This document shows, piece by piece, positions 1 through 64,000 of a stretch of DNA of 64,000 nucleotides; within the stretch, counting starts at the first letter, position 1; each line of letters opens with the position of its first letter. The translations under genes were made by a program, and so were the position numbers. The DNA is taken from contig JADLBH010000010.1 of NCBI GenBank assembly GCA_020847855.1, positions 62,001-126,000 of the forward strand. Direction: 5' to 3'. The DNA comes from Fimbriimonadaceae bacterium. GTDB lineage: Bacteria; Armatimonadota; Fimbriimonadia; Fimbriimonadales; Fimbriimonadaceae. The notes beneath the pieces were generated by a model, which saw only the letters and a list, made by a program, of their open reading frames with translations, did no database searches and was not told the DNA's origin.

Positions 1-1344
1 CCCGGTCGCCACCCTCGCGACCCCGTAGGCGTTCTTGAGCACGTACTTGCGGGGGTTGAAGAACGACCCGTCCGCCCGCACCTGCTCCACGTCCATCACC
101 GCGCCGGAGAACTCGTAGGTCGTCTTGAAGCGCCGCCCGTTCGCGTCGGTCGTGTCCGAGGCCTTCCCGCTCCAGTGGAAGGCGTGGGTCTGCGTCGTGC
201 GCTGCTCGGCGAGCCCTTGGGCCTCGGTCACCGAAGTGGCGTTGAAGTAGGCCTGCGCGCCGTCGCCGCCGTAGGTCGAGGCCGTGCGCACATAGGCCAC
301 CGCCGCTCCCGCCTTGCGCCGGTCCACCGTAATCGGCCGCCCCCTCGAATCGTAGTCGAAGGTGGCGTTCGGGACTGCCGCCGAATTGAGCGTGGCTTGG
401 TCACGGAAGTGGTTCGGGTCGCCCACGTTCTCGACGTGGGGCGTCGCGTGCCGGGCGTCGTAGACGGCCGAGGCCTGCCCGCGCCTGCCCAGCGCGGCCG
501 AGGAGTCGAAGTAGTCGCTCCAGGTGTAGCGCCAAGGCGTCCCCGCGCCAGCGTCCTTGCTCCGTGCGAACTTCTGCTGGAAGTACTTCGAGCGCCCCCA
601 GTACGCGTGCTCGGTCTCGAAGGTCCGGGTCGTCCCGCCCGCGGTGGTCGTGCGCTGCTCGACGACGGTCTCGGAGAGCGGCGCGCCCAGGAAGTTGCTC
701 GAGGTCGTCTTGGTGACGGTGCAAAGGCTGTCCGGCATCCCGCCCGCGACCGCCTGCGCGGCGCTGCCGCGGAAGCTCGAGACGGACTCCAGCTGCATCA
801 ACGACTCCGCGTCGAACTTCGACTTCTGCCAGACCGAGTCGGCGGCAGGAAGCACCGGCCCGTCGTGCACGGTGACGTAGCCCGGGGCGTTCTGGGTCGG
901 CGCGGTATAGGTCCGGGAGAACTCCTTGTCCGGGACGAGGATCAAGCCGCCCGCCGCCTCGACCCGGTACAGCGGAGTGTCCGAGGCGCCATACCCGCTA
1001 GGCGCGCCCGAGGGGATGCCCCGCGGCTTGCCGAGGTTGGTCGTGTCGCCGATGATGTAGCTGCCGTTCGGCCCCCCGAAGTACGTGGTGACCCCGTTCG
1101 GCTCGACGATCTTCCACGCGCTGACGATGTGGGTCCGTAGCGCCGGGATCGGTTCGGTGTCGTAACTGTAGTGGATGCTCGTCACCAGCCCGCGCGGGTC
1201 GGTGACGGTGCTCAGGAACGGGACCCCTTCGCCAGCGATGGGGGTCACGTTCCCGCCCGCGGAGTTCTGCGGCGAGGCGTAGCCGTAGCTAGTGGTCGTG
1301 AACCAAGTCCCAGCGTCGGTAGGCGTCGCCACGCTCTCCGTCAA
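1..1344 (-). CDS. Rhs/YD-repeat core fragment (runs off left edge)
   Basis: An uninterrupted minus-strand frame encodes Rhs-type core sequence, with motifs such as GLVTSIHYSYDTEPIPALRT, ATFDYDSRGRPITVDRRKAG and RTYTAPTQNAPG. Rhs cores form a large beta-cocoon that encloses a C-terminal toxin tip. There is no ATG. The only start-like codon is TTG at 1344-1342, which overlaps the TGA stop of the upstream small membrane protein as TTGA. This is either a translationally coupled restart or a recombination junction that placed an internal core segment behind the immunity-like gene. The 3' end lies outside the window. The Rhs identity is secure; whether it is expressed is unknown. Confidence 0.75.
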   Translation of the reverse strand, partial: MTESVATPTDAGTWFTTTSYGYASPQNSAGGNVTPIAGEGVPFLSTVTDPRGLVTSIHYSYDTEPIPALRTHIVSAWKIVEPNGVTTYFGGPNGSYIIGDTTNLGKPRGIPSGAPSGYGASDTPLYRVEAAGGLILVPDKEFSRTYTAPTQNAPGYVTVHDGPVLPAADSVWQKSKFDAESLMQLESVSSFRGSAAQAVAGGMPDSLCTVTKTTSSNFLGAPLSETVVEQRTTTAGGTTRTFETEHAYWGRSKYFQQKFARSKDAGAGTPWRYTWSDYFDSSAALGRRGQASAVYDARHATPHVENVGDPNHFRDQATLNSAAVPNATFDYDSRGRPITVDRRKAGAAVAYVRTASTYGGDGAQAYFNATSVTEAQGLAEQRTTQTHAFHWSGKASDTTDANGRRFKTTYEFSGAVMDVEQVRADGSFFNPRKYVLKNAYGVARVATG

Positions 1345-1652
1345 CTGTGCTCACGTCGCGGCCCACTCCGGCCAAAGTCAACCGTAGCGATGACAAGCGC
1401 GAATAGTCCCATTACCGCGACGAAGTCTCGGAGAACAAAGTATACAACCAGGATCGCAGTAGCGCTCAATAGTGTGAATACTTTTGTAAACTGCGAAGCA
1501 GGAGCACTCCTACGGGCAGTGACGCAGATTGCCACTGCGAGCGCACTAGCTCCAAGGCCCACTACACGCTCGCTAGAGGGATCAAGCGCGACCGCGACGG
1601 CACAAGCCGTGACAATCGTGAACGGAAGCCAGACTGAAGCCTCAGTCTTCAA
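1341..1652 (-). CDS. small membrane protein, candidate immunity partner of Rhs tip C
   Basis: A 103-residue protein of four hydrophobic segments (about residues 8-25, 30-47, 57-74 and 77-92) with no recognised domain. Its start overlaps the end of the Rhs cassette C tip by 11 bases, the usual position of an Rhs or CdiI immunity gene. The last codons run into Rhs core sequence, so the 3' junction may be a recombination point. The immunity role is inferred from position, size and membrane nature only. Confidence 0.55.
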   Translation of the reverse strand: MKTEASVWLPFTIVTACAVAVALDPSSERVVGLGASALAVAICVTARRSAPASQFTKVFTLLSATAILVVYFVLRDFVAVMGLFALVIATVDFGRSGPRREHS

Positions 1653-2442
1653 AGTCGCTCTCCTGGATCCGTAGTATCAAACCAAGGACCGTAAGCGAAT
1701 AGGCTACGGTCACGAAGATCAGCGTTGCTGTGATTCCTCGGGCAACTCGTGGAAGCTTTGCAACTTGAGCGACTACTGCCAAGAATGCTGCAGACGCCAT
1801 GATGTGCGTGAAGAAGCGCAGAAACCGTTCGTCGCTGTGTCTGGTCTCGGAGATTGCTTCCGAGAGGTAGAATGCAGCGAGGCCAAAGCTAGCCGCAGCG
1901 ATCAGGCTCTGTGATGGAGTCCTTGGTACCGATACGAAGGGGCCTCCCATAGATGCGAACCAGCCAAAGCAAAGGAACAGGACTCCTAGTGCAGTCATGT
2001 TGTCGAAGTACTCCCTGCTGGTACCGTCTGCGTCAAAGTAGTTTACAGGATCGCTGCCACAATACGCGTACCAGTTCGTTCCGTCGCGGGCGGGGTCTTC
2101 GGAGAGGAAACGGCCGGTTGTGGGTTCGTAGTAGCGGGCGCGCATGTAGACGAGGCTGGACTCCGCGTCTTGGCGGTGGCCGAGGTTGGCGCAGTAGCCT
2201 TGTTGGGGCGGGGAGCCGGAGCTCGAGACCACGTCGCCCCGGGGGCCGTAGGTCCGTTCGTGGGCCACGCTCCCGTCGAGCGCGAACATGGCGACGTTGT
2301 TGCCGTGGGTGTCGTAGACCGGGAAGCCCAAGGCGGTCTGCGCGAGAGCCCCGCTTACCGAGCCCGAGTACACCCGATGCGACTCGATGCCCCGCGGCCC
2401 GAGCGAGTACCGCACCACGTCCACCGTGTCCACATAGTTCAC
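1642..2442 (-). CDS. Rhs C-terminal cassette C with membrane-type tip
   Basis: The first 140 residues are the conserved end of an Rhs core, including RARYYEPTTGRFLSEDP and ending in NYFDADG. Beyond this point the sequence is unique. The tip (1642-2022, 126 residues) has several hydrophobic segments, around LGVLFLCFGWFASM, LIAAASFGLAAFYL, ASAAFLAVVAQV and TLIFVTVAYSLTVLGLIL. Core homology extends upstream of the ATG to about 2484 and then stops, so this is an orphan 3' cassette rather than a full Rhs gene. A tip of this type suggests a membrane-acting toxin, but no family was recognised. The small gene after it overlaps by 11 bases. Confidence 0.7.
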   Translation of the reverse strand: MNYVDTVDVVRYSLGPRGIESHRVYSGSVSGALAQTALGFPVYDTHGNNVAMFALDGSVAHERTYGPRGDVVSSSGSPPQQGYCANLGHRQDAESSLVYMRARYYEPTTGRFLSEDPARDGTNWYAYCGSDPVNYFDADGTSREYFDNMTALGVLFLCFGWFASMGGPFVSVPRTPSQSLIAAASFGLAAFYLSEAISETRHSDERFLRFFTHIMASAAFLAVVAQVAKLPRVARGITATLIFVTVAYSLTVLGLILRIQESDFED

Positions 2443-2484
2443 CTTCCGAGTATAGTCCTCCTCGTACCCGCTCTGCCCGTCGTA
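2023..2484 (-). repeat. Rhs core repeat, copy C
   Basis: A 0.46-kb copy of the terminal Rhs core sequence, also found at 3261-3856 and 5356-5951. The three copies encode almost the same protein, for example LGFPVYDTHGNNVAM and GYCANLGHRQDAES in all three. They differ completely downstream, where the tips begin. Such repeats provide homology for tip exchange. Confidence 0.8.
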
Positions 2485-2553
2485 ACACTAGCGTTGGCGA
2501 ACTGCAAGGCTTACGAATCACAGCTCGGCCTGCGTACGCCGAGAAAGGCCACC

Positions 2554-2838
2554 TTAGTTCTCTTCCGAATCGGCCGCATTGTCGATTGCCTGCCAATACC
2601 ACTTTGGCCTAACTCCAAAGATGGAAATCACCAAGAACGGCCACTCCACGGGCCTCAGCCAAGCTCGTGCGTCCACCTGGGTAAACAGCCACATCAGGGT
2701 TAGCGCACCTTTCAGCCAAGCGGGAAACCCTTCGCTGCGGCGGTCAGCGAGCGCCCATATCAACCCGACCCATGCGGCATCAATCAGCGGAAGCGGCAAC
2801 TTTGGCTTTGCAAGATAATCGGCGAACCGAAGCATTCT
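2554..2838 (-). CDS. small membrane protein, candidate immunity partner of Rhs tip B
   Basis: The ATG at 2838 gives a 94-residue product beginning MLRFADYLAKPKLPLP, 11 bases after the stop of Rhs cassette B. An earlier start at 3057 is open but would overlap most of the tip B coding region, and its extra residues are arginine-rich and shadow-like. Hydrophobic stretches lie near LIDAAWVGLIWAL, LKGALTLMWLF and WPFLVISIFGV. No family was recognised. The immunity role is inferred from position. Confidence 0.5.
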   Translation of the reverse strand, partial: RMLRFADYLAKPKLPLPLIDAAWVGLIWALADRRSEGFPAWLKGALTLMWLFTQVDARAWLRPVEWPFLVISIFGVRPKWYWQAIDNAADSEEN

Positions 2839-2849
2839 TGCTTGCTGCC

Positions 2850-3881
2850 CTAGCGCCGCCAGAGCCCATCGTCTGAGCCAGTATACCAATCGGCGAGTAA
2901 GTCCGGCAAGCCGAATCCGCCGCTTGCTCCAAACAGTAAAGTGGAGGCGTACTCCCATCCGTCTTCGCCTAGCGCCATTAGGATCTTTCCCGCTTGCATC
3001 ATCATGAGGCCGCGGGCAAACGTGTTTGCTCCTGAAGCCATCGTGAAGATTCCCCAAGCGCTGAGGATCGTCCCTGCGCCCTTCCCATACGCCAGCAGTA
3101 TCTTCGCCGCGCCTGCCGATAGCCGCCCCAAGATTGCACTAAATCCAAGGTACATCTGCATCGCACCGAGGCCGATGAACAGTAACCCGAGTTGCGCTCT
3201 CACGTTTCCCATGTGAAAAACGAACTCTCCTAAGGCATGCCAAGGGTCGTCTGGGAGCTTGCCAGAACGGTCGACTAGGTTGGTTGGATTGCTGATGCAA
3301 TATGCGTACCAGTTCGTCCCGTCACGGGCGGGGTCTTCGGAGAGGAAGCGGCCGGTGGCGGGTTCGTAGTAGCGGGCGCGCATGTAGATCAGCGAGCTTT
3401 CGGCGTCTTGGCGGTGTCCTAGGTTGGCGCAGTAGCCTTGTTGGGGAGGGCTCCCGTTAGACGAAACCACGTCGCCCCAGGGGCTGTACGTCCGCTCGTG
3501 CGCGACCGAGCCGTCGAGCGCTAACATGGCGACGTTGTTGCCGTGGGTGTCGTAGACGGGGAAGCCTAGGGCGGTCTGGGGCAAGGAACCGCCCACCGCC
3601 CCCGAGAAGACCCGCTGCGACTCGATGCCCCTCGGCCCCAGCCCGTACCGCACCACGTCCACGGTGTCCACGGAGTTCACCTTCCGAGTATAGACCTCCT
3701 CGTACCCCGATTGCCCGTCGTGGTAGTAGCGCGTGGTCGGGCGGTCGGTCGCGTAGACGTCGTAGTACCCGCTCACCGTCTCCTCGGTGATGTTCACCCC
3801 GAGCGTCACCCCCTCGCGCTTGCTCACCCGCATCCCGTCCACCCGGTAGCGGTAGTGGGCCCTCTTCAGTTGGCGCGGCAA
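2850..3881 (-). CDS. Rhs C-terminal cassette B with membrane-type tip
   Basis: A 343-residue product. Residues 10-207 are Rhs core, from YRYRVDGMRVSKREG through RARYYEPATGRFLSEDP to NLVDRSG. The remaining 136 residues (2850-3260) are a unique tip with hydrophobic segments near LGLLFIGLGAMQMYLGFSAI, AAKILLAYGKGAGTILSAWG and GLMMMQAGKILMAL. The first nine residues (MPRQLKRAH) do not match the core, which marks the 5' recombination boundary near 3857. It lacks the N-terminal core and has no obvious export signal, as expected for an orphan cassette that becomes functional only when recombined onto a full Rhs gene. Confidence 0.7.
   Translation of the reverse strand: MPRQLKRAHYRYRVDGMRVSKREGVTLGVNITEETVSGYYDVYATDRPTTRYYHDGQSGYEEVYTRKVNSVDTVDVVRYGLGPRGIESQRVFSGAVGGSLPQTALGFPVYDTHGNNVAMLALDGSVAHERTYSPWGDVVSSNGSPPQQGYCANLGHRQDAESSLIYMRARYYEPATGRFLSEDPARDGTNWYAYCISNPTNLVDRSGKLPDDPWHALGEFVFHMGNVRAQLGLLFIGLGAMQMYLGFSAILGRLSAGAAKILLAYGKGAGTILSAWGIFTMASGANTFARGLMMMQAGKILMALGEDGWEYASTLLFGASGGFGLPDLLADWYTGSDDGLWRR
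3261..3856 (-). repeat. Rhs core repeat, copy B
   Basis: A 0.6-kb copy of the terminal Rhs core, colinear with 5356-5951 and, over its last 0.46 kb, with 2023-2484. The sharp ends at the tip boundary and near 3857 delimit the exchangeable unit. Confidence 0.8.
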
Positions 3882-3977
3882 GCCTAAAAGTCATCCGCCA
3901 TATCCCGCTGCCCACGCTGGATAGCGGGCGCAGACATGAGTCGCACGAATGAGGTTATGGCTCGATGTGAGGCAACG

Positions 3978-4694
3978 TTAGTCACGAACGAAGAGATTGC
4001 CCGGCCAGTCCCCTACTCCCGCCTTATCTTCGCTTGAAATGACAGCTATGCCAGGATACAGGTGACTGCCAGCTGAGCGCATATCTTCTATCATGTGGGG
4101 CCTCGGGCTACGGCGCAATAGATGAAGGCCAAGGGCCCCTTCCCAAAGCGCTTCGACAATCTCCGTGTGGTGCGCTGGGCCTACCCAGGAGAATGGCGCA
4201 GTTGCTGCGTAGCGGTATAGTTCGTCTGAAAGAAGATCCTGACAAGGCGTATCTAGTACGGTGCCAGCGAAGTCTCCCCATTCTGGCAACGTAGTCGAGC
4301 TGAAGCTTGGTAGGTAGGACTGATCCATAGCGATGGCTTGCCTTCCAGCTAGCTGGCACTGCGCTACGCGAAGAAGCGGATCAGCAGGCAAGCCGGAATT
4401 GTCCCACTCGGGACTTCCGCGCAACACGCATGTTTGATGAATGTTAGTAGCAAGTGCTCGAAAGATCAAAGACCATGAGCTGGCAGTGAATACTCGGTGG
4501 CACCGTTCGTGATACTCGGCTACAGAATTCGCCTCCGTCTCCGCGACGATGAAGAGGGCAGAGCCTTCGACATCGGTCTGCCGCAGTGCTGCCGAGTACG
4601 TTGCCCGTCTAGAGACTACCATATGCCGACCCCCTCCAGGACCGGTTGTAGAAGTCACAATGTCCATCTGCCGGTCGTAGTAGTGTGGACGCAT
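3978..4694 (-). CDS. orphan Rhs-derived fragment with unique C-terminal region
   Basis: A 238-residue open frame. Its residues 5-22 (YYDRQMDIVTSTTGPGGG) match the internal Rhs core segment YDPQMDYLASSTGPGGG of cassette A, and the DNA agrees over about 45 bases. After that the sequence is unique, with no Rhs C-terminal signature. It contains a YHERCH segment that fits the HExxH zinc-peptidase pattern, which may be coincidence. It lies between the immunity-like gene of cassette A and cassette B. It could be a tip recombined at an earlier core position, or the remains of one. No function is assigned. Confidence 0.4.
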   Translation of the reverse strand: MRPHYYDRQMDIVTSTTGPGGGRHMVVSRRATYSAALRQTDVEGSALFIVAETEANSVAEYHERCHRVFTASSWSLIFRALATNIHQTCVLRGSPEWDNSGLPADPLLRVAQCQLAGRQAIAMDQSYLPSFSSTTLPEWGDFAGTVLDTPCQDLLSDELYRYAATAPFSWVGPAHHTEIVEALWEGALGLHLLRRSPRPHMIEDMRSAGSHLYPGIAVISSEDKAGVGDWPGNLFVRD

Positions 4695-4712
4695 CGGAGA
4701 TAGGTTCCTCCT

Positions 4713-5000
4713 CTATCTTGGAACGAGGGCAAGAAACAACAGCGCCAAGGCAAGAAACGCAGCCCCGGCCGCGAGCCCAATCATGAGCGGTGCAGAGACC
4801 ACTGCCCAAATAGACGCCAGGCATGCTGCAAGGAGGCACGATCCTGCGAGATTCCATCGTAGATGCCTGCGGACGGTAGGTACGGTTCGCGCCCTCACGA
4901 AACCTCCTACAATGGCAGCCGCAAGTGCCACAAGCAACCGGACTGCCTCTTCCACGCTATCCTCCAGCGTCCTCGGCAGCCATCCAAGCAAGGAAGCCAA
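4713..5000 (-). CDS. small membrane protein, candidate immunity partner of Rhs tip A
   Basis: A 95-residue product with three hydrophobic segments, near RLLVALAAAIVGGFV, LAGSCLLAACLASIWAVV and LMIGLAAGAAFLALALLFLA. Its start overlaps the end of Rhs cassette A by 44 bases. No family was recognised. Position and membrane nature parallel the small genes after cassettes B and C, and support an immunity role by inference. Confidence 0.5.
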   Translation of the reverse strand: MASLLGWLPRTLEDSVEEAVRLLVALAAAIVGGFVRARTVPTVRRHLRWNLAGSCLLAACLASIWAVVSAPLMIGLAAGAAFLALALLFLALVPR

Positions 5001-6435
5001 TGATTGTGAAAGCGTACGCGATGTGGTAGGCGATTGCCATCTTTGCCAAGCTGCTGGCTGCCCGATTTGCTATTCCCATGAGCTGAGCCATGCCCGCTCG
5101 CTTCGTAAAGTGCTCTACAAATGCTGACGCCGCTTGACCGGCGACGGTTAGGGCTATCTCTGCTGCATCCGTGACCCCGTCTGTGAACACCATCCCGACG
5201 GCAATCATCCAAGAGCCCAAAGTGGCTGTGTTCCAGCCACGTTCTAGCGCCCATCTGTGATGTGCGCTCGCAATCTCAACGCTGCCGATCCAAACCAATA
5301 GCTGGCCGAACGCGAGCAGGCCACCGGACAAAGCGTGATACCATTGCAACGCTCTTCCGCTAGCATCGACAAAGCCGACGGGCTCGTTGGCGCAGTACAC
5401 GTACCAGTTCGCGCCGTCGCGCTCCGGATCCTCGCTCACGAAGCGGCCGGTGGTAGGTTCGTAGTATCTCGCCCTCATATAGATGAGGGTGCTCTCGGCG
5501 TCTTGGCGGTGTCCTAGGTTGGCGCAGTAGCCTTGCAGGGGCGGGCTGCCGGTCGAGCTCACCACGTCGCCCCAGGGGCCGTACGTGCGCTCGTGGGCTA
5601 CGCTCCCATCGAGGGCGAACATGGCCACGTTGTTGCCGTGGGTGTCGTAGACGGGGAAGCCTAGCGCGGCCTGCGCCAGCGCAGAGCCCACTGCGCCAGA
5701 GTACACCCGCTGCGACTCGATGCCGCGCGGGCCCAGGCCGTACCGCCCCACGTCAACCGTGTCCACGGAGTTCACCTTCCGAGTATAGTCCTCTTCGTAG
5801 CCAGACTGCCCGTCGTGGTAGTAGCGCGTCGTCGGGCGGTCGGTCGCGTAGAGGTCGTAGCACCCGCTCACCGTCTCCTCGGTGATGTTCACGCCGAGCG
5901 TGATCCCCTCCCGCTTGCTCACCCGCATCCCGTCCGCCCGGTAGCGGTAGCTCGCCCCGGCCGAGACCCCCTGCAGGGCCGTCATCCGGTTCAAGGAGTC
6001 CCAGGTGTGCTTCACGGCCGCGGACTGGGATCCGTAGTCCTCCCAGGTCCGGTTCCCCGCCGCGTCGTGCTGGTACGCGCCGAAGGGCGAGCCCACCATC
6101 CGGTTGAGGGCGTCGTACGAGTACCCCGCGTTCGAGCGGTTGCCCGCCGCGTCCACCGTCCAAGCCCCCCCTCCCGGCCCCGTCGAAGAGGCCAGGTAGT
6201 CCATCTGCGGGTCGTACGCGAAAGTCTGAGTCTTAGCGGAGTCCAATGACCCGTTGGCGTACGTCCGCGCCGCCGACTTGAGCCCCCAAGCGCCGTAGTC
6301 CGCCTCGTAGCGCCGCTTCTCGCTCGACTGGTAGGCCGAGCCGTCCCAGCTGTGCCAGGCGTACTTCAGCGAGAGCGCCCGCCCCGCCGCGTCCAGGTCG
6401 TAGACCACCTCGGCGTAGCTCCCTGCGTCGTGCAC
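4957..6435 (-). CDS. Rhs C-terminal region, cassette A, with membrane-type tip
   Basis: A 492-residue product with the longest Rhs core in this frame, including YD-repeat motifs (YSYDALNRMVGSPFGAYQHD, YRYRADGMRVSKREG) and the terminal signature RARYYEPTTGRFVSEDP, ending in FVDASG. The last 132 residues (4957-5355) are a unique tip with hydrophobic segments near GGLLAFGQLLVWIGSV, LGSWMIAVGMVF and YHIAYAFTIIGFLAWMAA. The frame is open upstream of the ATG to a run of ten C at 6472-6481. Beyond that run, Rhs coding continues in another frame, so the present start is an artefact of the frameshift. One unbroken gene would run from near 7020 to 4957. Confidence 0.75.
   Translation of the reverse strand: MHDAGSYAEVVYDLDAAGRALSLKYAWHSWDGSAYQSSEKRRYEADYGAWGLKSAARTYANGSLDSAKTQTFAYDPQMDYLASSTGPGGGAWTVDAAGNRSNAGYSYDALNRMVGSPFGAYQHDAAGNRTWEDYGSQSAAVKHTWDSLNRMTALQGVSAGASYRYRADGMRVSKREGITLGVNITEETVSGCYDLYATDRPTTRYYHDGQSGYEEDYTRKVNSVDTVDVGRYGLGPRGIESQRVYSGAVGSALAQAALGFPVYDTHGNNVAMFALDGSVAHERTYGPWGDVVSSTGSPPLQGYCANLGHRQDAESTLIYMRARYYEPTTGRFVSEDPERDGANWYVYCANEPVGFVDASGRALQWYHALSGGLLAFGQLLVWIGSVEIASAHHRWALERGWNTATLGSWMIAVGMVFTDGVTDAAEIALTVAGQAASAFVEHFTKRAGMAQLMGIANRAASSLAKMAIAYHIAYAFTIIGFLAWMAAEDAGG
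5356..5951 (-). repeat. Rhs core repeat, copy A
   Basis: The copy of the terminal Rhs core that is still attached to a longer upstream core. It is the reference for the copies at 3261-3856 and 2023-2484. Confidence 0.8.
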
Positions 6436-6471
6436 GGGGTTGCCGTTCCAGCCGGTCAGCGAGGTCGTGTA

Positions 6472-6481
6472 CCCCCCCCCC
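6472..6481. repeat. poly-C tract (10) at Rhs frameshift
   Basis: Ten consecutive C on the plus strand (G on the coding strand). The Rhs frames on either side differ by one register, and a change in tract length would rejoin them. Confidence 0.85.
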
Positions 6482-6990
6482 TACGCGGGGCGAGGCCGCG
6501 AAGCCCGACCACCAAAGCCGCCCCATCCCGTCGTAGCCGTACCAACTGCGCTCCGAGGTGTCCTGCCAAGCCCCCGACGACCACGCCTGCCGCACCATGG
6601 TCCGGAAGCGCCGCTGGGGGTCCGAGCCCAGCCCGTAGGTGCCGTAGTGCTCGTATGCCCAGCGCACCGTGCCCAGCCCAGCGCTCGACGAGCGGCCGTA
6701 AGGCGTGGACTGCTCCACCCAGGCCCTCTCGCCCGCGGAGGAGTAGCCATAGGTCAGCGTGTGGTCGAAGGCGAGCCCGCTGATCGCAGGCACCTCGAAC
6801 TCGCGCACGGTGGCGGGCTGGCCGACCCCGCCGCCGGACGTGGCGTACGCGATGGACTGCTTGACGCTGCTCGTTCGGTCCCAGACCTCCACCGGCTGGC
6901 CGTTCGAGACGCCGCCCTCACTAAACGGATCTACGATCACGTAAGCGAGGCCCGAATCGCCGCCCAACTTCGCTTTGGTGTTCCAAAGAG

Positions 6991-7006
6991 TGTTCCGCGT
7001 GAAACA
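6991..7006. promoter_or_regulatory. parS-like 16-mer
   Basis: The sequence TGTTCCGCGTGAAACA matches the ParB-binding consensus TGTTNCACGTGAAACA at every fixed position but one (A to G at position 7). It lies between tRNA-Arg and the truncated Rhs core. A function in chromosome partition is inference from the motif alone. Confidence 0.4.
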
Positions 7007-7025
7007 CTTCGCAAGCCGATTTGAA

Positions 7026-7101
7026 TGGCGCCCTGGAGAGGACTCGAACCTCCGGCCAACGGCTTAGAAGGCCGCTGCTCTATCCGCTGAGCTACCAGGG
7101 C
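7026..7101 (-). tRNA. tRNA-Arg (anticodon UCU)
   Basis: A complete cloverleaf can be drawn: acceptor GCCCTGG paired with CCAGGGC, D-arm GCTC/GAGC, anticodon loop CTTCTAA giving TCT, T-loop TTCGAGT, discriminator G and an encoded CCA. It is transcribed toward the Rhs locus, which begins just beyond its 3' end. Confidence 0.95.
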
Positions 7102-7119
7102 GCGGGGACGATAGCGTAC

Positions 7120-7527
7120 CTATCGCGACCGCTTGCCGTTCCAACACGCCGCCAAAGCGATCACCGAGAGTCCCGAGATCGCCAGGGGCGGGAAGACCGG
7201 CGGCCAGTTCGCCATCATCTTCGATCCCGGCTGTGTCCATACGTCGGCATAGACCCGTAGCGTCTCGACTCGCCCTGATGTGTGCAGGTACAAACCTGCA
7301 AGGCTTACACCGATCCCTAGAGCGAGCAGGTACTGCGCCACGGTTCGCAGAAACCCCGGCTTCCCCATCCCCATCACGCACGCCAGGGCACCAACGCCAC
7401 AGTACACGATGGGGATCCAACCAGTTTGCAGCCGCTCGATCACGAGGCGGTGCTCGTAACGAACCTCGGTCGCGAGACCGAGGAAGCCTAGGGCACAGAT
7501 CAAGAGTACGACGTTCTCCCGGCGCAT
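7120..7527 (-). CDS. hypothetical four-helix membrane protein
   Basis: A 135-residue protein with hydrophobic segments near residues 6-20, 38-55, 64-83 and 110-127. It starts MRRENVVLLICALGFLGLAT and is similar in plan to the next upstream gene, which starts MMRRNTLAVLAVALSFAALA. Both share an (R/H)RL/F stretch after helix 1, a (I/V)YC motif opening helix 2 and an LHT(S/R)GR motif after helix 3. They are therefore tandem paralogues. No known family was recognised. Confidence 0.6.
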   Translation of the reverse strand: MRRENVVLLICALGFLGLATEVRYEHRLVIERLQTGWIPIVYCGVGALACVMGMGKPGFLRTVAQYLLALGIGVSLAGLYLHTSGRVETLRVYADVWTQPGSKMMANWPPVFPPLAISGLSVIALAACWNGKRSR

Positions 7528-7545
7528 GCCCCATTGTGCCGCATG

Positions 7546-8037
7546 TCACGCGGCCTTGGAGCGCGGGGCGGTTCCGGCGGGCTCGAGCTTGAGCTCGGGA
7601 TGCGCGTTTTCTGCCTCGCGGACTCGCCGTCTCGCCCCTGGGAAGACGAGCACCCAGCCCAAACCCCCGAGCCCGGCCAACGAGAGCGGTGCGACCGAGG
7701 AGGTCGCTCGGGTCGAACCTGCGGGCTTGGTCGCGCGAGGAGCGGTCACGTCCAGCGTCTCCATGACTTGGAGCGGCCTGCCCCGCGTGTGCAGCATCAA
7801 GCCTACGCCGCCAACCAGGACCCCGATTGCACAAACCCAGGAGCCGAAGCGGCGCGCCGTCTCCCAACGCGGAAGGCATGCGAAGAGCGAAAGGCTCGCG
7901 AGCGTGCAGTAGACGCTCGGGATGTAGGCGTGCCAAGTGCCGTGCGTCGCAAAGCGGTGGAGGAAGCGTAGGTCAATGGCAAGTGCCGCGAAAGAGAGTG
8001 CCACGGCGAGCACGGCAAGTGTATTGCGGCGCATCAT
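7546..8037 (-). CDS. hypothetical four-helix membrane protein, paralogue of 7120-7527
   Basis: A 163-residue protein with the same layout as its downstream neighbour, 18 bases away: an N-terminal helix, IPSVYC at helix 2, LMLHTRGR after helix 3, and a last helix near LSLAGLGGLGWVLVF. It has a longer, charged C-terminal tail (RRRVREAENAHPELK). The pair is probably co-transcribed. Function unknown. Confidence 0.6.
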   Translation of the reverse strand: MMRRNTLAVLAVALSFAALAIDLRFLHRFATHGTWHAYIPSVYCTLASLSLFACLPRWETARRFGSWVCAIGVLVGGVGLMLHTRGRPLQVMETLDVTAPRATKPAGSTRATSSVAPLSLAGLGGLGWVLVFPGARRRVREAENAHPELKLEPAGTAPRSKAA

Positions 8038-8086
8038 TCGAACTCTTCCACACCCTCGCCCTGGCGAACCTAGGAGTGGTACGGGA

Positions 8087-8899
8087 TCAGGTTTGGGTCT
8101 CCAGCGTGAGCAGGCTGACCTCCGCTGGGCAGAAGAGCCTGGCCGGGGGGCCGGTCACGCCGACGCCCCGCGAGACGTAGAGCGGGACGGGCGCGTGGGG
8201 AAAGAACCCACGCAAATATTTGGCCCCCAGCCGCGAGGTAGCAGGAGCCCAGCCCCAGGGCGCGGTGAATTGACCGCCATGGCTGTGTCCTGCCAGCATG
8301 AGTTCGGGCCCGCGAGGGAGCGCGTCCACCATGTCCGGCTCGTGCCAAACTACGACCATGGGCTTGCACGGGTCGGCCCGCATGATGGTCCCATAGGGAT
8401 CGGCGTGGCCACCGATCTCGCTGTCTACGCCGAGCCACTGAACTCCGCACATCTCCACCACTTCGTTTTGAAGCAGGCGCACTCCGTTCCGTTCCAGGGC
8501 CGGGGCGAGCCACTCCGCACGCCCGGCGAAGTAGTCGTGGTTCCCTGAGACCGCGATCGCCCGGCCCTCCATGCTGACTAGCCCGCCCAGTGCCGCAGAG
8601 ACCAAGTCCAGCACCCCGCGCTTCCAATACGCCAGGATGTCGCCAGGGAGGACGACGATATCGGGCTCTTCTGCCAGAGCCATCGCGACTGCGTCTTGGG
8701 CCATCCGTAGGGTGGCGAGGTCCCGAACGTGAAGATCCGCGAGAACGGCGACCTTGAGGCCAGAGAGCGATTCGGGCCAGCCCGCCAATCGCAACCGGTG
8801 GCGCTCCAGTCGGATCTTATGGGCCTCGACGAGCGCTCCGTAGAGCAAAGCTCCTGCACCCAACGCCGCCGCCGCACCCAGGACTTGTCCGATCCGCAC
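8087..8899 (-). CDS. metallophosphoesterase (YaeI/YkuE type)
   Basis: A 270-residue calcineurin-like phosphoesterase. The metal-site motifs appear in order: DLHVRD (about residue 54), GDILAY (86), GNHDYF (118), WHEPD (185) and GHSHGGQ (204). The N-terminus is hydrophobic (VLGAAAALGAGALLYGAL), indicating a membrane anchor or signal, which is typical of YaeI-like enzymes acting on lipid phosphates at the envelope. The start is GTG at 8899. The next upstream gene is a secreted protease. The substrate cannot be named from sequence. Confidence 0.85.
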   Translation of the reverse strand: MRIGQVLGAAAALGAGALLYGALVEAHKIRLERHRLRLAGWPESLSGLKVAVLADLHVRDLATLRMAQDAVAMALAEEPDIVVLPGDILAYWKRGVLDLVSAALGGLVSMEGRAIAVSGNHDYFAGRAEWLAPALERNGVRLLQNEVVEMCGVQWLGVDSEIGGHADPYGTIMRADPCKPMVVVWHEPDMVDALPRGPELMLAGHSHGGQFTAPWGWAPATSRLGAKYLRGFFPHAPVPLYVSRGVGVTGPPARLFCPAEVSLLTLETQT

Positions 8900-8944
8900 G
8901 CTGCTGGGACTGACGTTCGGAACGCCGGATACGGTGCCCTCGGC

Positions 8945-9670
8945 CTAGGACGAGCGGTTCAAGGATTCGAGCAGGTCCTGTTGCATCGCCTGCGAAAGGA
9001 ACAGCCCGGCCTGATCGAAAACGCCGTTCAAGCTGAGGACTTCGGCGCCCGCTGGCTTGGAGACCGGTGCGAAGGGATTCAGGGCGCTCATTGCTTCCCC
9101 GGATCGCGCCGAATCATTGAGCCCAAGAACGTGGCCGAGCTCGTGCAGGGCAGTATGCCGCATCATCGAAGGCGACATCCTCGAACCTCCGGGCAGGGTG
9201 GTTCGGATCAAGATCTCGGCCGAGACCTGATAGGAGAACTGATCCTCGCGCCAGTTGAGGACCTGCCTCCGCCAAACCGCGTGACCCGCGACCTCGCAGC
9301 TCCCCGACCTCACAGAGTCTACGAACGAGATGCGGACGTCGGCGAAACGCCCGGTGTACGGGACGAACTCGACAGTGCCGTTCACCGCATCCGACCAAGA
9401 GGCCATGGCTTCTTGGAGTGCGCCCCTTGCCTCCTCGGCTCGCTCGGGCGGGAGGTCGCCAAAGTCCACCGAGTACCGAAGGGCCCGGCGGAAAAGGAGC
9501 ATTTCGGCGACGGTCTTGGCCTCGGAGCTCTTTCCATCCCCGAGACACTTCTCGGCCCGGTCGAGAAACTCTTGGACTCGGGTTTGGATTCGTGGATCTA
9601 CGGGACCGCGAGCGAATCCCAACGCGGAAACCGCGAACAAAGCGATGAGTGCGAAGCCCCTCTTTTTCAC
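8945..9670 (-). CDS. secreted matrixin-like zinc metalloprotease
   Basis: The product carries HELGHVLGLND, an HExxHxxGxxD zinc motif in which Asp replaces the third His, as in snapalysin-type metzincins. The GTG at 9670 is preferred because GAGGTG lies five bases upstream and it starts a signal peptide (KKRGFALIALFAVSALGFA). The region before the active site (SWSDAVNGTVEFVPY) matches the fold of small matrixin-like proteases. It stands alone between the phosphoesterase and prfA. Confidence 0.75.
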   Translation of the reverse strand: MKKRGFALIALFAVSALGFARGPVDPRIQTRVQEFLDRAEKCLGDGKSSEAKTVAEMLLFRRALRYSVDFGDLPPERAEEARGALQEAMASWSDAVNGTVEFVPYTGRFADVRISFVDSVRSGSCEVAGHAVWRRQVLNWREDQFSYQVSAEILIRTTLPGGSRMSPSMMRHTALHELGHVLGLNDSARSGEAMSALNPFAPVSKPAGAEVLSLNGVFDQAGLFLSQAMQQDLLESLNRSS

Positions 9671-9771
9671 CAATGCACCTCGTGCCGCCGCCAAGCGTCA
9701 CAGAGGGCTTGTTCCCGTTCTTGCGGGGAGTGGACGTACGCAGGATTGCGGGTGTTTGGGCGGGTAGGCGG

Positions 9772-10854
9772 CTAGAGAGTGGTGCCAGCGGTCTCGCCGA
9801 GCTCCTCGGCGAGCTTCTTCGCCTCGGCCGCCTGGTTCAAGGCGTCGAGCATTCCCTGGATGTCCCCGTCCATGAAGGCAATCGTGTTATGGGCGTCCGC
9901 CCCGATCCGGTGGTCGGTGATGCGGCTTTGGGGAAAGTTGTAGGTACGAATCTTCTCGCTGCGGTCCCCGGAACCGATCTGACCACGACGAAGCTCGCCC
10001 CGCTCCTTGGCGAGCCGCTCCTGTTCGGCCTGGTACAGCTTGGCCCGGAGGACCTGCATGGCTCGGAGCTTGTTCTGCTGTTGGCTCCTCTCGTCCTGAC
10101 AGGTGACGACGACCCCAGTGGGCCGGTGGATGATGCGGATCGCGGTCTCGTTCTTTTGCACGTGTTGCCCCCCCGCGCTCGAACTGCGGAACGTGGAGAT
10201 CTCCAGGTCCTTCTCGTCCACATGGACGTCCACCTCTTCGGCCTCGGGGAGGACGGCGACCGTGGCGGTGGAGGTATGGATTCGCCCCCCGCTTTCCGTG
10301 GCAGGCACGCGTTGAACCCGGTGAACCCCGCTCTCGTGTTTGAGCTGGCTATAGGCGCCATGGGCGTCTATGCTGAAGACGACGCGGTTGATCGCGCCAA
10401 TGCCGGACTCTTCCAACTCGATGACCTCGGTCTTCCACTTCCGCCGCTCGGCATAGCGGAGGTACATCCGGAGGAGCTCGTTCGCAAAGAGCCCTGCCTC
10501 GTCACCCCCTGCCGCGGGGCGAATCTCCACAATCACCGACTTGTCATCGTTGGGGTCTTTCGGCAGCATCATGAGGCGGAGGCGCTCCTCCAGTTCGGGA
10601 ACCTCTACCTTGAGGCGGTCTACCTCGCTCTGGGCAAGACTGTGCATCTCCGGGTTGGACAGTAGCGATTCGGCATCGTCCAGTTCCCGAAGCGCGCGCC
10701 GATATTGGCGTATCACCTCGACGAGATCTGCGATCTCCGCCCGCGCCTTCCCGAGCCTCTGAAGTTCCAAAGGTTGGGTGACGACCGCAGGATCCTGGAG
10801 TTGCGCCTCGATCTCTTCGAACCGTTTCTCGATTTCGACGAGCTTGTCCAACAA
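9772..10854 (-). CDS. prfA: peptide chain release factor 1
   Basis: RF1 recognises UAA and UAG in the ribosomal A site and triggers peptidyl-tRNA hydrolysis. The GGQ motif is in SSSAGGQHVQK, and the codon-recognition tripeptide is PAT (RVPATESGG), which marks RF1 rather than RF2. TTG at 10854 gives MLDKLVEIEKRFEEIE and 360 residues, the usual RF1 N-terminus and length. A longer open frame to 11010 adds non-homologous residues. The usual partner prmC is not next to it; a slipin gene lies upstream instead. Confidence 0.93.
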   Translation of the reverse strand: MLDKLVEIEKRFEEIEAQLQDPAVVTQPLELQRLGKARAEIADLVEVIRQYRRALRELDDAESLLSNPEMHSLAQSEVDRLKVEVPELEERLRLMMLPKDPNDDKSVIVEIRPAAGGDEAGLFANELLRMYLRYAERRKWKTEVIELEESGIGAINRVVFSIDAHGAYSQLKHESGVHRVQRVPATESGGRIHTSTATVAVLPEAEEVDVHVDEKDLEISTFRSSSAGGQHVQKNETAIRIIHRPTGVVVTCQDERSQQQNKLRAMQVLRAKLYQAEQERLAKERGELRRGQIGSGDRSEKIRTYNFPQSRITDHRIGADAHNTIAFMDGDIQGMLDALNQAAEAKKLAEELGETAGTTL

Positions 10855-10948
10855 AACGTCTGAGTCTAGCCGTTCGAGCCAGCCTAGCCCCAGTCGGATG
10901 ACTTCTCCATCGCACCCCCCCGGAGTGAGACGACCTTTAGGTAGTCGT

Positions 10949-11908
10949 CTAGCCCGAAGGCTCGTCCTTTTCCGGGGGCGTGAGCGACTTCGCGAGGCCA
11001 GGTATGGCATTGATCGCGTTCGTCAGCTCGACCGGCACGGCCAAGACCACGGTGTTCGCGTTCGAGGAACCCAGGCTGTCCAAGCTTTGAAGGGTGCGCA
11101 GCTGGAGCGCACCGGGCGCCATTGCCATGGTTCGTGCCGCTTCGGCCAGGTTCGTTGCGGCTTCACGGTCGCCCTCTGCTTTCGTGATCGTGGCCCTCTT
11201 CTCGCGTTCGGCGCTCGCTTGTCTCGCCATGACCCTCTTGAGGTCTTCGGGGAGCTCAATGTCTTGGATTCGGATGGCGGCGACGTTCAAGCCCCACCCG
11301 TCAATCTCGGTCTCCACCATGTGCTGCACCTTCGATCCCAAGAGCTCTCGGTCGGCGAGAATCTCGTCCAAGGTCATGCCGCCCACGATGTCCCGCAGTG
11401 CGGTCTGGGCGTATTCGAGGACCGCTCGCGTATAGTCCTGCACCCGGATCACGGCCGCCGAGGGATCGTTCACGCTCATGAAGATCACGCCGTCGAGCCG
11501 GACGGGGACGTTGTCTTTGGTGATCGCAGCGCGGTGCGGGATCTCGATCGTGGTGATTCGAGTGTCCACCGTGCGGATCGTGTCGAGGAACGGAACGATC
11601 ATAAAGGGCCCTGGCCCCTTGATCGCCTTGAACTTGCCAAGCCGGAAGACCAGGGACTTCTCCCACTGGGCTGCGAGACGGAAGGTTGATCCGATGATCG
11701 CACCCAGCCCAAGCGAGCCAAAGAGCATGAAGACTCCCGGATCGGTGCTCAACGACTTACCGAGGATCGCGGCCGCGATCCCCCCGGCGGCCAAGGTCAC
11801 TAAGAACGGGAGCGGGTTCGTCACCGAGTTGGCCGCTTTGGATCGGACTACGGTGCGTGATCCACCCGTGGTCTTCGTCGAATCTTGGAGCAACTGTTCT
11901 AAGGACAT
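10949..11908 (-). CDS. SPFH-domain protein (slipin/stomatin)
   Basis: A 319-residue protein with an N-terminal membrane hairpin (about residues 32-75) followed by an SPFH domain: GKFKAIKGPGPFMIVPFLD, RIQDIELPEDLKRVMARQAS and a coiled coil rich in Ala/Glu. Bacterial slipins form membrane-associated oligomers and often pair with NfeD, which is not seen here. It lies between prfA and an M50-like membrane protease; a link to membrane protein quality control is plausible but not shown. Confidence 0.85.
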   Translation of the reverse strand: MSLEQLLQDSTKTTGGSRTVVRSKAANSVTNPLPFLVTLAAGGIAAAILGKSLSTDPGVFMLFGSLGLGAIIGSTFRLAAQWEKSLVFRLGKFKAIKGPGPFMIVPFLDTIRTVDTRITTIEIPHRAAITKDNVPVRLDGVIFMSVNDPSAAVIRVQDYTRAVLEYAQTALRDIVGGMTLDEILADRELLGSKVQHMVETEIDGWGLNVAAIRIQDIELPEDLKRVMARQASAEREKRATITKAEGDREAATNLAEAARTMAMAPGALQLRTLQSLDSLGSSNANTVVLAVPVELTNAINAIPGLAKSLTPPEKDEPSG

Positions 11909-11921
11909 GACGATATCTATT

Positions 11922-12644
11922 CTACGCCCCGTGCTTAGTTCGGGATTCGCCCCCCCATCGAAGCTTTAGGATCGCAATCACGATGAGGATCCCACCCATT
12001 GCCCACGCACTGGCCCAGACGACAGGGGGAAGGCCGGTCAAGCGGGCCATGTTCGTCGCGTCGCTCAGGGTGCCAGGGGCAAGTCCCCCGAAGAAGAGAT
12101 CGCGCAGCGCGGAGAGCGAGGCCAGGCTCATGACGATCCCCAGGAACTGGCTCACGAACAGGGCCGCCTCTGCCTTGAGCCGCAGCCCTGCGAAGACCAG
12201 TGCCAGGCTCCAGCCCCATCCGGTGAGCAGACCGACCCAGTCCCCTCGCAGAAAGAGGAGCGAGACCCCGCCGAGCACGGCTCCCAAGACCAGCATCGCT
12301 TGGCTTGCGAGCTTGGGCCTGGCACCCGCTGCGAGCAACGCTGCCCCCGCGATCATCGTGCTGAGATAGCCCGCCGAAGCGACCAAGATTGGCGAGCCAC
12401 CCGCTACCGGGGTCACGCCAGAGCCGTCGGCCCTCACGACGATCGCACCGACCGCGCCCCCCGTGAGGAGGGCGGTGAGCGCATGGCCCATCTCGTGGAC
12501 ATGGGTGGCGAGCAGGCTCACGGGCAGGAGCGCCAACCTGCCGAACGGCACGAGCAAGAGCCCCGCCGTCAGCGCGGCGGAACCGACCAGTGCCCGATCC
12601 GATGCTCCTTTTCCCATCCTTTCAGGCAATACGCGGGCGTGCAC
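11922..12644 (-). CDS. M50-like membrane metalloprotease
   Basis: A 240-residue protein with about six hydrophobic segments and HEMGH in the second (residues 50-54), the HExxH zinc site of M50B-like proteases. The far-side motif is not obvious. GTG at 12644 is the longest start; ATG at 12617 (MGKGASDRALVG) also fits. It ends 13 bases before the slipin gene and is probably in the same transcript. The promoter side faces the divergent flagellar operon. Confidence 0.7.
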   Translation of the reverse strand: MHARVLPERMGKGASDRALVGSAALTAGLLLVPFGRLALLPVSLLATHVHEMGHALTALLTGGAVGAIVVRADGSGVTPVAGGSPILVASAGYLSTMIAGAALLAAGARPKLASQAMLVLGAVLGGVSLLFLRGDWVGLLTGWGWSLALVFAGLRLKAEAALFVSQFLGIVMSLASLSALRDLFFGGLAPGTLSDATNMARLTGLPPVVWASAWAMGGILIVIAILKLRWGGESRTKHGA

Positions 12645-12735
12645 CGAAAGGTTGGAGTCATGGGACGAAGAACCTCCAGTAGATTGCGAAGTAGCGCCCC
12701 TCTACGACCCGGCAATTGCACCGATACACAACTCG

Positions 12736-13455
12736 ATGAACAAGGGCGTGCTCTCCGCGGCGTCCGCGATGCAGACCAGCCAGCAGTGGCTCGATGTGAT
12801 CGCGAACAACCTGGCGAACGCCAGTACCGTGGGATTCAAGCGCGACGGCCTCGCCTTGGAAGAAGGCTTCGAGGGCATCGTGCGAAGCGATGGCGGGGCA
12901 GGCGAACCGGTCGGGACGCTGGGCCGCAAGGCCGTGGTGGCGTTGGGCTATTCCGACACGAGCCAGGGCGCGCTCGTACCCACGGGCAACCCGCTCGACG
13001 TTGCCTTGACTGCACCGTCAACCTACTTTGCGGTGGAAGCCGCAGGGGGGGTGGCCTACACGCGCAACGGGAGCTTCCGGATCGGTGCCGATGGGGGTCT
13101 TACCGACCAATCCGGTCGCGCAGTCCTGGACGAAGGCAACGCTCCGATCCGCCTAGGAAAGGGGCCGGTGGAAATCAGTGCCGAAGGAACGATCGTGCAA
13201 GGGGGAGTGCCGGTCGCCAAGCTCGGCGTCTTCCAAGGCGACCTCCGCAAGGTAGGTGGGAATCTCTACGTCGGAACGGGCACGCCGGTCGAGGCCAGGC
13301 TCCAGCCCGGACACCTCGAATCATCCAACGTCAACGCGATCGAAGAGATGGTCGCGATGATCCGACTCAACCGCGTGTTCGAGATGGCTCAGAAGGCAAT
13401 CCTGAGCCAAGACGAGAGCTCGCAACGACTGATCCAATCCGCTCAAGATCGCTAG
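12736..13455 (+). CDS. flgF: flagellar basal-body rod protein, FlgF-like
   Basis: A 239-residue rod protein. The N-terminal motif DVIANNLANASTVGFKRDG and the C-terminal ESSNVNAIEEMVAMIRLNR are the paired helices of the FlgF/FlgG family; the central part carries AYTRNGSFRIGADGGL. ATG at 12736 is chosen because it starts the conserved helix (MNKGVLSAASAMQ); upstream residues are not family-like. It is the first gene of the operon and divergent from the M50 gene. FlgF rather than FlgG is chosen because a clear FlgG follows; the two are hard to separate by sequence alone. Confidence 0.85.
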   Translation: MNKGVLSAASAMQTSQQWLDVIANNLANASTVGFKRDGLALEEGFEGIVRSDGGAGEPVGTLGRKAVVALGYSDTSQGALVPTGNPLDVALTAPSTYFAVEAAGGVAYTRNGSFRIGADGGLTDQSGRAVLDEGNAPIRLGKGPVEISAEGTIVQGGVPVAKLGVFQGDLRKVGGNLYVGTGTPVEARLQPGHLESSNVNAIEEMVAMIRLNRVFEMAQKAILSQDESSQRLIQSAQDR

Positions 13456-13557
13456 TGCCGGACCGGGCGCACCGCGCCCTGAGGCAAGGCGGGCGCCCGA
13501 TAGGCGCAGCCGCGAGAACGAGCCACGACCCGACCCGAGGAGGGAAACGAAAGGCTA

Positions 13558-14346
13558 ATGATGAGGGCACTCAACACTGCGGGCACCGGCATGGTGGCCC
13601 AACAGTTCAATCTAGACATTATAGCGAACAACCTTGCGAACGTGAACACCACCGGCTTTAAGAGCCAAAGGGCAGAGTTCCAAGACATGGTTTATCAGTC
13701 GCTACGTGCATCTGGCGCTGCGGCAGGGGGGGCGGCGGTTTCACCCGAACCCGTGCAGGTCGGACTAGGCTCCCGGTTCTCGGCGAGCGCGGCGAGCTTT
13801 GCCGCCGGTGCCTTCCAGAACACGGGGAATCCCCTGGATATCGCGATCGCCGGAGATGGGTTCTTCCAAGTGGAAATGCCCGACGGAACTACCGCGTATA
13901 CACGGGACGGTTCCTTCAAGGTAGATGCGAACGGACTCATCGTCTCGAGCGATGGCTATGCACTGATCCCCAACATCACGATTCCCGCAGGTGCCTCGAA
14001 ACCCACGATCGCGCCCGGAGGGCAGGTGACGGTAACGCTCCCAGGCCAGGACGAGCCGAGCGAGCTCGGTACGTTGGAACTAGCCGTATTCCCGAACCCG
14101 GCGGGGCTTACCAGGGTCGGCCAGAACCTATACCGCGCGGGGGGTGCGTCAGGCACGGCGACCTCGACCCCCGCTGGACAGCAAGGTGCGGGGACGCTGC
14201 AGCAGTTCGTAGTGGAATCGTCCAACGTGCAGATCGTGGAGGAGATGGTCCGTATGATCACGACCCAGCGTGCGTATGAGATCAACTCTAAGGCGGTGCA
14301 GACCGCCGACGACATGCTCGGCATCCTCAACAACCTGAAGAGGTAA
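13558..14346 (+). CDS. flgG: flagellar distal rod protein FlgG
   Basis: A 262-residue protein with MRALNTAGTGM, DIIANNLANVNTTGFKSQR, IAGDGFFQVEMPDG, AYTRDGSFKVDANG and ESSNVQIVEEMVRMITTQR, all FlgG hallmarks. A strong GAGGAGGGAAACG ribosome site precedes tandem ATGs at 13558 and 13561. The distal rod passes through the P and L rings made by flgI and flgH downstream. Confidence 0.95.
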   Translation: MMRALNTAGTGMVAQQFNLDIIANNLANVNTTGFKSQRAEFQDMVYQSLRASGAAAGGAAVSPEPVQVGLGSRFSASAASFAAGAFQNTGNPLDIAIAGDGFFQVEMPDGTTAYTRDGSFKVDANGLIVSSDGYALIPNITIPAGASKPTIAPGGQVTVTLPGQDEPSELGTLELAVFPNPAGLTRVGQNLYRAGGASGTATSTPAGQQGAGTLQQFVVESSNVQIVEEMVRMITTQRAYEINSKAVQTADDMLGILNNLKR

Positions 14347-14351
14347 CCAGA

Positions 14352-15455
14352 ATGATCCTAGCACTCACTTACGCGATGGTCGCGCCCGCGACCTACTCGA
14401 TCGAAGGGGACGGTTGGTTCCGCTTCCGACGCGACGGCAGGGCCGTGTACGCAAAACAGGCGGAGCTTGTCGCGCGCGAAGGCCGACTGGAGACCGTTTC
14501 CGGTCTTCCCCTTTGGCCCGAAGTAGCAGCACCGACACCGGACTTCGAGATCGCCACAGATGGAACGGTCCAGTGCAACGGCGCGAAGTCGGGCACCGTC
14601 TTTCTCGCGTACTTCCAAGCCCCCCCCAGTCTTGCCCCGGATGGGCTTGCCTCGTCGCCCGAACGCCCGCTCATGGACAGTGTCTGCACGGAGTCTCGGA
14701 TCCTACCAGACCACGGGAGGTCGAGTGTCTCCGTGCGCGGGACAGATGAAGGTCTGAGTGCGCCTCAGCCCGCCCCGATCGAGCCGCCCGCAGGAATCAC
14801 GCTCAAGCCAACTGCGAAAATTGGAGGTCGAGTGGTCACGCTGCAAGATGTCTCGGCAACCCCTTTGCCCGCGAACCTTGCGGGGCTAGAAGTCAGCACC
14901 GCCCCGATGATTGGTGCGCGACTAGCCCTCGACTCAAGTCGGATCGAAGCAAAGATTCGCGCGAGTGGCATCATGCCTAAGGAATGGGCGGGATTCGGCA
15001 CACGCCTTACGGTACAAGTCACTCGCGCATCCAATAGCATCCCTCATGACAAGCTGGTACAGGAAGCGATTCGGTGCCTGGCGTCGCAGACCACTGGGGA
15101 CTGGATTGCTGCCGACCAGCCCGGGGACTTCCATGCGCCGATGGGAACACTGGAGACAAAGGCGGAGCGCTCCTCGGTATCGGGCAACACTGCAACCGTG
15201 GTCGTAGCCGTCTACGTGGACGGTGTCCGATACAACAGCCGGACGGTGCGCTTGCAACGTAAGCCGTTGCCAAACATGCCCGCGAGAGGTGCGGTCGTGA
15301 CCCTTCGTGTGATCGCGGGTTCGGTTGTGGTCGAGTCGCGTGGCACGGTGACAGCCGTGGATCCCATCCTCGGGGAAGTGACCTTGAAGCTGGACACGGG
15401 TGCGATCGTCACTGGGCACATGGCCGCGGACGGTTCGGTGGAGGTGCGCCGGTGA
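14352..15455 (+). CDS. flgA: FlgA-type P-ring chaperone fused to an FlgG-like D1 domain
   Basis: FlgA helps assemble the FlgI P-ring in the periplasm. Residues about 155-365 have the FlgA plan: an SAF-like part (VVTLQDVSATPLPANLAG) and the C-terminal strands (GAVVTLRVIAGSVVVESRG, LGEVTLKLDTG). Length is 367, well above the usual 220-240, because residues 15-100 resemble the central domain of the FlgG encoded just upstream: YSIEGDGWFRFRRDGRAVYA against IAIAGDGFFQVEMPDGTTAY, then ATDGTVQCNG against APGGQVTVTL. A fusion of this kind is not part of the standard family description. Only a short hydrophobic N-terminus (ILALTYAMVAPA) is available as a signal. Confidence 0.8.
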   Translation: MILALTYAMVAPATYSIEGDGWFRFRRDGRAVYAKQAELVAREGRLETVSGLPLWPEVAAPTPDFEIATDGTVQCNGAKSGTVFLAYFQAPPSLAPDGLASSPERPLMDSVCTESRILPDHGRSSVSVRGTDEGLSAPQPAPIEPPAGITLKPTAKIGGRVVTLQDVSATPLPANLAGLEVSTAPMIGARLALDSSRIEAKIRASGIMPKEWAGFGTRLTVQVTRASNSIPHDKLVQEAIRCLASQTTGDWIAADQPGDFHAPMGTLETKAERSSVSGNTATVVVAVYVDGVRYNSRTVRLQRKPLPNMPARGAVVTLRVIAGSVVVESRGTVTAVDPILGEVTLKLDTGAIVTGHMAADGSVEVRR

Positions 15456-16048
15456 GGGTCACTGCCCTAGTGGCCATCCTCCTTCTTGCGGCGGTGTCGC
15501 CATGCCAAGACGGAGCAAAGGCGAACCCAGGCTCCCTCGTGGAGCAAGGCGCAGCGAGCCCGCTAACCGATATCGTTGCTCGCAAGGTGGGCGATCTCTT
15601 GACCGTCATCATTGATGAGAATGCCTTGGCTGAGTTCGCAGCGAAGACGCAGGCTAGCAAGAGCGACAGTGCGAGCTTCTCCCCCTCTTTCTTCGTAGAC
15701 TTCTTGCAGCGGATCTTTCGTCCGTTCAGCGTTTCTTCGTCGAGCAAGACTCAGGGCGACGGAAAGACGACGAACACACAGAAGATGGAAGGGCGTTTGA
15801 CGGCTAAGGTGATCGAGGTGACACCGGAAGGAAACCTCGTCATTGAGGGCGCTAGAACCTTGGTGACGAACAAGGACAGCCAGACCCTCTACGTGCGTGG
15901 CACGGTGCGCCGCTTCGACGTTCAGCCGGACAACACGGTGAAGAGCGCAAGCCTCGCGGACGCAGAAGTCAGCACCGTAGGAAAGGGCCTGGTCGCGGAT
16001 CGCCAGAAGCGCGGCCTGATCACGAGCCTGTTGGAGTGGCTGTTCTAA
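15452..16048 (+). CDS. flgH: flagellar L-ring protein FlgH
   Basis: A 198-residue protein with the FlgH pattern: DIVARKVGDLLTVIIDENA, GRLTAKVIEVTPEGNLVIEG, YVRGTVRRFDVQPDNTVKSA and the C-terminal GLITSLLEWLF. It forms the outer-membrane ring. The GTG start overlaps the flgA stop by four bases. The signal peptide (VTALVAILLLAAVSPC) has a Cys, but SPC is not a good lipobox, so lipidation is uncertain. Its presence indicates a diderm cell envelope. Confidence 0.92.
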   Translation: MRVTALVAILLLAAVSPCQDGAKANPGSLVEQGAASPLTDIVARKVGDLLTVIIDENALAEFAAKTQASKSDSASFSPSFFVDFLQRIFRPFSVSSSSKTQGDGKTTNTQKMEGRLTAKVIEVTPEGNLVIEGARTLVTNKDSQTLYVRGTVRRFDVQPDNTVKSASLADAEVSTVGKGLVADRQKRGLITSLLEWLF

Positions 16049-17265
16049 TGAAGGCCATACTCCTCACCTTCGTCCTTTCTATGCCTCTCGTCGGTTGGGC
16101 CCAAGCCCCACAGAACTCTAACACGCCCGAACTGACCGCCCAACAGAAGGCAGAGCTGGATCGGATCCTCGCCGAGAGGGCGAAGCGCAACGACCTAGCC
16201 ATCCGCGAGGCGGAGGGGAGCGGGATTGCCGTTCGACTGGGCGACATCGGTCAGTTCCGAGGAGCACGCAGCAACGTCGTCACCGGCATCGGCCTCGTCG
16301 TCGGGTTGGCGGGTACCGGAGACACGAAGTCCACCCCGTGGACCGCTACCCTGATCGGGAACGCAATGCGGCGGTGGGGGACGTTCGTGGACGACAAGCA
16401 GGTCCGCTCGAAGAACATCGCTACGGTCATGGTGACCGCGGAAGTCCCTCCGTTCCTTGCACCTGGATCCAAGGTGGACATCACGGTGAGCAGCAACGGA
16501 GACGCCAAGAGCCTGGAGGGGGGGGTACTCCTCCCGACGTTTCTCGCGGGGCTTTCCAAGCCGGAAGACACGATTGCGGTGGGGTTCGGCCCGCTCAGCA
16601 TCGGCGGCTTCAACGCGGCCTCGGGCAGTTCCTCCGTGCGCAAGAACCACCCGACTGTGGCCCTGGTGCCGGACGGTGCCACCCTGGAAGCGAGCGTTCC
16701 GACGCAGTTCGTCTTCGAGAACGGGACGATGTTCTTCGACTTGGACGAGCCGGACTTCACGAACGCAGAACGGGCCGCGGCTGCGATCCAGCTCGCAATC
16801 CCCGGTGCTTCGGCGCGAGCGGTGGACGGAGCCACGATCGAGATCAACCTCCCCGGCGGCATGGCTCCCACAGCTCTGGCAAGCCAGGTGAGCGTCACGA
16901 CCGTGATGGCGAACACGCCCGCGACCGTCGTGGTGAACGAGCGGACCGGGACCATCATCGTGGGAGGGAACGTCAGGCTCGGCCCGGCTTTGATCGCGCA
17001 CGGCTCCTTGAGCGTTCGAGTGACGACGGACTATCTCGTGAGTCAGCCTGCTCCGTTCTCCGAAGGTCAGACGACGGTGGTAGCGATCCCAGAGGTCGAG
17101 GCGAGCGAGACTCCAGCCCAGACCCAGGTCATTGCACCGAACGCGACGCTGAGCGACCTTGCTCGCGTGTTGCAAGAGCTCAAGGTGTCGGCGCGAGACG
17201 TGATCGCGATCCTACAAGGGCTCCAGCGGCAGGGCGCGCTCAAGGCAAGGGTGGTGCTCCAATGA
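16048..17265 (+). CDS. flgI: flagellar P-ring protein FlgI
   Basis: FlgI forms the peptidoglycan ring around the rod. ATG at 16048 overlaps the flgH stop (TAATG) and gives a signal peptide MKAILLTFVLSMPLVGWAQA. The family core follows: RLGDIGQFRGARSNVVTGIG, GLVVGLAGTGD, DITVSSNGDAKSLEGG and NERTGTIIVGGNVRLGPALI. The mature N-terminus has an extra charged stretch of about 40 residues before the core. A run of eight G at 16517-16524 is read in frame. Confidence 0.95.
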   Translation: MKAILLTFVLSMPLVGWAQAPQNSNTPELTAQQKAELDRILAERAKRNDLAIREAEGSGIAVRLGDIGQFRGARSNVVTGIGLVVGLAGTGDTKSTPWTATLIGNAMRRWGTFVDDKQVRSKNIATVMVTAEVPPFLAPGSKVDITVSSNGDAKSLEGGVLLPTFLAGLSKPEDTIAVGFGPLSIGGFNAASGSSSVRKNHPTVALVPDGATLEASVPTQFVFENGTMFFDLDEPDFTNAERAAAAIQLAIPGASARAVDGATIEINLPGGMAPTALASQVSVTTVMANTPATVVVNERTGTIIVGGNVRLGPALIAHGSLSVRVTTDYLVSQPAPFSEGQTTVVAIPEVEASETPAQTQVIAPNATLSDLARVLQELKVSARDVIAILQGLQRQGALKARVVLQ

Positions 17266-17618
17266 GCGAGGTAGGGCTGAGGCCCGACTTCGCAAGGCTC
17301 GTCAACCAGGCTCTTAGGCCGGGCCAAGAACTCGCGGAGCACACCATGGCCAAGCTCAACCGCGGCCAACGGGCCTCTGAGGACTTTGAGGCCATGTGCG
17401 TCAAGAACCTGCTTGATGTCGCTCGCCGGAGCTCTCTCTCCCAGGAGGAGAGTGCGGTCTCCGACTTCGCGCGAGACATGTTGAACAACGGCATTGCTCA
17501 GGCGGTGAGCCGGCGCCAACCTGGTCTCGGCATCGCTTCCCTCGTCTTCCAGAAGACCGCCCAGGCGCTCATCGCCCAGGACGAGTCTTCCCAGTCCCGA
17601 ACGGAGAACCATCCATGA
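17262..17618 (+). CDS. flgJ: rod-binding protein, FlgJ N-domain only
   Basis: A 118-residue protein. The segment QRASEDFEAMCVKNLLDVAR followed by DFARDMLNNGIAQAVSRRQP matches the rod-binding domain of FlgJ. The peptidoglycan hydrolase domain found in proteobacterial FlgJ is absent, as in many other phyla. The start overlaps flgI by ATGA and the stop overlaps flgN. Confidence 0.8.
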   Translation: MSEVGLRPDFARLVNQALRPGQELAEHTMAKLNRGQRASEDFEAMCVKNLLDVARRSSLSQEESAVSDFARDMLNNGIAQAVSRRQPGLGIASLVFQKTAQALIAQDESSQSRTENHP

Positions 17619-18103
17619 CTACTAAGAACATGACACACCGCATCGAGCAACTCTGGAAGGAGTGGCTGGACACGTCCGAGCGGCTCCAAGGCTTGCTCCA
17701 CGAACAAACGGTCGCGCTCACCATGCGGGACGCGCCTCGCCTGGAGAAGCTCCAACCGGCAATAGACTCCGTCGTCGAAAAGCTCGGCGCCGTGGACTCA
17801 GAGGCCGTGGCCTGGGGGAAGAAGCTGGCCGTATCGCTCGGGTGCGAACCCAGCCTTCGAGGCTTGACCCAGGTGCTTGAAAAAGCCGATGCACAACGAC
17901 TCCAGCAGGTCGCGAACCGCGTGATCGTGGCCGAGAGGCAGGCAAGCCAAGTGATGAAGAAGAACCGAAGCTTGATCGAGAACGAGCTTGAGCACATCGG
18001 GGGAACCCTCGCGCTCATCGCTCGCGAGGCCTCGGTCCCGACCAATCCGTACCCACGTCCTGCGACGGCAACCCACGCCGTCGTGATGAACGCGGTCGCG
18101 TGA
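17615..18103 (+). CDS. flgN: FlgN-like flagellar export chaperone
   Basis: A 162-residue, mostly helical protein (IEQLWKEWLDTSERLQGLLH, LEKLQPAIDSVVEKLGAVD, QVMKKNRSLIENEL) in the place where FlgN sits, directly before flgK and flgL. FlgN binds the hook-filament junction proteins before export. The family is poorly conserved, so the call rests on size, helical pattern and position. The start overlaps flgJ by four bases. Confidence 0.75.
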   Translation: MTTKNMTHRIEQLWKEWLDTSERLQGLLHEQTVALTMRDAPRLEKLQPAIDSVVEKLGAVDSEAVAWGKKLAVSLGCEPSLRGLTQVLEKADAQRLQQVANRVIVAERQASQVMKKNRSLIENELEHIGGTLALIAREASVPTNPYPRPATATHAVVMNAVA

Positions 18104-18118
18104 GCCGAGAATCTAGAT

Positions 18119-19510
18119 ATGCCCGGCTATCTTGACGGGGTGAGCATGATGGCGCAGGCGCTGCGAGCGTTCCAGCGCGGGATTGACACTGCGGGCCATA
18201 ACCTGGCGAACGTGAACACGCCAGGGTACTCGCGCCAACGGGTCAACCTCACCACCACGGAGGCGATGCGGTTCTATGAAGGCGACTGGCGCTTTCAGGG
18301 ACAAGGAGTCAATCTCGGCTCGATCAGCCGGGCGCGCGACCTCGTGTTGGAAAGCCGTTGGAGGGGGCAACTCGGGGAGTTCGCTCGTGCCGACACCGCC
18401 GCCTCCGGCCTGAGCCGCGTGGCCGGGGTCTATGGTGAACCAGGATCGGACGGAGTCTCCCACGCCTTCGAGAGCTTTTTCGACGCATGGAGCGGCTTCG
18501 GTGCGAACCCCAGTGATCAGGCGGCGAGGTTGGAGGTTCGCCGGCAGGGCGCGAACCTGGCAGGACGGCTCCGCGGCGCGTGGTTCGCCCTCGAAGGAGA
18601 GGCGAAGCAAGCGACGACCGAGGCCCAGGAGACGATCGCCCGGATCAATACCCTAGCCGGTCAGATCGCAAGCTTGAACGCTAGGGTGCAAGCGTCCTCC
18701 CTCGACAAGTCGAGCCCGAACGATCTTCTCGATCAACGGGACACGGCAGTGAGGGAACTGGCAGGGCTCGTCAACGTGAGCGTCACTCCCAACGACACCG
18801 GGGCCTACGTCGTTCACGCTGCAGGATTCCTGCTCGTGGCCGACTTTGGGCCTCGCAACTTCCCGTCCACGTTCGATGCCAAGACGGGCACCGTGACGGA
18901 TGGCGGGGTCACGTACACGGTGCGACAAGGCGCGCTCGCCGGGCAACTGCAAACGATCCGCACGGCACAAACCCAGCAGAGCCAGCTCGACGTGCTCGCG
19001 ACTGAGCTACGGGACGCGGTGAACTCGGTACACCGAACCGGCACCAACTTCAAGGAGGTCACGAACATTGACTTCTTCAATCCTCGAAGCACAGATCCCT
19101 TGGCACCGTCTGGAGCCTTTGATCTTGCCCTCTCTGGCCTCTTGAACGAGAGCGCCGACTACGCGGTCGCCGGCGTCAGTGGCAAGCCGGGGGACGGGGC
19201 GTTGGCCCACGTGATCGCGGGCCTGCGGGAGGCTGCCAACTCAGCGTTGAACGGTCGAACCCTGCCGGGCTTCTATGGCGAGCTCGCCCATGGGGTCGCC
19301 TCGGACGCATCGTCTTACGGGCAGTCGGCGGACATTGCTTCTGCCGTGCTCGACCAGACCGTCCAACAAGCCGAAGCTGCAAGCGGGGTCAACTTGGACG
19401 ACGAAATGGCGCAGTTGGTCCAGTATCAGCGTAGTTTCCAGGCCGCCGCCAAGGTGCTCTCCGTCATGGACGAGGTGGCTCAGGACTTGATCGGGATGCT
19501 CAGGAGATAG
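18119..19510 (+). CDS. flgK: flagellar hook-associated protein 1, FlgK
   Basis: A 463-residue protein with the N-terminal rod-type motif GIDTAGHNLANVNTPGYSRQ, the conserved SPNDLLDQRDTAVRELAGLV and the C-terminal SGVNLDDEMAQLVQYQRSF. It is the first junction protein between hook and filament. The start is ATG at 18119, sixteen bases after flgN; flgL follows after two bases. Confidence 0.95.
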   Translation: MPGYLDGVSMMAQALRAFQRGIDTAGHNLANVNTPGYSRQRVNLTTTEAMRFYEGDWRFQGQGVNLGSISRARDLVLESRWRGQLGEFARADTAASGLSRVAGVYGEPGSDGVSHAFESFFDAWSGFGANPSDQAARLEVRRQGANLAGRLRGAWFALEGEAKQATTEAQETIARINTLAGQIASLNARVQASSLDKSSPNDLLDQRDTAVRELAGLVNVSVTPNDTGAYVVHAAGFLLVADFGPRNFPSTFDAKTGTVTDGGVTYTVRQGALAGQLQTIRTAQTQQSQLDVLATELRDAVNSVHRTGTNFKEVTNIDFFNPRSTDPLAPSGAFDLALSGLLNESADYAVAGVSGKPGDGALAHVIAGLREAANSALNGRTLPGFYGELAHGVASDASSYGQSADIASAVLDQTVQQAEAASGVNLDDEMAQLVQYQRSFQAAAKVLSVMDEVAQDLIGMLRR

Positions 19511-19512
19511 CG

Positions 19513-20394
19513 ATGAGAGTTTCCACAAGCTACGAGTTCTGGAGCTACCGACGCGATATCGAAGCGGCGCAAGGCAGGTTGTTCGACGCCCAGAGGCAAG
19601 TCAGTACGGGGAAACGGTTCGACCGCGCGGAGGAAGACCCGTATGCTTCCAGGGTGGTGATTCGCGGAAACTCACTCAAGGAGTGGATCGCCCAGACGGA
19701 CCGCAACATCCGAACCGCCAAGGACTATCTTGGTACGACCGAGGGCGCGCTCACGGAGACCCTCGACGGCCTGCGAAGAGCGTACACGATCGCAGTCCGA
19801 GGGGCGAACGCCTCGGCGACCGCGAACGAGCGGGCATCGCTCGCCCAAGAGATCGGAACAATCCAGGCGCGGCTCGTCGAGCTCGCGAACAGCAGGGCGG
19901 CCGGTGGGCAGTACGTTTTTGCCGGGCACGAGAGCCAGAAGAGGCCGTTCCAGGCCATAGACGGCCTCACCTTCAGCGGCGACACCCTGGCAGTGTTCGT
20001 CGAGGCCGATCCGGGCAACTTGAGCCAGGTCAACCTCACCGGAGCCCCATCGTTCTTCCTTTCGGTCTATGACCGACTGACTCAGCTGAAGAACCACCTG
20101 GGGAGCAACGATCCCACGACGATCGGGAGCGAGGACCTGCCTGCCATGGACTCGGCGATCCAACAGGCTCTCGGCCTGCAGGCCGAGAACGGCTATCGGT
20201 TGCAGGATCTGCAAAGGCTTCAGGATCGGCACGCCGTTCGCACCGATGACCTGACGGCAATGGTTTCGGATGCCGAAGATGTGGACGTGGCCGAAGCCGT
20301 GACGCAGCTCAGGTTGGCCGAATCCACGTACCAGGCAACGCTTCAATCGGTCGCGGCAGCGACGCGCATGCGACTCATGGACTTCCTACGATGA
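19513..20394 (+). CDS. flgL: flagellar hook-associated protein 3, FlgL
   Basis: A 293-residue flagellin-family protein: N-terminal helices RRDIEAAQGRLFDAQRQVST with GKRFDRAEEDPYASR, and the C-terminal VDVAEAVTQLRLAESTYQAT. Length and position after flgK identify FlgL rather than flagellin, which is usually longer and is not in this window. The stop overlaps fliW. Confidence 0.93.
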   Translation: MRVSTSYEFWSYRRDIEAAQGRLFDAQRQVSTGKRFDRAEEDPYASRVVIRGNSLKEWIAQTDRNIRTAKDYLGTTEGALTETLDGLRRAYTIAVRGANASATANERASLAQEIGTIQARLVELANSRAAGGQYVFAGHESQKRPFQAIDGLTFSGDTLAVFVEADPGNLSQVNLTGAPSFFLSVYDRLTQLKNHLGSNDPTTIGSEDLPAMDSAIQQALGLQAENGYRLQDLQRLQDRHAVRTDDLTAMVSDAEDVDVAEAVTQLRLAESTYQATLQSVAAATRMRLMDFLR

Positions 20395-20849
20395 CGGAGA
20401 CTAAGACCTTCACCACCGCTCGGTTTGGGGACATCGAGCCTCGAAACGGCGACATCATTCAGCTCGACCAGGGCCTCGTTGGCCTCCCAGGGTTGACTCG
20501 GTTTCTCCCGATACCCCACGGCCAAGACAGTCCGTTCGTCTGGCTTCAAAGCCTGGACGATCCTGCCTTTGCGTTCCTGGTCGTGGATCCGAGCGTCTTC
20601 GTCCCCGAATACGATCCAGGAATCCCTGCTCACGATGCCGCGAAGATCGGGCTCGACACGGTGGATTCCGCAATCGTCTATACTGTGGTCACGATCCCGC
20701 AAGGTCGGCCAGATGAGATGACGCTCAACCTTGCAGGGCCTATCCTGGTCAATCTTGAGACCCGGCAGGCTCGGCAAGTCGTTCTCGACACGGACGAGTG
20801 GGCGGTCAAACATCCGGCATTCCGGCAGGATCAAGAAGCCGCGGCCTGA
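20391..20849 (+). CDS. fliW: flagellar assembly factor FliW
   Basis: A 152-residue protein with the FliW pattern: [45 protein letters not shown] and [20 protein letters not shown]. FliW binds CsrA and relieves translational repression of flagellin mRNA. csrA follows after 37 bases, as in Bacillus and many other bacteria. Confidence 0.93.
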
Positions 20850-20886
20850 CGCACGTCCGGCTCGCGACGCCACGGAAGGCGAATAC

Positions 20887-21093
20887 ATGCTGGTCTTGAC
20901 CCGGAAAGTGAACCAAAGCATCATCATTGACGGTGATGTCGAGGTCGTCGTGCTCGAAGTACGTGGGGAGCAAGTTCGGCTCGGTATTCGGGCGCCACAA
21001 GACGTGGTCGTTCACCGAAAGGAGGTCTACGACCAGATCTTGGCCGAGAACCAGTCGGCGTCCCAGACCGACCCTCGCGACGTTCCAGGTTAG
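20887..21093 (+). CDS. csrA: carbon storage regulator CsrA
   Basis: A 68-residue RNA-binding protein: [36 protein letters not shown]. CsrA dimers bind GGA sites in mRNA leaders. With fliW upstream it forms the partner-switch pair that couples flagellin translation to filament assembly. ATG at 20887 starts the canonical MLVLTRK. Confidence 0.95.
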
Positions 21094-21096
21094 CCG

Positions 21097-21510
21097 GTGC
21101 AGCCCAAGAAGCGGTGGATTGGGTTCTCGCTCCGCAGGGTCGCGTTACTGTTCTTGATCCATTTGATGGTGGGCATCGCTTTCGTGCGGCTTTGGGAGGC
21201 ACCGAGCATCTTGGGCCTCGCCCAGCTCGCCTATCCCCCCGGCTGCTCCTCGATCTTTGTGTTTGGCTCCGAGGAGGTGCTTCGGATAAGCGGGGCTTGG
21301 CGCGAGCCGGTACCGTGGCCATTGTACGCCCTCCTTTTCACCGCGGTGACCTATGCCGTTACAGAGGTCGGCCCTGCCTCAGGGGTACGCATCGTGGGAC
21401 TGGATGGCGTCGCGCGAACCGATCTGGTGTGGTCCTCGCCATGGGTGTGCTTGGTTGCCTGGGTAGCATCCTGCGCAGTCGGGCTGGCGGTCCGGCCGAG
21501 ACCCTCGTGA
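21097..21510 (+). CDS. hypothetical membrane protein
   Basis: A 137-residue protein with hydrophobic segments near residues 13-31, 72-88 and 113-130. GTG at 21097 follows the csrA stop by three bases, and the stop overlaps the ribF start as GTGA, so it lies in a continuous transcript. No family was recognised. Confidence 0.55.
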   Translation: MQPKKRWIGFSLRRVALLFLIHLMVGIAFVRLWEAPSILGLAQLAYPPGCSSIFVFGSEEVLRISGAWREPVPWPLYALLFTAVTYAVTEVGPASGVRIVGLDGVARTDLVWSSPWVCLVAWVASCAVGLAVRPRPS

Positions 21511-22454
21511 AGACGTGCTTCGGAACCGATTCCCTCGTGTCCTCTTGGGGCTCTTCGACGGTGTGCATAGGCGTTTTCGACGGCGTCCACATGGGCCATC
21601 GCCAGGTTGTTCGTGCGGCCGTCGAGGACGCGCACCGAAACCTTCGCCCAGCGATCGTCTTGACGTTCGACCGCCACCCGGCGCGGACGCTGCGCCCTGC
21701 GGATGCGCCCGCGCTCATCGCGACCCTCGGCCAGAACTTGAGGGCGCTCGCGGAGTGCGGAGCCGACTTGACCCTAGTGCTGGCCTTCGACTCGGCGCTC
21801 GCGAACACTTCCGCAGAGGTCTTCACGCAGGAGGTCGTCCGCGGGCTCTTGAAGGCGGAGCACGTCGTGGTAGGGCACGACTTTGCCCTGGGCAAGGGCA
21901 GGGAAGGCACTGCAGAATGGCTGGCGTCAAGGATCTCCACGACGGTAATCGAGCCTTTCGGGCCAGGGGGTCATCGGATCAGCAGTAGCGAGATACGGGC
22001 TGCGATCGTTGCGGGCGCAATGGAGGAGGTCATGGCAGGATTGGGGCGGCCCTATGCGCTCGTGGGCACGGTCGTGGCAGGAGAACGGCTGGGCCGCGAG
22101 CTTGGATTCCCTACCGCGAACTTGGCCCCGATCGCGCGCCAGGTGGTCCCGGCGGACGGGGTCTATGTCGGGGAGTGCAGCACACCGTCGGGTGCGTTTC
22201 GGGCCGCGATCTCGATCGGTGACCGGCCCACCGTGGGTGAAGGGCAGCGCTGCATCGAGGCCCATCTCTTGAACTATTCTGGCGAACCCTTATATGGTAG
22301 ATGTCTTGAACTTGCATTTTTCACCCGTGTTCGTGATCAGTTGAAGTTCGGGGATCTGGACGGGCTCAGGGAGCAGATCGCGACCGACATCGAGATCGCC
22401 AAGAACTATCGAACCGAGTCCGGTGTTGATTCTTCCACGGTAGCGCAAGCATGA
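21507..22454 (+). CDS. ribF: bifunctional riboflavin kinase / FAD synthetase
   Basis: A 315-residue RibF. The FAD synthetase part has IGVFDGVHMGHRQV, with the nucleotidyltransferase HxGH motif, and ISSSEIRAAIVAG. The riboflavin kinase part has GRELGFPTANL and the strand DGVYVGE. It makes FMN and then FAD. GTG at 21507 overlaps the previous stop. Confidence 0.93.
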   Translation: MKTCFGTDSLVSSWGSSTVCIGVFDGVHMGHRQVVRAAVEDAHRNLRPAIVLTFDRHPARTLRPADAPALIATLGQNLRALAECGADLTLVLAFDSALANTSAEVFTQEVVRGLLKAEHVVVGHDFALGKGREGTAEWLASRISTTVIEPFGPGGHRISSSEIRAAIVAGAMEEVMAGLGRPYALVGTVVAGERLGRELGFPTANLAPIARQVVPADGVYVGECSTPSGAFRAAISIGDRPTVGEGQRCIEAHLLNYSGEPLYGRCLELAFFTRVRDQLKFGDLDGLREQIATDIEIAKNYRTESGVDSSTVAQA

Positions 22455-22918
22455 GGAAGTGGGTCATCGCCTCGGTCGGCCTTGTTGTCGCCGCAATCCT
22501 TGCGGCACCGCTCGTCTTCCTCCCGAGCGACCACGACCTCGTGGTGGAGGCGCTAGACGAGGCCGTCGTCGCCGGGCGGGAAGGTAGGCCCGGCGGCGTG
22601 ATGGAGCACCTGAGCCGCTCGATCCGATACAACAACGTCCCGTTGGAGGACCGCGCTGCGGTCGCCGAGTTCATTCGGACCGGGAAGCCTGATGTGGAGG
22701 TCCTTCACAAGGAGCCTAGCATCCAGGGCGACTCGGCCACGATCTTCTCGCCGGTCCGGGTGGACTTCCGATACGGCCCGCTTCAAGTCTCGCAGACTGT
22801 CGAAGACGTCCGGTTCGAGTTCAGAAAGGAGACGGGGACACGATGGCTGGTCGTGCCGGTGCCGAAGTGGCGCCTCGTCTCCATCGAGGCATCGAGCTTT
22901 GAGATCTCGATGCCGTAG
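22451..22918 (+). CDS. hypothetical membrane-anchored or secreted protein
   Basis: A 155-residue protein with an N-terminal hydrophobic segment (VIASVGLVVAAILAAPLVFL) followed by a soluble domain resembling a small cone or NTF2-like fold (LDEAVVAGREGRPGGVMEHL, then alternating beta strands). ATG overlaps the ribF stop by four bases. No family was assigned. Confidence 0.55.
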   Translation: MRKWVIASVGLVVAAILAAPLVFLPSDHDLVVEALDEAVVAGREGRPGGVMEHLSRSIRYNNVPLEDRAAVAEFIRTGKPDVEVLHKEPSIQGDSATIFSPVRVDFRYGPLQVSQTVEDVRFEFRKETGTRWLVVPVPKWRLVSIEASSFEISMP

Positions 22919-22965
22919 CAAAAAAATGCGGTGGGACCCAGAACTGCAAGCCCAGGATGCGACGT

Positions 22966-22971
22966 TATAAT
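22966..22971 (+). promoter_or_regulatory. candidate -10 box (TATAAT) of lipoprotein gene
   Basis: A perfect TATAAT lies 44 bases before the ATG of the repeat lipoprotein gene. No good -35 is visible at the right spacing. Confidence 0.4.
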
Positions 22972-23014
22972 CGCCGGGAGGCTCTCCGGAGCCCCCAAAG
23001 TGGTGAGAACAAAA

Positions 23015-23374
23015 ATGAACAAGCTAGTCACATTGATCCCCGTCGCCCTAATCATGGGTGCCCTCGTCGTCGGGTGCACCCCGACGGAGCCCGAGGGAAC
23101 CACAACGACCACAAGTGGCACGGACGCCGCCGCCGCAGGAGCCGAGAAGGCTGCCAATGCGGTGACCGACGGCGCTGAGAAGGTCGGCGACGCCGCCGCC
23201 GAGGGTGCCGCCAAGGTTGGCGATGCCGCGGCCGAGGGTGCCGCCAAGGTTGGCGACGCCGCCGCCGAGGGTGCCGCCAAGATGGGCGACGCTGCCGCCG
23301 AGGGTGCTGCCAAGGCCGGCGAAGCCGCCGACAAGGCGGGTGCCGCTGCGGAGACCGCCACCGGCGGCCACTAA
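23015..23374 (+). CDS. alanine-rich repeat lipoprotein (LEA-like)
   Basis: A 119-residue lipoprotein with signal and lipobox VVGC (Cys 21), a Thr-rich linker and five 11-residue repeats of the type KVGDAAAEGAA (residues 56-110). Eleven-residue Ala/Lys/Glu repeats predict an amphipathic helix, as in group 3 LEA and related envelope proteins. It is a single-gene unit with its own promoter candidate and a strong terminator. A role in stress protection or envelope spacing is inference. Confidence 0.75.
   Translation: MNKLVTLIPVALIMGALVVGCTPTEPEGTTTTTSGTDAAAAGAEKAANAVTDGAEKVGDAAAEGAAKVGDAAAEGAAKVGDAAAEGAAKMGDAAAEGAAKAGEAADKAGAAAETATGGH
23180..23344 (+). repeat. 33-bp tandem coding repeat (5 units)
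   Basis: Five units of 33 bases encode 11-residue helix repeats. Units 1-4 are nearly identical in DNA and the fifth is degenerate. Copy number may vary between strains without changing frame. Confidence 0.8.
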
Positions 23375-23395
23375 GCAGCCAGGGACCCACGACCC

Positions 23396-23426
23396 GACGG
23401 CCCTAGGGGATGACCCTGGGGCCGTC
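23396..23426. terminator. bidirectional hairpin terminator
   Basis: Arms GACGGCCCTAGGG and CCCTGGGGCCGTC form a 13-pair stem (one G-U) with loop GATGA, followed by CTTCGTT. It sits between the convergent lipoprotein and SRPBCC genes. Confidence 0.75.
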
Positions 23427-23431
23427 CTTCG

Positions 23432-23875
23432 TTACGAAGCCTCCGCTCGTTCCTTCAGGGCCTGAAGAACGCCCGCGAGGTTCTTGACCACAAGGTTGTG
23501 GACCACCTTGGTGACAAGCGGACCGATGCCAGGCACCTTATACTCGTAGTCCAACACGCTATCGAACCGGGTGCCTCCATCTTCCTCGCTTAGTTGCCAT
23601 GTGCCCGACATGGCGTCGTAGTCCCCTGAAAGCTGACGGAACTCGCAGCGATGGGCAGATTCGTCCCAGACGTCCTCCTGCCGCCATTTCACCTTGAGCC
23701 CGAACGTGGGGATGACGCCCACCCAGTCAGACACTACGCGCAGGCCGTCCTGCTCCACGATCGTGAGCGAGCTCACGTCGTCCATGAAGTTCGGGAAATC
23801 CTCGTTGTTTCGGGCGATTTGGTAGACCTTTTCGACCGGCGCTTGGATCCATAAGGTAGTTTCGACCCTAGGCAT
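23432..23875 (-). CDS. SRPBCC-family (Coq10/cyclase type) protein
   Basis: A 147-residue protein starting MPRVETTLWIQAPVEKVYQI, followed by ARNNEDFPNFMDDVSSLTI, the START-like fold of the Coq10/polyketide cyclase group. Such proteins bind hydrophobic ligands. ATG at 23875 is chosen over 23962 because homology begins there and the longer version overlaps the divergent dehydrogenase gene. Confidence 0.75.
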   Translation of the reverse strand: MPRVETTLWIQAPVEKVYQIARNNEDFPNFMDDVSSLTIVEQDGLRVVSDWVGVIPTFGLKVKWRQEDVWDESAHRCEFRQLSGDYDAMSGTWQLSEEDGGTRFDSVLDYEYKVPGIGPLVTKVVHNLVVKNLAGVLQALKERAEAS

Positions 23876-23930
23876 GGTGGGAAAGGCGAGTCTACCAGTG
23901 GGTGGCGAAGGCGGGTGCTTGCCTGCAACC

Positions 23931-24917
23931 ATGTCTGCGTTGGTCCTGATCGCTCCAGGCAAGATCGAGATTCAGGAGTTCGAGGTCGAATCGCCAGGGC
24001 CCGGCGAGCTGCTCCTGGAGGTGCTTGCCGCGAACACTTGCGGAACCGACTTGAAAGCCTATCGCCGCGGCCACCCGCAGTTCCCTGTGCCTTGCCGCTT
24101 CGGCCACGAGTACAGTGGCCGCGTCGCCGCAGTCGGTCGAGGTGCGTCCTTTGCCGTCGGTGAGGAGGTCATGGGGGTCCACTCCGCTCCTTGCGGCTCG
24201 TGCCGGGCTTGCCTGCGCCAGCGGGAAAACCTCTGCGAGACCGTCATGGCGACCAAGGTCATGGGGAGCTATGCCCGATACCTCCTGATTCCCGAGCGCG
24301 TTGCCTCCCGGCACGTCTTTGCAAAGCCTTCCCATCTGAGCCACGCCGCGGCCGCTTGCTTGGAGCCGCTCGCCTGCGTGGCCCACGGGTTGACCGCTGC
24401 CGAGCCTCGGCCGGACGACAGGGTGCTGATCATCGGCCCTGGAGCCATCGGTTTGCTGTTCCTTGCCGCGCTCCAGATCCACGGGGTTCGCGATATCACC
24501 CTCGCTGGCCGAAACCAAGACCGGCTCAACGTGGGCGCGAAGATGGGCGCGAGAACCGTGGCCTGGCCCAGCCCACTCGGGGAGTTCGACCTCGTTGTCG
24601 AGTGTACGGGCAACGTAGGGGTTTGGCAGGCCGCCCATGAGCTCGTCGGCCCAGGTGGGACGCTCGTGCTCTTCGGCGGTTGCCCGAGCGGGACCGCCGC
24701 CTCCTTCGACACCGGGCGGATGCACTACGCGGAGACCAAGGTGATCAGTCCGTTCCACTTCTCCACGAACGACGTCCTGCTGGCTCGGGATTGGCTGGTG
24801 AGTGGGGGTGTGGATCCAAGCCCGATCCTTGCGGGCGAGCGATCCTTGCTCTCCGCCGTGAGCGTGTTCGAGGAGCTTGCAGCAGGTAAGGGGATCAAGT
24901 ATACGATCGTCCCATGA
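23931..24917 (+). CDS. zinc-dependent alcohol dehydrogenase (MDR family)
   Basis: A 328-residue medium-chain dehydrogenase. Catalytic-zinc ligands appear in NTCGTDLK and FGHEYSG, the structural zinc site in CGSCRACLRQRENLC, and the NAD-binding fingerprint in IGPGAIGL. It resembles sorbitol/threonine-type dehydrogenases. It overlaps the next gene, also an MDR, by four bases, and a cupin follows; the three are one operon. The substrate is unknown; a sugar or polyol is likely. Confidence 0.85.
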   Translation: MSALVLIAPGKIEIQEFEVESPGPGELLLEVLAANTCGTDLKAYRRGHPQFPVPCRFGHEYSGRVAAVGRGASFAVGEEVMGVHSAPCGSCRACLRQRENLCETVMATKVMGSYARYLLIPERVASRHVFAKPSHLSHAAAACLEPLACVAHGLTAAEPRPDDRVLIIGPGAIGLLFLAALQIHGVRDITLAGRNQDRLNVGAKMGARTVAWPSPLGEFDLVVECTGNVGVWQAAHELVGPGGTLVLFGGCPSGTAASFDTGRMHYAETKVISPFHFSTNDVLLARDWLVSGGVDPSPILAGERSLLSAVSVFEELAAGKGIKYTIVP

Positions 24918-25864
24918 AACTTATACAAGTAACGCAGTCAGGAGCGATCGAGCTGACCGAGGCTCCTGAGCCACGGTTGCCCACGGGGGGCATCGTTGTC
25001 GAGACACTCGCTTGCGGCCTGTGCTCAGGGGAGTTGATGGACTGGTATATGCGGTCCAAGGCTCCCCACGTGCTGGGTCACGAGGTGTCGGGCCGGGTCG
25101 TCGAGTCGGACTCGCCCGAGTTTCCGGTGGGCGCGGTAGTGGCGCCACATCACCACGCAGCCTGTGGCGAGTGCGAGGAATGCCGGGCTGGGCGAGCGGT
25201 CTCTTGTCCGGAATGGCGGCCGATAACGCTCGACCCAGGTGGGATGGCGGAGCGCTTTGCCGTCTCGCAGGCGGGCCTCAAGGACTGCCAGTGCTGCGAA
25301 GATCTCGACCCGCACGACGCCGCGCTGATCGAGCCTTTGGCTTGCGTGGTCAAGAGTGTGGAGCGGGGTGGTCAGGCTGGCCCAGTTTCCGTGGTCGGGC
25401 TAGGTTCTCTCGGCATTGCTCACATGCTTCTGTCGCCGGGCTCCGTGGGGTATGACCTCAACCCGGCCCGGCGTGCATGGGCATCGAACTTGGGACTGGA
25501 GGCGCGTGATCCAAGTCGCGCCGCACCCGCCAGGACTTGGTACGTTTGTCCAGGCAACCCCGCAGCCCTGGATCTGGCAATGACGCACTTGACGCACGAT
25601 GCGACCGCGGTGCTGTTCGCCCCAATGCCCCCCGGAGAGCGCACCCCGGTCGAGCTCCATGCCAGCTACTTCCGCGATGTGCGCATCGTGACCTCCTACT
25701 CGTGTGGCCCGACGCACACGGCCCGAGCGGCGTCTCTGATCCGAGCCGGGACGGTGGGCGCGAGGCACTTGGTCAGCACCTATGTGACGATGTCGGGCCT
25801 GCCCGCAGCGTATGAAGACATGTCCACGGGACGGATTCTCAAGGCAATGGTGGTGACCCATTGA
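24914..25864 (+). CDS. second zinc-type MDR dehydrogenase
   Basis: A 316-residue protein related to its upstream neighbour but shorter. It keeps GHEVSG, a structural-zinc cluster CGECEECRAGRAVSC and a Rossmann motif VGLGSLGIAH. The N-terminal site reads CGLCSGELMDWY, with Ser where the first enzyme has Thr-Asp. The cofactor domain is reduced. ATGA overlap upstream and TTGA overlap downstream show translational coupling. It may act as a partner subunit or on a consecutive intermediate. Confidence 0.75.
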   Translation: MKLIQVTQSGAIELTEAPEPRLPTGGIVVETLACGLCSGELMDWYMRSKAPHVLGHEVSGRVVESDSPEFPVGAVVAPHHHAACGECEECRAGRAVSCPEWRPITLDPGGMAERFAVSQAGLKDCQCCEDLDPHDAALIEPLACVVKSVERGGQAGPVSVVGLGSLGIAHMLLSPGSVGYDLNPARRAWASNLGLEARDPSRAAPARTWYVCPGNPAALDLAMTHLTHDATAVLFAPMPPGERTPVELHASYFRDVRIVTSYSCGPTHTARAASLIRAGTVGARHLVSTYVTMSGLPAAYEDMSTGRILKAMVVTH

Positions 25865-26265
25865 TTTTGCGCAGGTCGCGAGAGGGCTGGGAAGGGGTCC
25901 CTGTTGAAGAGTACAAGGATGAGCCTGGCACTTGGAAGAGCGTCTCTCGGCGCGTGCTCTTCGAGAGCGATTGCAGCCAGTTCCAAGGCAGGTACTTTGA
26001 GATCGGCCCCGGTGGGCACACGAGCTTCGAGAGGCACCGCCACGAGCACTTCGTCACCGTGCTCACGGGAAAAGGGATCGTGATGCTGGGGGACCAGGAG
26101 CACGAGGTGGGCCCTGGCGACATCGTGCATGTGATGACGAAGGTTCCCCATTGCTTCAAGAATCCCGGCGACACCCCTTTCGGGATCCTGTGCGTGGTGG
26201 ACCGCGTTCGGGACCGACCGGTGCAGCTCGATCCTCCGGGCCGCGCAGGGCGTCCAATGGAATAG
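25861..26265 (+). CDS. cupin-domain protein
   Basis: A 134-residue single cupin with the metal-binding motif GGHTSFERHRHEH and the second motif PGDIVHVMTKVPHCFKNPG. TTG at 25861 overlaps the previous stop. Small cupins act as isomerases, dioxygenases or sensors; here it most likely serves the same pathway as the two dehydrogenases. Confidence 0.8.
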   Translation: MILRRSREGWEGVPVEEYKDEPGTWKSVSRRVLFESDCSQFQGRYFEIGPGGHTSFERHRHEHFVTVLTGKGIVMLGDQEHEVGPGDIVHVMTKVPHCFKNPGDTPFGILCVVDRVRDRPVQLDPPGRAGRPME

Positions 26266-26268
26266 AGA

Positions 26269-27417
26269 ATGCGCCGCTTCCTCGCCTTCGCCCTTTTGCT
26301 CGGCCTCACCGGGGCGGCGTGGCCGTGCCAGGTGGACGAACGTCACCGCAAGGACATCGAGAACGACGTCAAGCTGGGTCGGGAGTACTCGGAAGAGGCG
26401 AAGAAGGAACTGCCCGCGAGTGAGAACGCGGCCATGATCGAGCGGGTGCAGCGAATCGGGGCGCGAGTCGCGGCGATCGCGAACGCCAAGCAGGTCGAGG
26501 TGACCTGGGGCGACAAGCGCCTCAGCCCCTTCACCTACGAGTTCACCGTCGTCAAGGGCGAGGACGTAAACGCCTTCTCGTTGCCCGGTGGGTTCATCTT
26601 CGTCTACGAGGGCCTGGTGCAGTTCTGCGAGTCGGACGACGAACTCGCGGGAGTCCTCGCCCACGAGGTGGCCCATGCCTCCTTCCGGCACGTCGCGGTC
26701 CTGCGCCGGGAGCAGAGCAAGTTCGATATCGTGAACATACCGCTGATCCTGGCAGCGATCTTCTCTCGCAGCGAGGGCGCGGCCAGTATCGCTCAGGGCG
26801 TCGGGCTCCTGAACCAGGCGGTCACGAGCGGGTGGTCGGTCAAGGCCGAAGAGTCCGCCGACTATGGCGCGATCCAGTACCTGGAGAAGAGCGAGTACAA
26901 CCCGGTCGGGATTCTGACCTTCATGGAGCGCTTGGCCCTCCGGGATCGCGCCAAGCCTGCGATTGATTGGGGCATCTATCAAACCCACCCGCCTTCGGCG
27001 GAACGTGCAAAGGCCCTGACGAAGAGATTGGAGGCGGCAGGAGTGCCGATCAAGCGGAGCGCGGTGAGCTCGTCGCTCCGCGCCGACTTGCGACCCAACG
27101 ACGACGGACGGGTCTCCGTCTACTTCGGGGAGACATTCGTCTATTCTTTTGGGGGCACCGACGCGCTGGTCCGGGCGGACGCGGCCGTCGTCTCGCTCAA
27201 CCACTTCTTCGACAGTGTTCCCGCCTTGTTCGAGCTGCGCTTGGATGAGGGTACGCGGGTCACGGGGCGGGACCAGCCTTTGCTCGAGGCGACGTCAGAG
27301 GACGGGGCCCAATACGCAGTGCAGGCTCAAGCAGCCTTCGTCGCGCTCAAGAAGAGGCTGTTCGATCTGAACTACCGACTCTGGCCGCAGAGCGACCGGG
27401 CCACCATAGACCGATAA
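26269..27417 (+). CDS. secreted M48-family metalloprotease
   Basis: A 382-residue protein with a signal peptide (FLAFALLLGLTGAAWPC), HEVAHASFRH as the HExxH zinc site near residue 130 and the downstream glutamate motif EESADYGAIQYL. The plan matches BepA/LoiP-type periplasmic M48 proteases that handle outer-membrane proteins. The C-terminal part after residue 265 is not recognised. Its end overlaps the convergent ceramidase-like gene by 46 bases. Confidence 0.85.
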   Translation: MRRFLAFALLLGLTGAAWPCQVDERHRKDIENDVKLGREYSEEAKKELPASENAAMIERVQRIGARVAAIANAKQVEVTWGDKRLSPFTYEFTVVKGEDVNAFSLPGGFIFVYEGLVQFCESDDELAGVLAHEVAHASFRHVAVLRREQSKFDIVNIPLILAAIFSRSEGAASIAQGVGLLNQAVTSGWSVKAEESADYGAIQYLEKSEYNPVGILTFMERLALRDRAKPAIDWGIYQTHPPSAERAKALTKRLEAAGVPIKRSAVSSSLRADLRPNDDGRVSVYFGETFVYSFGGTDALVRADAAVVSLNHFFDSVPALFELRLDEGTRVTGRDQPLLEATSEDGAQYAVQAQAAFVALKKRLFDLNYRLWPQSDRATIDR

Positions 27418-28592
27418 CGGGCCAAGGTCTCTCGGACGGCGTCCACAAGCCCGTCCGCCCCCGAGCGCCCGTAGAAGGAGAGCGTGGCCTCGTAACCCCC
27501 TCGGTCGTAGTCCTCTGGCTCGAGGACATACCCTGCCCAGCCGTCCGCGTGGCTCACGAGCACGCAACGACCAAACCCGCTCCTCCGTACCTCGCGCTCG
27601 ATCCGGCGAGCGACCGCGACGGTAGGCTCGGCGGGGACGAACACGACCGCGCACTCCCCCAGCGCGAGGAGCGACACCCGCCCGCTGGTGGGAGCGAACC
27701 GCTGGACGGCAAGCGTGGCAAGGGGTGCGGGCACCCCGTACTCTTGGGCGAAAGTCGGGTGCGGCACAGGGTTCGCGAAGGTATGGGTGGTCGTTACCAG
27801 TGCGAGCGGGCGCCCTTGGGCCCAGACGATCCTCGATCGGCCCTTTTCGAGCCCTTGGGCGAGACGTTTTGCCATGCCCTTGCTCCGCGCATCGGCATCG
27901 GTTCCGTCGAAGTTCGGACTGATGTCGCCGATCGCCCCGGTCGCGACCGGGGCATCGAGCAAGGCTGCGAGCGATCCGGGCCAGTCTCCCCGATAAGCCA
28001 TCTGTTCTGGTCCGTTGAGTGTAGGATGAGCACCGAAAGTTGCTAAGAACACTTTGCCCCCAGCCTTAAGTGCGAACGCTCTCGGGTCGGGCTCGGCACC
28101 CTCTCTCCTTGCGCGGCCCCAGGGAGCGTTCGCAGTGACGAGTTCGATGGTGGCCGCATGTTGGAGTGGAGCGGCCAGTGCGTTGCGGACGGCTCGGTCC
28201 ACTTCTCTAGCGAGCGTGTCCGCGTACTTGCGATCGTAGTTCGCGATCCCAGGGACGCTGAGGGTCATGCGCACGTTCGCCATCTGGCTGTCCGGGGCGC
28301 AGTGAGTGTGGGTGGCGACGAGGACCAGTTCCACTCCCGGCGGGATGCGCTCGCGCACCGCGGCCGCAAGGCTCTCAGGGATCGTGAGCGCATCCAAGAC
28401 CGCGATCGCGATCCGCTGGTTGTCTCTTTCCAGCACGCTCACCCGGACAAAGAGCCGCGAGCCGTCTCCATGGCCGAGATGGTCGCCACGCTCGGTGTAG
28501 CCGCCCATGGGGAGGTCAGCATTGGGCGTCACGTCGGTGGCCGCGCAGCGGACGAGAAGACCGGAACCCGCCAGAAGCAACGCGAGACCCAT
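27372..28592 (-). CDS. neutral/alkaline ceramidase-like protein
   Basis: A 406-residue protein with an N-terminal hydrophobic segment and the family motif VLVATHTHCAPDS, whose His residues bind zinc, plus GDWPGSL and GAIGDISPNFDG. It is shorter than classical neutral ceramidases, as are many bacterial relatives of unknown substrate. It is convergent with the M48 gene and divergent from the Ig-like protein gene. Confidence 0.7.
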   Translation of the reverse strand: MGLALLLAGSGLLVRCAATDVTPNADLPMGGYTERGDHLGHGDGSRLFVRVSVLERDNQRIAIAVLDALTIPESLAAAVRERIPPGVELVLVATHTHCAPDSQMANVRMTLSVPGIANYDRKYADTLAREVDRAVRNALAAPLQHAATIELVTANAPWGRARREGAEPDPRAFALKAGGKVFLATFGAHPTLNGPEQMAYRGDWPGSLAALLDAPVATGAIGDISPNFDGTDADARSKGMAKRLAQGLEKGRSRIVWAQGRPLALVTTTHTFANPVPHPTFAQEYGVPAPLATLAVQRFAPTSGRVSLLALGECAVVFVPAEPTVAVARRIEREVRRSGFGRCVLVSHADGWAGYVLEPEDYDRGGYEATLSFYGRSGADGLVDAVRETLARYRSMVARSLCGQSR

Positions 28593-28631
28593 GGCCGTGA
28601 GTATCCCTTCTCCCTGCTAGACTTAGTAGGA

Positions 28632-30203
28632 ATGGCATTTGGAGTCAAGCTGACGGACGACGTCGCCGCGGTGGATCCAGGCTCGGCGGCACCCGTTGGG
28701 GTCGTCGTCACCAACGACGCAGACCAGCCAGACGAATTCGAGCTGAGAGTGGACGGCCTAGATGCGCTCTGGGTCGCAGTCCCGGTCGCATCGTTCTCGG
28801 TGGAGCCGGGGGGCTCGGCCACGGAGCGTGTGATTCTGCGCCCCTCCCGAACGAGCGAGAACCTGGCGGGAACCTACCCCTTCGTCGTGACCGTTCGCTC
28901 GCTCAAGACCGCGGAGGTGCAAACCGCGCAGGGCGTCTTGGAGATCAAGCCGTTCCACAGTCTGTCCATCGAGGTTCAGCCCCGTCGCGTGACGCTGTCG
29001 GCCAGCCATCGCGAGGCCGAAATGTCGGCCAAGGTCGTGAACCTCGGTAACGTCGCCCAGACCGTCCAACTCTTCGCGGCGGACGCGGACGCGCTCTTCG
29101 CCTTCGAGTTCGAAGTCGACCAGATCACGATCCAGCCGGGCCAGGAGAGGGTGGTCGGGGTCACCACTGCGGCCACGAAGAACCCGCTCTTCGCGGCGGC
29201 AAGGCTTCAGAACTTCACCGTATCGGCAAGGAACATCGAGCATCCCGCGGTGGGGGCTTCCACCACGGGCCAGATCGAGCACAAACCGCTCTTCGCACCC
29301 TCGACAGCGTTTTTCTTCCTTCTCTTGTTCGGGCTTGTCGCGGCATGGGTCTTGAGTTGGCCCCCGACTCCCGTCGTGGACGGGGTCACGGTCTCGCCCG
29401 AGTCTGTGACCGTGGGAGAGCCGCTCACGATCAAATGGGAGACCTCGGGTACGAACTCTGTGAGCCTCAAGATCGGGGACTGGGCCAAAACCCGGCTTTC
29501 GCCAGATGGAACGATCGAGTTCGTGCCGGACAAAGCGGGAGAGTTCCCGGTGGAGATCACTGCGTACTCCGGCAGGCGCACCGCAAAAGATCACACGAAG
29601 TCCGTGCTCGTCAAGACGAAGGCCGTCATGCCGGATCCCGAGCTGAAGGTGAGCCTGGACAAGGACACGGTCGCGGTCGGCGAGAGCTACATCCTGCGGT
29701 ACGAGTGCAGCGATGCGGTCGTGAAGGCGACCTTGTTCCCCATGCAGCGCGACCTGGACGTTCGCGGACGGAGCATCGAGCTCCAAGCCACAACGCCCGG
29801 CAAGATCGAGCTCCGGGTGATCGCCTCGAACGCGGAAGGCGACACAGTGGAGGGGGCAGCAACGGTCACTGTGGTGGAAAAGCCGGAGGCTTCCATCGTG
29901 AAGTTCGACGTCTCTCCCAAGGAACTAGAGGAAGGCGGCGGCGAGGTCACGATCGAGTGGACGGTCGGCGGGGCCTCCAGGATCGAGATTCAATACGCAG
30001 GGAAGAAGGACGTCATGACCGAACTCACAGGAACCTACACGGCGACCGTGACGCAGGACACGGCCTTCAAGCTTGTGGCCTACGACCCGAAGGGCCGCAC
30101 GGTGACCTCGGACAACGTCAAGGTGACCGTGAAGAAGCCGCCGCCCAAGCCCGACGAGGAACCCACTGTGATTGACCCGCCCAGGACGACGGGAAGGGGC
30201 TGA
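28632..30203 (+). CDS. single-pass membrane protein with Ig-like domains
   Basis: A 523-residue protein. Residues 1-205 form two beta domains like those of NPCBM-associated/COG1470 proteins, without a signal peptide. A membrane helix follows near residues 226-243 (AFFFLLLFGLVAAWVLSW). After it come three Ig-like repeats (PVVDGVTVSPESVTVGEPL, PELKVSLDKDTVAVGESY, ASIVKFDVSPKELEEGGG). The N-part is probably cytoplasmic and the Ig repeats outside. purH starts two bases after it. Function unknown. Confidence 0.65.
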   Translation: MAFGVKLTDDVAAVDPGSAAPVGVVVTNDADQPDEFELRVDGLDALWVAVPVASFSVEPGGSATERVILRPSRTSENLAGTYPFVVTVRSLKTAEVQTAQGVLEIKPFHSLSIEVQPRRVTLSASHREAEMSAKVVNLGNVAQTVQLFAADADALFAFEFEVDQITIQPGQERVVGVTTAATKNPLFAAARLQNFTVSARNIEHPAVGASTTGQIEHKPLFAPSTAFFFLLLFGLVAAWVLSWPPTPVVDGVTVSPESVTVGEPLTIKWETSGTNSVSLKIGDWAKTRLSPDGTIEFVPDKAGEFPVEITAYSGRRTAKDHTKSVLVKTKAVMPDPELKVSLDKDTVAVGESYILRYECSDAVVKATLFPMQRDLDVRGRSIELQATTPGKIELRVIASNAEGDTVEGAATVTVVEKPEASIVKFDVSPKELEEGGGEVTIEWTVGGASRIEIQYAGKKDVMTELTGTYTATVTQDTAFKLVAYDPKGRTVTSDNVKVTVKKPPPKPDEEPTVIDPPRTTGRG

Positions 30204-30205
30204 CG

Positions 30206-31729
30206 GTGGCACGGCTCGCCCTCCTCTCGGTCAGTGACAAGACCGGGATCGTAGAGTTTGGCCAAGGTTTGTCGCGCCTGGGCTTCGAGCTGGTCAGCAC
30301 GGGCCGGACGGCCTCGACCCTTGCAGACGCGGGCCTCGAAGTGACTGAGGTGAGTCAGGTCACGGGATACCAAGAGATGCTGGACGGTCGGGTCAAGACG
30401 TTGCACCCTAAGATTCATGGCGGAATCTTGGCCGACATGGCGAACGAGGGGCACGTAGCAGAGCTCGAGCGGGCCGGGGTCTCGCCGTTCGAGGTCGTCG
30501 CGGTGAATCTGTATCCTTTCGAGGCGACGGTCGCGAGTGGGGCGGGGATCGAAGAGGCCATCGAGAACATTGACATCGGCGGCCCGGCGATGGTGCGTGC
30601 TGCGGCGAAGAACCACGGAAGCGTCCACATTGTCGTGGATCGGGACGATTATGCCCAGGTGCTCCAAGCCTTGGAGACGGGCAGCAGCCTGACGCTGAGG
30701 CGTCAGCTTGCCGCCAAGGCGTTCCGCCACACCGCGTTCTACGACTCCCTGATCTCGCGCTATCTCACCGGGGAACCGTTCCCGTCCGAGCTGACCCTCG
30801 GATGGCGAAGATCGGCCCATCTTCGCTATGGCGAGAATCCCCACCAGCCCGCGGCGCTATATCTCGATCCCTTGGGCGAACCCGGCCTCGCCCGCGCCCA
30901 GCAGCTCTGGGGCAAGGAGCTCAGCTACAACAACCTCCTCGATGCGGAGGCGGCTTGGGAGCTCGTGAACGATATGGAAGGGGAGGCGTGCGTAGTTGTG
31001 AAGCACGGCAACCCTTGCGGGGCCGCGGTCGCGGAAACAGGCGCCGAGGCCTATCGCGCAGCGAGGGCGTGCGACCAGGTGTCAGCCTTTGGAGGAATCG
31101 CCGCCTTCCGTGAGCCGGTGGGAAGAGACGAGGCCGCGGCCATGACAGAGAAGGGGAACTTCCTCGAAGTTGTAGTGGCACCGTGCTGGGACGAAGAGGC
31201 GCTGGAGGTGTTCCGTGGCAGGGGCGGCTGGGGGCCCAATGTTCGACTGCTCCAAGCTCCGCACGTGTCTAGCTCGGACTCCCTGACTCTTCGAACCCTG
31301 CGGGGAGCGGTGTTGGTTTCCACGATGGACGAAGATCCCGGCGGCGAATGGCAGTTCGTGAGCAAGCGGAGCCCCACCCCGGAAGAGACTCGCGCGATGC
31401 GATTGGCGTGGACGCTCGTCGCCCATGTGAAATCGAACGCGATCGTCCTTGCCGCCCCCGACCGGCTCTTGGGAATGGGTGCAGGCCAGCCAAACCGGGT
31501 TCAATCAGTCCGTTTGGCCCTCGACCAAGCCGGGGAGGCCGCACAAGGCTCCGCTCTTGCAAGCGATGCGTTCTTTCCCTTCCCCGACAGCCTCGAGGTG
31601 GCCGCCGAGGCCGGTGTTTCCTGTGTGGTCCAGCCTGGCGGGAGCAAGAACGACGCCTCGGTGATCGAGGCGGCAGACCGCTTTGGGATGGCGATGGCTT
31701 TCACCGGAACCAGGCATTTTCGACACTAG
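30206..31729 (+). CDS. purH: bifunctional AICAR formyltransferase / IMP cyclohydrolase
   Basis: PurH performs the last two steps of IMP synthesis. The cyclohydrolase part has LLSVSDKTGIVEFGQGL and MLDGRVKTLHPKIHGGIL. The transferase part has RYGENPHQPA and KHGNPCGAA. GTG at 30206 starts a 507-residue product of usual length. No other purine gene is adjacent. Confidence 0.95.
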   Translation: MARLALLSVSDKTGIVEFGQGLSRLGFELVSTGRTASTLADAGLEVTEVSQVTGYQEMLDGRVKTLHPKIHGGILADMANEGHVAELERAGVSPFEVVAVNLYPFEATVASGAGIEEAIENIDIGGPAMVRAAAKNHGSVHIVVDRDDYAQVLQALETGSSLTLRRQLAAKAFRHTAFYDSLISRYLTGEPFPSELTLGWRRSAHLRYGENPHQPAALYLDPLGEPGLARAQQLWGKELSYNNLLDAEAAWELVNDMEGEACVVVKHGNPCGAAVAETGAEAYRAARACDQVSAFGGIAAFREPVGRDEAAAMTEKGNFLEVVVAPCWDEEALEVFRGRGGWGPNVRLLQAPHVSSSDSLTLRTLRGAVLVSTMDEDPGGEWQFVSKRSPTPEETRAMRLAWTLVAHVKSNAIVLAAPDRLLGMGAGQPNRVQSVRLALDQAGEAAQGSALASDAFFPFPDSLEVAAEAGVSCVVQPGGSKNDASVIEAADRFGMAMAFTGTRHFRH

Positions 31730-31779
31730 GGAAACCAAATGTGCTCGTGAATGCGTCAGAATAAGCCGAGGTACGAATT

Positions 31780-32079
31780 GTGAAGAACCAGAACGACATG
31801 ATTGTCTCCGTTGTCGCCGGCGTGATTGCGATCGGCGCATTCTGCGGGCTCTTCTTCACGAAGCGGACTCCCGTGACCCCGCCGCCCCCGACGGTGGTGC
31901 CGACAGACGAGGCCAAGCCCCAGGAGGGCGCGGTAACGTTCACGGCGAGCCTGCCGGCAGGTTCAGGGAACACCGGGTTCGGCGGTGCCGCCCGACCGTC
32001 CGCCGCGAGGCCTGCGGGCGGTGGCGGAGACAGCCGGTTCGGCGGAATGACCAAGCCCGGAAACATGCTCGGCGGCTAA
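31780..32079 (+). CDS. small single-pass membrane protein, Pro/Gly-rich
   Basis: A 99-residue product with one helix (residues 8-26, IVSVVAGVIAIGAFCGLFF), a Pro-rich linker (TPPPPTVVP) and a Gly-rich tail containing two FGG motifs (TGFGGAARP, SRFGGMTKP). GTG at 31780 starts it. It lies alone before a terminator. No family was recognised. Confidence 0.55.
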   Translation: MKNQNDMIVSVVAGVIAIGAFCGLFFTKRTPVTPPPPTVVPTDEAKPQEGAVTFTASLPAGSGNTGFGGAARPSAARPAGGGGDSRFGGMTKPGNMLGG

Positions 32080-32101
32080 TAAGCGCAAGTTCCCATAGCC
32101 T

Positions 32102-32143
32102 TGCGACCGTGCCCGGGACCTTTGGCACGGTCGCACTTCGTTT
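32102..32143 (+). terminator. rho-independent terminator
   Basis: A perfect 12-bp inverted repeat (TGCGACCGTGCC and its complement) with a 10-base loop is followed by CTTCGTTT. It separates the small membrane protein gene from mreB. Confidence 0.8.
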
Positions 32144-32173
32144 GATCCACCCGCCCGTCCAACCCCTCCTTCC

Positions 32174-33241
32174 ATGACCGATATGGCTCAAGCACCCAGC
32201 CTTTGGCGCAGCCTGACACGCCGGTTCACGACCGATATCGGCATTGACCTTGGCACTGCGAACACCCTGGTCTTCGCCGCCGGTCGGGGCGTCATCTTGC
32301 GCGAACCCAGTGTGGTCGCGATCAACAAGGACACGAACGAGGTGCTCGCCGTAGGCTCCGAGGCCCAGAAGATGCTGGGACGGACCCCTGCGAACATTGT
32401 TGCGGTGCGTCCGCTCCGGGACGGGGTCATCGCTGACTTCGACCTCACCCACAAAATGATCGAGAAGTTCGTGAGGGCCGCGAAGACGCGAGGTGCCCTC
32501 GTGTCGAACGTGATCGTGGGAATCCCGAGCGGGGTGACAGAGGTCGAGCGCGACGCCGTGCTCGATGCGAGCCGCAAAGCGGGAGCCCACCGGGCCAGCG
32601 TCATCGAGGAGCCTATGGCAGCAGCCATCGGCTCGGGCTTGCCTGTCGGAGAGGCCACGGGCTCCATGGTCGTGGACATCGGCGGAGGCACGACCGAGGT
32701 CGCGGTGATCTCCTTCGGGGGGATCGTTCACAGCAAGTCGGTCCGGGTGGCGGGGGACGAGATTGACGAGGCCATCGCCTCCTACGTTCGCCGGGCTCAC
32801 AATCTTTACATTGGGGATCGGACCGCGGAGCAGCTCAAGATCGAGCTCGCCGTGTGCTGTCCGACCGATCAAGTCATCGTTCGGACGGTGACGGGTCGTC
32901 ACCTCCTCGATGGCTTGCCCCGTACGGCGGACGTGACCAGCGAGGAGATCCGCGCCGCCATCGAAGAACCCTTGCTGGAGATCATCGAGGCGGTGAAGCT
33001 GACCCTGGAGGCAACCCCGCCGGAACTGGCCGCGGACTGCATGGAGCGCGGGATCGTCCTTGCCGGTGGGGGGGCACTCTTGCGCGGGCTGGATGTCCGG
33101 CTCGAGCAAGAGACAGGGATGCCGGTGCGCGTCGCCAACGAGCCCTTGGACTGTGTCGCGATCGGGATCGGCCGAATGCTGGACATGATCCACGACGACC
33201 CAGTGATCCGCCGGATGCTGGAGAGGGCGTCACGAAGCTAG
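32174..33241 (+). CDS. mreB: rod shape-determining protein MreB
   Basis: A 355-residue actin homologue with phosphate motif DIGIDLGTANTLVF, DIGGGTTEVAVISFGG and GIVLAGGGALLRGLD. It forms membrane filaments that guide cell-wall synthesis and is followed by mreC and mreD, the standard order. The start is ATG at 32174. Confidence 0.95.
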   Translation: MTDMAQAPSLWRSLTRRFTTDIGIDLGTANTLVFAAGRGVILREPSVVAINKDTNEVLAVGSEAQKMLGRTPANIVAVRPLRDGVIADFDLTHKMIEKFVRAAKTRGALVSNVIVGIPSGVTEVERDAVLDASRKAGAHRASVIEEPMAAAIGSGLPVGEATGSMVVDIGGGTTEVAVISFGGIVHSKSVRVAGDEIDEAIASYVRRAHNLYIGDRTAEQLKIELAVCCPTDQVIVRTVTGRHLLDGLPRTADVTSEEIRAAIEEPLLEIIEAVKLTLEATPPELAADCMERGIVLAGGGALLRGLDVRLEQETGMPVRVANEPLDCVAIGIGRMLDMIHDDPVIRRMLERASRS

Positions 33242-33273
33242 AACGCTCCTACCGTGCCGATTGGATCGGGCTT

Positions 33274-34038
33274 GTGATCCTCCTAGGGGTTGGCGCCACG
33301 CTGGGCGTCATTCAAAACCAGGCGAGGCGGGCAGGAAGGTTGGACGCAGCCACCGCTTTGGTCCAGGGCGTCTTCGCCGGGCCCGCCGCTGCGGTGAGGC
33401 AAGCGGCCAAGGCGAACGGGGCGCGCTGGCGAGCCGTCTGGGACTCGGCAATGCTCGATGCTGAGCTGGACCGCCTCTATGCCGTCGAACGGGCGTCGGC
33501 CGCGTATCTGGATCGGATCCACTACTACGAGGCGGAGGTTCGTCGCCTGGAGACGCTCTCGAGCGCCATGGGCTCTGGCCATAGCACCGTTCGCGCGAGG
33601 ATTGCAGGCCTGAACCCCTATGCGCACCGCATCACCCTCACCGTCGGCAGCCGTGACGGCATCGAGCCGGGGATGCCGGTCGTGAACGGCGAGGGCCTGC
33701 TCGCTCTCGTGGAAACAGTAGGTGCTGGCCAGTGCCAAGCCTTGCTTCTCACTTCGGCCGCCTCGAAGTTTGGCGGGATCACCGTCAGCGCTCGGCCCGT
33801 CGCCGGGCTCGTCCGTGGGTATACGCCAGGGAGGCTCTTGATCGAGCTGCTCCAAGAAGGGGAGGTCACCCCGGGCCAGGAGGTCGTGACGTCGGGCTAT
33901 TCCGCGACGATCCCCAGGGGCCTGGTCGTCGGGACCGTTCTCGAGGTCTCCACCGACCCTAGCCTGGGGGTTCGACAGGCGATCCTCCTGCCCTCGGCAC
34001 GGGTCGGGAACTCTCTCGAGGTGGAGGTGCTCCGATGA
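33274..34038 (+). CDS. mreC: rod shape-determining protein MreC
   Basis: MreC is a periplasmic bitopic protein that links MreB/MreD to the elongation synthases. The sequence has an N-terminal membrane segment, a coiled coil (YLDRIHYYEAEVRRLETLSS) and the beta-domain motif ITLTVGSRDGIEPGMPVVNG with TSGYSATIPRGLVVG. The coding frame is open back into the mreB end (residues ERSYRADWIGL precede), yet no ATG, GTG or TTG occurs there; GTG at 33274 is the first canonical start and cuts into the membrane helix. The true start may be non-canonical or reached by coupling at the mreB TAG. Confidence 0.85.
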   Translation: MILLGVGATLGVIQNQARRAGRLDAATALVQGVFAGPAAAVRQAAKANGARWRAVWDSAMLDAELDRLYAVERASAAYLDRIHYYEAEVRRLETLSSAMGSGHSTVRARIAGLNPYAHRITLTVGSRDGIEPGMPVVNGEGLLALVETVGAGQCQALLLTSAASKFGGITVSARPVAGLVRGYTPGRLLIELLQEGEVTPGQEVVTSGYSATIPRGLVVGTVLEVSTDPSLGVRQAILLPSARVGNSLEVEVLR

Positions 34039-34514
34039 TTTGGCTTGCCAGGCTCGTTTGGCTCGTGTTCGTGGCGCTCGCGGCCGTGATCCAGTTCGCC
34101 GCACCCAGGGCCTTGGGGATCGGGCCGTTCGTGCCGGATTTGGTCGTGCTCCTCACGTTGTCCTTCGCCCTCGTTGCGCGACCGCTCGGCGGGGCCTTTG
34201 TCGGTTGGTTCGCTGGCAGTCTAACGGGATGGCTCGCCGGTGCCGACCTGGCCGCCCACGCCATTGCCGGGTGCCTTGCTTCCTTTGCGCTCTCGTGGCC
34301 TGGGGAGCGGGGGGTCAACGTCACCGCCCCGGTTTTCGCGCTCTTGGCCGCACTGGGGACTATGCTGCACGGGGTTCTGTTTGTCCTGCTAGCCCCTTCG
34401 ACCGGGATCGGCGGGTTCATGCAAGATACAATCTTCGCGGCGGTTTGTAACGGCGCGCTCGCGTTGCCCATTGGGGTCGTGGCGCACAAAGCCTTCGGCA
34501 GGCCGACCGGCTAG
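34035..34514 (+). CDS. mreD: rod shape-determining protein MreD
   Basis: A 159-residue membrane protein with five hydrophobic segments, no soluble domain, and the position and four-base overlap after mreC that identify MreD. The PFVPDLVVLLTLSFAL segment is typical of the family. Confidence 0.85.
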   Translation: MIWLARLVWLVFVALAAVIQFAAPRALGIGPFVPDLVVLLTLSFALVARPLGGAFVGWFAGSLTGWLAGADLAAHAIAGCLASFALSWPGERGVNVTAPVFALLAALGTMLHGVLFVLLAPSTGIGGFMQDTIFAAVCNGALALPIGVVAHKAFGRPTG

Positions 34515-34523
34515 GGTCACGAA

Positions 34524-35774
34524 ATGAGCGAAATTGACGTTCTCGGCATGGCGCGTGAGCAACTGGCGACCACAGCTCGCTACTTGGATCTTGACGAAGG
34601 GCTGCACGAAGTGCTCTCGGCACCCAAGCGGCAGTTGGTCGTGAACTTCCCAGTCGTCCTTGACAGCGGGGAGGTTCGTTGCTACCAAGGGTACCGAGTC
34701 CAGCACAACGTGAGCCGTGGGCCCACCAAGGGCGGGATCCGCTACCACCCGGACGTTGACCTGGGGGAGACGACCGCGCTGGCGATGTGGATGACCTGGA
34801 AGTGCGCCGTGGTCAACATCCCTTATGGCGGCGCAAAGGGGGGCGTCCGGGTCAATGTCAAGGAACTGAGCAAGCGGGAGATCGAGAAGCTCACGCGAAG
34901 GTTCATCAGCGAGATCAACATCGTGGTCGGGGAAAGGAGCGACATTCCTGCCCCCGACATCGGTACGAACGCCCAAGTGATGGCATGGATCATGGACACC
35001 CTTTCGATCCAGGCCGGGTACACGCTGCCAGGCGTGGTCACCGGGAAGCCGATCGAGCTGGGAGGCTCGGAGGGCCGGGTCGAGGCGACGGGCCGGGGAG
35101 TCGTTGTCACGGCGATCGAAGCGTGCAAGACTTCGGGGCTCAACATTTCGGAAAGCAAAGTCGTAGTCCAGGGCTTTGGGAACGTCGGCTCGGTGGCAGC
35201 CGAAAACTGTGAGAAGGAAGGCGCGACCGTGATCGCGGTGAGCGACGCCACAGGCGGGATCTACAACCCGAAGGGCCTTCCCGTGGCCGAGCTCTATCGC
35301 AACTACAGCGGCGTGGAAGGAGGGATCCGAAACTATAAGGAGTGCGAGCAGGTTTCCAATTCCGAGCTGCTCGAGCTAGAGTGCGACCTCCTCTTGCCGT
35401 GCGCGATCCAGGCTCAGATCACCGAGGACAACGCGGATGCCATCAAGGCAAAGCTCATCGTGGAAGGCGCGAACGGCCCGACGACCGTTCACGCGGATCA
35501 GATCTTGGCCGACAAGGGCAAGGTCGTCGTGCCCGACATCCTCGCGAACGCCGGGGGAGTGGTGACGAGCTACTTCGAGTGGGTGCAGGATCTGCAGAAC
35601 TTCTTCTGGACCGAGCACGAGGTCACCGATCGGCTGGCCAAGATCATGCGGCGCGCCTATCACGACGTCCATGCTGTCCAGCAACGGCACAAGACCGACA
35701 TGCGCACGGCGGCGATGATCATCGCCGTTCAGCGAGTGGCGGAGGCAACGACTCGGCGAGGAATCTTCCCGTAG
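34524..35774 (+). CDS. gdhA: glutamate dehydrogenase (Glu/Leu/Phe/Val family)
   Basis: A 416-residue enzyme that interconverts glutamate and 2-oxoglutarate plus ammonia. The substrate motif PTKGGIRYHPDVDLGE, the catalytic Lys region YGGAKGGVRV, the cofactor fold VVVQGFGNVGSVAAE and the C-terminal ILANAGGVVTSYFEW are all present. Cofactor preference cannot be decided here. It starts nine bases after mreD. Confidence 0.93.
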   Translation: MSEIDVLGMAREQLATTARYLDLDEGLHEVLSAPKRQLVVNFPVVLDSGEVRCYQGYRVQHNVSRGPTKGGIRYHPDVDLGETTALAMWMTWKCAVVNIPYGGAKGGVRVNVKELSKREIEKLTRRFISEINIVVGERSDIPAPDIGTNAQVMAWIMDTLSIQAGYTLPGVVTGKPIELGGSEGRVEATGRGVVVTAIEACKTSGLNISESKVVVQGFGNVGSVAAENCEKEGATVIAVSDATGGIYNPKGLPVAELYRNYSGVEGGIRNYKECEQVSNSELLELECDLLLPCAIQAQITEDNADAIKAKLIVEGANGPTTVHADQILADKGKVVVPDILANAGGVVTSYFEWVQDLQNFFWTEHEVTDRLAKIMRRAYHDVHAVQQRHKTDMRTAAMIIAVQRVAEATTRRGIFP

Positions 35775-35822
35775 GGAGGTCCCGAGCCCTGGGGACGGCG
35801 GGTATCCTGCTGGCTCAAGCGT

Positions 35823-35908
35823 GCGCGGGTGGTGAAATTGGTAGACACGCTACCTTGAGGTGGTAGTGCCCACAAAGCGTGAAGGTTCGAGTCCTTTCCC
35901 GCGCACCA
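35823..35908 (+). tRNA. tRNA-Leu (anticodon GAG)
   Basis: A class II tRNA of 86 bases with acceptor GCGCGGG/CCCGCGC, a long variable arm (TGCCCACAAAGCGT), anticodon loop TTGAGGT giving GAG, T-loop TTCGAGT and encoded CCA. Confidence 0.95.
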
Positions 35909-35936
35909 ACTCCCTTTATCGGTAGATCATAGGATA

Positions 35937-35950
35937 AGAATACGTATTCT
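35937..35950. promoter_or_regulatory. perfect 14-bp palindrome, candidate operator of GH13 gene
   Basis: AGAATACGTATTCT is a perfect palindrome ending five bases before a TATACT (35955-35960) that could be the -10 box for the GH13 gene at 35980. The position suits a repressor or activator site. Confidence 0.45.
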
Positions 35951-35979
35951 GGGCTATACTCTCTTGAGCGAGGCTTCTC

Positions 35980-38142
35980 TTGGTCATCCGTTTTCCCTTC
36001 ATCGTTGCCGCCCTCTTCTTGGCACTGCCATGGCTAGGGACGGCGCAGAAGATCCCGGTCCCCATCGGACCCCCGGTTCGGCAGGGTTTGGGACAAGGGC
36101 AGTGGAAAATCGTGACCTTGAGTGCGAGCGACTGGCACAGCGAACTCCGTTCGACCTTGCGATCCACCTTGGGCAACGCGGACCTCTACGTGCGCTATGG
36201 TCAGGCCCCCACGCTCGCCCAATACGATGCGAGAAGCACGAACACGGCGGGCAACGATGAGGTCGTGCTGGATGCGGAAAGCAACCCTGCCTTGCGGACC
36301 GGAACCTACTATCTCGGCATCTATGCCGTAACGAACTGTCTGTTCTCGGCCTCGAACAGCGTGCTCTCTCGCGCATCCACCAAGCCGGGAATGGGCGCGG
36401 TACCTTACACGGGCGGCGTGACCTTTCGAGTATGGTCGCCCTTTGCGACCCAGATAAGCGTAGCCGGCTCATTCAACTCGTGGAACAACAACGTCGCCAG
36501 GCTAGTCAGCGAGGGTGGCGGCGTTTGGTCGCTCGATTACCGTAACGCAGGTGCCGGAGCGCAGTACAAGTATTACTTGACAACGCCCTACGGCAATTTT
36601 TGGCGCAACGATCCGCGGGCGAAGGATCTGACGAACTCGGTCGGAAACTCCGTGGTGCACAACCCCAACGCCTACTCTTGGCAGTCGGGATCTTTCCAGA
36701 CCCCTGCTTGGAACGACCTTGTGATCTATGAGACCCACATCGGGACGCTGAACGACACTCCCGGCGGGCCTCCCGGTACGTTCGCATCCGCAGAGGCGAA
36801 GCTCGACCACCTTGCTGCGTTAGGGGTCAATTGCATCCAACTCATGCCGGTGCAAGAGTTTCCAGGCGACTTTAGCTGGGGATACAACAACTCGTACCCC
36901 TTTTCCGTGGAGAGCGCGTACGGGAGCCCAGACCAGTTGAAGCATCTCGTGGATCAGGCCAATATAAGGGGAATCGCCGTGTTGCTCGATGTGGTTCACA
37001 ACCACTATGGTCCCAATGACATGGATTTGTGGCGGTTCGACGGATGGTTTCAAGGGCAGTGGGGGGGCAGCTACTTCTATAACGATCAGCGCGGACGTAC
37101 GGACTGGGGGTGGACGCGGCCCGACTACGGCCGGGCCGAGGTTCGGCAGTACATCCTCGACGCGCAACGGATGTGGACCGAAGAGTACCGAGTCTCAGGG
37201 TTTCGGTGGGATTCGACCCTTTACATGCGCGTGACGGATTGGGGGGCGAACCCCGAAGGCTGGAGCTTGCTCCAATGGCTGAACAACGACCTGGACTCCC
37301 GCCAACCCTGGAAGATCAATATCGCCGAGGACCTCCAAGGGGACGCCTCGCTGACGAGGCCCACGGCCCAAGGGGGGGCAGGGTTTGACTCCCAGTGGTC
37401 TGGCTTCGTCCATACCCTCAAAGCCACAATGAGCGCGGTGTGGGACCCAGACCGGAACATGTTCTCGCTTCGAGACACCTTGAACGAGAGGTTCAACGGC
37501 GACGCGTTCCAGCGGGTGATCTATACGGAGTCGCACGACGAGAACGCAAACGGCCGCAAGCGACCGCCCAGCGAGATTGACGCCACAAATCCTGGCTCCT
37601 ATTGGGCTCGAAAGCGTTCGACCTTGGGCGCCGCAGCCGTGATGACCGCACCGGGAATCCCAATGCTCTTTCAGGGCCAGGAGATTCTTGAAGACGGGTG
37701 GTTCGCCGACAGCGACCCGGTAGACTGGTCGAAGCTTACGACGTATGCAGGGATCAATCTACTCTACAAGGATCTGATTCGGTTACGCCGTAATCTTTCG
37801 GGTACCTCTGCTGGCCTGAAGGGTCAAGGCATGAACGTCTTTCATGTGAACAACACGGACAAGGTCATCGCCTACCACCGCTTCGACCAAGGTGGCCCTG
37901 GAGACGACGTCGTGGTGGTTATGAACTGGGCGAACGCTACCCGCATGAACTACCAGATCGGCATCCCTCGGGCCGGTGCCTGGTCGGTCGCGTTCAACAG
38001 CGACTGGAACGGCTATTCCAGCGACTTTTCCAACGTCTTCCAGCCAGGTTTCAGCGCATCGAGCACGCCGCGGGACGGGTTGTCGTTTAGCACGGGCGTG
38101 AACCTTGGGCCCTATACGTGCCTAGTGTTGACGAAGGACTAA
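35980..38142 (+). CDS. secreted GH13 alpha-glucan enzyme with CBM48-like and PPC-like domains
   Basis: A 720-residue protein with a signal peptide (FIVAALFLALPWLGTAQ). Next comes a beta domain resembling bacterial pre-peptidase C-terminal domains (TLGNADLYVRYGQAPTLAQ), then a CBM48-like domain (VTFRVWSPFATQISVAGSFN), then the GH13 barrel. Catalytic residues are visible: DVVHNHYG, GFRWDST (nucleophile Asp), NIAEDLQG (acid Glu) and TESHDEN. The CBM48 and barrel arrangement resembles branching enzymes and trehalohydrolases, but export argues for extracellular glucan breakdown. TTG at 35980 is the start. Confidence 0.8.
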   Translation: MVIRFPFIVAALFLALPWLGTAQKIPVPIGPPVRQGLGQGQWKIVTLSASDWHSELRSTLRSTLGNADLYVRYGQAPTLAQYDARSTNTAGNDEVVLDAESNPALRTGTYYLGIYAVTNCLFSASNSVLSRASTKPGMGAVPYTGGVTFRVWSPFATQISVAGSFNSWNNNVARLVSEGGGVWSLDYRNAGAGAQYKYYLTTPYGNFWRNDPRAKDLTNSVGNSVVHNPNAYSWQSGSFQTPAWNDLVIYETHIGTLNDTPGGPPGTFASAEAKLDHLAALGVNCIQLMPVQEFPGDFSWGYNNSYPFSVESAYGSPDQLKHLVDQANIRGIAVLLDVVHNHYGPNDMDLWRFDGWFQGQWGGSYFYNDQRGRTDWGWTRPDYGRAEVRQYILDAQRMWTEEYRVSGFRWDSTLYMRVTDWGANPEGWSLLQWLNNDLDSRQPWKINIAEDLQGDASLTRPTAQGGAGFDSQWSGFVHTLKATMSAVWDPDRNMFSLRDTLNERFNGDAFQRVIYTESHDENANGRKRPPSEIDATNPGSYWARKRSTLGAAAVMTAPGIPMLFQGQEILEDGWFADSDPVDWSKLTTYAGINLLYKDLIRLRRNLSGTSAGLKGQGMNVFHVNNTDKVIAYHRFDQGGPGDDVVVVMNWANATRMNYQIGIPRAGAWSVAFNSDWNGYSSDFSNVFQPGFSASSTPRDGLSFSTGVNLGPYTCLVLTKD

Positions 38143-38150
38143 ACCACATC

Positions 38151-38196
38151 CAGCGGGTCACCCTGGGGGTCTGCCGCCATCGGGGCGCACCCGCTG
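38151..38196 (+). terminator. inverted repeat after GH13 gene
   Basis: CAGCGGGT and ACCCGCTG form an 8-bp stem with a 30-base loop, nine bases after the GH13 stop. No T tract follows, so terminator activity is uncertain. Confidence 0.35.
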
Positions 38197-38264
38197 AACC
38201 GTAGTGCGCTGCTGAAATTCGAAGAAGCAGTGAGCCAGAAAAGGTTCATCCGCGGTTCAGCCCG

Positions 38265-38276
38265 TGTTCATGAACA
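38265..38276. promoter_or_regulatory. perfect 12-bp palindrome upstream of DUF1559 gene
   Basis: TGTTCATGAACA lies 28 bases before the ATG of the DUF1559 gene, a position that suits an operator. Confidence 0.35.
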
Positions 38277-38304
38277 TGTCATGTTTCCCGCGTTCGGATA
38301 GGGC

Positions 38305-39198
38305 ATGCGCAAAGCATTCACTCTCATCGAGCTTCTTGTCGTCATCGCGATCGTCGCTATCCTAGCCGCGATCCTCTTCCCGGTGTTCAGTCAGGCTAAG
38401 GCCGCAGCCAAGAGGACCCTGTGTGCGAGCAACATGCGCCAGCTTGGCGTCGCCTCACAGCTCTATATGGCCGACTTCGAGGGAGCACTCTTCCACCATC
38501 ATGAAGACTGGGTCTTGGACGATGGCACCCTGGTCGCGGACCTTCCCCCCACGGTGGACGGTTGTGTGGGAGGAGGATTCGGAAACAGCCAGGCCGAGAA
38601 GCCGTGGGCGATCTTCTTTTACCCCTACGCAAAGAGCCGCGAGATATTCTTCAGTCCATCCGACCCTGCGCAGCGCTCGAAGTTCCTTGCCAAGGACATC
38701 ATGGAGTACAGCGGTGGGAACGAGGTCGCGGGCGAAGAGTGCACCGTGGCGCCGAACGGGGAGGCGTGCCAAGCGCTGAGGAACAATTGGTCACCCTGGA
38801 GCTACCTGTTGAACTCCATCTGGACCCACAAGTCTTGTCGCTATGCGAAGGAAGGAGCCCTGTATGGCTTCGCCACGGAGTCGGCGCTCGCTGCGCTGGA
38901 CGACCCGAACATCATCATGTTCTCGCCGCGGAACTCTCTCGGCTTCAGCGATCCAGGGAGTGACTTCTACTATCCGCTGCAGGATGATTACGATACGTGG
39001 GCGGGCGAGGCGGCGTTGGTGCGTTGGGGAAGTGGCTCACGACCCTACGAAGGCTGGATTGCATACGACAGGCAGAGCGGCGGCGCGAACTACGTCTATG
39101 CAGACTCGCACGTCAAGTTTCTGCGTTGGGGCAAGGCCAGACTGGACCAGTTCCCGGACCACCAGGTGCGCTATCCGTTACCAAACCCACCTAAGTAG
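38305..39198 (+). CDS. DUF1559 / H-X9-DG prepilin-like secreted protein
   Basis: A 297-residue protein with a type IV prepilin N-terminus ([20 protein letters not shown]) and the C-terminal [10 protein letters not shown] part typical of the DUF1559/H-X9-DG family. These proteins are expanded in Planctomycetota, Armatimonadota and relatives and are probably minor pseudopilins of a type II-like system. It is one of the better taxonomic hints in the window. Confidence 0.9.
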
Positions 39199-39358
39199 GT
39201 GGAGACACTCCGCGATGGGGCGGGAGTTGGGTCGAACCTCTCCACACCTGTCGCTGGAGGCCGGCCGGTGGCAGCGCCCCCTCTCTTCGCCAGGGAATGT
39301 CGTCGGCACTGGAACCGCCGACCGCTCCCCGTGGTTGTAGTGGCCAAGGTAACGGATC

Positions 39359-40171
39359 GTGAGATACATAAGTTCATTTGCGTCGCTGTTCTGGGCCGCC
39401 TTGGTCGTCGCATTGACCGCGGGATGTGGCGAGGAGGTGCGCGGTTCAGGGGCTGGTGCCCCGGCTGCGATGGAGTCGGTGAGCCAGAGCGTGCCCGCTG
39501 ATCGGCAAATCATCCGTACCGGCTCGGTAACCGTAAGGGTCGGCGACCCCATAGCCAGCGAGCGAAAGGCGAGGTCACTGGTCGCATCCGCAGGCGGCTT
39601 CGTTGAGTCGGCCCAAACGGGGGACCGCGACGCCACGATCCAGCGCATCAGCCTCACGGCCAGGGTTCCCGTCACCCAATTCGATGCGACGATGTCCGCC
39701 TTCGGGGCGTTGGGGGCCCGCTTGTCCTCGCAGGAATCGTCCGAGGACGTTACGCTCCAAGTCGTTGACCTCGATGCTCGGCTCAAGACGCTCCTGGCGG
39801 AGGAGGCGTCCCTGCGAGAGATGATGAGGTCTGCCCGGTCCGTGGATGCCTCGCTTCGCATTCACGAGCGACTTTCCGAGATCCGCGGACAGATCGAGAG
39901 CATGGCGGGCCAAAGAAAGGCACTAGCCCGACAAGCGGCCATGTCCACGATCACCTTGCATATCGAAGGCGATCCCAACGCCGCCGCCTCGGGCAATCCC
40001 GAGTGGACAAAGGACGCCTGGGCGGGAGCTCGCGGCACGTCCACTCTGTTGGGGCAACTCTTGGGCACCCTGGCGATCTATCTCGCAGTGCTCTGGCCGC
40101 TCTGGGTAGTGCCGTTGGCGTTGATCGCGCTAGGGGTGTGGCAGAGCAAGCGGAGGCGGGCTACGGCGTAG
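39359..40171 (+). CDS. DUF4349 lipoprotein
   Basis: A 270-residue protein with lipobox TAGC (Cys 23), a paired-strand region (IIRTGSVTVRVGDPIASERK), DLDARLKTLLAEEASLREMM leading into a coiled coil, and a C-terminal membrane helix (AIYLAVLWPLWVVPLALIAL). This is the DUF4349 plan. Function is unknown in general. A decayed copy of its 3' end is found at 40598-40690. Confidence 0.85.
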   Translation: MRYISSFASLFWAALVVALTAGCGEEVRGSGAGAPAAMESVSQSVPADRQIIRTGSVTVRVGDPIASERKARSLVASAGGFVESAQTGDRDATIQRISLTARVPVTQFDATMSAFGALGARLSSQESSEDVTLQVVDLDARLKTLLAEEASLREMMRSARSVDASLRIHERLSEIRGQIESMAGQRKALARQAAMSTITLHIEGDPNAAASGNPEWTKDAWAGARGTSTLLGQLLGTLAIYLAVLWPLWVVPLALIALGVWQSKRRRATA

Positions 40172-40244
40172 CCTTCGAAGGGCCCGGGCGCGCCCTCCAG
40201 TTCGCCCTAGGCCCTTCGACTCATAGAGAGAGTATCTTGCCTCG

Positions 40245-40565
40245 ATGGCCGTTCGTGCCCGATATCGGGGGGGGGGGGCGGAGCTACCACCGTGGAGTGC
40301 GAAGGTTCCCTATGGCTGCGACGAGGCCGGGCACCGGAACGTGCTGGTCTCGGTACCGATCAGCCTCGGCGACCCTTTGCCGAACCTCGTCCTGATGTAC
40401 AGCTGCGATGTGTTCGGCGCGGCAGCGGCCGCAGCGTTCGGCATAGACGAGAACTCGGTGGACAAGGCGTCCCTCGCCTTCGACCAGAAGGCGTACTTGT
40501 ACCTTGTGCCTGGGAACACCGAACCGTGCCGGACCGGAACGAGACAAGGACGCGCAAGTGGGTAG
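40245..40565 (+). CDS. doubtful ORF with G12 tract in the decayed region
   Basis: A 106-residue frame passes through a run of twelve G at 40267-40278. The C-terminal part (VSVPISLGDPLPNLVLMYSC) looks protein-like but matches nothing recognised. It sits between the intact DUF4349 gene and remnants of a second copy, so it may be debris. Confidence 0.25.
   Translation: MAVRARYRGGGAELPPWSAKVPYGCDEAGHRNVLVSVPISLGDPLPNLVLMYSCDVFGAAAAAAFGIDENSVDKASLAFDQKAYLYLVPGNTEPCRTGTRQGRASG
40267..40278. repeat. poly-G tract (12)
   Basis: Twelve G near the start of the doubtful ORF at 40245. It is one of six G/C tracts of 8-13 bases between 40.2 and 44.2 kb. Confidence 0.85.
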
Positions 40566-40597
40566 CGCCAGCGTCTCGACATTCGCCCTGTCTGGGG

Positions 40598-40690
40598 CCG
40601 TGTCGGCACCCAATCTCCAAGCTCGGGCCGCTCTGGGCAGTCCCGCGGGCCCTGATCGGGCTGGGGACTTGGAAGAGCCCACGGGGGCTA
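40598..40690 (+). pseudogene. decayed copy of DUF4349 gene 3' end
   Basis: One frame reads LGPLWAVPRALIGLGTWKS, against LWPLWVVPLALIALGVWQS at the C-terminus of the intact DUF4349 gene. The DNA agrees over about 55 bases (GGCCGCTCTGGG, TGATCG and others). No longer open as a gene. Confidence 0.6.
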
Positions 40691-40754
40691 GGCTCGCCAG
40701 TTACCCCCCCCCTTACGTGTCGCTTCAATTGTGGCCGCTCTCGACCCTCACGGG

Positions 40755-40905
40755 CCATACTCCATCCGTCACCGGGCAGCACCACCTCACCGCTCCCTGC
40801 ATCCGGTGCGGTTTCGGCCTGGAGGCCCGCCCAAGCCTTGTGCTGAGCGGCGACGACGCACGGTCCGCTACCGGGGCAACGGAACTGGCACTCCTCCTTG
40901 GCCAA
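40755..40905 (+). pseudogene. decayed copy of glcF-like gene 5' end
   Basis: One frame reads LTAPCIRCGFGLEARPSLVL, against LTAPCIRCGFCLEACPTFVL in the intact gene at 42835. A block of 27 bases is identical. Two of the cluster Cys are lost (to Gly and Arg) and homology fades after DDARSATG. It is a non-functional remnant. Confidence 0.7.
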
Positions 40906-40920
40906 TCGGAGACGACGCAC

Positions 40921-41754
40921 TCAGGGCGATAGCGACGCCCAAAGCACTTTTCCGTCCGACATCCGAACAGCGACCCATGACCCTGGCGGATCGGAATAGG
41001 TCGCTACAAGGCACCAGTAGGCGTTGAGCGAGTCTGCGTAAATCGGGTTCCCACCGTGTTCAAGGGCTTCGACCAGCTCCTTAAGGGAGGCGCAGTACGC
41101 CATTTTCGTTCCGACGAGCTTGGTCGTCTCACCAAACCCACTCTCTCTTGTGTGCTCGTTTGCTATGCGTACGGCCTCTTCTTCCGATACCCCGTCGGTG
41201 CCACGTATGGCGACCATGCGATCCGTCATCTTCGCTAACAGCGGTTGCCCGGTTGCTGCGTCGAACACAAGGTAAGCACCCCGCCGGTGCGGACCGGCGA
41301 AAGGAGGGTCGTCCTTGTAGCCAAGCCGAACGGAAGCCCTCCCACGGACAAAGTCACCAATCGGGCTCTCCGAGTCCCGCTCGATCGTGACTTCACGGAT
41401 CTCCAAGTCGCTTCGAATCCATCGTTGCAAGAAGCCAGTTACAAGGCCGCGAACGTCAGTTTCGTCGAGGTAGGAAGTAGGGGGGGGCCTTCGTTCATCG
41501 TTGTGGCCAGACCCGGGCCGCTGCACCGACCATGAGATCAGCCGCCCGTCGTCCCCTCGGATCCTGGCCCATCCGTGGTCGCCGGCAGACACCGATAGGC
41601 TTTCCGCCATGCTCGGTGCCGCGATCCATTGTCCCCATTCTGGTACGGGGCTCCCGTTGAGAGCAGCTAGGAACTCCGCGACGGTCTGCCGCGGATCGGT
41701 CTGGTAGCCCTGCGACACCAAAGAGGCCAAGATCGTCGCGGAAGCGAGCGTCAT
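40921..41754 (-). CDS. hypothetical secreted protein, second gene of a two-gene module
   Basis: ATG at 41754 overlaps the stop of the upstream gene (ATGA) and starts a short hydrophobic N-terminus (TLASATILASLVSQGY). The 277-residue product has repeated beta-rich segments such as GAYLVFDAATGQPLLAKM and WVAVRMSDGKVLWASL, somewhat like PepSY-type folds, but no confident family. It is translationally coupled to the phase-variable candidate upstream. Confidence 0.55.
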   Translation of the reverse strand: MTLASATILASLVSQGYQTDPRQTVAEFLAALNGSPVPEWGQWIAAPSMAESLSVSAGDHGWARIRGDDGRLISWSVQRPGSGHNDERRPPPTSYLDETDVRGLVTGFLQRWIRSDLEIREVTIERDSESPIGDFVRGRASVRLGYKDDPPFAGPHRRGAYLVFDAATGQPLLAKMTDRMVAIRGTDGVSEEEAVRIANEHTRESGFGETTKLVGTKMAYCASLKELVEALEHGGNPIYADSLNAYWCLVATYSDPPGSWVAVRMSDGKVLWASLSP

Positions 41755-42763
41755 GGTGCCACCTTCCAAACACCGATGCGGTTCCCGGGCGTGCCGTCGT
41801 ACAGCCACCGCAGCCTAGCGTTCGGATCGCCGAAGACGCGGTACGAGGGTACTTCCTCTTCTCCAAAGGCCGCAGCTGCTGCAAGGGCAACCGCAGCCTC
41901 GGCCTCATCGCCCTCGTTGTGTCTCCCGATGTATATCCGGAAGAACATCTCACCAACCTGATACTCGATCGCCTTTCGAAACCCGATCGTGAAACGGTTC
42001 GTCGTGGACGGCTCTTCCTCACGGAGGTACGCCTTGAGGAACGCCTCCGTCGAGCTTGCGTTGCAGGCGCCGATCATGGCCTGCTTCGTCGAAGGCTGCG
42101 GGCCGGGAACCGCGTCGCGAACGTCGTTCGCGAAGATCGTCCCACCGCCTCCCGGCGGCACCAGGCCTCCGGGGTTCCCGTGCGAGAAGACCACGTGGAC
42201 CTGCATGGACGGGAGCTTACCAAGGTAGTCGCCCTTCGTCCAGCTTGCCGAGTCGAGGCCGGGCAGCTCCCCGTATTTCGACGTCTCCAGCTTCTCCTTG
42301 AACACGGCGTACGTCCCGCTCGGGGTCGGACCCGTGTCCACGCAGAGCACGAAGCCGTTCACGACGCCTCGCGTTGTGGTCCCGCCCTTAACGACCTTCC
42401 ACACCGGGTTCTCTGGCGTTCTAGCGTAGATCTTGAAGGTGACGGTCTTGCCGTGCTCCCAGTGGGTCGAGTCGAAGTGGCAGAGCAGCTCTGCCTGGGG
42501 TACCGGCGGAGCGGGTTCGGGCGGGAACGCGTCCAAGTCAAGCTCCTCTTCGCTCTCGGTCCCGATCTGGCTCACAACCTTGATCTCCAGCAGGCGCCCT
42601 TCGCCCGGCTCGATCGTGACCGTGCAACGGATCGTGTTGCGAGTGGACGTCAAGGGAGCGGGAAGCTCGTCAAACGTTCCCGTGGCGGCCATTGCCCCCC
42701 CCCCCCCGCACATACGGAGGCGAGAACCGCGGCCGCCCGTGCGAGGGTGGTGAGCGGTCTCAT
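41751..42763 (-). CDS. hypothetical secreted protein, out of frame with its signal peptide at a G13 tract
   Basis: A good signal peptide (MRPLTTLARAAAVLASVCA, start 42763) leads directly into thirteen G (coding strand). At this length its frame ends soon afterwards at a TGA. The long downstream frame (mature protein from MAATGTFDELPAPL, 313 residues, ending at 41751) is in another register. A tract of 11 or 14 would join them. The mature part has a beta-rich region (HFDSTHWEHGKTVTFKIYAR) and HVVFSHGNPGGLVPPGGGG; no family is known. Either phase variation or a homopolymer error explains the break. Confidence 0.6.
42695..42707. repeat. poly-C tract (13) at signal peptide junction
   Basis: The longest homopolymer in the window. 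It lies exactly between the signal peptide and the mature part of the minus-strand secreted protein. Confidence 0.9.
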
Positions 42764-42834
42764 CGAGCCAAGCTTGGCACTGTGGTCCGACCGAAGTCAA
42801 CCCCCTGGCCGCAGAATCCTCCATACTTACGCCC

Positions 42835-43932
42835 GTGGCCGAGATGCACGACCTCACCGCTCCCTGCATCCGGTGCGGGTTCTGCCTGGAGGCCTGCCCG
42901 ACCTTCGTCCTGACCGGCGACGAGGCGCGCTCGCCGCGGGGCCGCATCCACCTCGCCAAGGCAGCGATGTTCCAAGGGGGCGCAGAGGCGTTCGACACCT
43001 GCCTTGGCTGCCTGGCTTGCGAGACCGCCTGCCCGAGCGGAGTGCGCTACAGAGAGATCCTAGAGCACGCACGGGCACGCCTGGAAGCCGAGCGGCCCAG
43101 ACCTGGGCTCCGGGCACTCCTCGCCGTGGTCACCCGCCCGCGGCTCCTCCGCCCCGCGATCCTGATGGCCGGACTCTTGCCTGGTCGCCACTTACCGGGC
43201 TGGCTGGCGCGCGCCTTTGGCGGGATCGGACCGGCGCGACTGCCCGAGGCGGCGAAGCACCCGGGCTGGGCTCCCTACGACGGCCCGACGCCCAGGGGCA
43301 CGGTGCCGGTCTTGCGCGGCTGCGCGATGGACGTGCTCTTCCCCCACGTCCACGAGGCGACGGAACGGCTCTTGGCACGTGTCGGCTTTCGAGCCGGATG
43401 GAGCAACGGCTGCTGTGGCGCGCTCCACTCGCATGCGGGGTTTACAAGTCAAGGGGGGGGGATGGCAGAACGGCACGGCCCAGATGTCCTGACGAACTCA
43501 GCCGGTTGCGGCAGCCATATCCCCGGGAGCGAGGACGTTACGACGTTCCTCCTGCGGAATGGGTTGGAAAAGATGCTGACCAGGGCTCTCCCACGACCGC
43601 GACGAGTCGCCTATATGGACGCTTGCCACCTAGTCCACGGCCAGCGGGTGTTGGACCCGCCACGACGGTTGCTCCGTGCCGTTCCTGGATTAGAGCTGAT
43701 GGAGCTCGACGATTGCCACTGTTGCGGGAGCGCCGGACTTTACAGCATGCTCCAGCCGACGACCGCCGAAGCGTTGCTAGACCGTAAGTGGCAGAGCGTC
43801 CTGCGCACCGGTGCTAGCATCCTTGCGGTCGGGAATCCCGGTTGCCTCTCCTGGCTCGCCGAACGTGCCGAAGGCAGTACAGTGCGCGTCGCTCACACGC
43901 TCGAGTTGCTTGAGGAAGCGTTCGATCACTAG
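42835..43932 (+). CDS. glcF: glycolate oxidase iron-sulfur subunit-like protein
   Basis: A 365-residue protein with two 4Fe-4S motifs (CIRCGFCLEACP and CLGCLACETACPSG) and two CCG domains (GCCGALHSHAG and CHCCGSAGLYS), the GlcF/GlpC/LutA plan. It transfers electrons from a flavin subunit (GlcD/E), but none is adjacent. GTG at 42835 or ATG at 42844 may start it. A run of nine G at 43453-43461 inside the gene encodes part of SQGGGMAERHG, so tract slippage would truncate it. Confidence 0.85.
   Translation: MAEMHDLTAPCIRCGFCLEACPTFVLTGDEARSPRGRIHLAKAAMFQGGAEAFDTCLGCLACETACPSGVRYREILEHARARLEAERPRPGLRALLAVVTRPRLLRPAILMAGLLPGRHLPGWLARAFGGIGPARLPEAAKHPGWAPYDGPTPRGTVPVLRGCAMDVLFPHVHEATERLLARVGFRAGWSNGCCGALHSHAGFTSQGGGMAERHGPDVLTNSAGCGSHIPGSEDVTTFLLRNGLEKMLTRALPRPRRVAYMDACHLVHGQRVLDPPRRLLRAVPGLELMELDDCHCCGSAGLYSMLQPTTAEALLDRKWQSVLRTGASILAVGNPGCLSWLAERAEGSTVRVAHTLELLEEAFDH
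43453..43461. repeat. poly-G tract (9) within glcF
   Basis: Nine G read in frame within the intact glcF-like gene, between the first CCG motif and the second half. Confidence 0.85.
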
Positions 43933-44857
43933 CCTTCAAGGCCTCGATCGGTGATGCGAGAATCTTCAACGTAGTTTGTTCGCCGCAATCGCCACGTTTC
44001 GCAAGCAGAAGGACGCTGAAAGCACGATCCAGTCCCTTCGCTCCCATTGCGCGAAAGAGTCAATCAGGGGGAAGGTCGGACCGGCGTCGGTGGTGCTTGG
44101 CTCGCCCCGGAGCTCGTCCCTCGCCCGGGTTTTGCATCCTTGGCGACAATTGCCGACACTCTGCTCGCCCCCCCCCCGTTATCACCTCGCCTGAGGTGTC
44201 ACTGAGCACGGGGATACGGAGGGTATTCCGTCATCGCCGGGCTCCTTCACCCAGATTCTTAGCGATTGGCAAGCCGAAGCGACGTTCTGAGAATCAGCCC
44301 CGCGAATGTGCCACGATCGCTCAGGAGCCAGTCCGCGACAAACCGCTCGCGGACCATCCCTAGGGGCCGTCTCCAGCCTCGAATGTGCGGCAAGCACGGG
44401 GCCTCCTACGACGTACATCCTCAGTGTGCGCGCAGGACCAGATTCGTGGCATCAACCCGTGCACCGCTCGCTCCTCATCATGCCGATAGTTTGTTTGACC
44501 GGGTCGGGATGGCGTACGGTCAATGCCGCCGTCTCCGCGCGAACGCGGCCAGCACCCTGGCGTTGTGCGTGTGCCTCATCTCCGTTGGATTCCTCGACCC
44601 CGATTGTAACGGCTGGTGCGCGAATCGGGTCACGAATTGTGAAGCGAGGGAGGGACTCCGACAAAATGCCAGTGCGCTCGCCTCTCTCGGTCACGAACTT
44701 CAGCTCCATGCCGTGGAAGCGATGGCGCACCCGGCTGGAGTCGGACCGCGAGTATCGGACTCCAATTCCGTGGTCGCAGAGACACCGGCTCGTCGTTCGT
44801 CGCTTAGTGCGCAAACGCAGCGTGGACGAACTGCCGCACGTGGACCACCGTGACCGC
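43933..44857. other. long region without a recognised gene
   Basis: The region contains short frames on both strands that look like chance openings, a run of ten C at 44168-44177, and a small inverted repeat CACCTC/GAGGTG at 44184-44199. The most gene-like frame is the minus-strand one listed separately. It may be decayed coding sequence, given the pseudogene remnants nearby. Confidence 0.5.
44452..44814 (-). CDS. doubtful ORF, hypothetical
   Basis: A 120-residue frame (KFVTERGERTGILSESLPRF, IRDPIRAPAVTIGVEES) with plausible composition but no signal peptide, no ribosome site and no known match. It may be a remnant. Confidence 0.25.
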   Translation of the reverse strand: MRTKRRTTSRCLCDHGIGVRYSRSDSSRVRHRFHGMELKFVTERGERTGILSESLPRFTIRDPIRAPAVTIGVEESNGDEAHAQRQGAGRVRAETAALTVRHPDPVKQTIGMMRSERCTG

Positions 44858-47620
44858 TCACTCAGCGTCGCTCAGGGCCAGCGTGATGGCCTCGGCCTTC
44901 CGCATTCGATGCCCCTCGGCCCAGCTTGCCTCGAACCGTGCGTCGCCCAGAGCTTCGCGCGCCCGGGCCTGGCGCTCGACGAGCTCGCGCTGGAAGTACG
45001 GCCAGACCGGACTGCCGGATGCGTCCCTCTCCGCCGCAGCCGCGCCCCAGATGCGGCTGGCTGCCACGTGACGCCCCTGCATCGAGGCGAGGAACGCGAG
45101 CCCGCTCATGCTGTTCGCGATCCCATCGTAGGCCTCGATCTCGGCATGGAGACGGAGCGCCTCGCGGAACCGGTCCCGAGCCTTCCCGTGATCCTCTAGC
45201 CGGATCGCAAGCTCGCCGAACTGCTCAAGGAGCCAGGCGATCATCTTCTTCGCCCCGATCTCGTTGCTGGAGTCGAGTGCCGTCTGCAGGTGGCGCTCGG
45301 CCTCGTCCAGCTTGCCTTCGAGCAGCGCGATCCCACCGATCGAGGCGAGTGCGCTCGTGATCCGGAACGGTAGCGCCTCGCGCTCGGCAACGGCAAGGCT
45401 CTCTTCGAATCGGCTACGGGCTTCGGCGAGGTCGCCCTGGGCTTGGGCGATCTCGCCCAGGCACAGCAGCGTCTGCGCCACGCCGTGGGGCCGGTCGAGC
45501 TCGGTGAACGCGACGAGCACGTGCTCGAACCGCCCGCGGGCAGCTTCGAAGTTCCCAAGCTCCTGCTCGATCAGGGCGAGGTTCGCGGCGGAGACGGTCG
45601 CGCCGCCGCGGTCGCCGAGATCTTCCCGCAGGGCGAGGCACTCGAGGTGCAGGCGCCGAGCGCCAAGCAGGTCGCCGAGCTTCAGGGTGAGCGCACCGGC
45701 GCAGTTCAGAGCCCCGGCTCGGTCCTCGGTGGGTGCAGCCTCCAACTCGATCGCGGCCAGGGCTCGGCCTAGGCCCTCGCGCCAACGCCCGCTCAGGAAC
45801 CAGTACAGCTCGAGCGCGACCGCGAGGCGGACGAACCGGACCCGGTGCTCGGGGCGGGATCTCGCCCAGTCCAGCGCGGCCCTGACGTTGTCTAGTTCGG
45901 TATCGAGTCTGGCGACCCACTCGACTTGTTCGGTCCCGTTCAGCCCTTCTTGGGATCTCTGCACGAACACTGCGAAGGAGTCGAGATGGCGGTCGCGCAC
46001 CAGCGGCCCTTCGTCATGGTCTGCGAGCCGCTCTAACGCATAAGCACGGACGGTTTCGAGGAAACGATAACGTGTTTTCTCGCCGTGCTCTGCGGAAGCG
46101 ACCAAACTCTTATCCACTAACGAAGCGAGAGCGTCAAAGACGGGGATGCCGTTCACGCAGCCGTCCTCGTCGCCGCAGACCGCTTCGGCCGTAGCCATGT
46201 CCCATCCTCCCGCGAACACGGAGAGCCGGGCAAGGAGCGTCCGCTCACCTGGGTCGAGAAGCTCGTAGCTCCAGTCTATGAGCGAGCGCAAAGTCTTCTG
46301 CCGTGGTAGGGCGGTCCGGGACCCGCCTATCAAGAGTCGGAACCGCTCATCCAGCCGCTCGGCGATCTCGACGACGCTCAGCGAGCGCACTCGCGCCGCC
46401 GCAAGCTCGATTGCCAGCGGGATCCCGTCCAGCCTGCGGCAGATCGTCGCGATGGCAGGGGCCGATTCCTCCTTGGCCCCAAAGCCTGCCCGCGCCAGGG
46501 TGGCACGATCGAAAAAGAGCCGGACGGAATCGTGCCGCAGTGCCTCCTCAAGAGTGAGTGCATCGTCCTGCTCCGGGGCCGAGAGCGAAGGCACGCGGAA
46601 CGTTTGCTCGCCCTGGATCGCCAATGGTTCACGGCTGCTCGCGACGATGTGGACCTGGGTGCAGTTCCTCAAGACCGTCTCGGCAAGGGAGGCGCAAGCA
46701 GCGACTACGTGCTCACAATTGTCCAGGATCAGCAGCGCCTTGCGGTCGGCTAGAGCTTCGACGAATGCTTCTTCGAGCGTTCGGCCCGGCCTGGCGGAGA
46801 CCCCGAGCACCGCGGCCGCCGTCCCGACGACAAGTTCGGGATCCGACCCTGGAGCGAGCTCAATGAACCAGACCCCGTCGGGGAATCGCTCCATGGCCTC
46901 GGCAGCGAGCTGCAGGCTGAGCCGGCTCTTGCCCGCCCCCCCCGCCCCGACGAGCGTCACGAGCCGCGAACGACCCATCAGATCGTGCAAGCTCGCCAGC
47001 TCCTGCTCGCGACCGATGAAGGTGGTGAGTTGCTGGGGAAGGTTGTTCGGATGTGTCGAGAGCGACCGGATGGGCGGGAAGTCGGCACCGAGGTCAGGGC
47101 GCGTGGCTTGGAACACGTGTTCCGGAGCATCGAGGTCTTTAAGGCGATGGACACCGAGATCGCGCAAGCTGACGCCTGGCGAAAGTGCCCCGCGGACCAG
47201 GTCGTGGGTGACGCGGGAGAGCAGCACCTGGCCCCCGTGCCCCGTCGCGAGAAGGCGCGCGACCCGGTTCAGCGGCGGACCGAAGTAGTCGTCGTCGCGT
47301 TCTTCCGCAGGGCCGGTGTGCAGCGCGGCCCTCACTTGGATCGGCGTCTCTCGGGGCCATGGTTCGACGGTGATGTCGTGCTGGAGGGCAAGCGCGGCAT
47401 CGAGCGCGGACGCCGGATCGCCGAACGCGACGCAGAAGGCGTCGCCCATCGCCTTGAACACCGTGCCACCGTGAGACCCGACCGCGCGGCGGATCAGGTC
47501 GTCGTGGCGGGCAAGGCTCAGACGCATCGCCTCTGGATGCTCTTCCCAGAGCCTCGTGCTACCGACGACGTCGGTGAAGAGGAACGTGACCGTCCTAATG
47601 GGCCGCCCGGTCTCAAGCAC
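44858..47620 (-). CDS. class III cyclase / NB-ARC ATPase / TPR regulator
   Basis: A 920-residue multidomain signalling protein. The N-part is a class III nucleotidyl cyclase (TFLFTDVVGSTRLWEEH, FKAMGDAFCVAF, YFGPPLNRVARLL). Next is an STAND/NB-ARC ATPase (Walker A GAGGAGKSRL, Walker B ALLILDNCEH, RLDGIPLAIELAAARV) and then a long TPR array (LNCAGALTLKLGDLLGARRL and similar helices). GTG at 47620 starts just before the cyclase; a longer frame to 47758 adds non-homologous residues. The family is common in Actinobacteria and soil bacteria and is thought to sense ligands through the TPR part. No DNA-binding domain is visible. Targets unknown. Confidence 0.85.
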   Translation of the reverse strand: MLETGRPIRTVTFLFTDVVGSTRLWEEHPEAMRLSLARHDDLIRRAVGSHGGTVFKAMGDAFCVAFGDPASALDAALALQHDITVEPWPRETPIQVRAALHTGPAEERDDDYFGPPLNRVARLLATGHGGQVLLSRVTHDLVRGALSPGVSLRDLGVHRLKDLDAPEHVFQATRPDLGADFPPIRSLSTHPNNLPQQLTTFIGREQELASLHDLMGRSRLVTLVGAGGAGKSRLSLQLAAEAMERFPDGVWFIELAPGSDPELVVGTAAAVLGVSARPGRTLEEAFVEALADRKALLILDNCEHVVAACASLAETVLRNCTQVHIVASSREPLAIQGEQTFRVPSLSAPEQDDALTLEEALRHDSVRLFFDRATLARAGFGAKEESAPAIATICRRLDGIPLAIELAAARVRSLSVVEIAERLDERFRLLIGGSRTALPRQKTLRSLIDWSYELLDPGERTLLARLSVFAGGWDMATAEAVCGDEDGCVNGIPVFDALASLVDKSLVASAEHGEKTRYRFLETVRAYALERLADHDEGPLVRDRHLDSFAVFVQRSQEGLNGTEQVEWVARLDTELDNVRAALDWARSRPEHRVRFVRLAVALELYWFLSGRWREGLGRALAAIELEAAPTEDRAGALNCAGALTLKLGDLLGARRLHLECLALREDLGDRGGATVSAANLALIEQELGNFEAARGRFEHVLVAFTELDRPHGVAQTLLCLGEIAQAQGDLAEARSRFEESLAVAEREALPFRITSALASIGGIALLEGKLDEAERHLQTALDSSNEIGAKKMIAWLLEQFGELAIRLEDHGKARDRFREALRLHAEIEAYDGIANSMSGLAFLASMQGRHVAASRIWGAAAAERDASGSPVWPYFQRELVERQARAREALGDARFEASWAEGHRMRKAEAITLALSDAE

Positions 47621-48081
47621 GTCCCATTCTACTGCGAATAGCCGACAAGCAGTCTTGCATGAGAGAGCTAACCCACGCAGAGGTGGCGGCTCGTCACATA
47701 GTGCAGAGCGAAGGAACGCCGCAACCCTAGACCAGGGAAAGTCGATCGACTGCCTCACCGACGGTCATGCGGGTGATAAGAGCCTCAAGCGTTCCGCTCT
47801 CCCTCTCCATGATCCTTTCGCAAGGTTCTCCCTCCTCTGACCCTTCGAGCCTGAGCCGCCACGCGTCCTACGCGCTGGACTCCGGGCCGTCGTGAGAAGA
47901 TTAGCCGCATGCGAAAGCGAAGTGCGATAGGATAACCCCTTACGCGAGCGTCGGAGCCGCAAGGCTTGCCTCCACGAGCCAAGATCTACATGCCTTCCAG
48001 GACGGGCGAGCGCCCATCTCAAGCTGCGATGCACATCCCTGAAGCCCCCCCTAAGCAACCGCAGAAAAGTAAGGCGTAAGG
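47621..48081. other. intergenic region, nothing recognised
   Basis: The region between the cyclase start and the secreted protein stop holds only short shadow frames. No RNA gene or clear hairpin terminator was seen. Confidence 0.5.
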
Positions 48082-49059
48082 TCAAGGACGGAAACTTCCA
48101 CTGAAGCCCTCAATCGTCCCGTCAGGAAGGCGGAGCATGACACCAATCTGCAAGAGGCGGTCGGCAGACTTCACCTTTGCTCGAGCCAGGAACCCCGCCG
48201 CTTCGTCTGGACTACGGAACCCGTACTTTGCGAAGTTGTCCGCAAGATTGCGAGAGATACTTTCTCGCTCGCGCGGACCGAGGGAGTCGAAGCGCATTCC
48301 TGCCTTCGCGACCGTCCCAGATTGGTTCGCGAGGGCGTCGCAGGCGCTGACGAAACGGTCGTACAGGGCCCGGCCCTGAGCTTCTACCCCGTCAAGATAC
48401 ACTTTCATCACCTTCGCCCGAGCGGCGATTGAAGTCGTGCCGTAAGGGCTAGAGAACTGCACTGTCGAGCGCTCGATGATCTCGGCTTTCTGGCGCTCGG
48501 CCGAGAGACGATGCGGCTTCCCAGCTGCTGATTCGAGGGGCTTCAGCTTGATCTCGGACTTTTCGGAAAGCACCTCACGGTCTTCGCCGATAAAAGTTTG
48601 GAAATCGCGTCTACCGTCGCTCAGCGTTGCGGAGTACCCGATGTCAATCCCGACCTTCGCTCCTTCGAGCGACGCTACCTCGCAGCCGTACATGTATGCG
48701 GTCTGGCCGGACACCCATTCTAGGATCGCAGTGCGGCCCAGCTCCGACAAAGCGCTCAGTTTCAGCGGCTCCCCGAGGTTGGCCAAGCGCGATATCTCCT
48801 CTGTGGCTAGGACGTTGCGAGTGCGAGCTTCGAGCCCGAAGGGGTCGCCGACGACGACCACAGCGCCGTTCGCGTCGGGGACATGCTCCGCCCTGGCGCC
48901 GGCTCGCTTCGCCGCTTCGGCCAGTGTTTCGAAGTCCTTAAGTTCTAAAGCACTCCGAACTGCGCCAGAGATCGAGCCGTTCGAGACGGCGACCACAGCT
49001 TCTAGCTGGTCTTGTTGCACAGGGCCCAGTGCGGCAACCGCCAAGAGCAGCGCGTGCAT
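48082..49059 (-). CDS. hypothetical secreted protein, second gene of module 2
   Basis: A 325-residue protein starting three bases after the stop of its upstream partner. The short hydrophobic N-terminus (HALLLAVAALGPVQ) suggests export. Recognisable parts are KDFETLAEAAKRAGARAEHV and the C-terminal LQIGVMLRLPDGTIEGFSGS. The C-terminal 80 residues resemble the second gene of the plus-strand module (51138-52058), where the matching part is PIGIELNSDGSVQAAFRG. No known family. Confidence 0.55.
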   Translation of the reverse strand: MHALLLAVAALGPVQQDQLEAVVAVSNGSISGAVRSALELKDFETLAEAAKRAGARAEHVPDANGAVVVVGDPFGLEARTRNVLATEEISRLANLGEPLKLSALSELGRTAILEWVSGQTAYMYGCEVASLEGAKVGIDIGYSATLSDGRRDFQTFIGEDREVLSEKSEIKLKPLESAAGKPHRLSAERQKAEIIERSTVQFSSPYGTTSIAARAKVMKVYLDGVEAQGRALYDRFVSACDALANQSGTVAKAGMRFDSLGPRERESISRNLADNFAKYGFRSPDEAAGFLARAKVKSADRLLQIGVMLRLPDGTIEGFSGSFRP

Positions 49060-49062
49060 CTC

Positions 49063-49647
49063 TTAGCCCCCCGGCTCCGGCGTACCGTGGTCCCAAGTCT
49101 TGAGGAACTTGATCTTCGAGACGGTCCACACGGTGCGATCCCTCGCGAACGCGTTCGAACCGTTCGACCAGGTCTCGGTGCCTTCGTTCGTCAGCAGCTT
49201 GTCGAAAACGCGGCCGCTCTTGTGCGGCGGCAAGATCTTGGCGTACTCGCGGGTCACGAGGTCGGAATTGTTGAAGAGGGTTCCGAATGGGGTGGTCCAA
49301 CTGGGAGGGCCGGCTTCGACCGCTCCAGTGACGAGGTCGTACCGCGTGTACATGTACGAGCCTTCGATCACGATGTGATCCGTAGCCGACGTGTTATGGT
49401 GGATCGGACCCGAGGTGCTATCAACGGCCCCAGCCTCGAGGTAGTTGAACGGCTTGCCAGGCGGATCTTGAACCCGCTGCGCCAACGACACCGATGAGAG
49501 GCTCGCGGCTCCCGCGAGCAACGTGCAACATAGCTCTTGTACGTTACCCGACCCTCCGGCGCGCGTAGCGGTTCGAACGGCACTCGGGGCAATAGACAGC
49601 CTGCTTTCGCCTGCAGATCGGGTCAGTTGCTTACCATCCCAGAGCAT
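49063..49647 (-). CDS. hypothetical secreted protein, first gene of module 2
   Basis: The product has a hydrophobic signal-like stretch (ELCCTLLAGAASLSSVSLAQ), then a beta-rich domain with Gly-rich end (TWDHGTPEPGG). The start is uncertain: ATG at 49647 is in frame but leaves about 37 non-hydrophobic residues before the signal, and an internal TTG is the alternative. It is divergent from folE2. Order and size match the plus-strand pair 50634/51138. Confidence 0.5.
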   Translation of the reverse strand: MLWDGKQLTRSAGESRLSIAPSAVRTATRAGGSGNVQELCCTLLAGAASLSSVSLAQRVQDPPGKPFNYLEAGAVDSTSGPIHHNTSATDHIVIEGSYMYTRYDLVTGAVEAGPPSWTTPFGTLFNNSDLVTREYAKILPPHKSGRVFDKLLTNEGTETWSNGSNAFARDRTVWTVSKIKFLKTWDHGTPEPGG

Positions 49648-49727
49648 CGGGCCCTTGCGAACGTCGCCGGCCGCTTGGCGTACTATCCCTATGCGCCCCA
49701 TCCGCAGGGGCGGGAAGGAACCTCTCC

Positions 49728-50525
49728 GTGACCCCGAACGCACCTCTCCCTGACGTCCAGAAGACTCCAGACGGTCGAAACATCGCGATTGACAAGGTCG
49801 GGGTTCGCGGCGTTAAGTTCCCTATCGAAGTGCTCGACCGCGAGAACGGTCGCCAGCGCACCATCGGCAACTTCACCCTTACCGTGGACCTCCCGGCTGA
49901 GTTCAAGGGAACCCACATGAGCCGGTTCCTGGAGGCCCTCAACGCGGTGGGGCACGAGGTGAGCACGGCCAGCCTGCCGGCCCTTGTCCACGACCTCACC
50001 GAGCGGCTCCACGCTGCTAAGGCGCACGTGGACGTGACGTTCCCGTTCTTCCGCGAAAAGAAGGCGCCGGTGACGGGTAGGGCAGGGATGATGGAGTACG
50101 AGTGCGGGTTCCAGTGCGAGGGCAACGGCGAGTTCCGCACTACGCTGTATACGCGGGTGCCGGTGGCGACCCTGTGCCCCTGTAGCAAAGAGATCAGCGC
50201 GTATGGGGCGCACAACCAGCGCGGGTGGATCACCGTGCGGCTGGAGGCGTCCGAGCACGTCTGGCTCGAAGAGGTAGTGGACTGGTGCGAGGAGTCGGGC
50301 TCGTGCGCGCTGTTCCCCGTGCTAAAGCGGCCGGACGAGAAGTGGGTGACCGAAAGGGCTTATGAGAACCCGCGGTTCGTGGAGGACGTGATCCGCGAGG
50401 TGGCGCTGCGCCTGGACGCCGACAAGCGGGTGACGGCCTACGAGATCGAGGTCGAGAACGAAGAGTCCATCCACGCGCACAACGCGTACGCGTACCTGCG
50501 GCGGGGCAAGCCGCCCAAGGGGTAG
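49728..50525 (+). CDS. folE2: GTP cyclohydrolase FolE2
   Basis: A 265-residue type IB GTP cyclohydrolase, the first enzyme of tetrahydrofolate and queuosine synthesis, which can use metals other than zinc. The metal-binding Cys is in VATLCPCSKEISAYGAHNQR, and HAHNAYAYLRRG closes the protein. GTG at 49728 is the start. It stands alone between two secreted-protein modules. Confidence 0.93.
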   Translation: MTPNAPLPDVQKTPDGRNIAIDKVGVRGVKFPIEVLDRENGRQRTIGNFTLTVDLPAEFKGTHMSRFLEALNAVGHEVSTASLPALVHDLTERLHAAKAHVDVTFPFFREKKAPVTGRAGMMEYECGFQCEGNGEFRTTLYTRVPVATLCPCSKEISAYGAHNQRGWITVRLEASEHVWLEEVVDWCEESGSCALFPVLKRPDEKWVTERAYENPRFVEDVIREVALRLDADKRVTAYEIEVENEESIHAHNAYAYLRRGKPPKG

Positions 50526-50544
50526 GGGGCGGCCTAGGACCTAC

Positions 50545-50550
50545 TTGACA
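50545..50550 (+). promoter_or_regulatory. perfect -35 box (TTGACA) before repeat array
   Basis: TTGACA occurs just before the 8-bp repeat array. The repeat itself supplies GCTAAT or TAATGC elements as weak -10 candidates at 17-20 bases, so the promoter may overlap the array. Confidence 0.4.
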
Positions 50551-50556
50551 AATCGC

Positions 50557-50618
50557 ATGCGCTAATGCGCTAATGCGCTAATGCGCTAATGCGCTAATGC
50601 GCTAATGCGCTAATGCGC
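50557..50618 (+). repeat. 8-bp tandem repeat forming a ladder of start-Arg-stop mini-ORFs
   Basis: Seven perfect copies of ATGCGCTA are followed by a partial copy ATGCGC. Each unit reads ATG CGC TAA, with the TAA overlapping the next ATG as TAATG. Since 8 is not a multiple of 3, each unit uses the next frame. The last ATG (50613) has no stop and is in frame with the secreted protein gene that follows. Confidence 0.95.
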
Positions 50619-51128
50619 ACATCGCATCCATTCATGGCCCGTCCTGGTGTCGTCTCTCTGCTTTCTCTGACTGCGACGCTCACTTTCGCCCAAGGGGCTT
50701 GGTTGCCAGATAGTCCTGCGCCAGTGATGTCGGCGGGAGTCGATCCGGCATTCAAACAAGTAATCACAGGAACTGTCTGGGCGGGGAACGCATTCGCAAC
50801 AGATCACGATACGTACAAGCGAAAGAAGCAGGACGAGGAAGGCTATGAGTACCTTGTTATCGCCAGCACGGCGCACTCCGTGTCCGTCCTCGAGGTACAA
50901 TCTGGAACGCAAATGGCGTTTGTCCTAAGCAGTTTCATCAACGGTACGGCGACCTACACTCATACGATCAAGGCACTGGAAGGATTGGCCGTCGGCCAGG
51001 TGGAAGTGCGCGTGGACCGCTATCTTGCCACGGATGGAACCGGAAACAGCTTTTTGAAGGATGGCGACATCGAGGTTTCACGTACGGTCACGATCACCGG
51101 GCCCTCGGGACAAGGAGGGGGAGGTTAA
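50613..51128 (+). CDS. hypothetical secreted protein, first gene of module 3
   Basis: The start is either the last ATG of the repeat ladder (50613) or ATG at 50634, which gives the better signal peptide (MARPGVVSLLSLTATLTFAQ). The mature part of about 140 residues is beta-rich (YEYLVIASTAHSVSVLEVQS) and ends in Gly-rich SGQGGGG. It resembles a small Ig-like or pilus-type domain but no family was recognised. A second secreted protein gene follows after nine bases. Confidence 0.6.
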   Translation: MRTSHPFMARPGVVSLLSLTATLTFAQGAWLPDSPAPVMSAGVDPAFKQVITGTVWAGNAFATDHDTYKRKKQDEEGYEYLVIASTAHSVSVLEVQSGTQMAFVLSSFINGTATYTHTIKALEGLAVGQVEVRVDRYLATDGTGNSFLKDGDIEVSRTVTITGPSGQGGGG

Positions 51129-51137
51129 GCTTCAAGC

Positions 51138-52058
51138 ATGCTCCTACTACTTGCAGCAACGTTTGTATTTGAAGGGGGGCGAACGGGAACGCTCGCCTGC
51201 CAACTCGCCGAAGCTACGATGCATCCGTGGATCGCAGGGATCGGTACCGAACCATCGGTCGAAAAGTTTGAGGTGCGGGATGTCGAACCGGTTCTGAAGA
51301 TCGGGGCCTTCCAAGTCGAGTTGGCGAAAGCTCTAGCAGGGCCACTTTCCCCGACCACTGGGGCGCTTCCTCCCCGAAGGCTCAACTCACTGGGTGCAGG
51401 CGGACCGAAGAAGTTGGACGACTACGTTCTGGGGAACACTCAAGACCCCAACGCGATTGCGGTCACGGACGAGGGCAAGGTCGTTTTTGGGCCGACAGGT
51501 GCGAAGTCTGTCTCGTGGCAGATACTCGAAAGGAATTTGAAAGTCAAGCTCGATGTCCACTTCCTCTACCGGCAGACGCTGTTTGCCGGGAGCGCCCAAC
51601 ATTTAGGAACCAAGGAGTTCCTCGATCTCGCGGCGGCGGCGGTGGGCGCCCGCGTGCGCGAGGATGACGGTACCTATCACGTCGAGCCGGACTACGGCGT
51701 CCTCCGACGCCAGCTCGTCGCGCTCCACGAGGACAGAAGCCTAAGCTCGCCCCACGCCGGCATCAGGAAGTCAGGCAAGTTCGCCGCTTCCGTGATCGGC
51801 GAGATTCCGGAGCAAGCGATGAAAGCAGCGTTCGCCAAAGAAGGCGCGCGCATCATCTTTGAAGCGAACCTGGTTCAATCGGAACAGGCGGTGAGCTACC
51901 TCCTTAGTTGCCGTGAAGAACTCCCTGGCCTAGTTCGCACCATCGTGGACAACGGGTGCCTCACGCGTCCGATCGGAATCGAACTGAATTCGGATGGTAG
52001 CGTCCAGGCGGCGTTCCGTGGCCCCCCCGGTACGCAGCAGGTTACTTACTTCCTCTAG
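51138..52058 (+). CDS. hypothetical secreted protein, second gene of module 3
   Basis: A 306-residue protein with a short hydrophobic N-terminus (LLLLAATFVFEG). The middle has KEFLDLAAAAVGARVREDDG, recalling KDFETLAEAAKRAGA in the second gene of module 2, and the C-terminus PIGIELNSDGSVQAAFRG also has a counterpart there. No known family. It is probably co-transcribed with the small gene upstream. Confidence 0.55.
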   Translation: MLLLLAATFVFEGGRTGTLACQLAEATMHPWIAGIGTEPSVEKFEVRDVEPVLKIGAFQVELAKALAGPLSPTTGALPPRRLNSLGAGGPKKLDDYVLGNTQDPNAIAVTDEGKVVFGPTGAKSVSWQILERNLKVKLDVHFLYRQTLFAGSAQHLGTKEFLDLAAAAVGARVREDDGTYHVEPDYGVLRRQLVALHEDRSLSSPHAGIRKSGKFAASVIGEIPEQAMKAAFAKEGARIIFEANLVQSEQAVSYLLSCREELPGLVRTIVDNGCLTRPIGIELNSDGSVQAAFRGPPGTQQVTYFL

Positions 52059-52311
52059 AGGATCCCATCGCGGTGATCTCGCGTGGCGTCCTCAGCCCGA
52101 CTCGTGGGTTCTCTGCAGTTCGCTAGAACAACGGGAGTGGAAGATACTGTGTCATGTAGCTCGGCGGTTCGACCCGCGGCAAAGGGCGTGAATCGGGAAG
52201 TGGCCCTGCGGCTTGGAGGAAGTGCCCACTTCCGCAATCCTTCCGCTTTCCACGGAAGTGGGGCCCGAGAACGGCCTGCCCCTGCGCCCGTTCGGGTAGA
52301 GTGGCCCTCCC

Positions 52312-52767
52312 ATGTCCGATGACCGAACTGTTCGCCTCCACCGTGTCTTCCGCGCCCCTGTCGAGCGGGTCTGGAGGGCCTTCGCGGAGCCGCAGGCGCT
52401 GGAGCGATGGATGCCGCCCTATGGCTTTTTGGGCGAAGTACACGAGATGGACTTTCGGCCCGGCGGCACCTTCCGCATGAGCTTCACGAACTTCGAGAAG
52501 GGGATGACGCATTCGTTCGGCGGGAAGTACCTCGATGTGGTTCCCGGCGAGCTCCTGCGCAACACGGACAAGTTCGAGGACTCCGAGCTGGAGGGCGAGA
52601 TCGTGATGACGGTGACCTTCCACGAAGTTCTGTCCGGCACCGAGATCAGGATCGAGCAGACTGGCTTGCCCGAGATGATCCCGCTCGACATGTGCTACCT
52701 CGGTTGGCAAGAGTCCTTGGAGCAGCTCTCCCGCCTTGTTGAGCACGAAATCCCCGACGACATGTAG
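52312..52767 (+). CDS. AHSA1/SRPBCC-family protein
   Basis: A 151-residue protein with VRLHRVFRAPVERVWRAFAE, LERWMPPYGFLGEVHEMDFR and FEDSELEGEIVMTVTFHEV, the Aha1-type START fold often called activator of Hsp90 homologue. Ligand unknown. Single gene, with about 250 bases of empty sequence upstream. Confidence 0.85.
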   Translation: MSDDRTVRLHRVFRAPVERVWRAFAEPQALERWMPPYGFLGEVHEMDFRPGGTFRMSFTNFEKGMTHSFGGKYLDVVPGELLRNTDKFEDSELEGEIVMTVTFHEVLSGTEIRIEQTGLPEMIPLDMCYLGWQESLEQLSRLVEHEIPDDM

Positions 52768-52821
52768 GAAATACCGGCCAACGGCCCGAAGTTGTCGCTA
52801 CACTGAGGGTGAGAGGAAGCG

Positions 52822-54153
52822 ATGAACACCTTCGGATGGTTTCGGGCGGCCCTTGGGATCGCGATTTCGGTTATCGCGGCTGGTTCCGCCCACGGAATGC
52901 GGCTCTATCTCACTGGCACTGAGCAGGCGGCTTGTGTAGCCGTGAGCCCGGTGGACTCGAGTGTCTACGTGGTCGGCAAGAACGATCTTTCGGCAATCAC
53001 GAGCGAGATGTTGCTCGTCAAGTACGACTCCACCGGTGCCTTCCTTGGAGAGCAACGCTTCCCCTACGGAGGACGGTGTGAGGGGGTGGACGTTATCGTT
53101 GACCCCAAGGGCCAGGTCATCGTTCTGGCGAACGGGGAGTCGGGGACCTCACCCTCGGACGTGATCCTTCTCGAGTATTCCTCGACGCTGACCCTCGTGA
53201 GCTCGTCCACATACTCCTACTCGTCATCTTCCGTGGACAAAGGCGTCAAGCTCGTTCGTCATCCCTTTGGGATCATCTACGTGATCGGAGAGACCGATAC
53301 CGGCACCGGCTCGGCAGATGTCTTGGTACTCTCTTACGGGATAGCGCGGACGTTGACCTGGAGCACCGTGTGGTCACCCAGCACAGGCGACGACCGTGTG
53401 ACGTGCGCCTCGGTGAACAAGTGGGGTCTTTACGTGGGGGGAGAGAGCAACGCGGGAGGGGGTACCTCGTCGGGGTTCCTAGCGCGGTTCAACCCGTTGA
53501 GCGGCGTCTTCATCTTCAACCGGGTCGTAACGGGCGCCGCGCTCCAACCGACGTGGGTGGCGGACGTGAGCGCCACCGCCTCCGGCCACGTGTACTATGT
53601 GGCCACACAAGGAGTCGCGGCGGGCGACAACCATGTGCGCGTCGTGCGCACGCGGCAGACCCTCTTGGGGACGATTTGGACACAAGTGTTTGCACGAGGG
53701 GCCTATGAGGACATCGGGAACAAGATCGCGGTTGCTGATTCTTATGTGATTGTTGGGGCGTCATCCTTCCTTCCACCACCTATCGCGTATGACGCGGTCT
53801 GCCTGACTTTCGACCGAACCACGGGGACACTGCTTGGCACGGCGACGTACCACAATGTTGATAGCGACTTTGTTTACGATTTACACGCTGACGGTTTCGG
53901 AAACGCCTATATGACAGGGATCTCGGATGGCTTGCCGAGTCACGAATATCTGGTGTGGAAGGCGAACTTGAGCACGACTCTCTGGACTTGGCGCTATTCG
54001 GGCCCTAGCCACGCTGAGCCGTTCTGCCTGAAGTACGACGCGTCGGGCACTGGGAGTGTGGTAGTGACGGGCAGGGTCGCGTACTCCACATTCGGCGGAT
54101 GGCTCTTTGGGACTGAGAAGCTCGATGCGATTACGGGGCTACCGATGTGGTGA
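52822..54153 (+). CDS. hypothetical secreted beta-propeller-like protein
   Basis: A 443-residue protein with signal peptide (ALGIAISVIAAGSAHG) and repeated strand motifs (SSVYVVGKND, GIIYVIGETDTGTGSADVLV, WGLYVGGESNAGGG, GHVYYVATQG, GNAYMTGISDG). These look like blades of an SBBP- or NHL-like propeller. AGAGGAAGCG lies before the ATG. The stop overlaps the next gene. Confidence 0.65.
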   Translation: MNTFGWFRAALGIAISVIAAGSAHGMRLYLTGTEQAACVAVSPVDSSVYVVGKNDLSAITSEMLLVKYDSTGAFLGEQRFPYGGRCEGVDVIVDPKGQVIVLANGESGTSPSDVILLEYSSTLTLVSSSTYSYSSSSVDKGVKLVRHPFGIIYVIGETDTGTGSADVLVLSYGIARTLTWSTVWSPSTGDDRVTCASVNKWGLYVGGESNAGGGTSSGFLARFNPLSGVFIFNRVVTGAALQPTWVADVSATASGHVYYVATQGVAAGDNHVRVVRTRQTLLGTIWTQVFARGAYEDIGNKIAVADSYVIVGASSFLPPPIAYDAVCLTFDRTTGTLLGTATYHNVDSDFVYDLHADGFGNAYMTGISDGLPSHEYLVWKANLSTTLWTWRYSGPSHAEPFCLKYDASGTGSVVVTGRVAYSTFGGWLFGTEKLDAITGLPMW

Positions 54154-54944
54154 GGAATCGGAAGTGTTGCCGGCAGTGGGTTTGGCTCATCTTCGTGGCC
54201 GGGTGTGCGGTGACGCCTCCAGCACCGCCAACGAGCTCGACGCCGGGCGCGAACGACACTAGGATCGAGGCACCGCGCGCTTTGCAGAATGGGCTAGAGA
54301 CGAGAGTTGCTGTTATCACATACCATGACATCGTGAAGGGTAAGAAGGAAGTGTGGTTTGACACTACCGTGGACGAGTTTAAGGAACAGATTGAGCGCAT
54401 GCAAAATGGTAAATCCAGCTTCCTCACATTGGCCGGACTTGATCATCGCCTTACGGAGGGCATGAATGTTCCGGAGCGGACTTATCTTATTACGTTCTCG
54501 GACGGATACCGTGGCGTCCATGAGTATGCATGGCCGATCCTTCGAGAGCACAGGATCCCGTTCGTAGTGTTTATGCACACGGGCTTCGTAGGTAGCTCAC
54601 AAGGCCGGCCCAAGATGACGTGGGATCAGCTTCGCGAGCTCGATCGAAGCGGCCTCGGGAGAGTGGAGAGCCAGACCGTTTCGCACCCCGAGGACTTAAG
54701 GAAACTCTCAGACGAGGCCCTCGCACGAGAGTTCATGGACTCCAAGAAGAAGCTGGAAGACGAGTTGGGTCGCGAGGTGACCGCAGTGGCCTACCCCAAC
54801 GGAAAGTTTGATGAACGAGTTGCCCAGACCGCTAAGGAATGTGGGTATCGGCTCGGCTTTACAGAGGAACTCGTCATGGCGGAGGCATCGCCCGATCTGT
54901 GGCGGATCGGGCGGTTCCTGCACTCCAAGGCACCTCTTCCGTAA
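54147..54944 (+). CDS. polysaccharide deacetylase-like lipoprotein with altered active site
   Basis: A 265-residue CE4/NodB-like protein with lipobox VAGC (Cys 20). The fold is clear: VAVITYHDI, YLITFSDGYRGVHEYAWPIL, SQTVSHPEDLRKLSDEAL and AVAYPNGKFD. In active enzymes the first motif is TFDD and the second starts SHxxSH; here they read TFSD and SQTVSH. The catalytic-base Asp and one metal His are therefore replaced by Ser and Gln. It may be inactive as a deacetylase. GTG at 54147 overlaps the previous gene's stop region. Confidence 0.8.
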   Translation: MVRNRKCCRQWVWLIFVAGCAVTPPAPPTSSTPGANDTRIEAPRALQNGLETRVAVITYHDIVKGKKEVWFDTTVDEFKEQIERMQNGKSSFLTLAGLDHRLTEGMNVPERTYLITFSDGYRGVHEYAWPILREHRIPFVVFMHTGFVGSSQGRPKMTWDQLRELDRSGLGRVESQTVSHPEDLRKLSDEALAREFMDSKKKLEDELGREVTAVAYPNGKFDERVAQTAKECGYRLGFTEELVMAEASPDLWRIGRFLHSKAPLP

Positions 54945-54947
54945 CTG

Positions 54948-57152
54948 TCAAGAAAACTTGCGAAGCCGCAAGGAGTTGAGGACCACGGAGATGCTAGAGA
55001 GCGCCATGGCCGCGGCAGCGAGCATCGGGCTTAGGACGCCCATCGCGGCCAAGGGAATCATCAAGAGGTTATAGACAAAAGCCCAGAAGAGGTTTTCGCG
55101 AATGGTTCGCAACGTTGCGCGGGAGAGCGCGATCGCCTGCGGGACCGCCCGCAGGTCCGAGCGCAAGATCGTCACCCCTGCGGTCTCCATGGCAATATCA
55201 GTCCCGTGACCCATGGCGATGCCCACGTCCGCGAGGGCAAGGGCTGGGGCGTCGTTGATCCCGTCTCCTACCATTGCCACGGGACCCTTTGCGCGGGCAC
55301 CTTCTACGATCTTTGCCTTGCCTTCCGGATGCACCTCGGCATGAAGCACCTGAATCCCGACCTGGCTAGCGACTCGCTCGGCCGCTGCTCGGTTGTCCCC
55401 GGTGACCATCGCGGTCTCGATTCCGAGGTTCTGGAGTCGAGTGATCGCTTCTTGGCTGTGGGTGGCGATGGGATCGGATACCGCAAACAGGCACTCGGTC
55501 CTCCCGCCGGAATGGAGTACGAATACGGTCTTGCCTTCCCGCTGGAGCGCAGCGATTCGGTCGGCGGACTCGCCGGGAGCGCTTGCCGGGTTCGTCAGGG
55601 ACCACGATGTGCCCGCAAGGGTGCCGCTCACTCCCTTCCCACGCTGCGCAGCGAACTCCGACGGCGGGACGATCTCCAGTCCACGCTCCTGCGCCGCGCG
55701 GACGACGGCCCGCGCAAGAGGGTGCTCGGAAGGAGACTCCAAGGAAGCGGCGAGCGCGAGTGCCTCGTTCTCGCTCATCGCCGCTACGGGAACGATGTCC
55801 GTGAGGACGGGCCGCCCGGCGGTGAGCGTGCCAGTCTTGTCGAGGAGGACGGTCTTGACCGACGCGGCTCGTTCCAGGGCTTCTGCGTCCTTGACGAGAA
55901 CTCCCAGTTCGGCGCCCCTTCCTGTGCCCGTCATCAGCGCGGCGGGGGTTGCAAGCCCAAGGGCGCAGGGACAGGCGATCACCAAGACCGCAACCGCGCG
56001 GAGCATCGCCTCGTCGGCAGAGCCTCCGAGCAACACGGTTCCGATGCCGACGAGCACCGCGATCCCAATGATCACGGGTACGAAGACCGCGCTCACCTTG
56101 TCCACGATCCTCTGCACCGGGGCCTTGCTCCCTTGGGCACGTCGGACCAATCGCACGATTTGGGCGAGCGCCGTGTCGGCGCCGACCCTCTCGGCGCGGT
56201 AGGTGATGCTGCCCGTCTCGTTGAGCGTGCCTGCGGAAACGGCCGCGCCTGCTGACTTCTCGATGGGCGAGGGCTCGCCCGAGAGCATGGATTCGTCCAC
56301 GTAGGTCGTCCCCGAGACGACGGTACCGTCCACGGCGACCCGCTCCCCTGGGCGCAACCGGAGAATGTCTCCGACCGTCACCTCGGTGACGGGAACCTCG
56401 GACTCGTCCCCGGCGGGGTCCACGCGAATCGCACTCTGTGGGGCGAGGCGCATGAGTTTGCCGATCGCCCCGGACATGCGGTTCTTGGAACCGGCCTCCA
56501 GGTACCGTCCCAGGAGGACGAGAACGACGATGCCCGCGCCGACCTCGAAGTAGAGGTGCTCGCTCTGTCTGTGCGAGTCCGTGGCGAAGCGAAGCATTCC
56601 ATACACGCTATAGATCCAAGCGGAGGACGTGCCGACCGCGATCAGAGTGTCCATCGTCGTGGTGAGGTGGCGCAGGGCCTTCCACGAGTTCACGAAGAAC
56701 TGGCGACCGCCGACGAAGACGACCGGGGTGGCCAGCGCGAAGAGCAACCAGTTCGCCCAAGTTGGGCGGGGGTGCCACAGCATCGAGACGAGGATCGTTG
56801 GCACTGCGAGTCCTGCGGAAAACAGGAGGTTGCGACGCGCCAAGGCGACCTGTGCCTCCGTCTCGGCAGCGAGGTGGGCGGCGTGCTCGTCCGCCGTGTG
56901 AGATGCGTGAGGGTCTGCATCGATCGCAGTCGCACCGTAACCTGCCCCCTCGACGGCCTCGACCAGCGCACTTGGCGGGGTGTCGAGAGCGTGCCGCACC
57001 GTGCCAACGTGAGAGGCAAAGTTGACCGTCGCCTCCTCGACGCCTGGCATCGCTGCAAGGGCCTTCTCGACCCGCGCGACGCAAGAGGCGCAGCTCAGAC
57101 CCGAGACCTGTAACTCGGTCTCTTGGGATTCGTGCCTGGACTCGGTTCTCAT
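54948..57152 (-). CDS. copA: copper-exporting P1B-type ATPase
   Basis: A 734-residue ATPase. One N-terminal heavy-metal domain (SGLSCASCVARVEKAL), a His-rich linker (DADPHASHTADEHAAHL), the CPC motif (IACPCALGLATPAAL), DKTGTLTAG, SEHPLARAVV and GDGINDAPAL are present. The Cu+ signatures FVYNLLMIPLAA and MALSSISVVLNSLRL mark it as CopA. ATG at 57152 is chosen over 57185 because it follows an operator-like element and starts the family sequence. csoR lies just upstream. Confidence 0.93.
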   Translation of the reverse strand: MRTESRHESQETELQVSGLSCASCVARVEKALAAMPGVEEATVNFASHVGTVRHALDTPPSALVEAVEGAGYGATAIDADPHASHTADEHAAHLAAETEAQVALARRNLLFSAGLAVPTILVSMLWHPRPTWANWLLFALATPVVFVGGRQFFVNSWKALRHLTTTMDTLIAVGTSSAWIYSVYGMLRFATDSHRQSEHLYFEVGAGIVVLVLLGRYLEAGSKNRMSGAIGKLMRLAPQSAIRVDPAGDESEVPVTEVTVGDILRLRPGERVAVDGTVVSGTTYVDESMLSGEPSPIEKSAGAAVSAGTLNETGSITYRAERVGADTALAQIVRLVRRAQGSKAPVQRIVDKVSAVFVPVIIGIAVLVGIGTVLLGGSADEAMLRAVAVLVIACPCALGLATPAALMTGTGRGAELGVLVKDAEALERAASVKTVLLDKTGTLTAGRPVLTDIVPVAAMSENEALALAASLESPSEHPLARAVVRAAQERGLEIVPPSEFAAQRGKGVSGTLAGTSWSLTNPASAPGESADRIAALQREGKTVFVLHSGGRTECLFAVSDPIATHSQEAITRLQNLGIETAMVTGDNRAAAERVASQVGIQVLHAEVHPEGKAKIVEGARAKGPVAMVGDGINDAPALALADVGIAMGHGTDIAMETAGVTILRSDLRAVPQAIALSRATLRTIRENLFWAFVYNLLMIPLAAMGVLSPMLAAAAMALSSISVVLNSLRLRKFS

Positions 57153-57159
57153 TTCTTGG

Positions 57160-57176
57160 ATACCATGGAGGGGTAT
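57160..57176. promoter_or_regulatory. candidate CsoR operator at copA
   Basis: ATACCATGGAGGGGTAT has ATACC and GGTAT half-sites around a 7-base centre and matches the element at 57483 in 13 of 17 positions. It ends seven bases before the copA ATG. Confidence 0.5.
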
Positions 57177-57190
57177 GTGCGTCATCTTGG

Positions 57191-57484
57191 CTACCTCATG
57201 AGCTTGACGAGGGTCTTTTGGAGCTCGTGCAGCTTTTCCTCTTTGGTCAAGCCCTGGCTCCCTGGGTGCGCGCTGACCTCCCCGCTACCGAGGATACAGC
57301 CTTCGATGTGGGACACTGCCAGGCGTGCGCCGAACTGGTCGAGCGCCGCTTGCACGGCACTGAGCTGATCCAGGACATCAATGCAGTACGCCCCTTCGCC
57401 CACCATTCTTCGCAACCCGCGCACTTGGCCCTCGATCCGGGCCAGGCGACGATCCAGCGTAGTTTGAAGTCCCTTTGCGTTCAT
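57191..57484 (-). CDS. csoR: CsoR-family copper-sensing repressor
   Basis: A 97-residue, all-helical DUF156 repressor (LARIEGQVRGLRRMVGEGAY). Copper ligands are Cys in AYCIDVL, then His and Cys in SHIEGC, the C-H-C set of CsoR. It releases DNA on Cu+ binding. It precedes copA by 38 bases and its own start overlaps an operator candidate, which suggests autoregulation. Confidence 0.9.
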   Translation of the reverse strand: MNAKGLQTTLDRRLARIEGQVRGLRRMVGEGAYCIDVLDQLSAVQAALDQFGARLAVSHIEGCILGSGEVSAHPGSQGLTKEEKLHELQKTLVKLMR

Positions 57485-57499
57485 ACCCTATAGGGGTAT
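57483..57499. promoter_or_regulatory. candidate CsoR operator at csoR
   Basis: ATACCCTATAGGGGTAT is a near-palindrome overlapping the csoR start codon, resembling the G/C-flanked CsoR sites of other copper operons. The TATA elements within it could also be the -10 box of a leaderless transcript. Confidence 0.5.
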
Positions 57500-57511
57500 A
57501 CGCTCGCGGTC

Positions 57512-57856
57512 TCAGAATGGTTCCACGAAGACCTCTTGGCCACAATAGATGCAGACCGGGGTGTTCTTCTGAAGCACCTTTCCGCATTTGGGGCACGCCA
57601 GGGTCTTGTGGGTCACGTTCCGGCCGTCCAGTTTGCCATCCCGCATGTCAATCTCGTGCATCTTCTTGGCGAGGTCTTCCAGCTGAAGCCCGGCCGCTCC
57701 CCCGGTCAGTTCCCACATGGCTTGGATCACGAGGGCCATGCGGCTCAAGTCTCGGCGGATGGTCTGCTGGTCTATGCGCTGACGGGCCTCCCCTTGCCCG
57801 ACATCGAGCGGCGTGCACGGATCTTGGGGAGTTCGGAATAGATCGAGATAGTCCAT
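57512..57856 (-). CDS. zinc-ribbon protein of unknown function
   Basis: A 114-residue protein starting MDYLDLFRTPQDP. A helical middle (LSRMALVIQAMWELTGG) is followed by a C-terminal zinc ribbon: CPKCGKVLQKNTPVCIYCG. Upstream open sequence in the same frame is shadow coding opposite the oxidoreductase gene. The role is unknown; small ribbon proteins often bind nucleic acid or membranes. Confidence 0.7.
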   Translation of the reverse strand: MDYLDLFRTPQDPCTPLDVGQGEARQRIDQQTIRRDLSRMALVIQAMWELTGGAAGLQLEDLAKKMHEIDMRDGKLDGRNVTHKTLACPKCGKVLQKNTPVCIYCGQEVFVEPF

Positions 57857-57913
57857 ACCCTCCCATGATGCCAGATCAAGGCGGTGCCCCCGAATTCGGG
57901 CTACACTGATGCG

Positions 57914-59233
57914 GTGCCGAAAATGATGAGAAAAGGATGGTCGAGAAGGGACGTGCTGCGCGGGACGGCGGTGGCAGCCGTAGGGTTGGCCGTTCCCATG
58001 GCAGGGGCGGCGCAGGCTCGGCGACGGAAGGGCGAGCGGTTGCGCGTTGGGATCGTGGGATGCGGTGGCAAGGGCTGGAGCGGCATGGAGTGGGCGGCGG
58101 AGCACGGAGACATCGTCGCTCTGGCTGACATTGACCTGAACAACCGCCTTAAGGCGATGGAGGTTCATCCCCACGCTGCTTCGTTCCTCGATTACAGGGA
58201 CATGTTCTCGGCGATGGCCGAGGATATGGACGCGGTCGTGATCAGCACTCCCGACCATCACCACTACCCCGCAGCGATGCTCGCCATGAACGCAGGCTTG
58301 CACGTCTACGGAGAGAAACCGCTCACCCGCACGATCTGGGAAGCGAGGGAAATGGGCAGGCTCGCACGAGCCCACCGGGTCGCGACCCAGATGGGGAACC
58401 AGAGCACGGCCCAGACCCCCATGCGCCAAGTCGCCGCCCTCATCAAGAAGGGTACGTTCGGGCCGGCCAAGGAGGTTCACCTATGGACGGATCGGGCAGG
58501 CGGCTGGTGGAAGCAAGGGGCAGGGAGGCCCGAGCCCAAGCTACCTCCCAAGGGCATTGACTTCGACCTATGGTTGGGGCCGAGGCCGATCCGCGCCTAC
58601 GGTGACGGTTACCACCCGTTCGCGTGGCGAGGTTTTTGGGACTTCGGGACGGGCGCATTGGGAGACATGGGTTGCCATATCTTCAACATGCCGTTCATGG
58701 CGTTGGACCTGCGGGACCCGTTGGCCGTACAGGCAACGACGAGCGGTCACAACCGCGAGATGTTCCCGACGTGGTCCATTGTGAAGTACAACTTTGGCGA
58801 GCGAAAGGGCAGGGCGGAGCTGGAGCTCCATTGGTACGATGGAGGCAAGAAGCCGCCCGCGGACCTCGCACCCGGATTCGAGTTTGGTGGCAACGGGGTC
58901 ATTGTGGTCTGCAGGGACGCCACGATCTTTTCTCCGAACTCCGACAACAACGAGTTCCACCTGGTGGGGGGCGCACCCCTGCCCTCAATCGAGGTCGAAG
59001 AGTCTCCAGGGCACATGGCGGAGTTCGCCCGCGCTGCGATGGGAGGCCCCCCGGCCGTCTCGAACTTTCCCGACTATGCCGCGCCCCTCACCGAAACCGT
59101 TCTGTTAGGCAACCTCGCGATCTGGGCCGATGGCCCATCGCTCGAATGGGACGCGCGAAACATGAAGGTGAAAGGATCGGACGAGTACGACGCCCTGATT
59201 CGACCTACGTTCGAGCGAGGCTGGGGGCCCTAG
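57914..59233 (+). CDS. Tat-exported Gfo/Idh/MocA-family oxidoreductase
   Basis: A 439-residue protein. The Tat signal SRRDVLRGTAVAAVGLAVPM precedes a Rossmann domain (LRVGIVGCGGKGWSGMEWA) and the family's STPDHHHYPAAM and GEKPLTRTIWEAREM motifs with the catalytic Lys. Such exported forms are common with DUF1080 proteins in Planctomycetota, Verrucomicrobiota and Armatimonadota, and a DUF1080 gene is convergent here. GTG at 57914 or ATG at 57923 starts it. The substrate is probably a sugar derivative. Confidence 0.85.
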   Translation: MPKMMRKGWSRRDVLRGTAVAAVGLAVPMAGAAQARRRKGERLRVGIVGCGGKGWSGMEWAAEHGDIVALADIDLNNRLKAMEVHPHAASFLDYRDMFSAMAEDMDAVVISTPDHHHYPAAMLAMNAGLHVYGEKPLTRTIWEAREMGRLARAHRVATQMGNQSTAQTPMRQVAALIKKGTFGPAKEVHLWTDRAGGWWKQGAGRPEPKLPPKGIDFDLWLGPRPIRAYGDGYHPFAWRGFWDFGTGALGDMGCHIFNMPFMALDLRDPLAVQATTSGHNREMFPTWSIVKYNFGERKGRAELELHWYDGGKKPPADLAPGFEFGGNGVIVVCRDATIFSPNSDNNEFHLVGGAPLPSIEVEESPGHMAEFARAAMGGPPAVSNFPDYAAPLTETVLLGNLAIWADGPSLEWDARNMKVKGSDEYDALIRPTFERGWGP

Positions 59234-59898
59234 TCGAGAATCGGCCGGATCTTGAGGTTCCGAAAGGCCACACGTCCATGGTCGCCTTGGAGCCCGATCC
59301 GACCCTTCGTCGCCTTGGCGAACTCAGGGTACTCGGTGAACTTGGACTTCGCGACCCTTGCAAGAAAGTCCTCGCTTTGGTAGACGAACTCGTAGTACTT
59401 CTCGCCGTTGACCCACGTCGCACACTTCTCCTTGCTCCATAGGACGCGGATCAAGTTCCACTCCCCCGCGGGCTTGGCGGCAGGGTGGTCGGTCGTGTAG
59501 AGCTGGTAGAGATAACCGGTGATCTCGACTCCGGCCTCGGGCGCGTGATCATAGAGTTGTATCTCGGGCCCGCTGTGCCAGGCGGCCTTGCTACCGTCGG
59601 CGACCCGTACCAGGATTCCGCTGTTCTGGCCGGGATCCAGGTTCGCCTCCAGGCTGAGTTCAAACCACTCGAACATCTTGTCGGTGACGATGTCTCCCGC
59701 CGTGCGAGGCTCCGCGATCCTCAACTCCCCGTCCTCGACTTTCCATCCTTCCCCGACTTTTTCTTTGTTGTAACCGTGCCAGCCTTGCGTGGAGCGACCG
59801 TCGAACAACAGTTCCCACCCGGCTGCCCTTTCCGCTTCGGTCAGGGCGTTGTGCGCTTGCGATGCGCAGGCGAGGAAGGCAAACAGCGCGGTGGTCAT
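59230..59898 (-). CDS. DUF1080 / 3-keto-disaccharide hydrolase domain protein
   Basis: A 222-residue secreted protein. It has GWELLFDGRSTQGWHGYN, the usual opening of the domain, then NSGILVRVADGSKAAW, GPEIQLYDHA and GEWNLIRVLWSKEKCATWVN. The domain has a concanavalin-like fold and has been linked to 3-keto-glycoside hydrolysis, which fits with the neighbouring oxidoreductase. The two stops overlap at CTAG. Confidence 0.85.
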   Translation of the reverse strand: MTTALFAFLACASQAHNALTEAERAAGWELLFDGRSTQGWHGYNKEKVGEGWKVEDGELRIAEPRTAGDIVTDKMFEWFELSLEANLDPGQNSGILVRVADGSKAAWHSGPEIQLYDHAPEAGVEITGYLYQLYTTDHPAAKPAGEWNLIRVLWSKEKCATWVNGEKYYEFVYQSEDFLARVAKSKFTEYPEFAKATKGRIGLQGDHGRVAFRNLKIRPILD

Positions 59899-59929
59899 GC
59901 CTCATTCTGACGTATCGGCATCGGATAGG

Positions 59930-62314
59930 TCACTCTTGTCCTGGCTCGTCGCCTTCCAGCCCGCCGTCGTTCGTGAAGAAGCCTGCCGCAAGAATCCCGG
60001 CCTCTCCGTCGCTGGAAGCTCGCGGGGAGAGGACGACGTAGTCCGGTATGCCCGCTCCCGAGACGAAGAGCGGTAGGCGGTCGGTAGTGCGCATTCCCGT
60101 CAAGCCGAGGCCGGAAAAGACCAAGACTGACTCGGTACCCGAGCCGATGCGGGGTGCCACGAACGCGAAGCCCGTGCCCTCGCCGTGGAACTCCCGCTTA
60201 CCCAACCTCAGCGTCCTTCCCGACACGCTCACCGGGCCGCTTCCCACTACGGCAGCGTAGGCAGAGTTGAACCGTTGGTCACCGTAAAGGACGATGTTTC
60301 GCCCTGCAAACCTATGGACATCGAAGTCGGTGTCGGGCATGACCAGACACCCCGAATTGCCGCGATACCAGAAGTTCTCAGCATCGAACCGTGCTCGGGC
60401 GAAGGCCCACCGATCCTCCCCAGGACCCCCCGCAGTTCCATAGACGAGGACGACGTTCCGGTCGAACGCTTCCTTGATTCCCGCACCGCGGCTTGGGTTT
60501 CGGAAAGCCCCGTCCAGCGATGCGCCTTTGCGCCACTCCCCGTTGACCTTTTCAAAGAGCTGGGGGCCGTCGCCGAGTTCGGCGAAGGTCGTGCCGTCCA
60601 AGGTCACCGACCACGATCCGCCGCCGTGGAGGGCCGCAGGGCGAAGTTCGAGATGGGCAACGTTCTTGGTCGTACCTACGATCTCGCGGCGGAAAGGCCG
60701 GGAAGTGAGGTCAACTTCGCTGGGGAGGAGAGGACGTTCCTGTTGCCCGATCGTGGCCCAGTGGGTGGACGAGTGGATCGCGGGCGATAGGGTGGCGAAC
60801 CGCAACCGAAGGACCTCAGAGTCGAGCGGAACCTTCGTACGGGCAAAGAGGTCGAAGATCGGAGGCCAGTCCACGCAGTTCGCCCCCGGTTCCGGGTCGG
60901 TGTCGTACCAATGGCCTTGGCCGGGCTCTTCGTGCCAGGCGACCATCGCACCCAGCTTCACAAGGGCCCCGCGCATGGCTCTGGGCTCCCTCACGGGCAC
61001 GGTCTCATCGGCGTCGCCGTGTAGCACGTAGACCGGTGTGTGCAGGTAGTTCTGGCCCACCAGCAAAGGATCGCTCGGGCTCGAAGCCCGGAGGAGCGTC
61101 TTGGCGATCGTGCCTTCGGCGTCGCGGGGCGCGCCGCCAGCATAGGTCCAGAAGCTTTGCCAACCTGCGCACGGCGCGGTGGCCGCGAACCTCCCTGGGA
61201 ACTGTGCCCCGAACATCCAGGCCCCGTGCCCACCCATGGAATGGCCCGTCACATAGGTCTGGGCAGGATCCGTGTCCAGCGAGGCTTGTGCCAGGGCCAG
61301 CACCTCCAGGCCATCTTTGCGGCCGATATCTTCCCAATCGAACCCGTATGGTCGCCGGTTGGTCGGTGCGACGATGTGGGCCCACTGCTTGGGGGAGTAA
61401 GCCTCCGCCTGACCGATACCCTCGACGCTCGCTCCGTGCAATGTGAGCACGAGGCCCTGGCCTGGCCTCGGATCGAGGGAAGGCAGCAGGCCGTAATACT
61501 GCACGCTGTCGTCCATCTTGCTCAAGAACGTGACCTTCCGTGCCTGGTTCGGCTCGCGCTGACGCAGGGTGAGCCTTGCCTCGGCTGCGACTTCAGGCTC
61601 TCCCCCGAGCTTGACCGTGATCTCGCCGAGTTTCGAAGGCAAACCTACCTTGATCTTTCTTATCGAGAGTGCTGGAATGTCCGGGACGCGCGTGCGCACG
61701 CTTGTGCCGTCGGCGGCGGCTGCCGTGACCGATCCCGGCCGAATGGCACGCTTAAGCGCGTTCCGCACGACCAACGCACCGAGTACAGGTGCGTCCCCTT
61801 CGCGGACGAGATCGGGGAGGGTGGGGTCGCGCAAGTCGAAGCTCACTGGCGCGGGGGGCTCTTCGATCCTTGCCCGGAACCGCCCACGGCTGCACGCAAA
61901 GAGAAGGAGGTTGTCGCCCTTGCGCAACTCGATGGGAAGGGAGACGTAGCCGAACTGGTACGGATCGCCGGTTCGTGGTTCGCCGTTCACGTACACCATC
62001 GTATGACCCTGGGCTTCGAGCAGGACGATCCGCTCGGTTGCCGATCGCACGACCCAGGCCGCGTAGCCGCTGCCGAACGCCCGGCCCGTGAACCACCCGT
62101 CCTCTCCGGGCTTCTCCTCGGCCCAGACGAGTCCTGCAAAGTTTCTCCCCGCCTCCGGGATGCCAGTCACACTCGTGACCAGCGCGTGCTCCACGGGGTC
62201 GGGCCGAATCATGGAACGCCCGCCCCGCGGCACGGTCGCAGTGAGAAGGGAGGTCGGTGAGGCCTCGAACCGGGCTGGTTGGGTGAGAAAGAGGAGAAGG
62301 AGTCCGGTGCCCAT
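59930..62314 (-). CDS. large secreted alpha/beta hydrolase (prolyl-oligopeptidase-like)
   Basis: A 794-residue exported protein. The N-terminal 250 residues form beta domains. The hydrolase domain follows with nucleophile motif TGHSMGGHGAWMFG, the acid region YVLHGDADETVPV and the His region EEPGQGHWYDTD, the full triad. The C-terminal 270 residues are another beta-rich region seen in related secreted peptidase/esterases of Armatimonadota and Planctomycetota. The substrate is unknown. Confidence 0.8.
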   Translation of the reverse strand: MGTGLLLLFLTQPARFEASPTSLLTATVPRGGRSMIRPDPVEHALVTSVTGIPEAGRNFAGLVWAEEKPGEDGWFTGRAFGSGYAAWVVRSATERIVLLEAQGHTMVYVNGEPRTGDPYQFGYVSLPIELRKGDNLLLFACSRGRFRARIEEPPAPVSFDLRDPTLPDLVREGDAPVLGALVVRNALKRAIRPGSVTAAAADGTSVRTRVPDIPALSIRKIKVGLPSKLGEITVKLGGEPEVAAEARLTLRQREPNQARKVTFLSKMDDSVQYYGLLPSLDPRPGQGLVLTLHGASVEGIGQAEAYSPKQWAHIVAPTNRRPYGFDWEDIGRKDGLEVLALAQASLDTDPAQTYVTGHSMGGHGAWMFGAQFPGRFAATAPCAGWQSFWTYAGGAPRDAEGTIAKTLLRASSPSDPLLVGQNYLHTPVYVLHGDADETVPVREPRAMRGALVKLGAMVAWHEEPGQGHWYDTDPEPGANCVDWPPIFDLFARTKVPLDSEVLRLRFATLSPAIHSSTHWATIGQQERPLLPSEVDLTSRPFRREIVGTTKNVAHLELRPAALHGGGSWSVTLDGTTFAELGDGPQLFEKVNGEWRKGASLDGAFRNPSRGAGIKEAFDRNVVLVYGTAGGPGEDRWAFARARFDAENFWYRGNSGCLVMPDTDFDVHRFAGRNIVLYGDQRFNSAYAAVVGSGPVSVSGRTLRLGKREFHGEGTGFAFVAPRIGSGTESVLVFSGLGLTGMRTTDRLPLFVSGAGIPDYVVLSPRASSDGEAGILAAGFFTNDGGLEGDEPGQE

Positions 62315-62357
62315 GCGGGGATTCTAGCCTTGGCGCGCATCGAGTAGCCTTGCGAAG

Positions 62358-63770
62358 ATGACGGTAAGGCATTGGATCGGCGCAGAGGGACGGGAGATCG
62401 GGCCGAGGTTCTACGCTTCGAGGAACCCAACCCTGCCCGACGAGATCATTGCCGAGGTGCCGGAGGGCGGGGCAGAGGCGGTCCAAGCCGCGGCGAGCGC
62501 CGCATCGCTGGCGAAGGAAGGCTGGGCAGGCTCGACCGGTGCCGAGCGCGGAGCAGTGCTCTATGCGTGGGCTGCCGTCATCGAGTCGGAAAAGGAGACG
62601 TGGGCCAACCTTATGGTGGAGGAGGTCGGAAAGCCGATCGGGGAGGCGCGGGGCGAGGTGGCTCGGTGCGTCGCGATCTTGCGCTACTACGCGAACGAGG
62701 CGGTGCGGCCCAGTGGCCAGGTGATCCCGGCCCTGGCGCCAGGCGCCGTCCAATATGCGGTCCAGCGACCGATCGGGGTCGTGGGGCTGGTGACGCCCTG
62801 GAACTTTCCCTTCGCGATCCCGCTCTGGAAGGCAGCCCCTGCCCTAGCCCTTGGCAACACAGTCGTTTGGAAGCCGAGCGAGGAGGCGGCGGCTTGCGCG
62901 GAACTCCTCGCCACGTCCTCGCGCAAGGCTGGGCTACCGGCCGGAGTGTTCAACGCCGTCTTCGGCGGTTCGGAGACGGGCAAGGCGCTCGCTGCGGAAG
63001 GCTCGATCGGCGCGGTGTCCTTCACCGGCTCTGCCGCGGCGGGGAAATCGGTCGCGATCGCCTGCGCGGGCCGGAACGCGAAGTTTCAGACCGAGATGGG
63101 GGGAAAGAACGTGGGGATCGTCCTGCCTGACGCCTCGATGGAGAGGGCCGCCGCGCTCGTGGCGGCCGGGGCGATGAGGTTCGCAGGTCAAAAGTGCACC
63201 GCCACAAGCCGGGTCGTCGTCGTCCGTAGTGCGCGGGACGCGTTCCTCAAGGCCCTCAGGCCCGCGTTGGAAGCGCTTCCTTCCGGGGATCCGAAAATGG
63301 GTTCGGTCGCGATCGGCCCCGTAATCAACATGGTGGCGCACCAGCGGCTCGGAGCCGTGGTCTCCTCGATCGGGGAAGAGGCGTGGTGGAAGGGCGAGAC
63401 ACCCCCAGGCTATGGGGTTCCCCCCGTCGTCGTGGTCGGCCTCGATCCCGGCGACGCCCTTGCGCAAGAGGAGCTTTTCGGCCCGATCCTGGCCGTACTC
63501 AGTGCCGAGGACGCGGACGATGCGGTGAGGATTGCCAACGCCGTGGACTATGGCCTCTCCGCCGCGCTCTACACGTCCTCGGTCTCGGAGGCGGTACGCC
63601 TCGCCCCTCGGATCGAGGCTGGGCTCGTCCGGGTGAACGGGGACACGACCGGGGTTGACCCTCACTCACCGTTTGGTGGGCTCAAGGGATCCAGCTCAGG
63701 CACGAGGGAGCAAGGGACCGTGGCCAGAGACTTCTTCACGGACTGGCAGACGGTTCAAATCGCGGGATAG
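62358..63770 (+). CDS. aldehyde dehydrogenase
   Basis: A 470-residue NAD(P)-dependent ALDH. VVGLVTPWNFPFAIP, the Rossmann turn FTGSAAAGKSV, the catalytic Glu in TEMGGKNVGIVLPDA, the catalytic Cys in FAGQKCTATSR and the C-terminal HSPFGGLKGSSSGTREQG are all present. It is closest in pattern to 2-oxoglutarate semialdehyde dehydrogenases. A DapA-family gene converges on it with a 16-base overlap, a pairing known from sugar-acid catabolism. Confidence 0.88.
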   Translation: MTVRHWIGAEGREIGPRFYASRNPTLPDEIIAEVPEGGAEAVQAAASAASLAKEGWAGSTGAERGAVLYAWAAVIESEKETWANLMVEEVGKPIGEARGEVARCVAILRYYANEAVRPSGQVIPALAPGAVQYAVQRPIGVVGLVTPWNFPFAIPLWKAAPALALGNTVVWKPSEEAAACAELLATSSRKAGLPAGVFNAVFGGSETGKALAAEGSIGAVSFTGSAAAGKSVAIACAGRNAKFQTEMGGKNVGIVLPDASMERAAALVAAGAMRFAGQKCTATSRVVVVRSARDAFLKALRPALEALPSGDPKMGSVAIGPVINMVAHQRLGAVVSSIGEEAWWKGETPPGYGVPPVVVVGLDPGDALAQEELFGPILAVLSAEDADDAVRIANAVDYGLSAALYTSSVSEAVRLAPRIEAGLVRVNGDTTGVDPHSPFGGLKGSSSGTREQGTVARDFFTDWQTVQIAG

Positions 63771-64000
63771 GTCCGTTGGGCCCCGCGGAGCGTCGCTAGC
63801 GCATGCTCTCGCAAGGGGCCTTCCAGGGTCGATCGGGGGCCACGGACCCGCTCGTTGCCCCTGCCAACCTCCTGCTGCACCAGCTTGATCGCCTGCACAA
63901 ACTCGGGGATGACATCGAGGCGAAGGAGGGGGAGGAACCATTGATAAAGGCGGGTCGCGGATGCCAGGTCGCCGTTTTGCGTGAGATCAAACAATCGTAC
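63755..64000 (-). CDS. DapA-family lyase/dehydratase, C-terminal part (runs off right edge)
   Basis: The visible 81 residues (LYQWFLPLLRLDVIPEFVQA, IKLVQQEVGRGNERVRGPRS) match the C-terminal helices of dihydrodipicolinate synthase family members. Given the aldehyde dehydrogenase neighbour, a sugar-acid or hydroxyproline pathway enzyme is as likely as lysine synthesis. The 5' part lies outside the window. Confidence 0.8.
   Translation of the reverse strand, partial: VRLFDLTQNGDLASATRLYQWFLPLLRLDVIPEFVQAIKLVQQEVGRGNERVRGPRSTLEGPLREHALATLRGAQRTYPAI

Follow-up and report, generated by a model that had tools for sequence, protein, structure and literature searches.

An octanucleotide repeat spanning the start codon of a putatively secreted two-gene module in a Fimbriimonadaceae genome: a probable contingency locus of the promoter/start type

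The 64-kb window of a Fimbriimonadaceae genome analyzed here contains a perfect tandem array of an 8-bp unit that leads into the start of a gene whose product is putatively secreted. An array in this position raises the question of whether its unit number controls the gene, and by what route. The original prediction was that the units form a ladder of overlapping start-Arg-stop reading frames along which a ribosome could step, and that the repeat acts as a copy-number-tuned rheostat for the downstream gene pair. Our analysis suggests that the array is probably a slipped-strand (simple sequence repeat) contingency locus of the promoter/start type that would control this two-gene module. In the same reading, the genome would carry a whole set of phase-variation elements, the array among them.

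A closed octanucleotide array at the start of a two-gene module

The array, the module, and the gene upstream of them are as follows.

50557..50618, plus strand: octanucleotide array, (ATGCGCTA)x7 followed by ATGCGC (TRF and pattern search)
49728..50525, plus strand: folE2, the upstream gene, type I GTP cyclohydrolase, GCHY-1 (Pfam PF02649, E 6e-92)
50613..51128, plus strand: gene 1, 171 aa, signal-peptide-like N-terminus and GGGG C-terminus (ORF; paralogue; distant homologues)
51138..52058, plus strand: gene 2, 306 aa, hydrophobic N-terminus (ORF; C13 paralogue with 38% identity)

The predicted seven perfect copies were recovered by both methods. TRF describes 50557-50618 as period 8 with 7.8 copies, 100% matches, and a score of 124, and the pattern search finds seven tandem copies of the unit and one copy elsewhere in the 64-kb window. 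None of the shuffled controls (0/100) reached eight matches to the unit, and the array is beyond chance. An array of such quality is unexpected by chance because a Markov-3 control yields only 1.5 arrays per Mb over all periods from 4 to 11. Each unit reads ATG CGC TAA, and TAATG occurs at 7/7 junctions with one A common to the stop and the start, exactly as had been described. All three frames of the unit are interrupted by stops (cyclic peptide M-R-stop-C-A-N-A-L), and the array abuts the start codon directly. The eighth ATG, at 50613, opens the ORF that runs to 51128.

Because no frame of the unit is open to translation, the window array, unlike the other 8-bp loci of the genome, cannot be a frame switch. 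This leaves its copy number four routes of action: the distance from promoter to start, the length of the leader, RNA structure, or reinitiation. The expectation that gain or loss of a unit spares the final frame and shifts the distance from TTGACA to the start holds for this array. The exact unit number could be a population consensus, since the genome is a single draft assembly. A search of viral contigs for the array junction returned no match.

Gene 2 begins 9 bp past gene 1, and the product of gene 1 is probably secreted, a call made by eye from the N-terminal sequence without a predictor. A Pfam search with both module proteins and four proteins from array loci returned no family. Two candidate relationships of gene 1 were rejected: profile matches solely to artificial armadillo-repeat proteins (E about 0.004), in which no stretch passes alone, and a match in G016 that falls inside a transporter gene. 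Among folE2 relatives with named records, MAGs of Fimbriimonadaceae are the nearest.

Paralogous modules and the reinitiation ladder

A DNA search with the window locus identified a second locus in the same genome at C13:38880 (module at C13:38920). Its layout is CCTGGGACCTACTTGACAAATC, then ATGCGCACAA ATGCGCAA ATGCGCAAATCGCAT, and its gene pair shares 49% and 38% protein identity with the window pair. The first genes at both loci open with ATGCGC (MRTSH and MRKSH), evidence that 50613 is the true start and that, as claimed, the eighth ATG begins a gene. The ATGCGC core is common to the two loci, while the linker differs. The C5 locus shows the module architecture for a third time: its gene 1 ends TFTGPGSGGQGGGG, where window gene 1 ends TITGPSGQGGGG, the second gene comes next, and its 7-mer, ATGGGCC, supplies one ATG per unit.

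The paralogue bears directly on the reinitiation ladder, in which a ribosome would initiate at an upstream unit, translate Met-Arg, terminate at TAATG, and move on to the following ATG until it reached the real ORF, with the unit number setting output in small increments. All window junctions are TAATG and no unit can be read through, the start ATG is kept in the paralogue, and a leaderless-type start would put the 5' end of the transcript on the unit-4 ATG. However, the C13 units, ATGCGCAA, carry no stop codon, and the start-Arg-stop ladder is therefore a property of the window copy and not of the family. The units are also preceded by no Shine-Dalgarno sequence, and any octamer repeat of the form ATG-N3-TA yields mini-ORFs automatically. 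We regard the ladder as a rather unlikely explanation in its own right and as a possible consequence of the contingency explanation, rather than its opposite.

A conserved upstream block and leaderless geometry

Two features define the geometry between the upstream block and the start.

50533..50554, plus strand: conserved upstream block CCTAGGACCTACTTGACAAATC (21/22 bases the same upstream of the C13 paralogue)
50569..50574, plus strand: GCTAAT, weak -10 candidate in leaderless geometry (sequence; geometry of other array loci)

The block contains a TTGACA box at 50545-50550, and GACCTACTTGACA occurs in exactly two copies in the genome with at most one mismatch. It is probably functional, since these bases were kept while the downstream genes diverged widely. 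The block was rejected as a general motif in relatives, where its 1-mismatch matches are no higher than in the control.

In the sampled genes, TANNNT peaks 6 bp before start codons (16/273 versus about 2 per other offset), which is a mark of leaderless transcription, and leaderless genes appear common in the lineage. Histograms of TTGACA-to-start gaps were informative for first starts alone; those for all in-frame starts are swamped by internal codons. The gap is 62 bp in the window and 22 bp at C13, both 6 mod 8, and 28-33 bp at other loci. GCTAAT lies 18 bp past TTGACA and 6 bp ahead of the unit-4 ATG (50581). The window array contains no TANNNT box, with GCTAAT, a poor -10, as its best offer, and a promoter/terminator scan around the array matched no sigma-70-type site. 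These points count against the contingency reading, and TTGACA plus the array is an unproven candidate for an active promoter, given an array without TANNNT.

Unit number may also act through RNA structure. The window array RNA forms nested 4-bp GCGC stems (z -2.96 for the whole array and -2.73 from unit 4), and an AUGCG-N5-CGCAU pairing is possible in the start regions of both the window and the C13 paralogue. An operator or structural switch would have ATGCGC bind a regulator or GCGC stems sequester the start, with unit number or parity setting access. Retention of the ATGCGC core in both paralogues despite a changed linker is consistent with this, as are the nested stems and the shared pairing. 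However, such folding is expected of any GCGC repeat, the C13 start region is of ordinary stability (z -0.11), and the other ATGCGC-containing arrays in the genome sit inside ORFs. We consider this explanation quite improbable.

The contingency-locus reading draws on a different combination of observations. The repeat is perfect, its unit length is not divisible by 3, and it runs up to the start codon of an ORF that begins like a signal peptide, with the TTGACA block upstream. The genome carries a wider set of tracts on secreted-type proteins, and G-tracts occur both in this genome and in relatives. Slippage would add or remove units and alter both the distance from the TTGACA block to the start and the leader that precedes it, but never the reading frame. 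The most likely detail is that three units would leave a 30-bp gap, the leaderless geometry of the other loci. At the present seven units, the transcript would start about 30 bp past TTGACA, near the unit-4 ATG, and four extra Met-Arg-stop mini-ORFs would lie in a GCGC-paired leader. Such an extended leader would be expected to lower translation of the real ORF. The evidence for this start-distance model is geometric.

A specific form of the model is a molecular counter, in which TTGACA would set the transcript start about 30 bp on, three units would give a leaderless mRNA beginning at the true ATG, and every extra unit would add a leaderless Met-Arg-stop mini-ORF to be traversed through reinitiation at TAATG. 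We hold this form to be unlikely. If true, the counter would provide graded, heritable expression set by slippage, with the reading frame held constant. The window and C13 arrays also span the start, unlike the others, which lie in an ORF or in a clean promoter spacer, and this difference likewise counts against the contingency reading.

Frame-shifting arrays at other secreted-protein genes

The genome was sampled in stretches (about 0.75 Mb), and the array census covers 646 kb, including the window. Arrays with periods of 4-11 occur in the 646-kb sample at 15.5 per Mb versus 1.5 in the Markov-3 control. The frame-shifting 5-, 7-, and 8-bp arrays in these 646 kb lie in the window and at C4, C5, C15, and C19, and all are at the 5' ends of secreted-type genes. 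The array at C4 is a 5-mer and those at C5, C15, and C19 are 7-mers, all at gene starts. The genome-wide set comprises 13 frame-shifting arrays and two shorter ones. A repeat of another kind is present at positions 23123-23330 of the window, where a 33/66-bp tandem repeat apparently codes for a repetitive Ala-rich stretch. The 7-bp array at G000:C19:13422-13447 lies at a gene start with an in-frame stop also in the downstream frame, and its gene may be an OFF gene that has decayed.

A search for ATGCGCNN arrays brought up CGGCGCAT arrays at two further loci.

G000:C27:39830-46075 and G000:C37:225083-230271: octamer arrays at the 5' coding ends of a divergent secreted-protein family

Six octamer arrays are located just past the ATG, three at C27 and three at C37, one of the latter being CGGCGCTT. 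They sit just downstream of TTGACA-like-17/18-TANNNT-6..10-ATG, within the first codons of secreted-type proteins. At 6/6 loci the frame from the ATG closes after 18-74 codons; at every one of them, an in-silico gain or loss of one unit or two yields an ORF of 341-437 aa that has its signal peptide in frame. Based on the in-silico frame, all six genes are predicted to be OFF, a state that is of interest in itself. A profile of this family returned no match against the PDB. The three C27 paralogue promoters are identical at 51-64 of 68 bases yet are followed by 3, 4, and 9 units, which indicates that unit number has changed since duplication; elsewhere among paralogues in this one genome, the window has 7 units and C13 has 2. 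Loss of mismatch repair is not indicated, because MutS-family genes are present in the genome.

The window also contains a G13 tract (42695-42707, minus strand) inside the signal-peptide region of the ORF at 41751-43046. The ATG-led frame (MRPLTTLARAAAVLASVCAGGGGQ...) stops soon past the tract, while a 431-aa frame runs on and is a distant relative of the C27/C37 family. The gene with this tract is probably a further phase-variable gene in the OFF state, as judged from its frames.

Alternatively, slippage could have expanded a GC-palindromic start region neutrally, without selected function. GCGC octamers seem expansion-prone in this genome, and selection on copy number is unproven. However, in every frame-shifting case examined, the repeat lies at the 5' end of a secreted-type gene, the block upstream of the window array is strongly conserved, and relatives carry independent units and G-tracts at equivalent positions. 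Neutral expansion is very improbable on these grounds. As for the rheostat originally proposed, a role in tuning expression fits the arrays at secreted-protein genes and the TTGACA-associated tracts of relatives, while the stop-start ladder is not supported in the form proposed. The genome-wide repeat set looks built for random on/off switching of secreted-protein genes, a behavior known from some pathogens. The window array is a distinct subtype within it, a repeat that contains the start codon, and expression could thus be tuned without loss of frame.

Comparison with known repeat systems

Simple-repeat contingency loci of Haemophilus influenzae include the lic tetranucleotides and, upstream of the hmw adhesin genes, heptamers and the octamer GCATCATC (PMC2651432). 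As in the window, short tandem units that include 7- and 8-mers lie in the promoter or 5' ORF of surface-protein genes (PMC2651432), and copy number is expected to switch or tune expression. In contrast, H. influenzae is a host-adapted pathogen and the hmw repeats lie roughly 70-210 bp upstream (PMC2651432), whereas the window array includes the start codon and cannot be read through in any frame. In Moraxella catarrhalis, UspA1 has a G-tract and UspA2 has AGAT repeats in the 5' leader (as cited in PMC4679880). These repeats resemble the window array in lying between promoter and start and tuning a surface protein, but their units are different and the leader repeats are upstream of a separate start (PMC4679880). 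The window array, unlike that of UspA, has an ATG and a stop in each unit.

The TAACTGA heptamer repeats of Beggiatoaceae, Cyanobacteria, and Bacteroidetes resemble the window array in placement: they directly adjoin start codons, stand in for the ribosome-binding site, and carry stops in all three frames (PMC4679880). Their unit lacks an ATG, however, while the window unit is ATGCGCTA. One genome has 169 sets of these repeats upstream of genes of mixed function, and they have been proposed as regulator-binding sites, not contingency loci (PMC4679880).

Phase variation by simple repeats is known best from pathogens adapted to a host. The window comes from a free-living bacterium, and its family, the Fimbriimonadaceae, is an environmental lineage. 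A limited literature search found no paper linking phase variation to Armatimonadota/Armatimonadetes, and this is provisionally the first report of such a repeat set in Armatimonadota. The repertoire combines 5-, 7-, and 8-bp arrays in signal-peptide regions with G-tracts in TTGACA promoters, all at uncharacterised secreted families across the Fimbriimonadaceae. It raises the question of what these putatively secreted proteins face: phage, predators, or neighbours.

Variable tracts between TTGACA and the start across the order

In the search that brought up the C27 and C37 arrays, only one of 60 relatives gave a match, a single copy with two mismatches. The divergent C27/C37 protein family is present in 20/113 genomes of the order. 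At the 5' ends of its members in relatives, slippage tracts of other kinds occur: G081 has TCGGT repeats following the ATG, G007 and G100 have G7-G9 tracts, and G014 has a long C-tract. Neither of the module homologues in G048 and G091 has an array. The distant homologue of gene 1 in G048 is preceded by TTGACA-AT(C8)ACAGGTA-TACAAC-GCCTC-ATG, and the window array occupies the interval from TTGACA to the start, as this C8 tract does.

In poly-G/poly-C promoter-spacer phase variation of the Neisseria porA/opc type, the tract lies between the -35 and the -10. This design is matched by TTGACA-polyG-TANNNT sites in relatives, of which the 113 genomes contain 30 versus 1 for a reversed-pattern control. 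The sites, with tracts of G7-15 and most spacers near 17-19 bp, occur in G007, G014, G023, G032, G100, G102, and G104, among others, and are sequence-based candidates for promoter phase variation across the order. The window differs from porA/opc in having an octamer as its tract, which takes the place of the -10 and the start as well. Together with the C8 tract of G048, the poly-G sites indicate that placing a variable tract between TTGACA and the start is a design that recurs in the order. The Fimbriimonadaceae genome itself yielded a single such promoter-spacer site, at G000:C5:2046-2072, with TTGACA, G9, and TACTTT.
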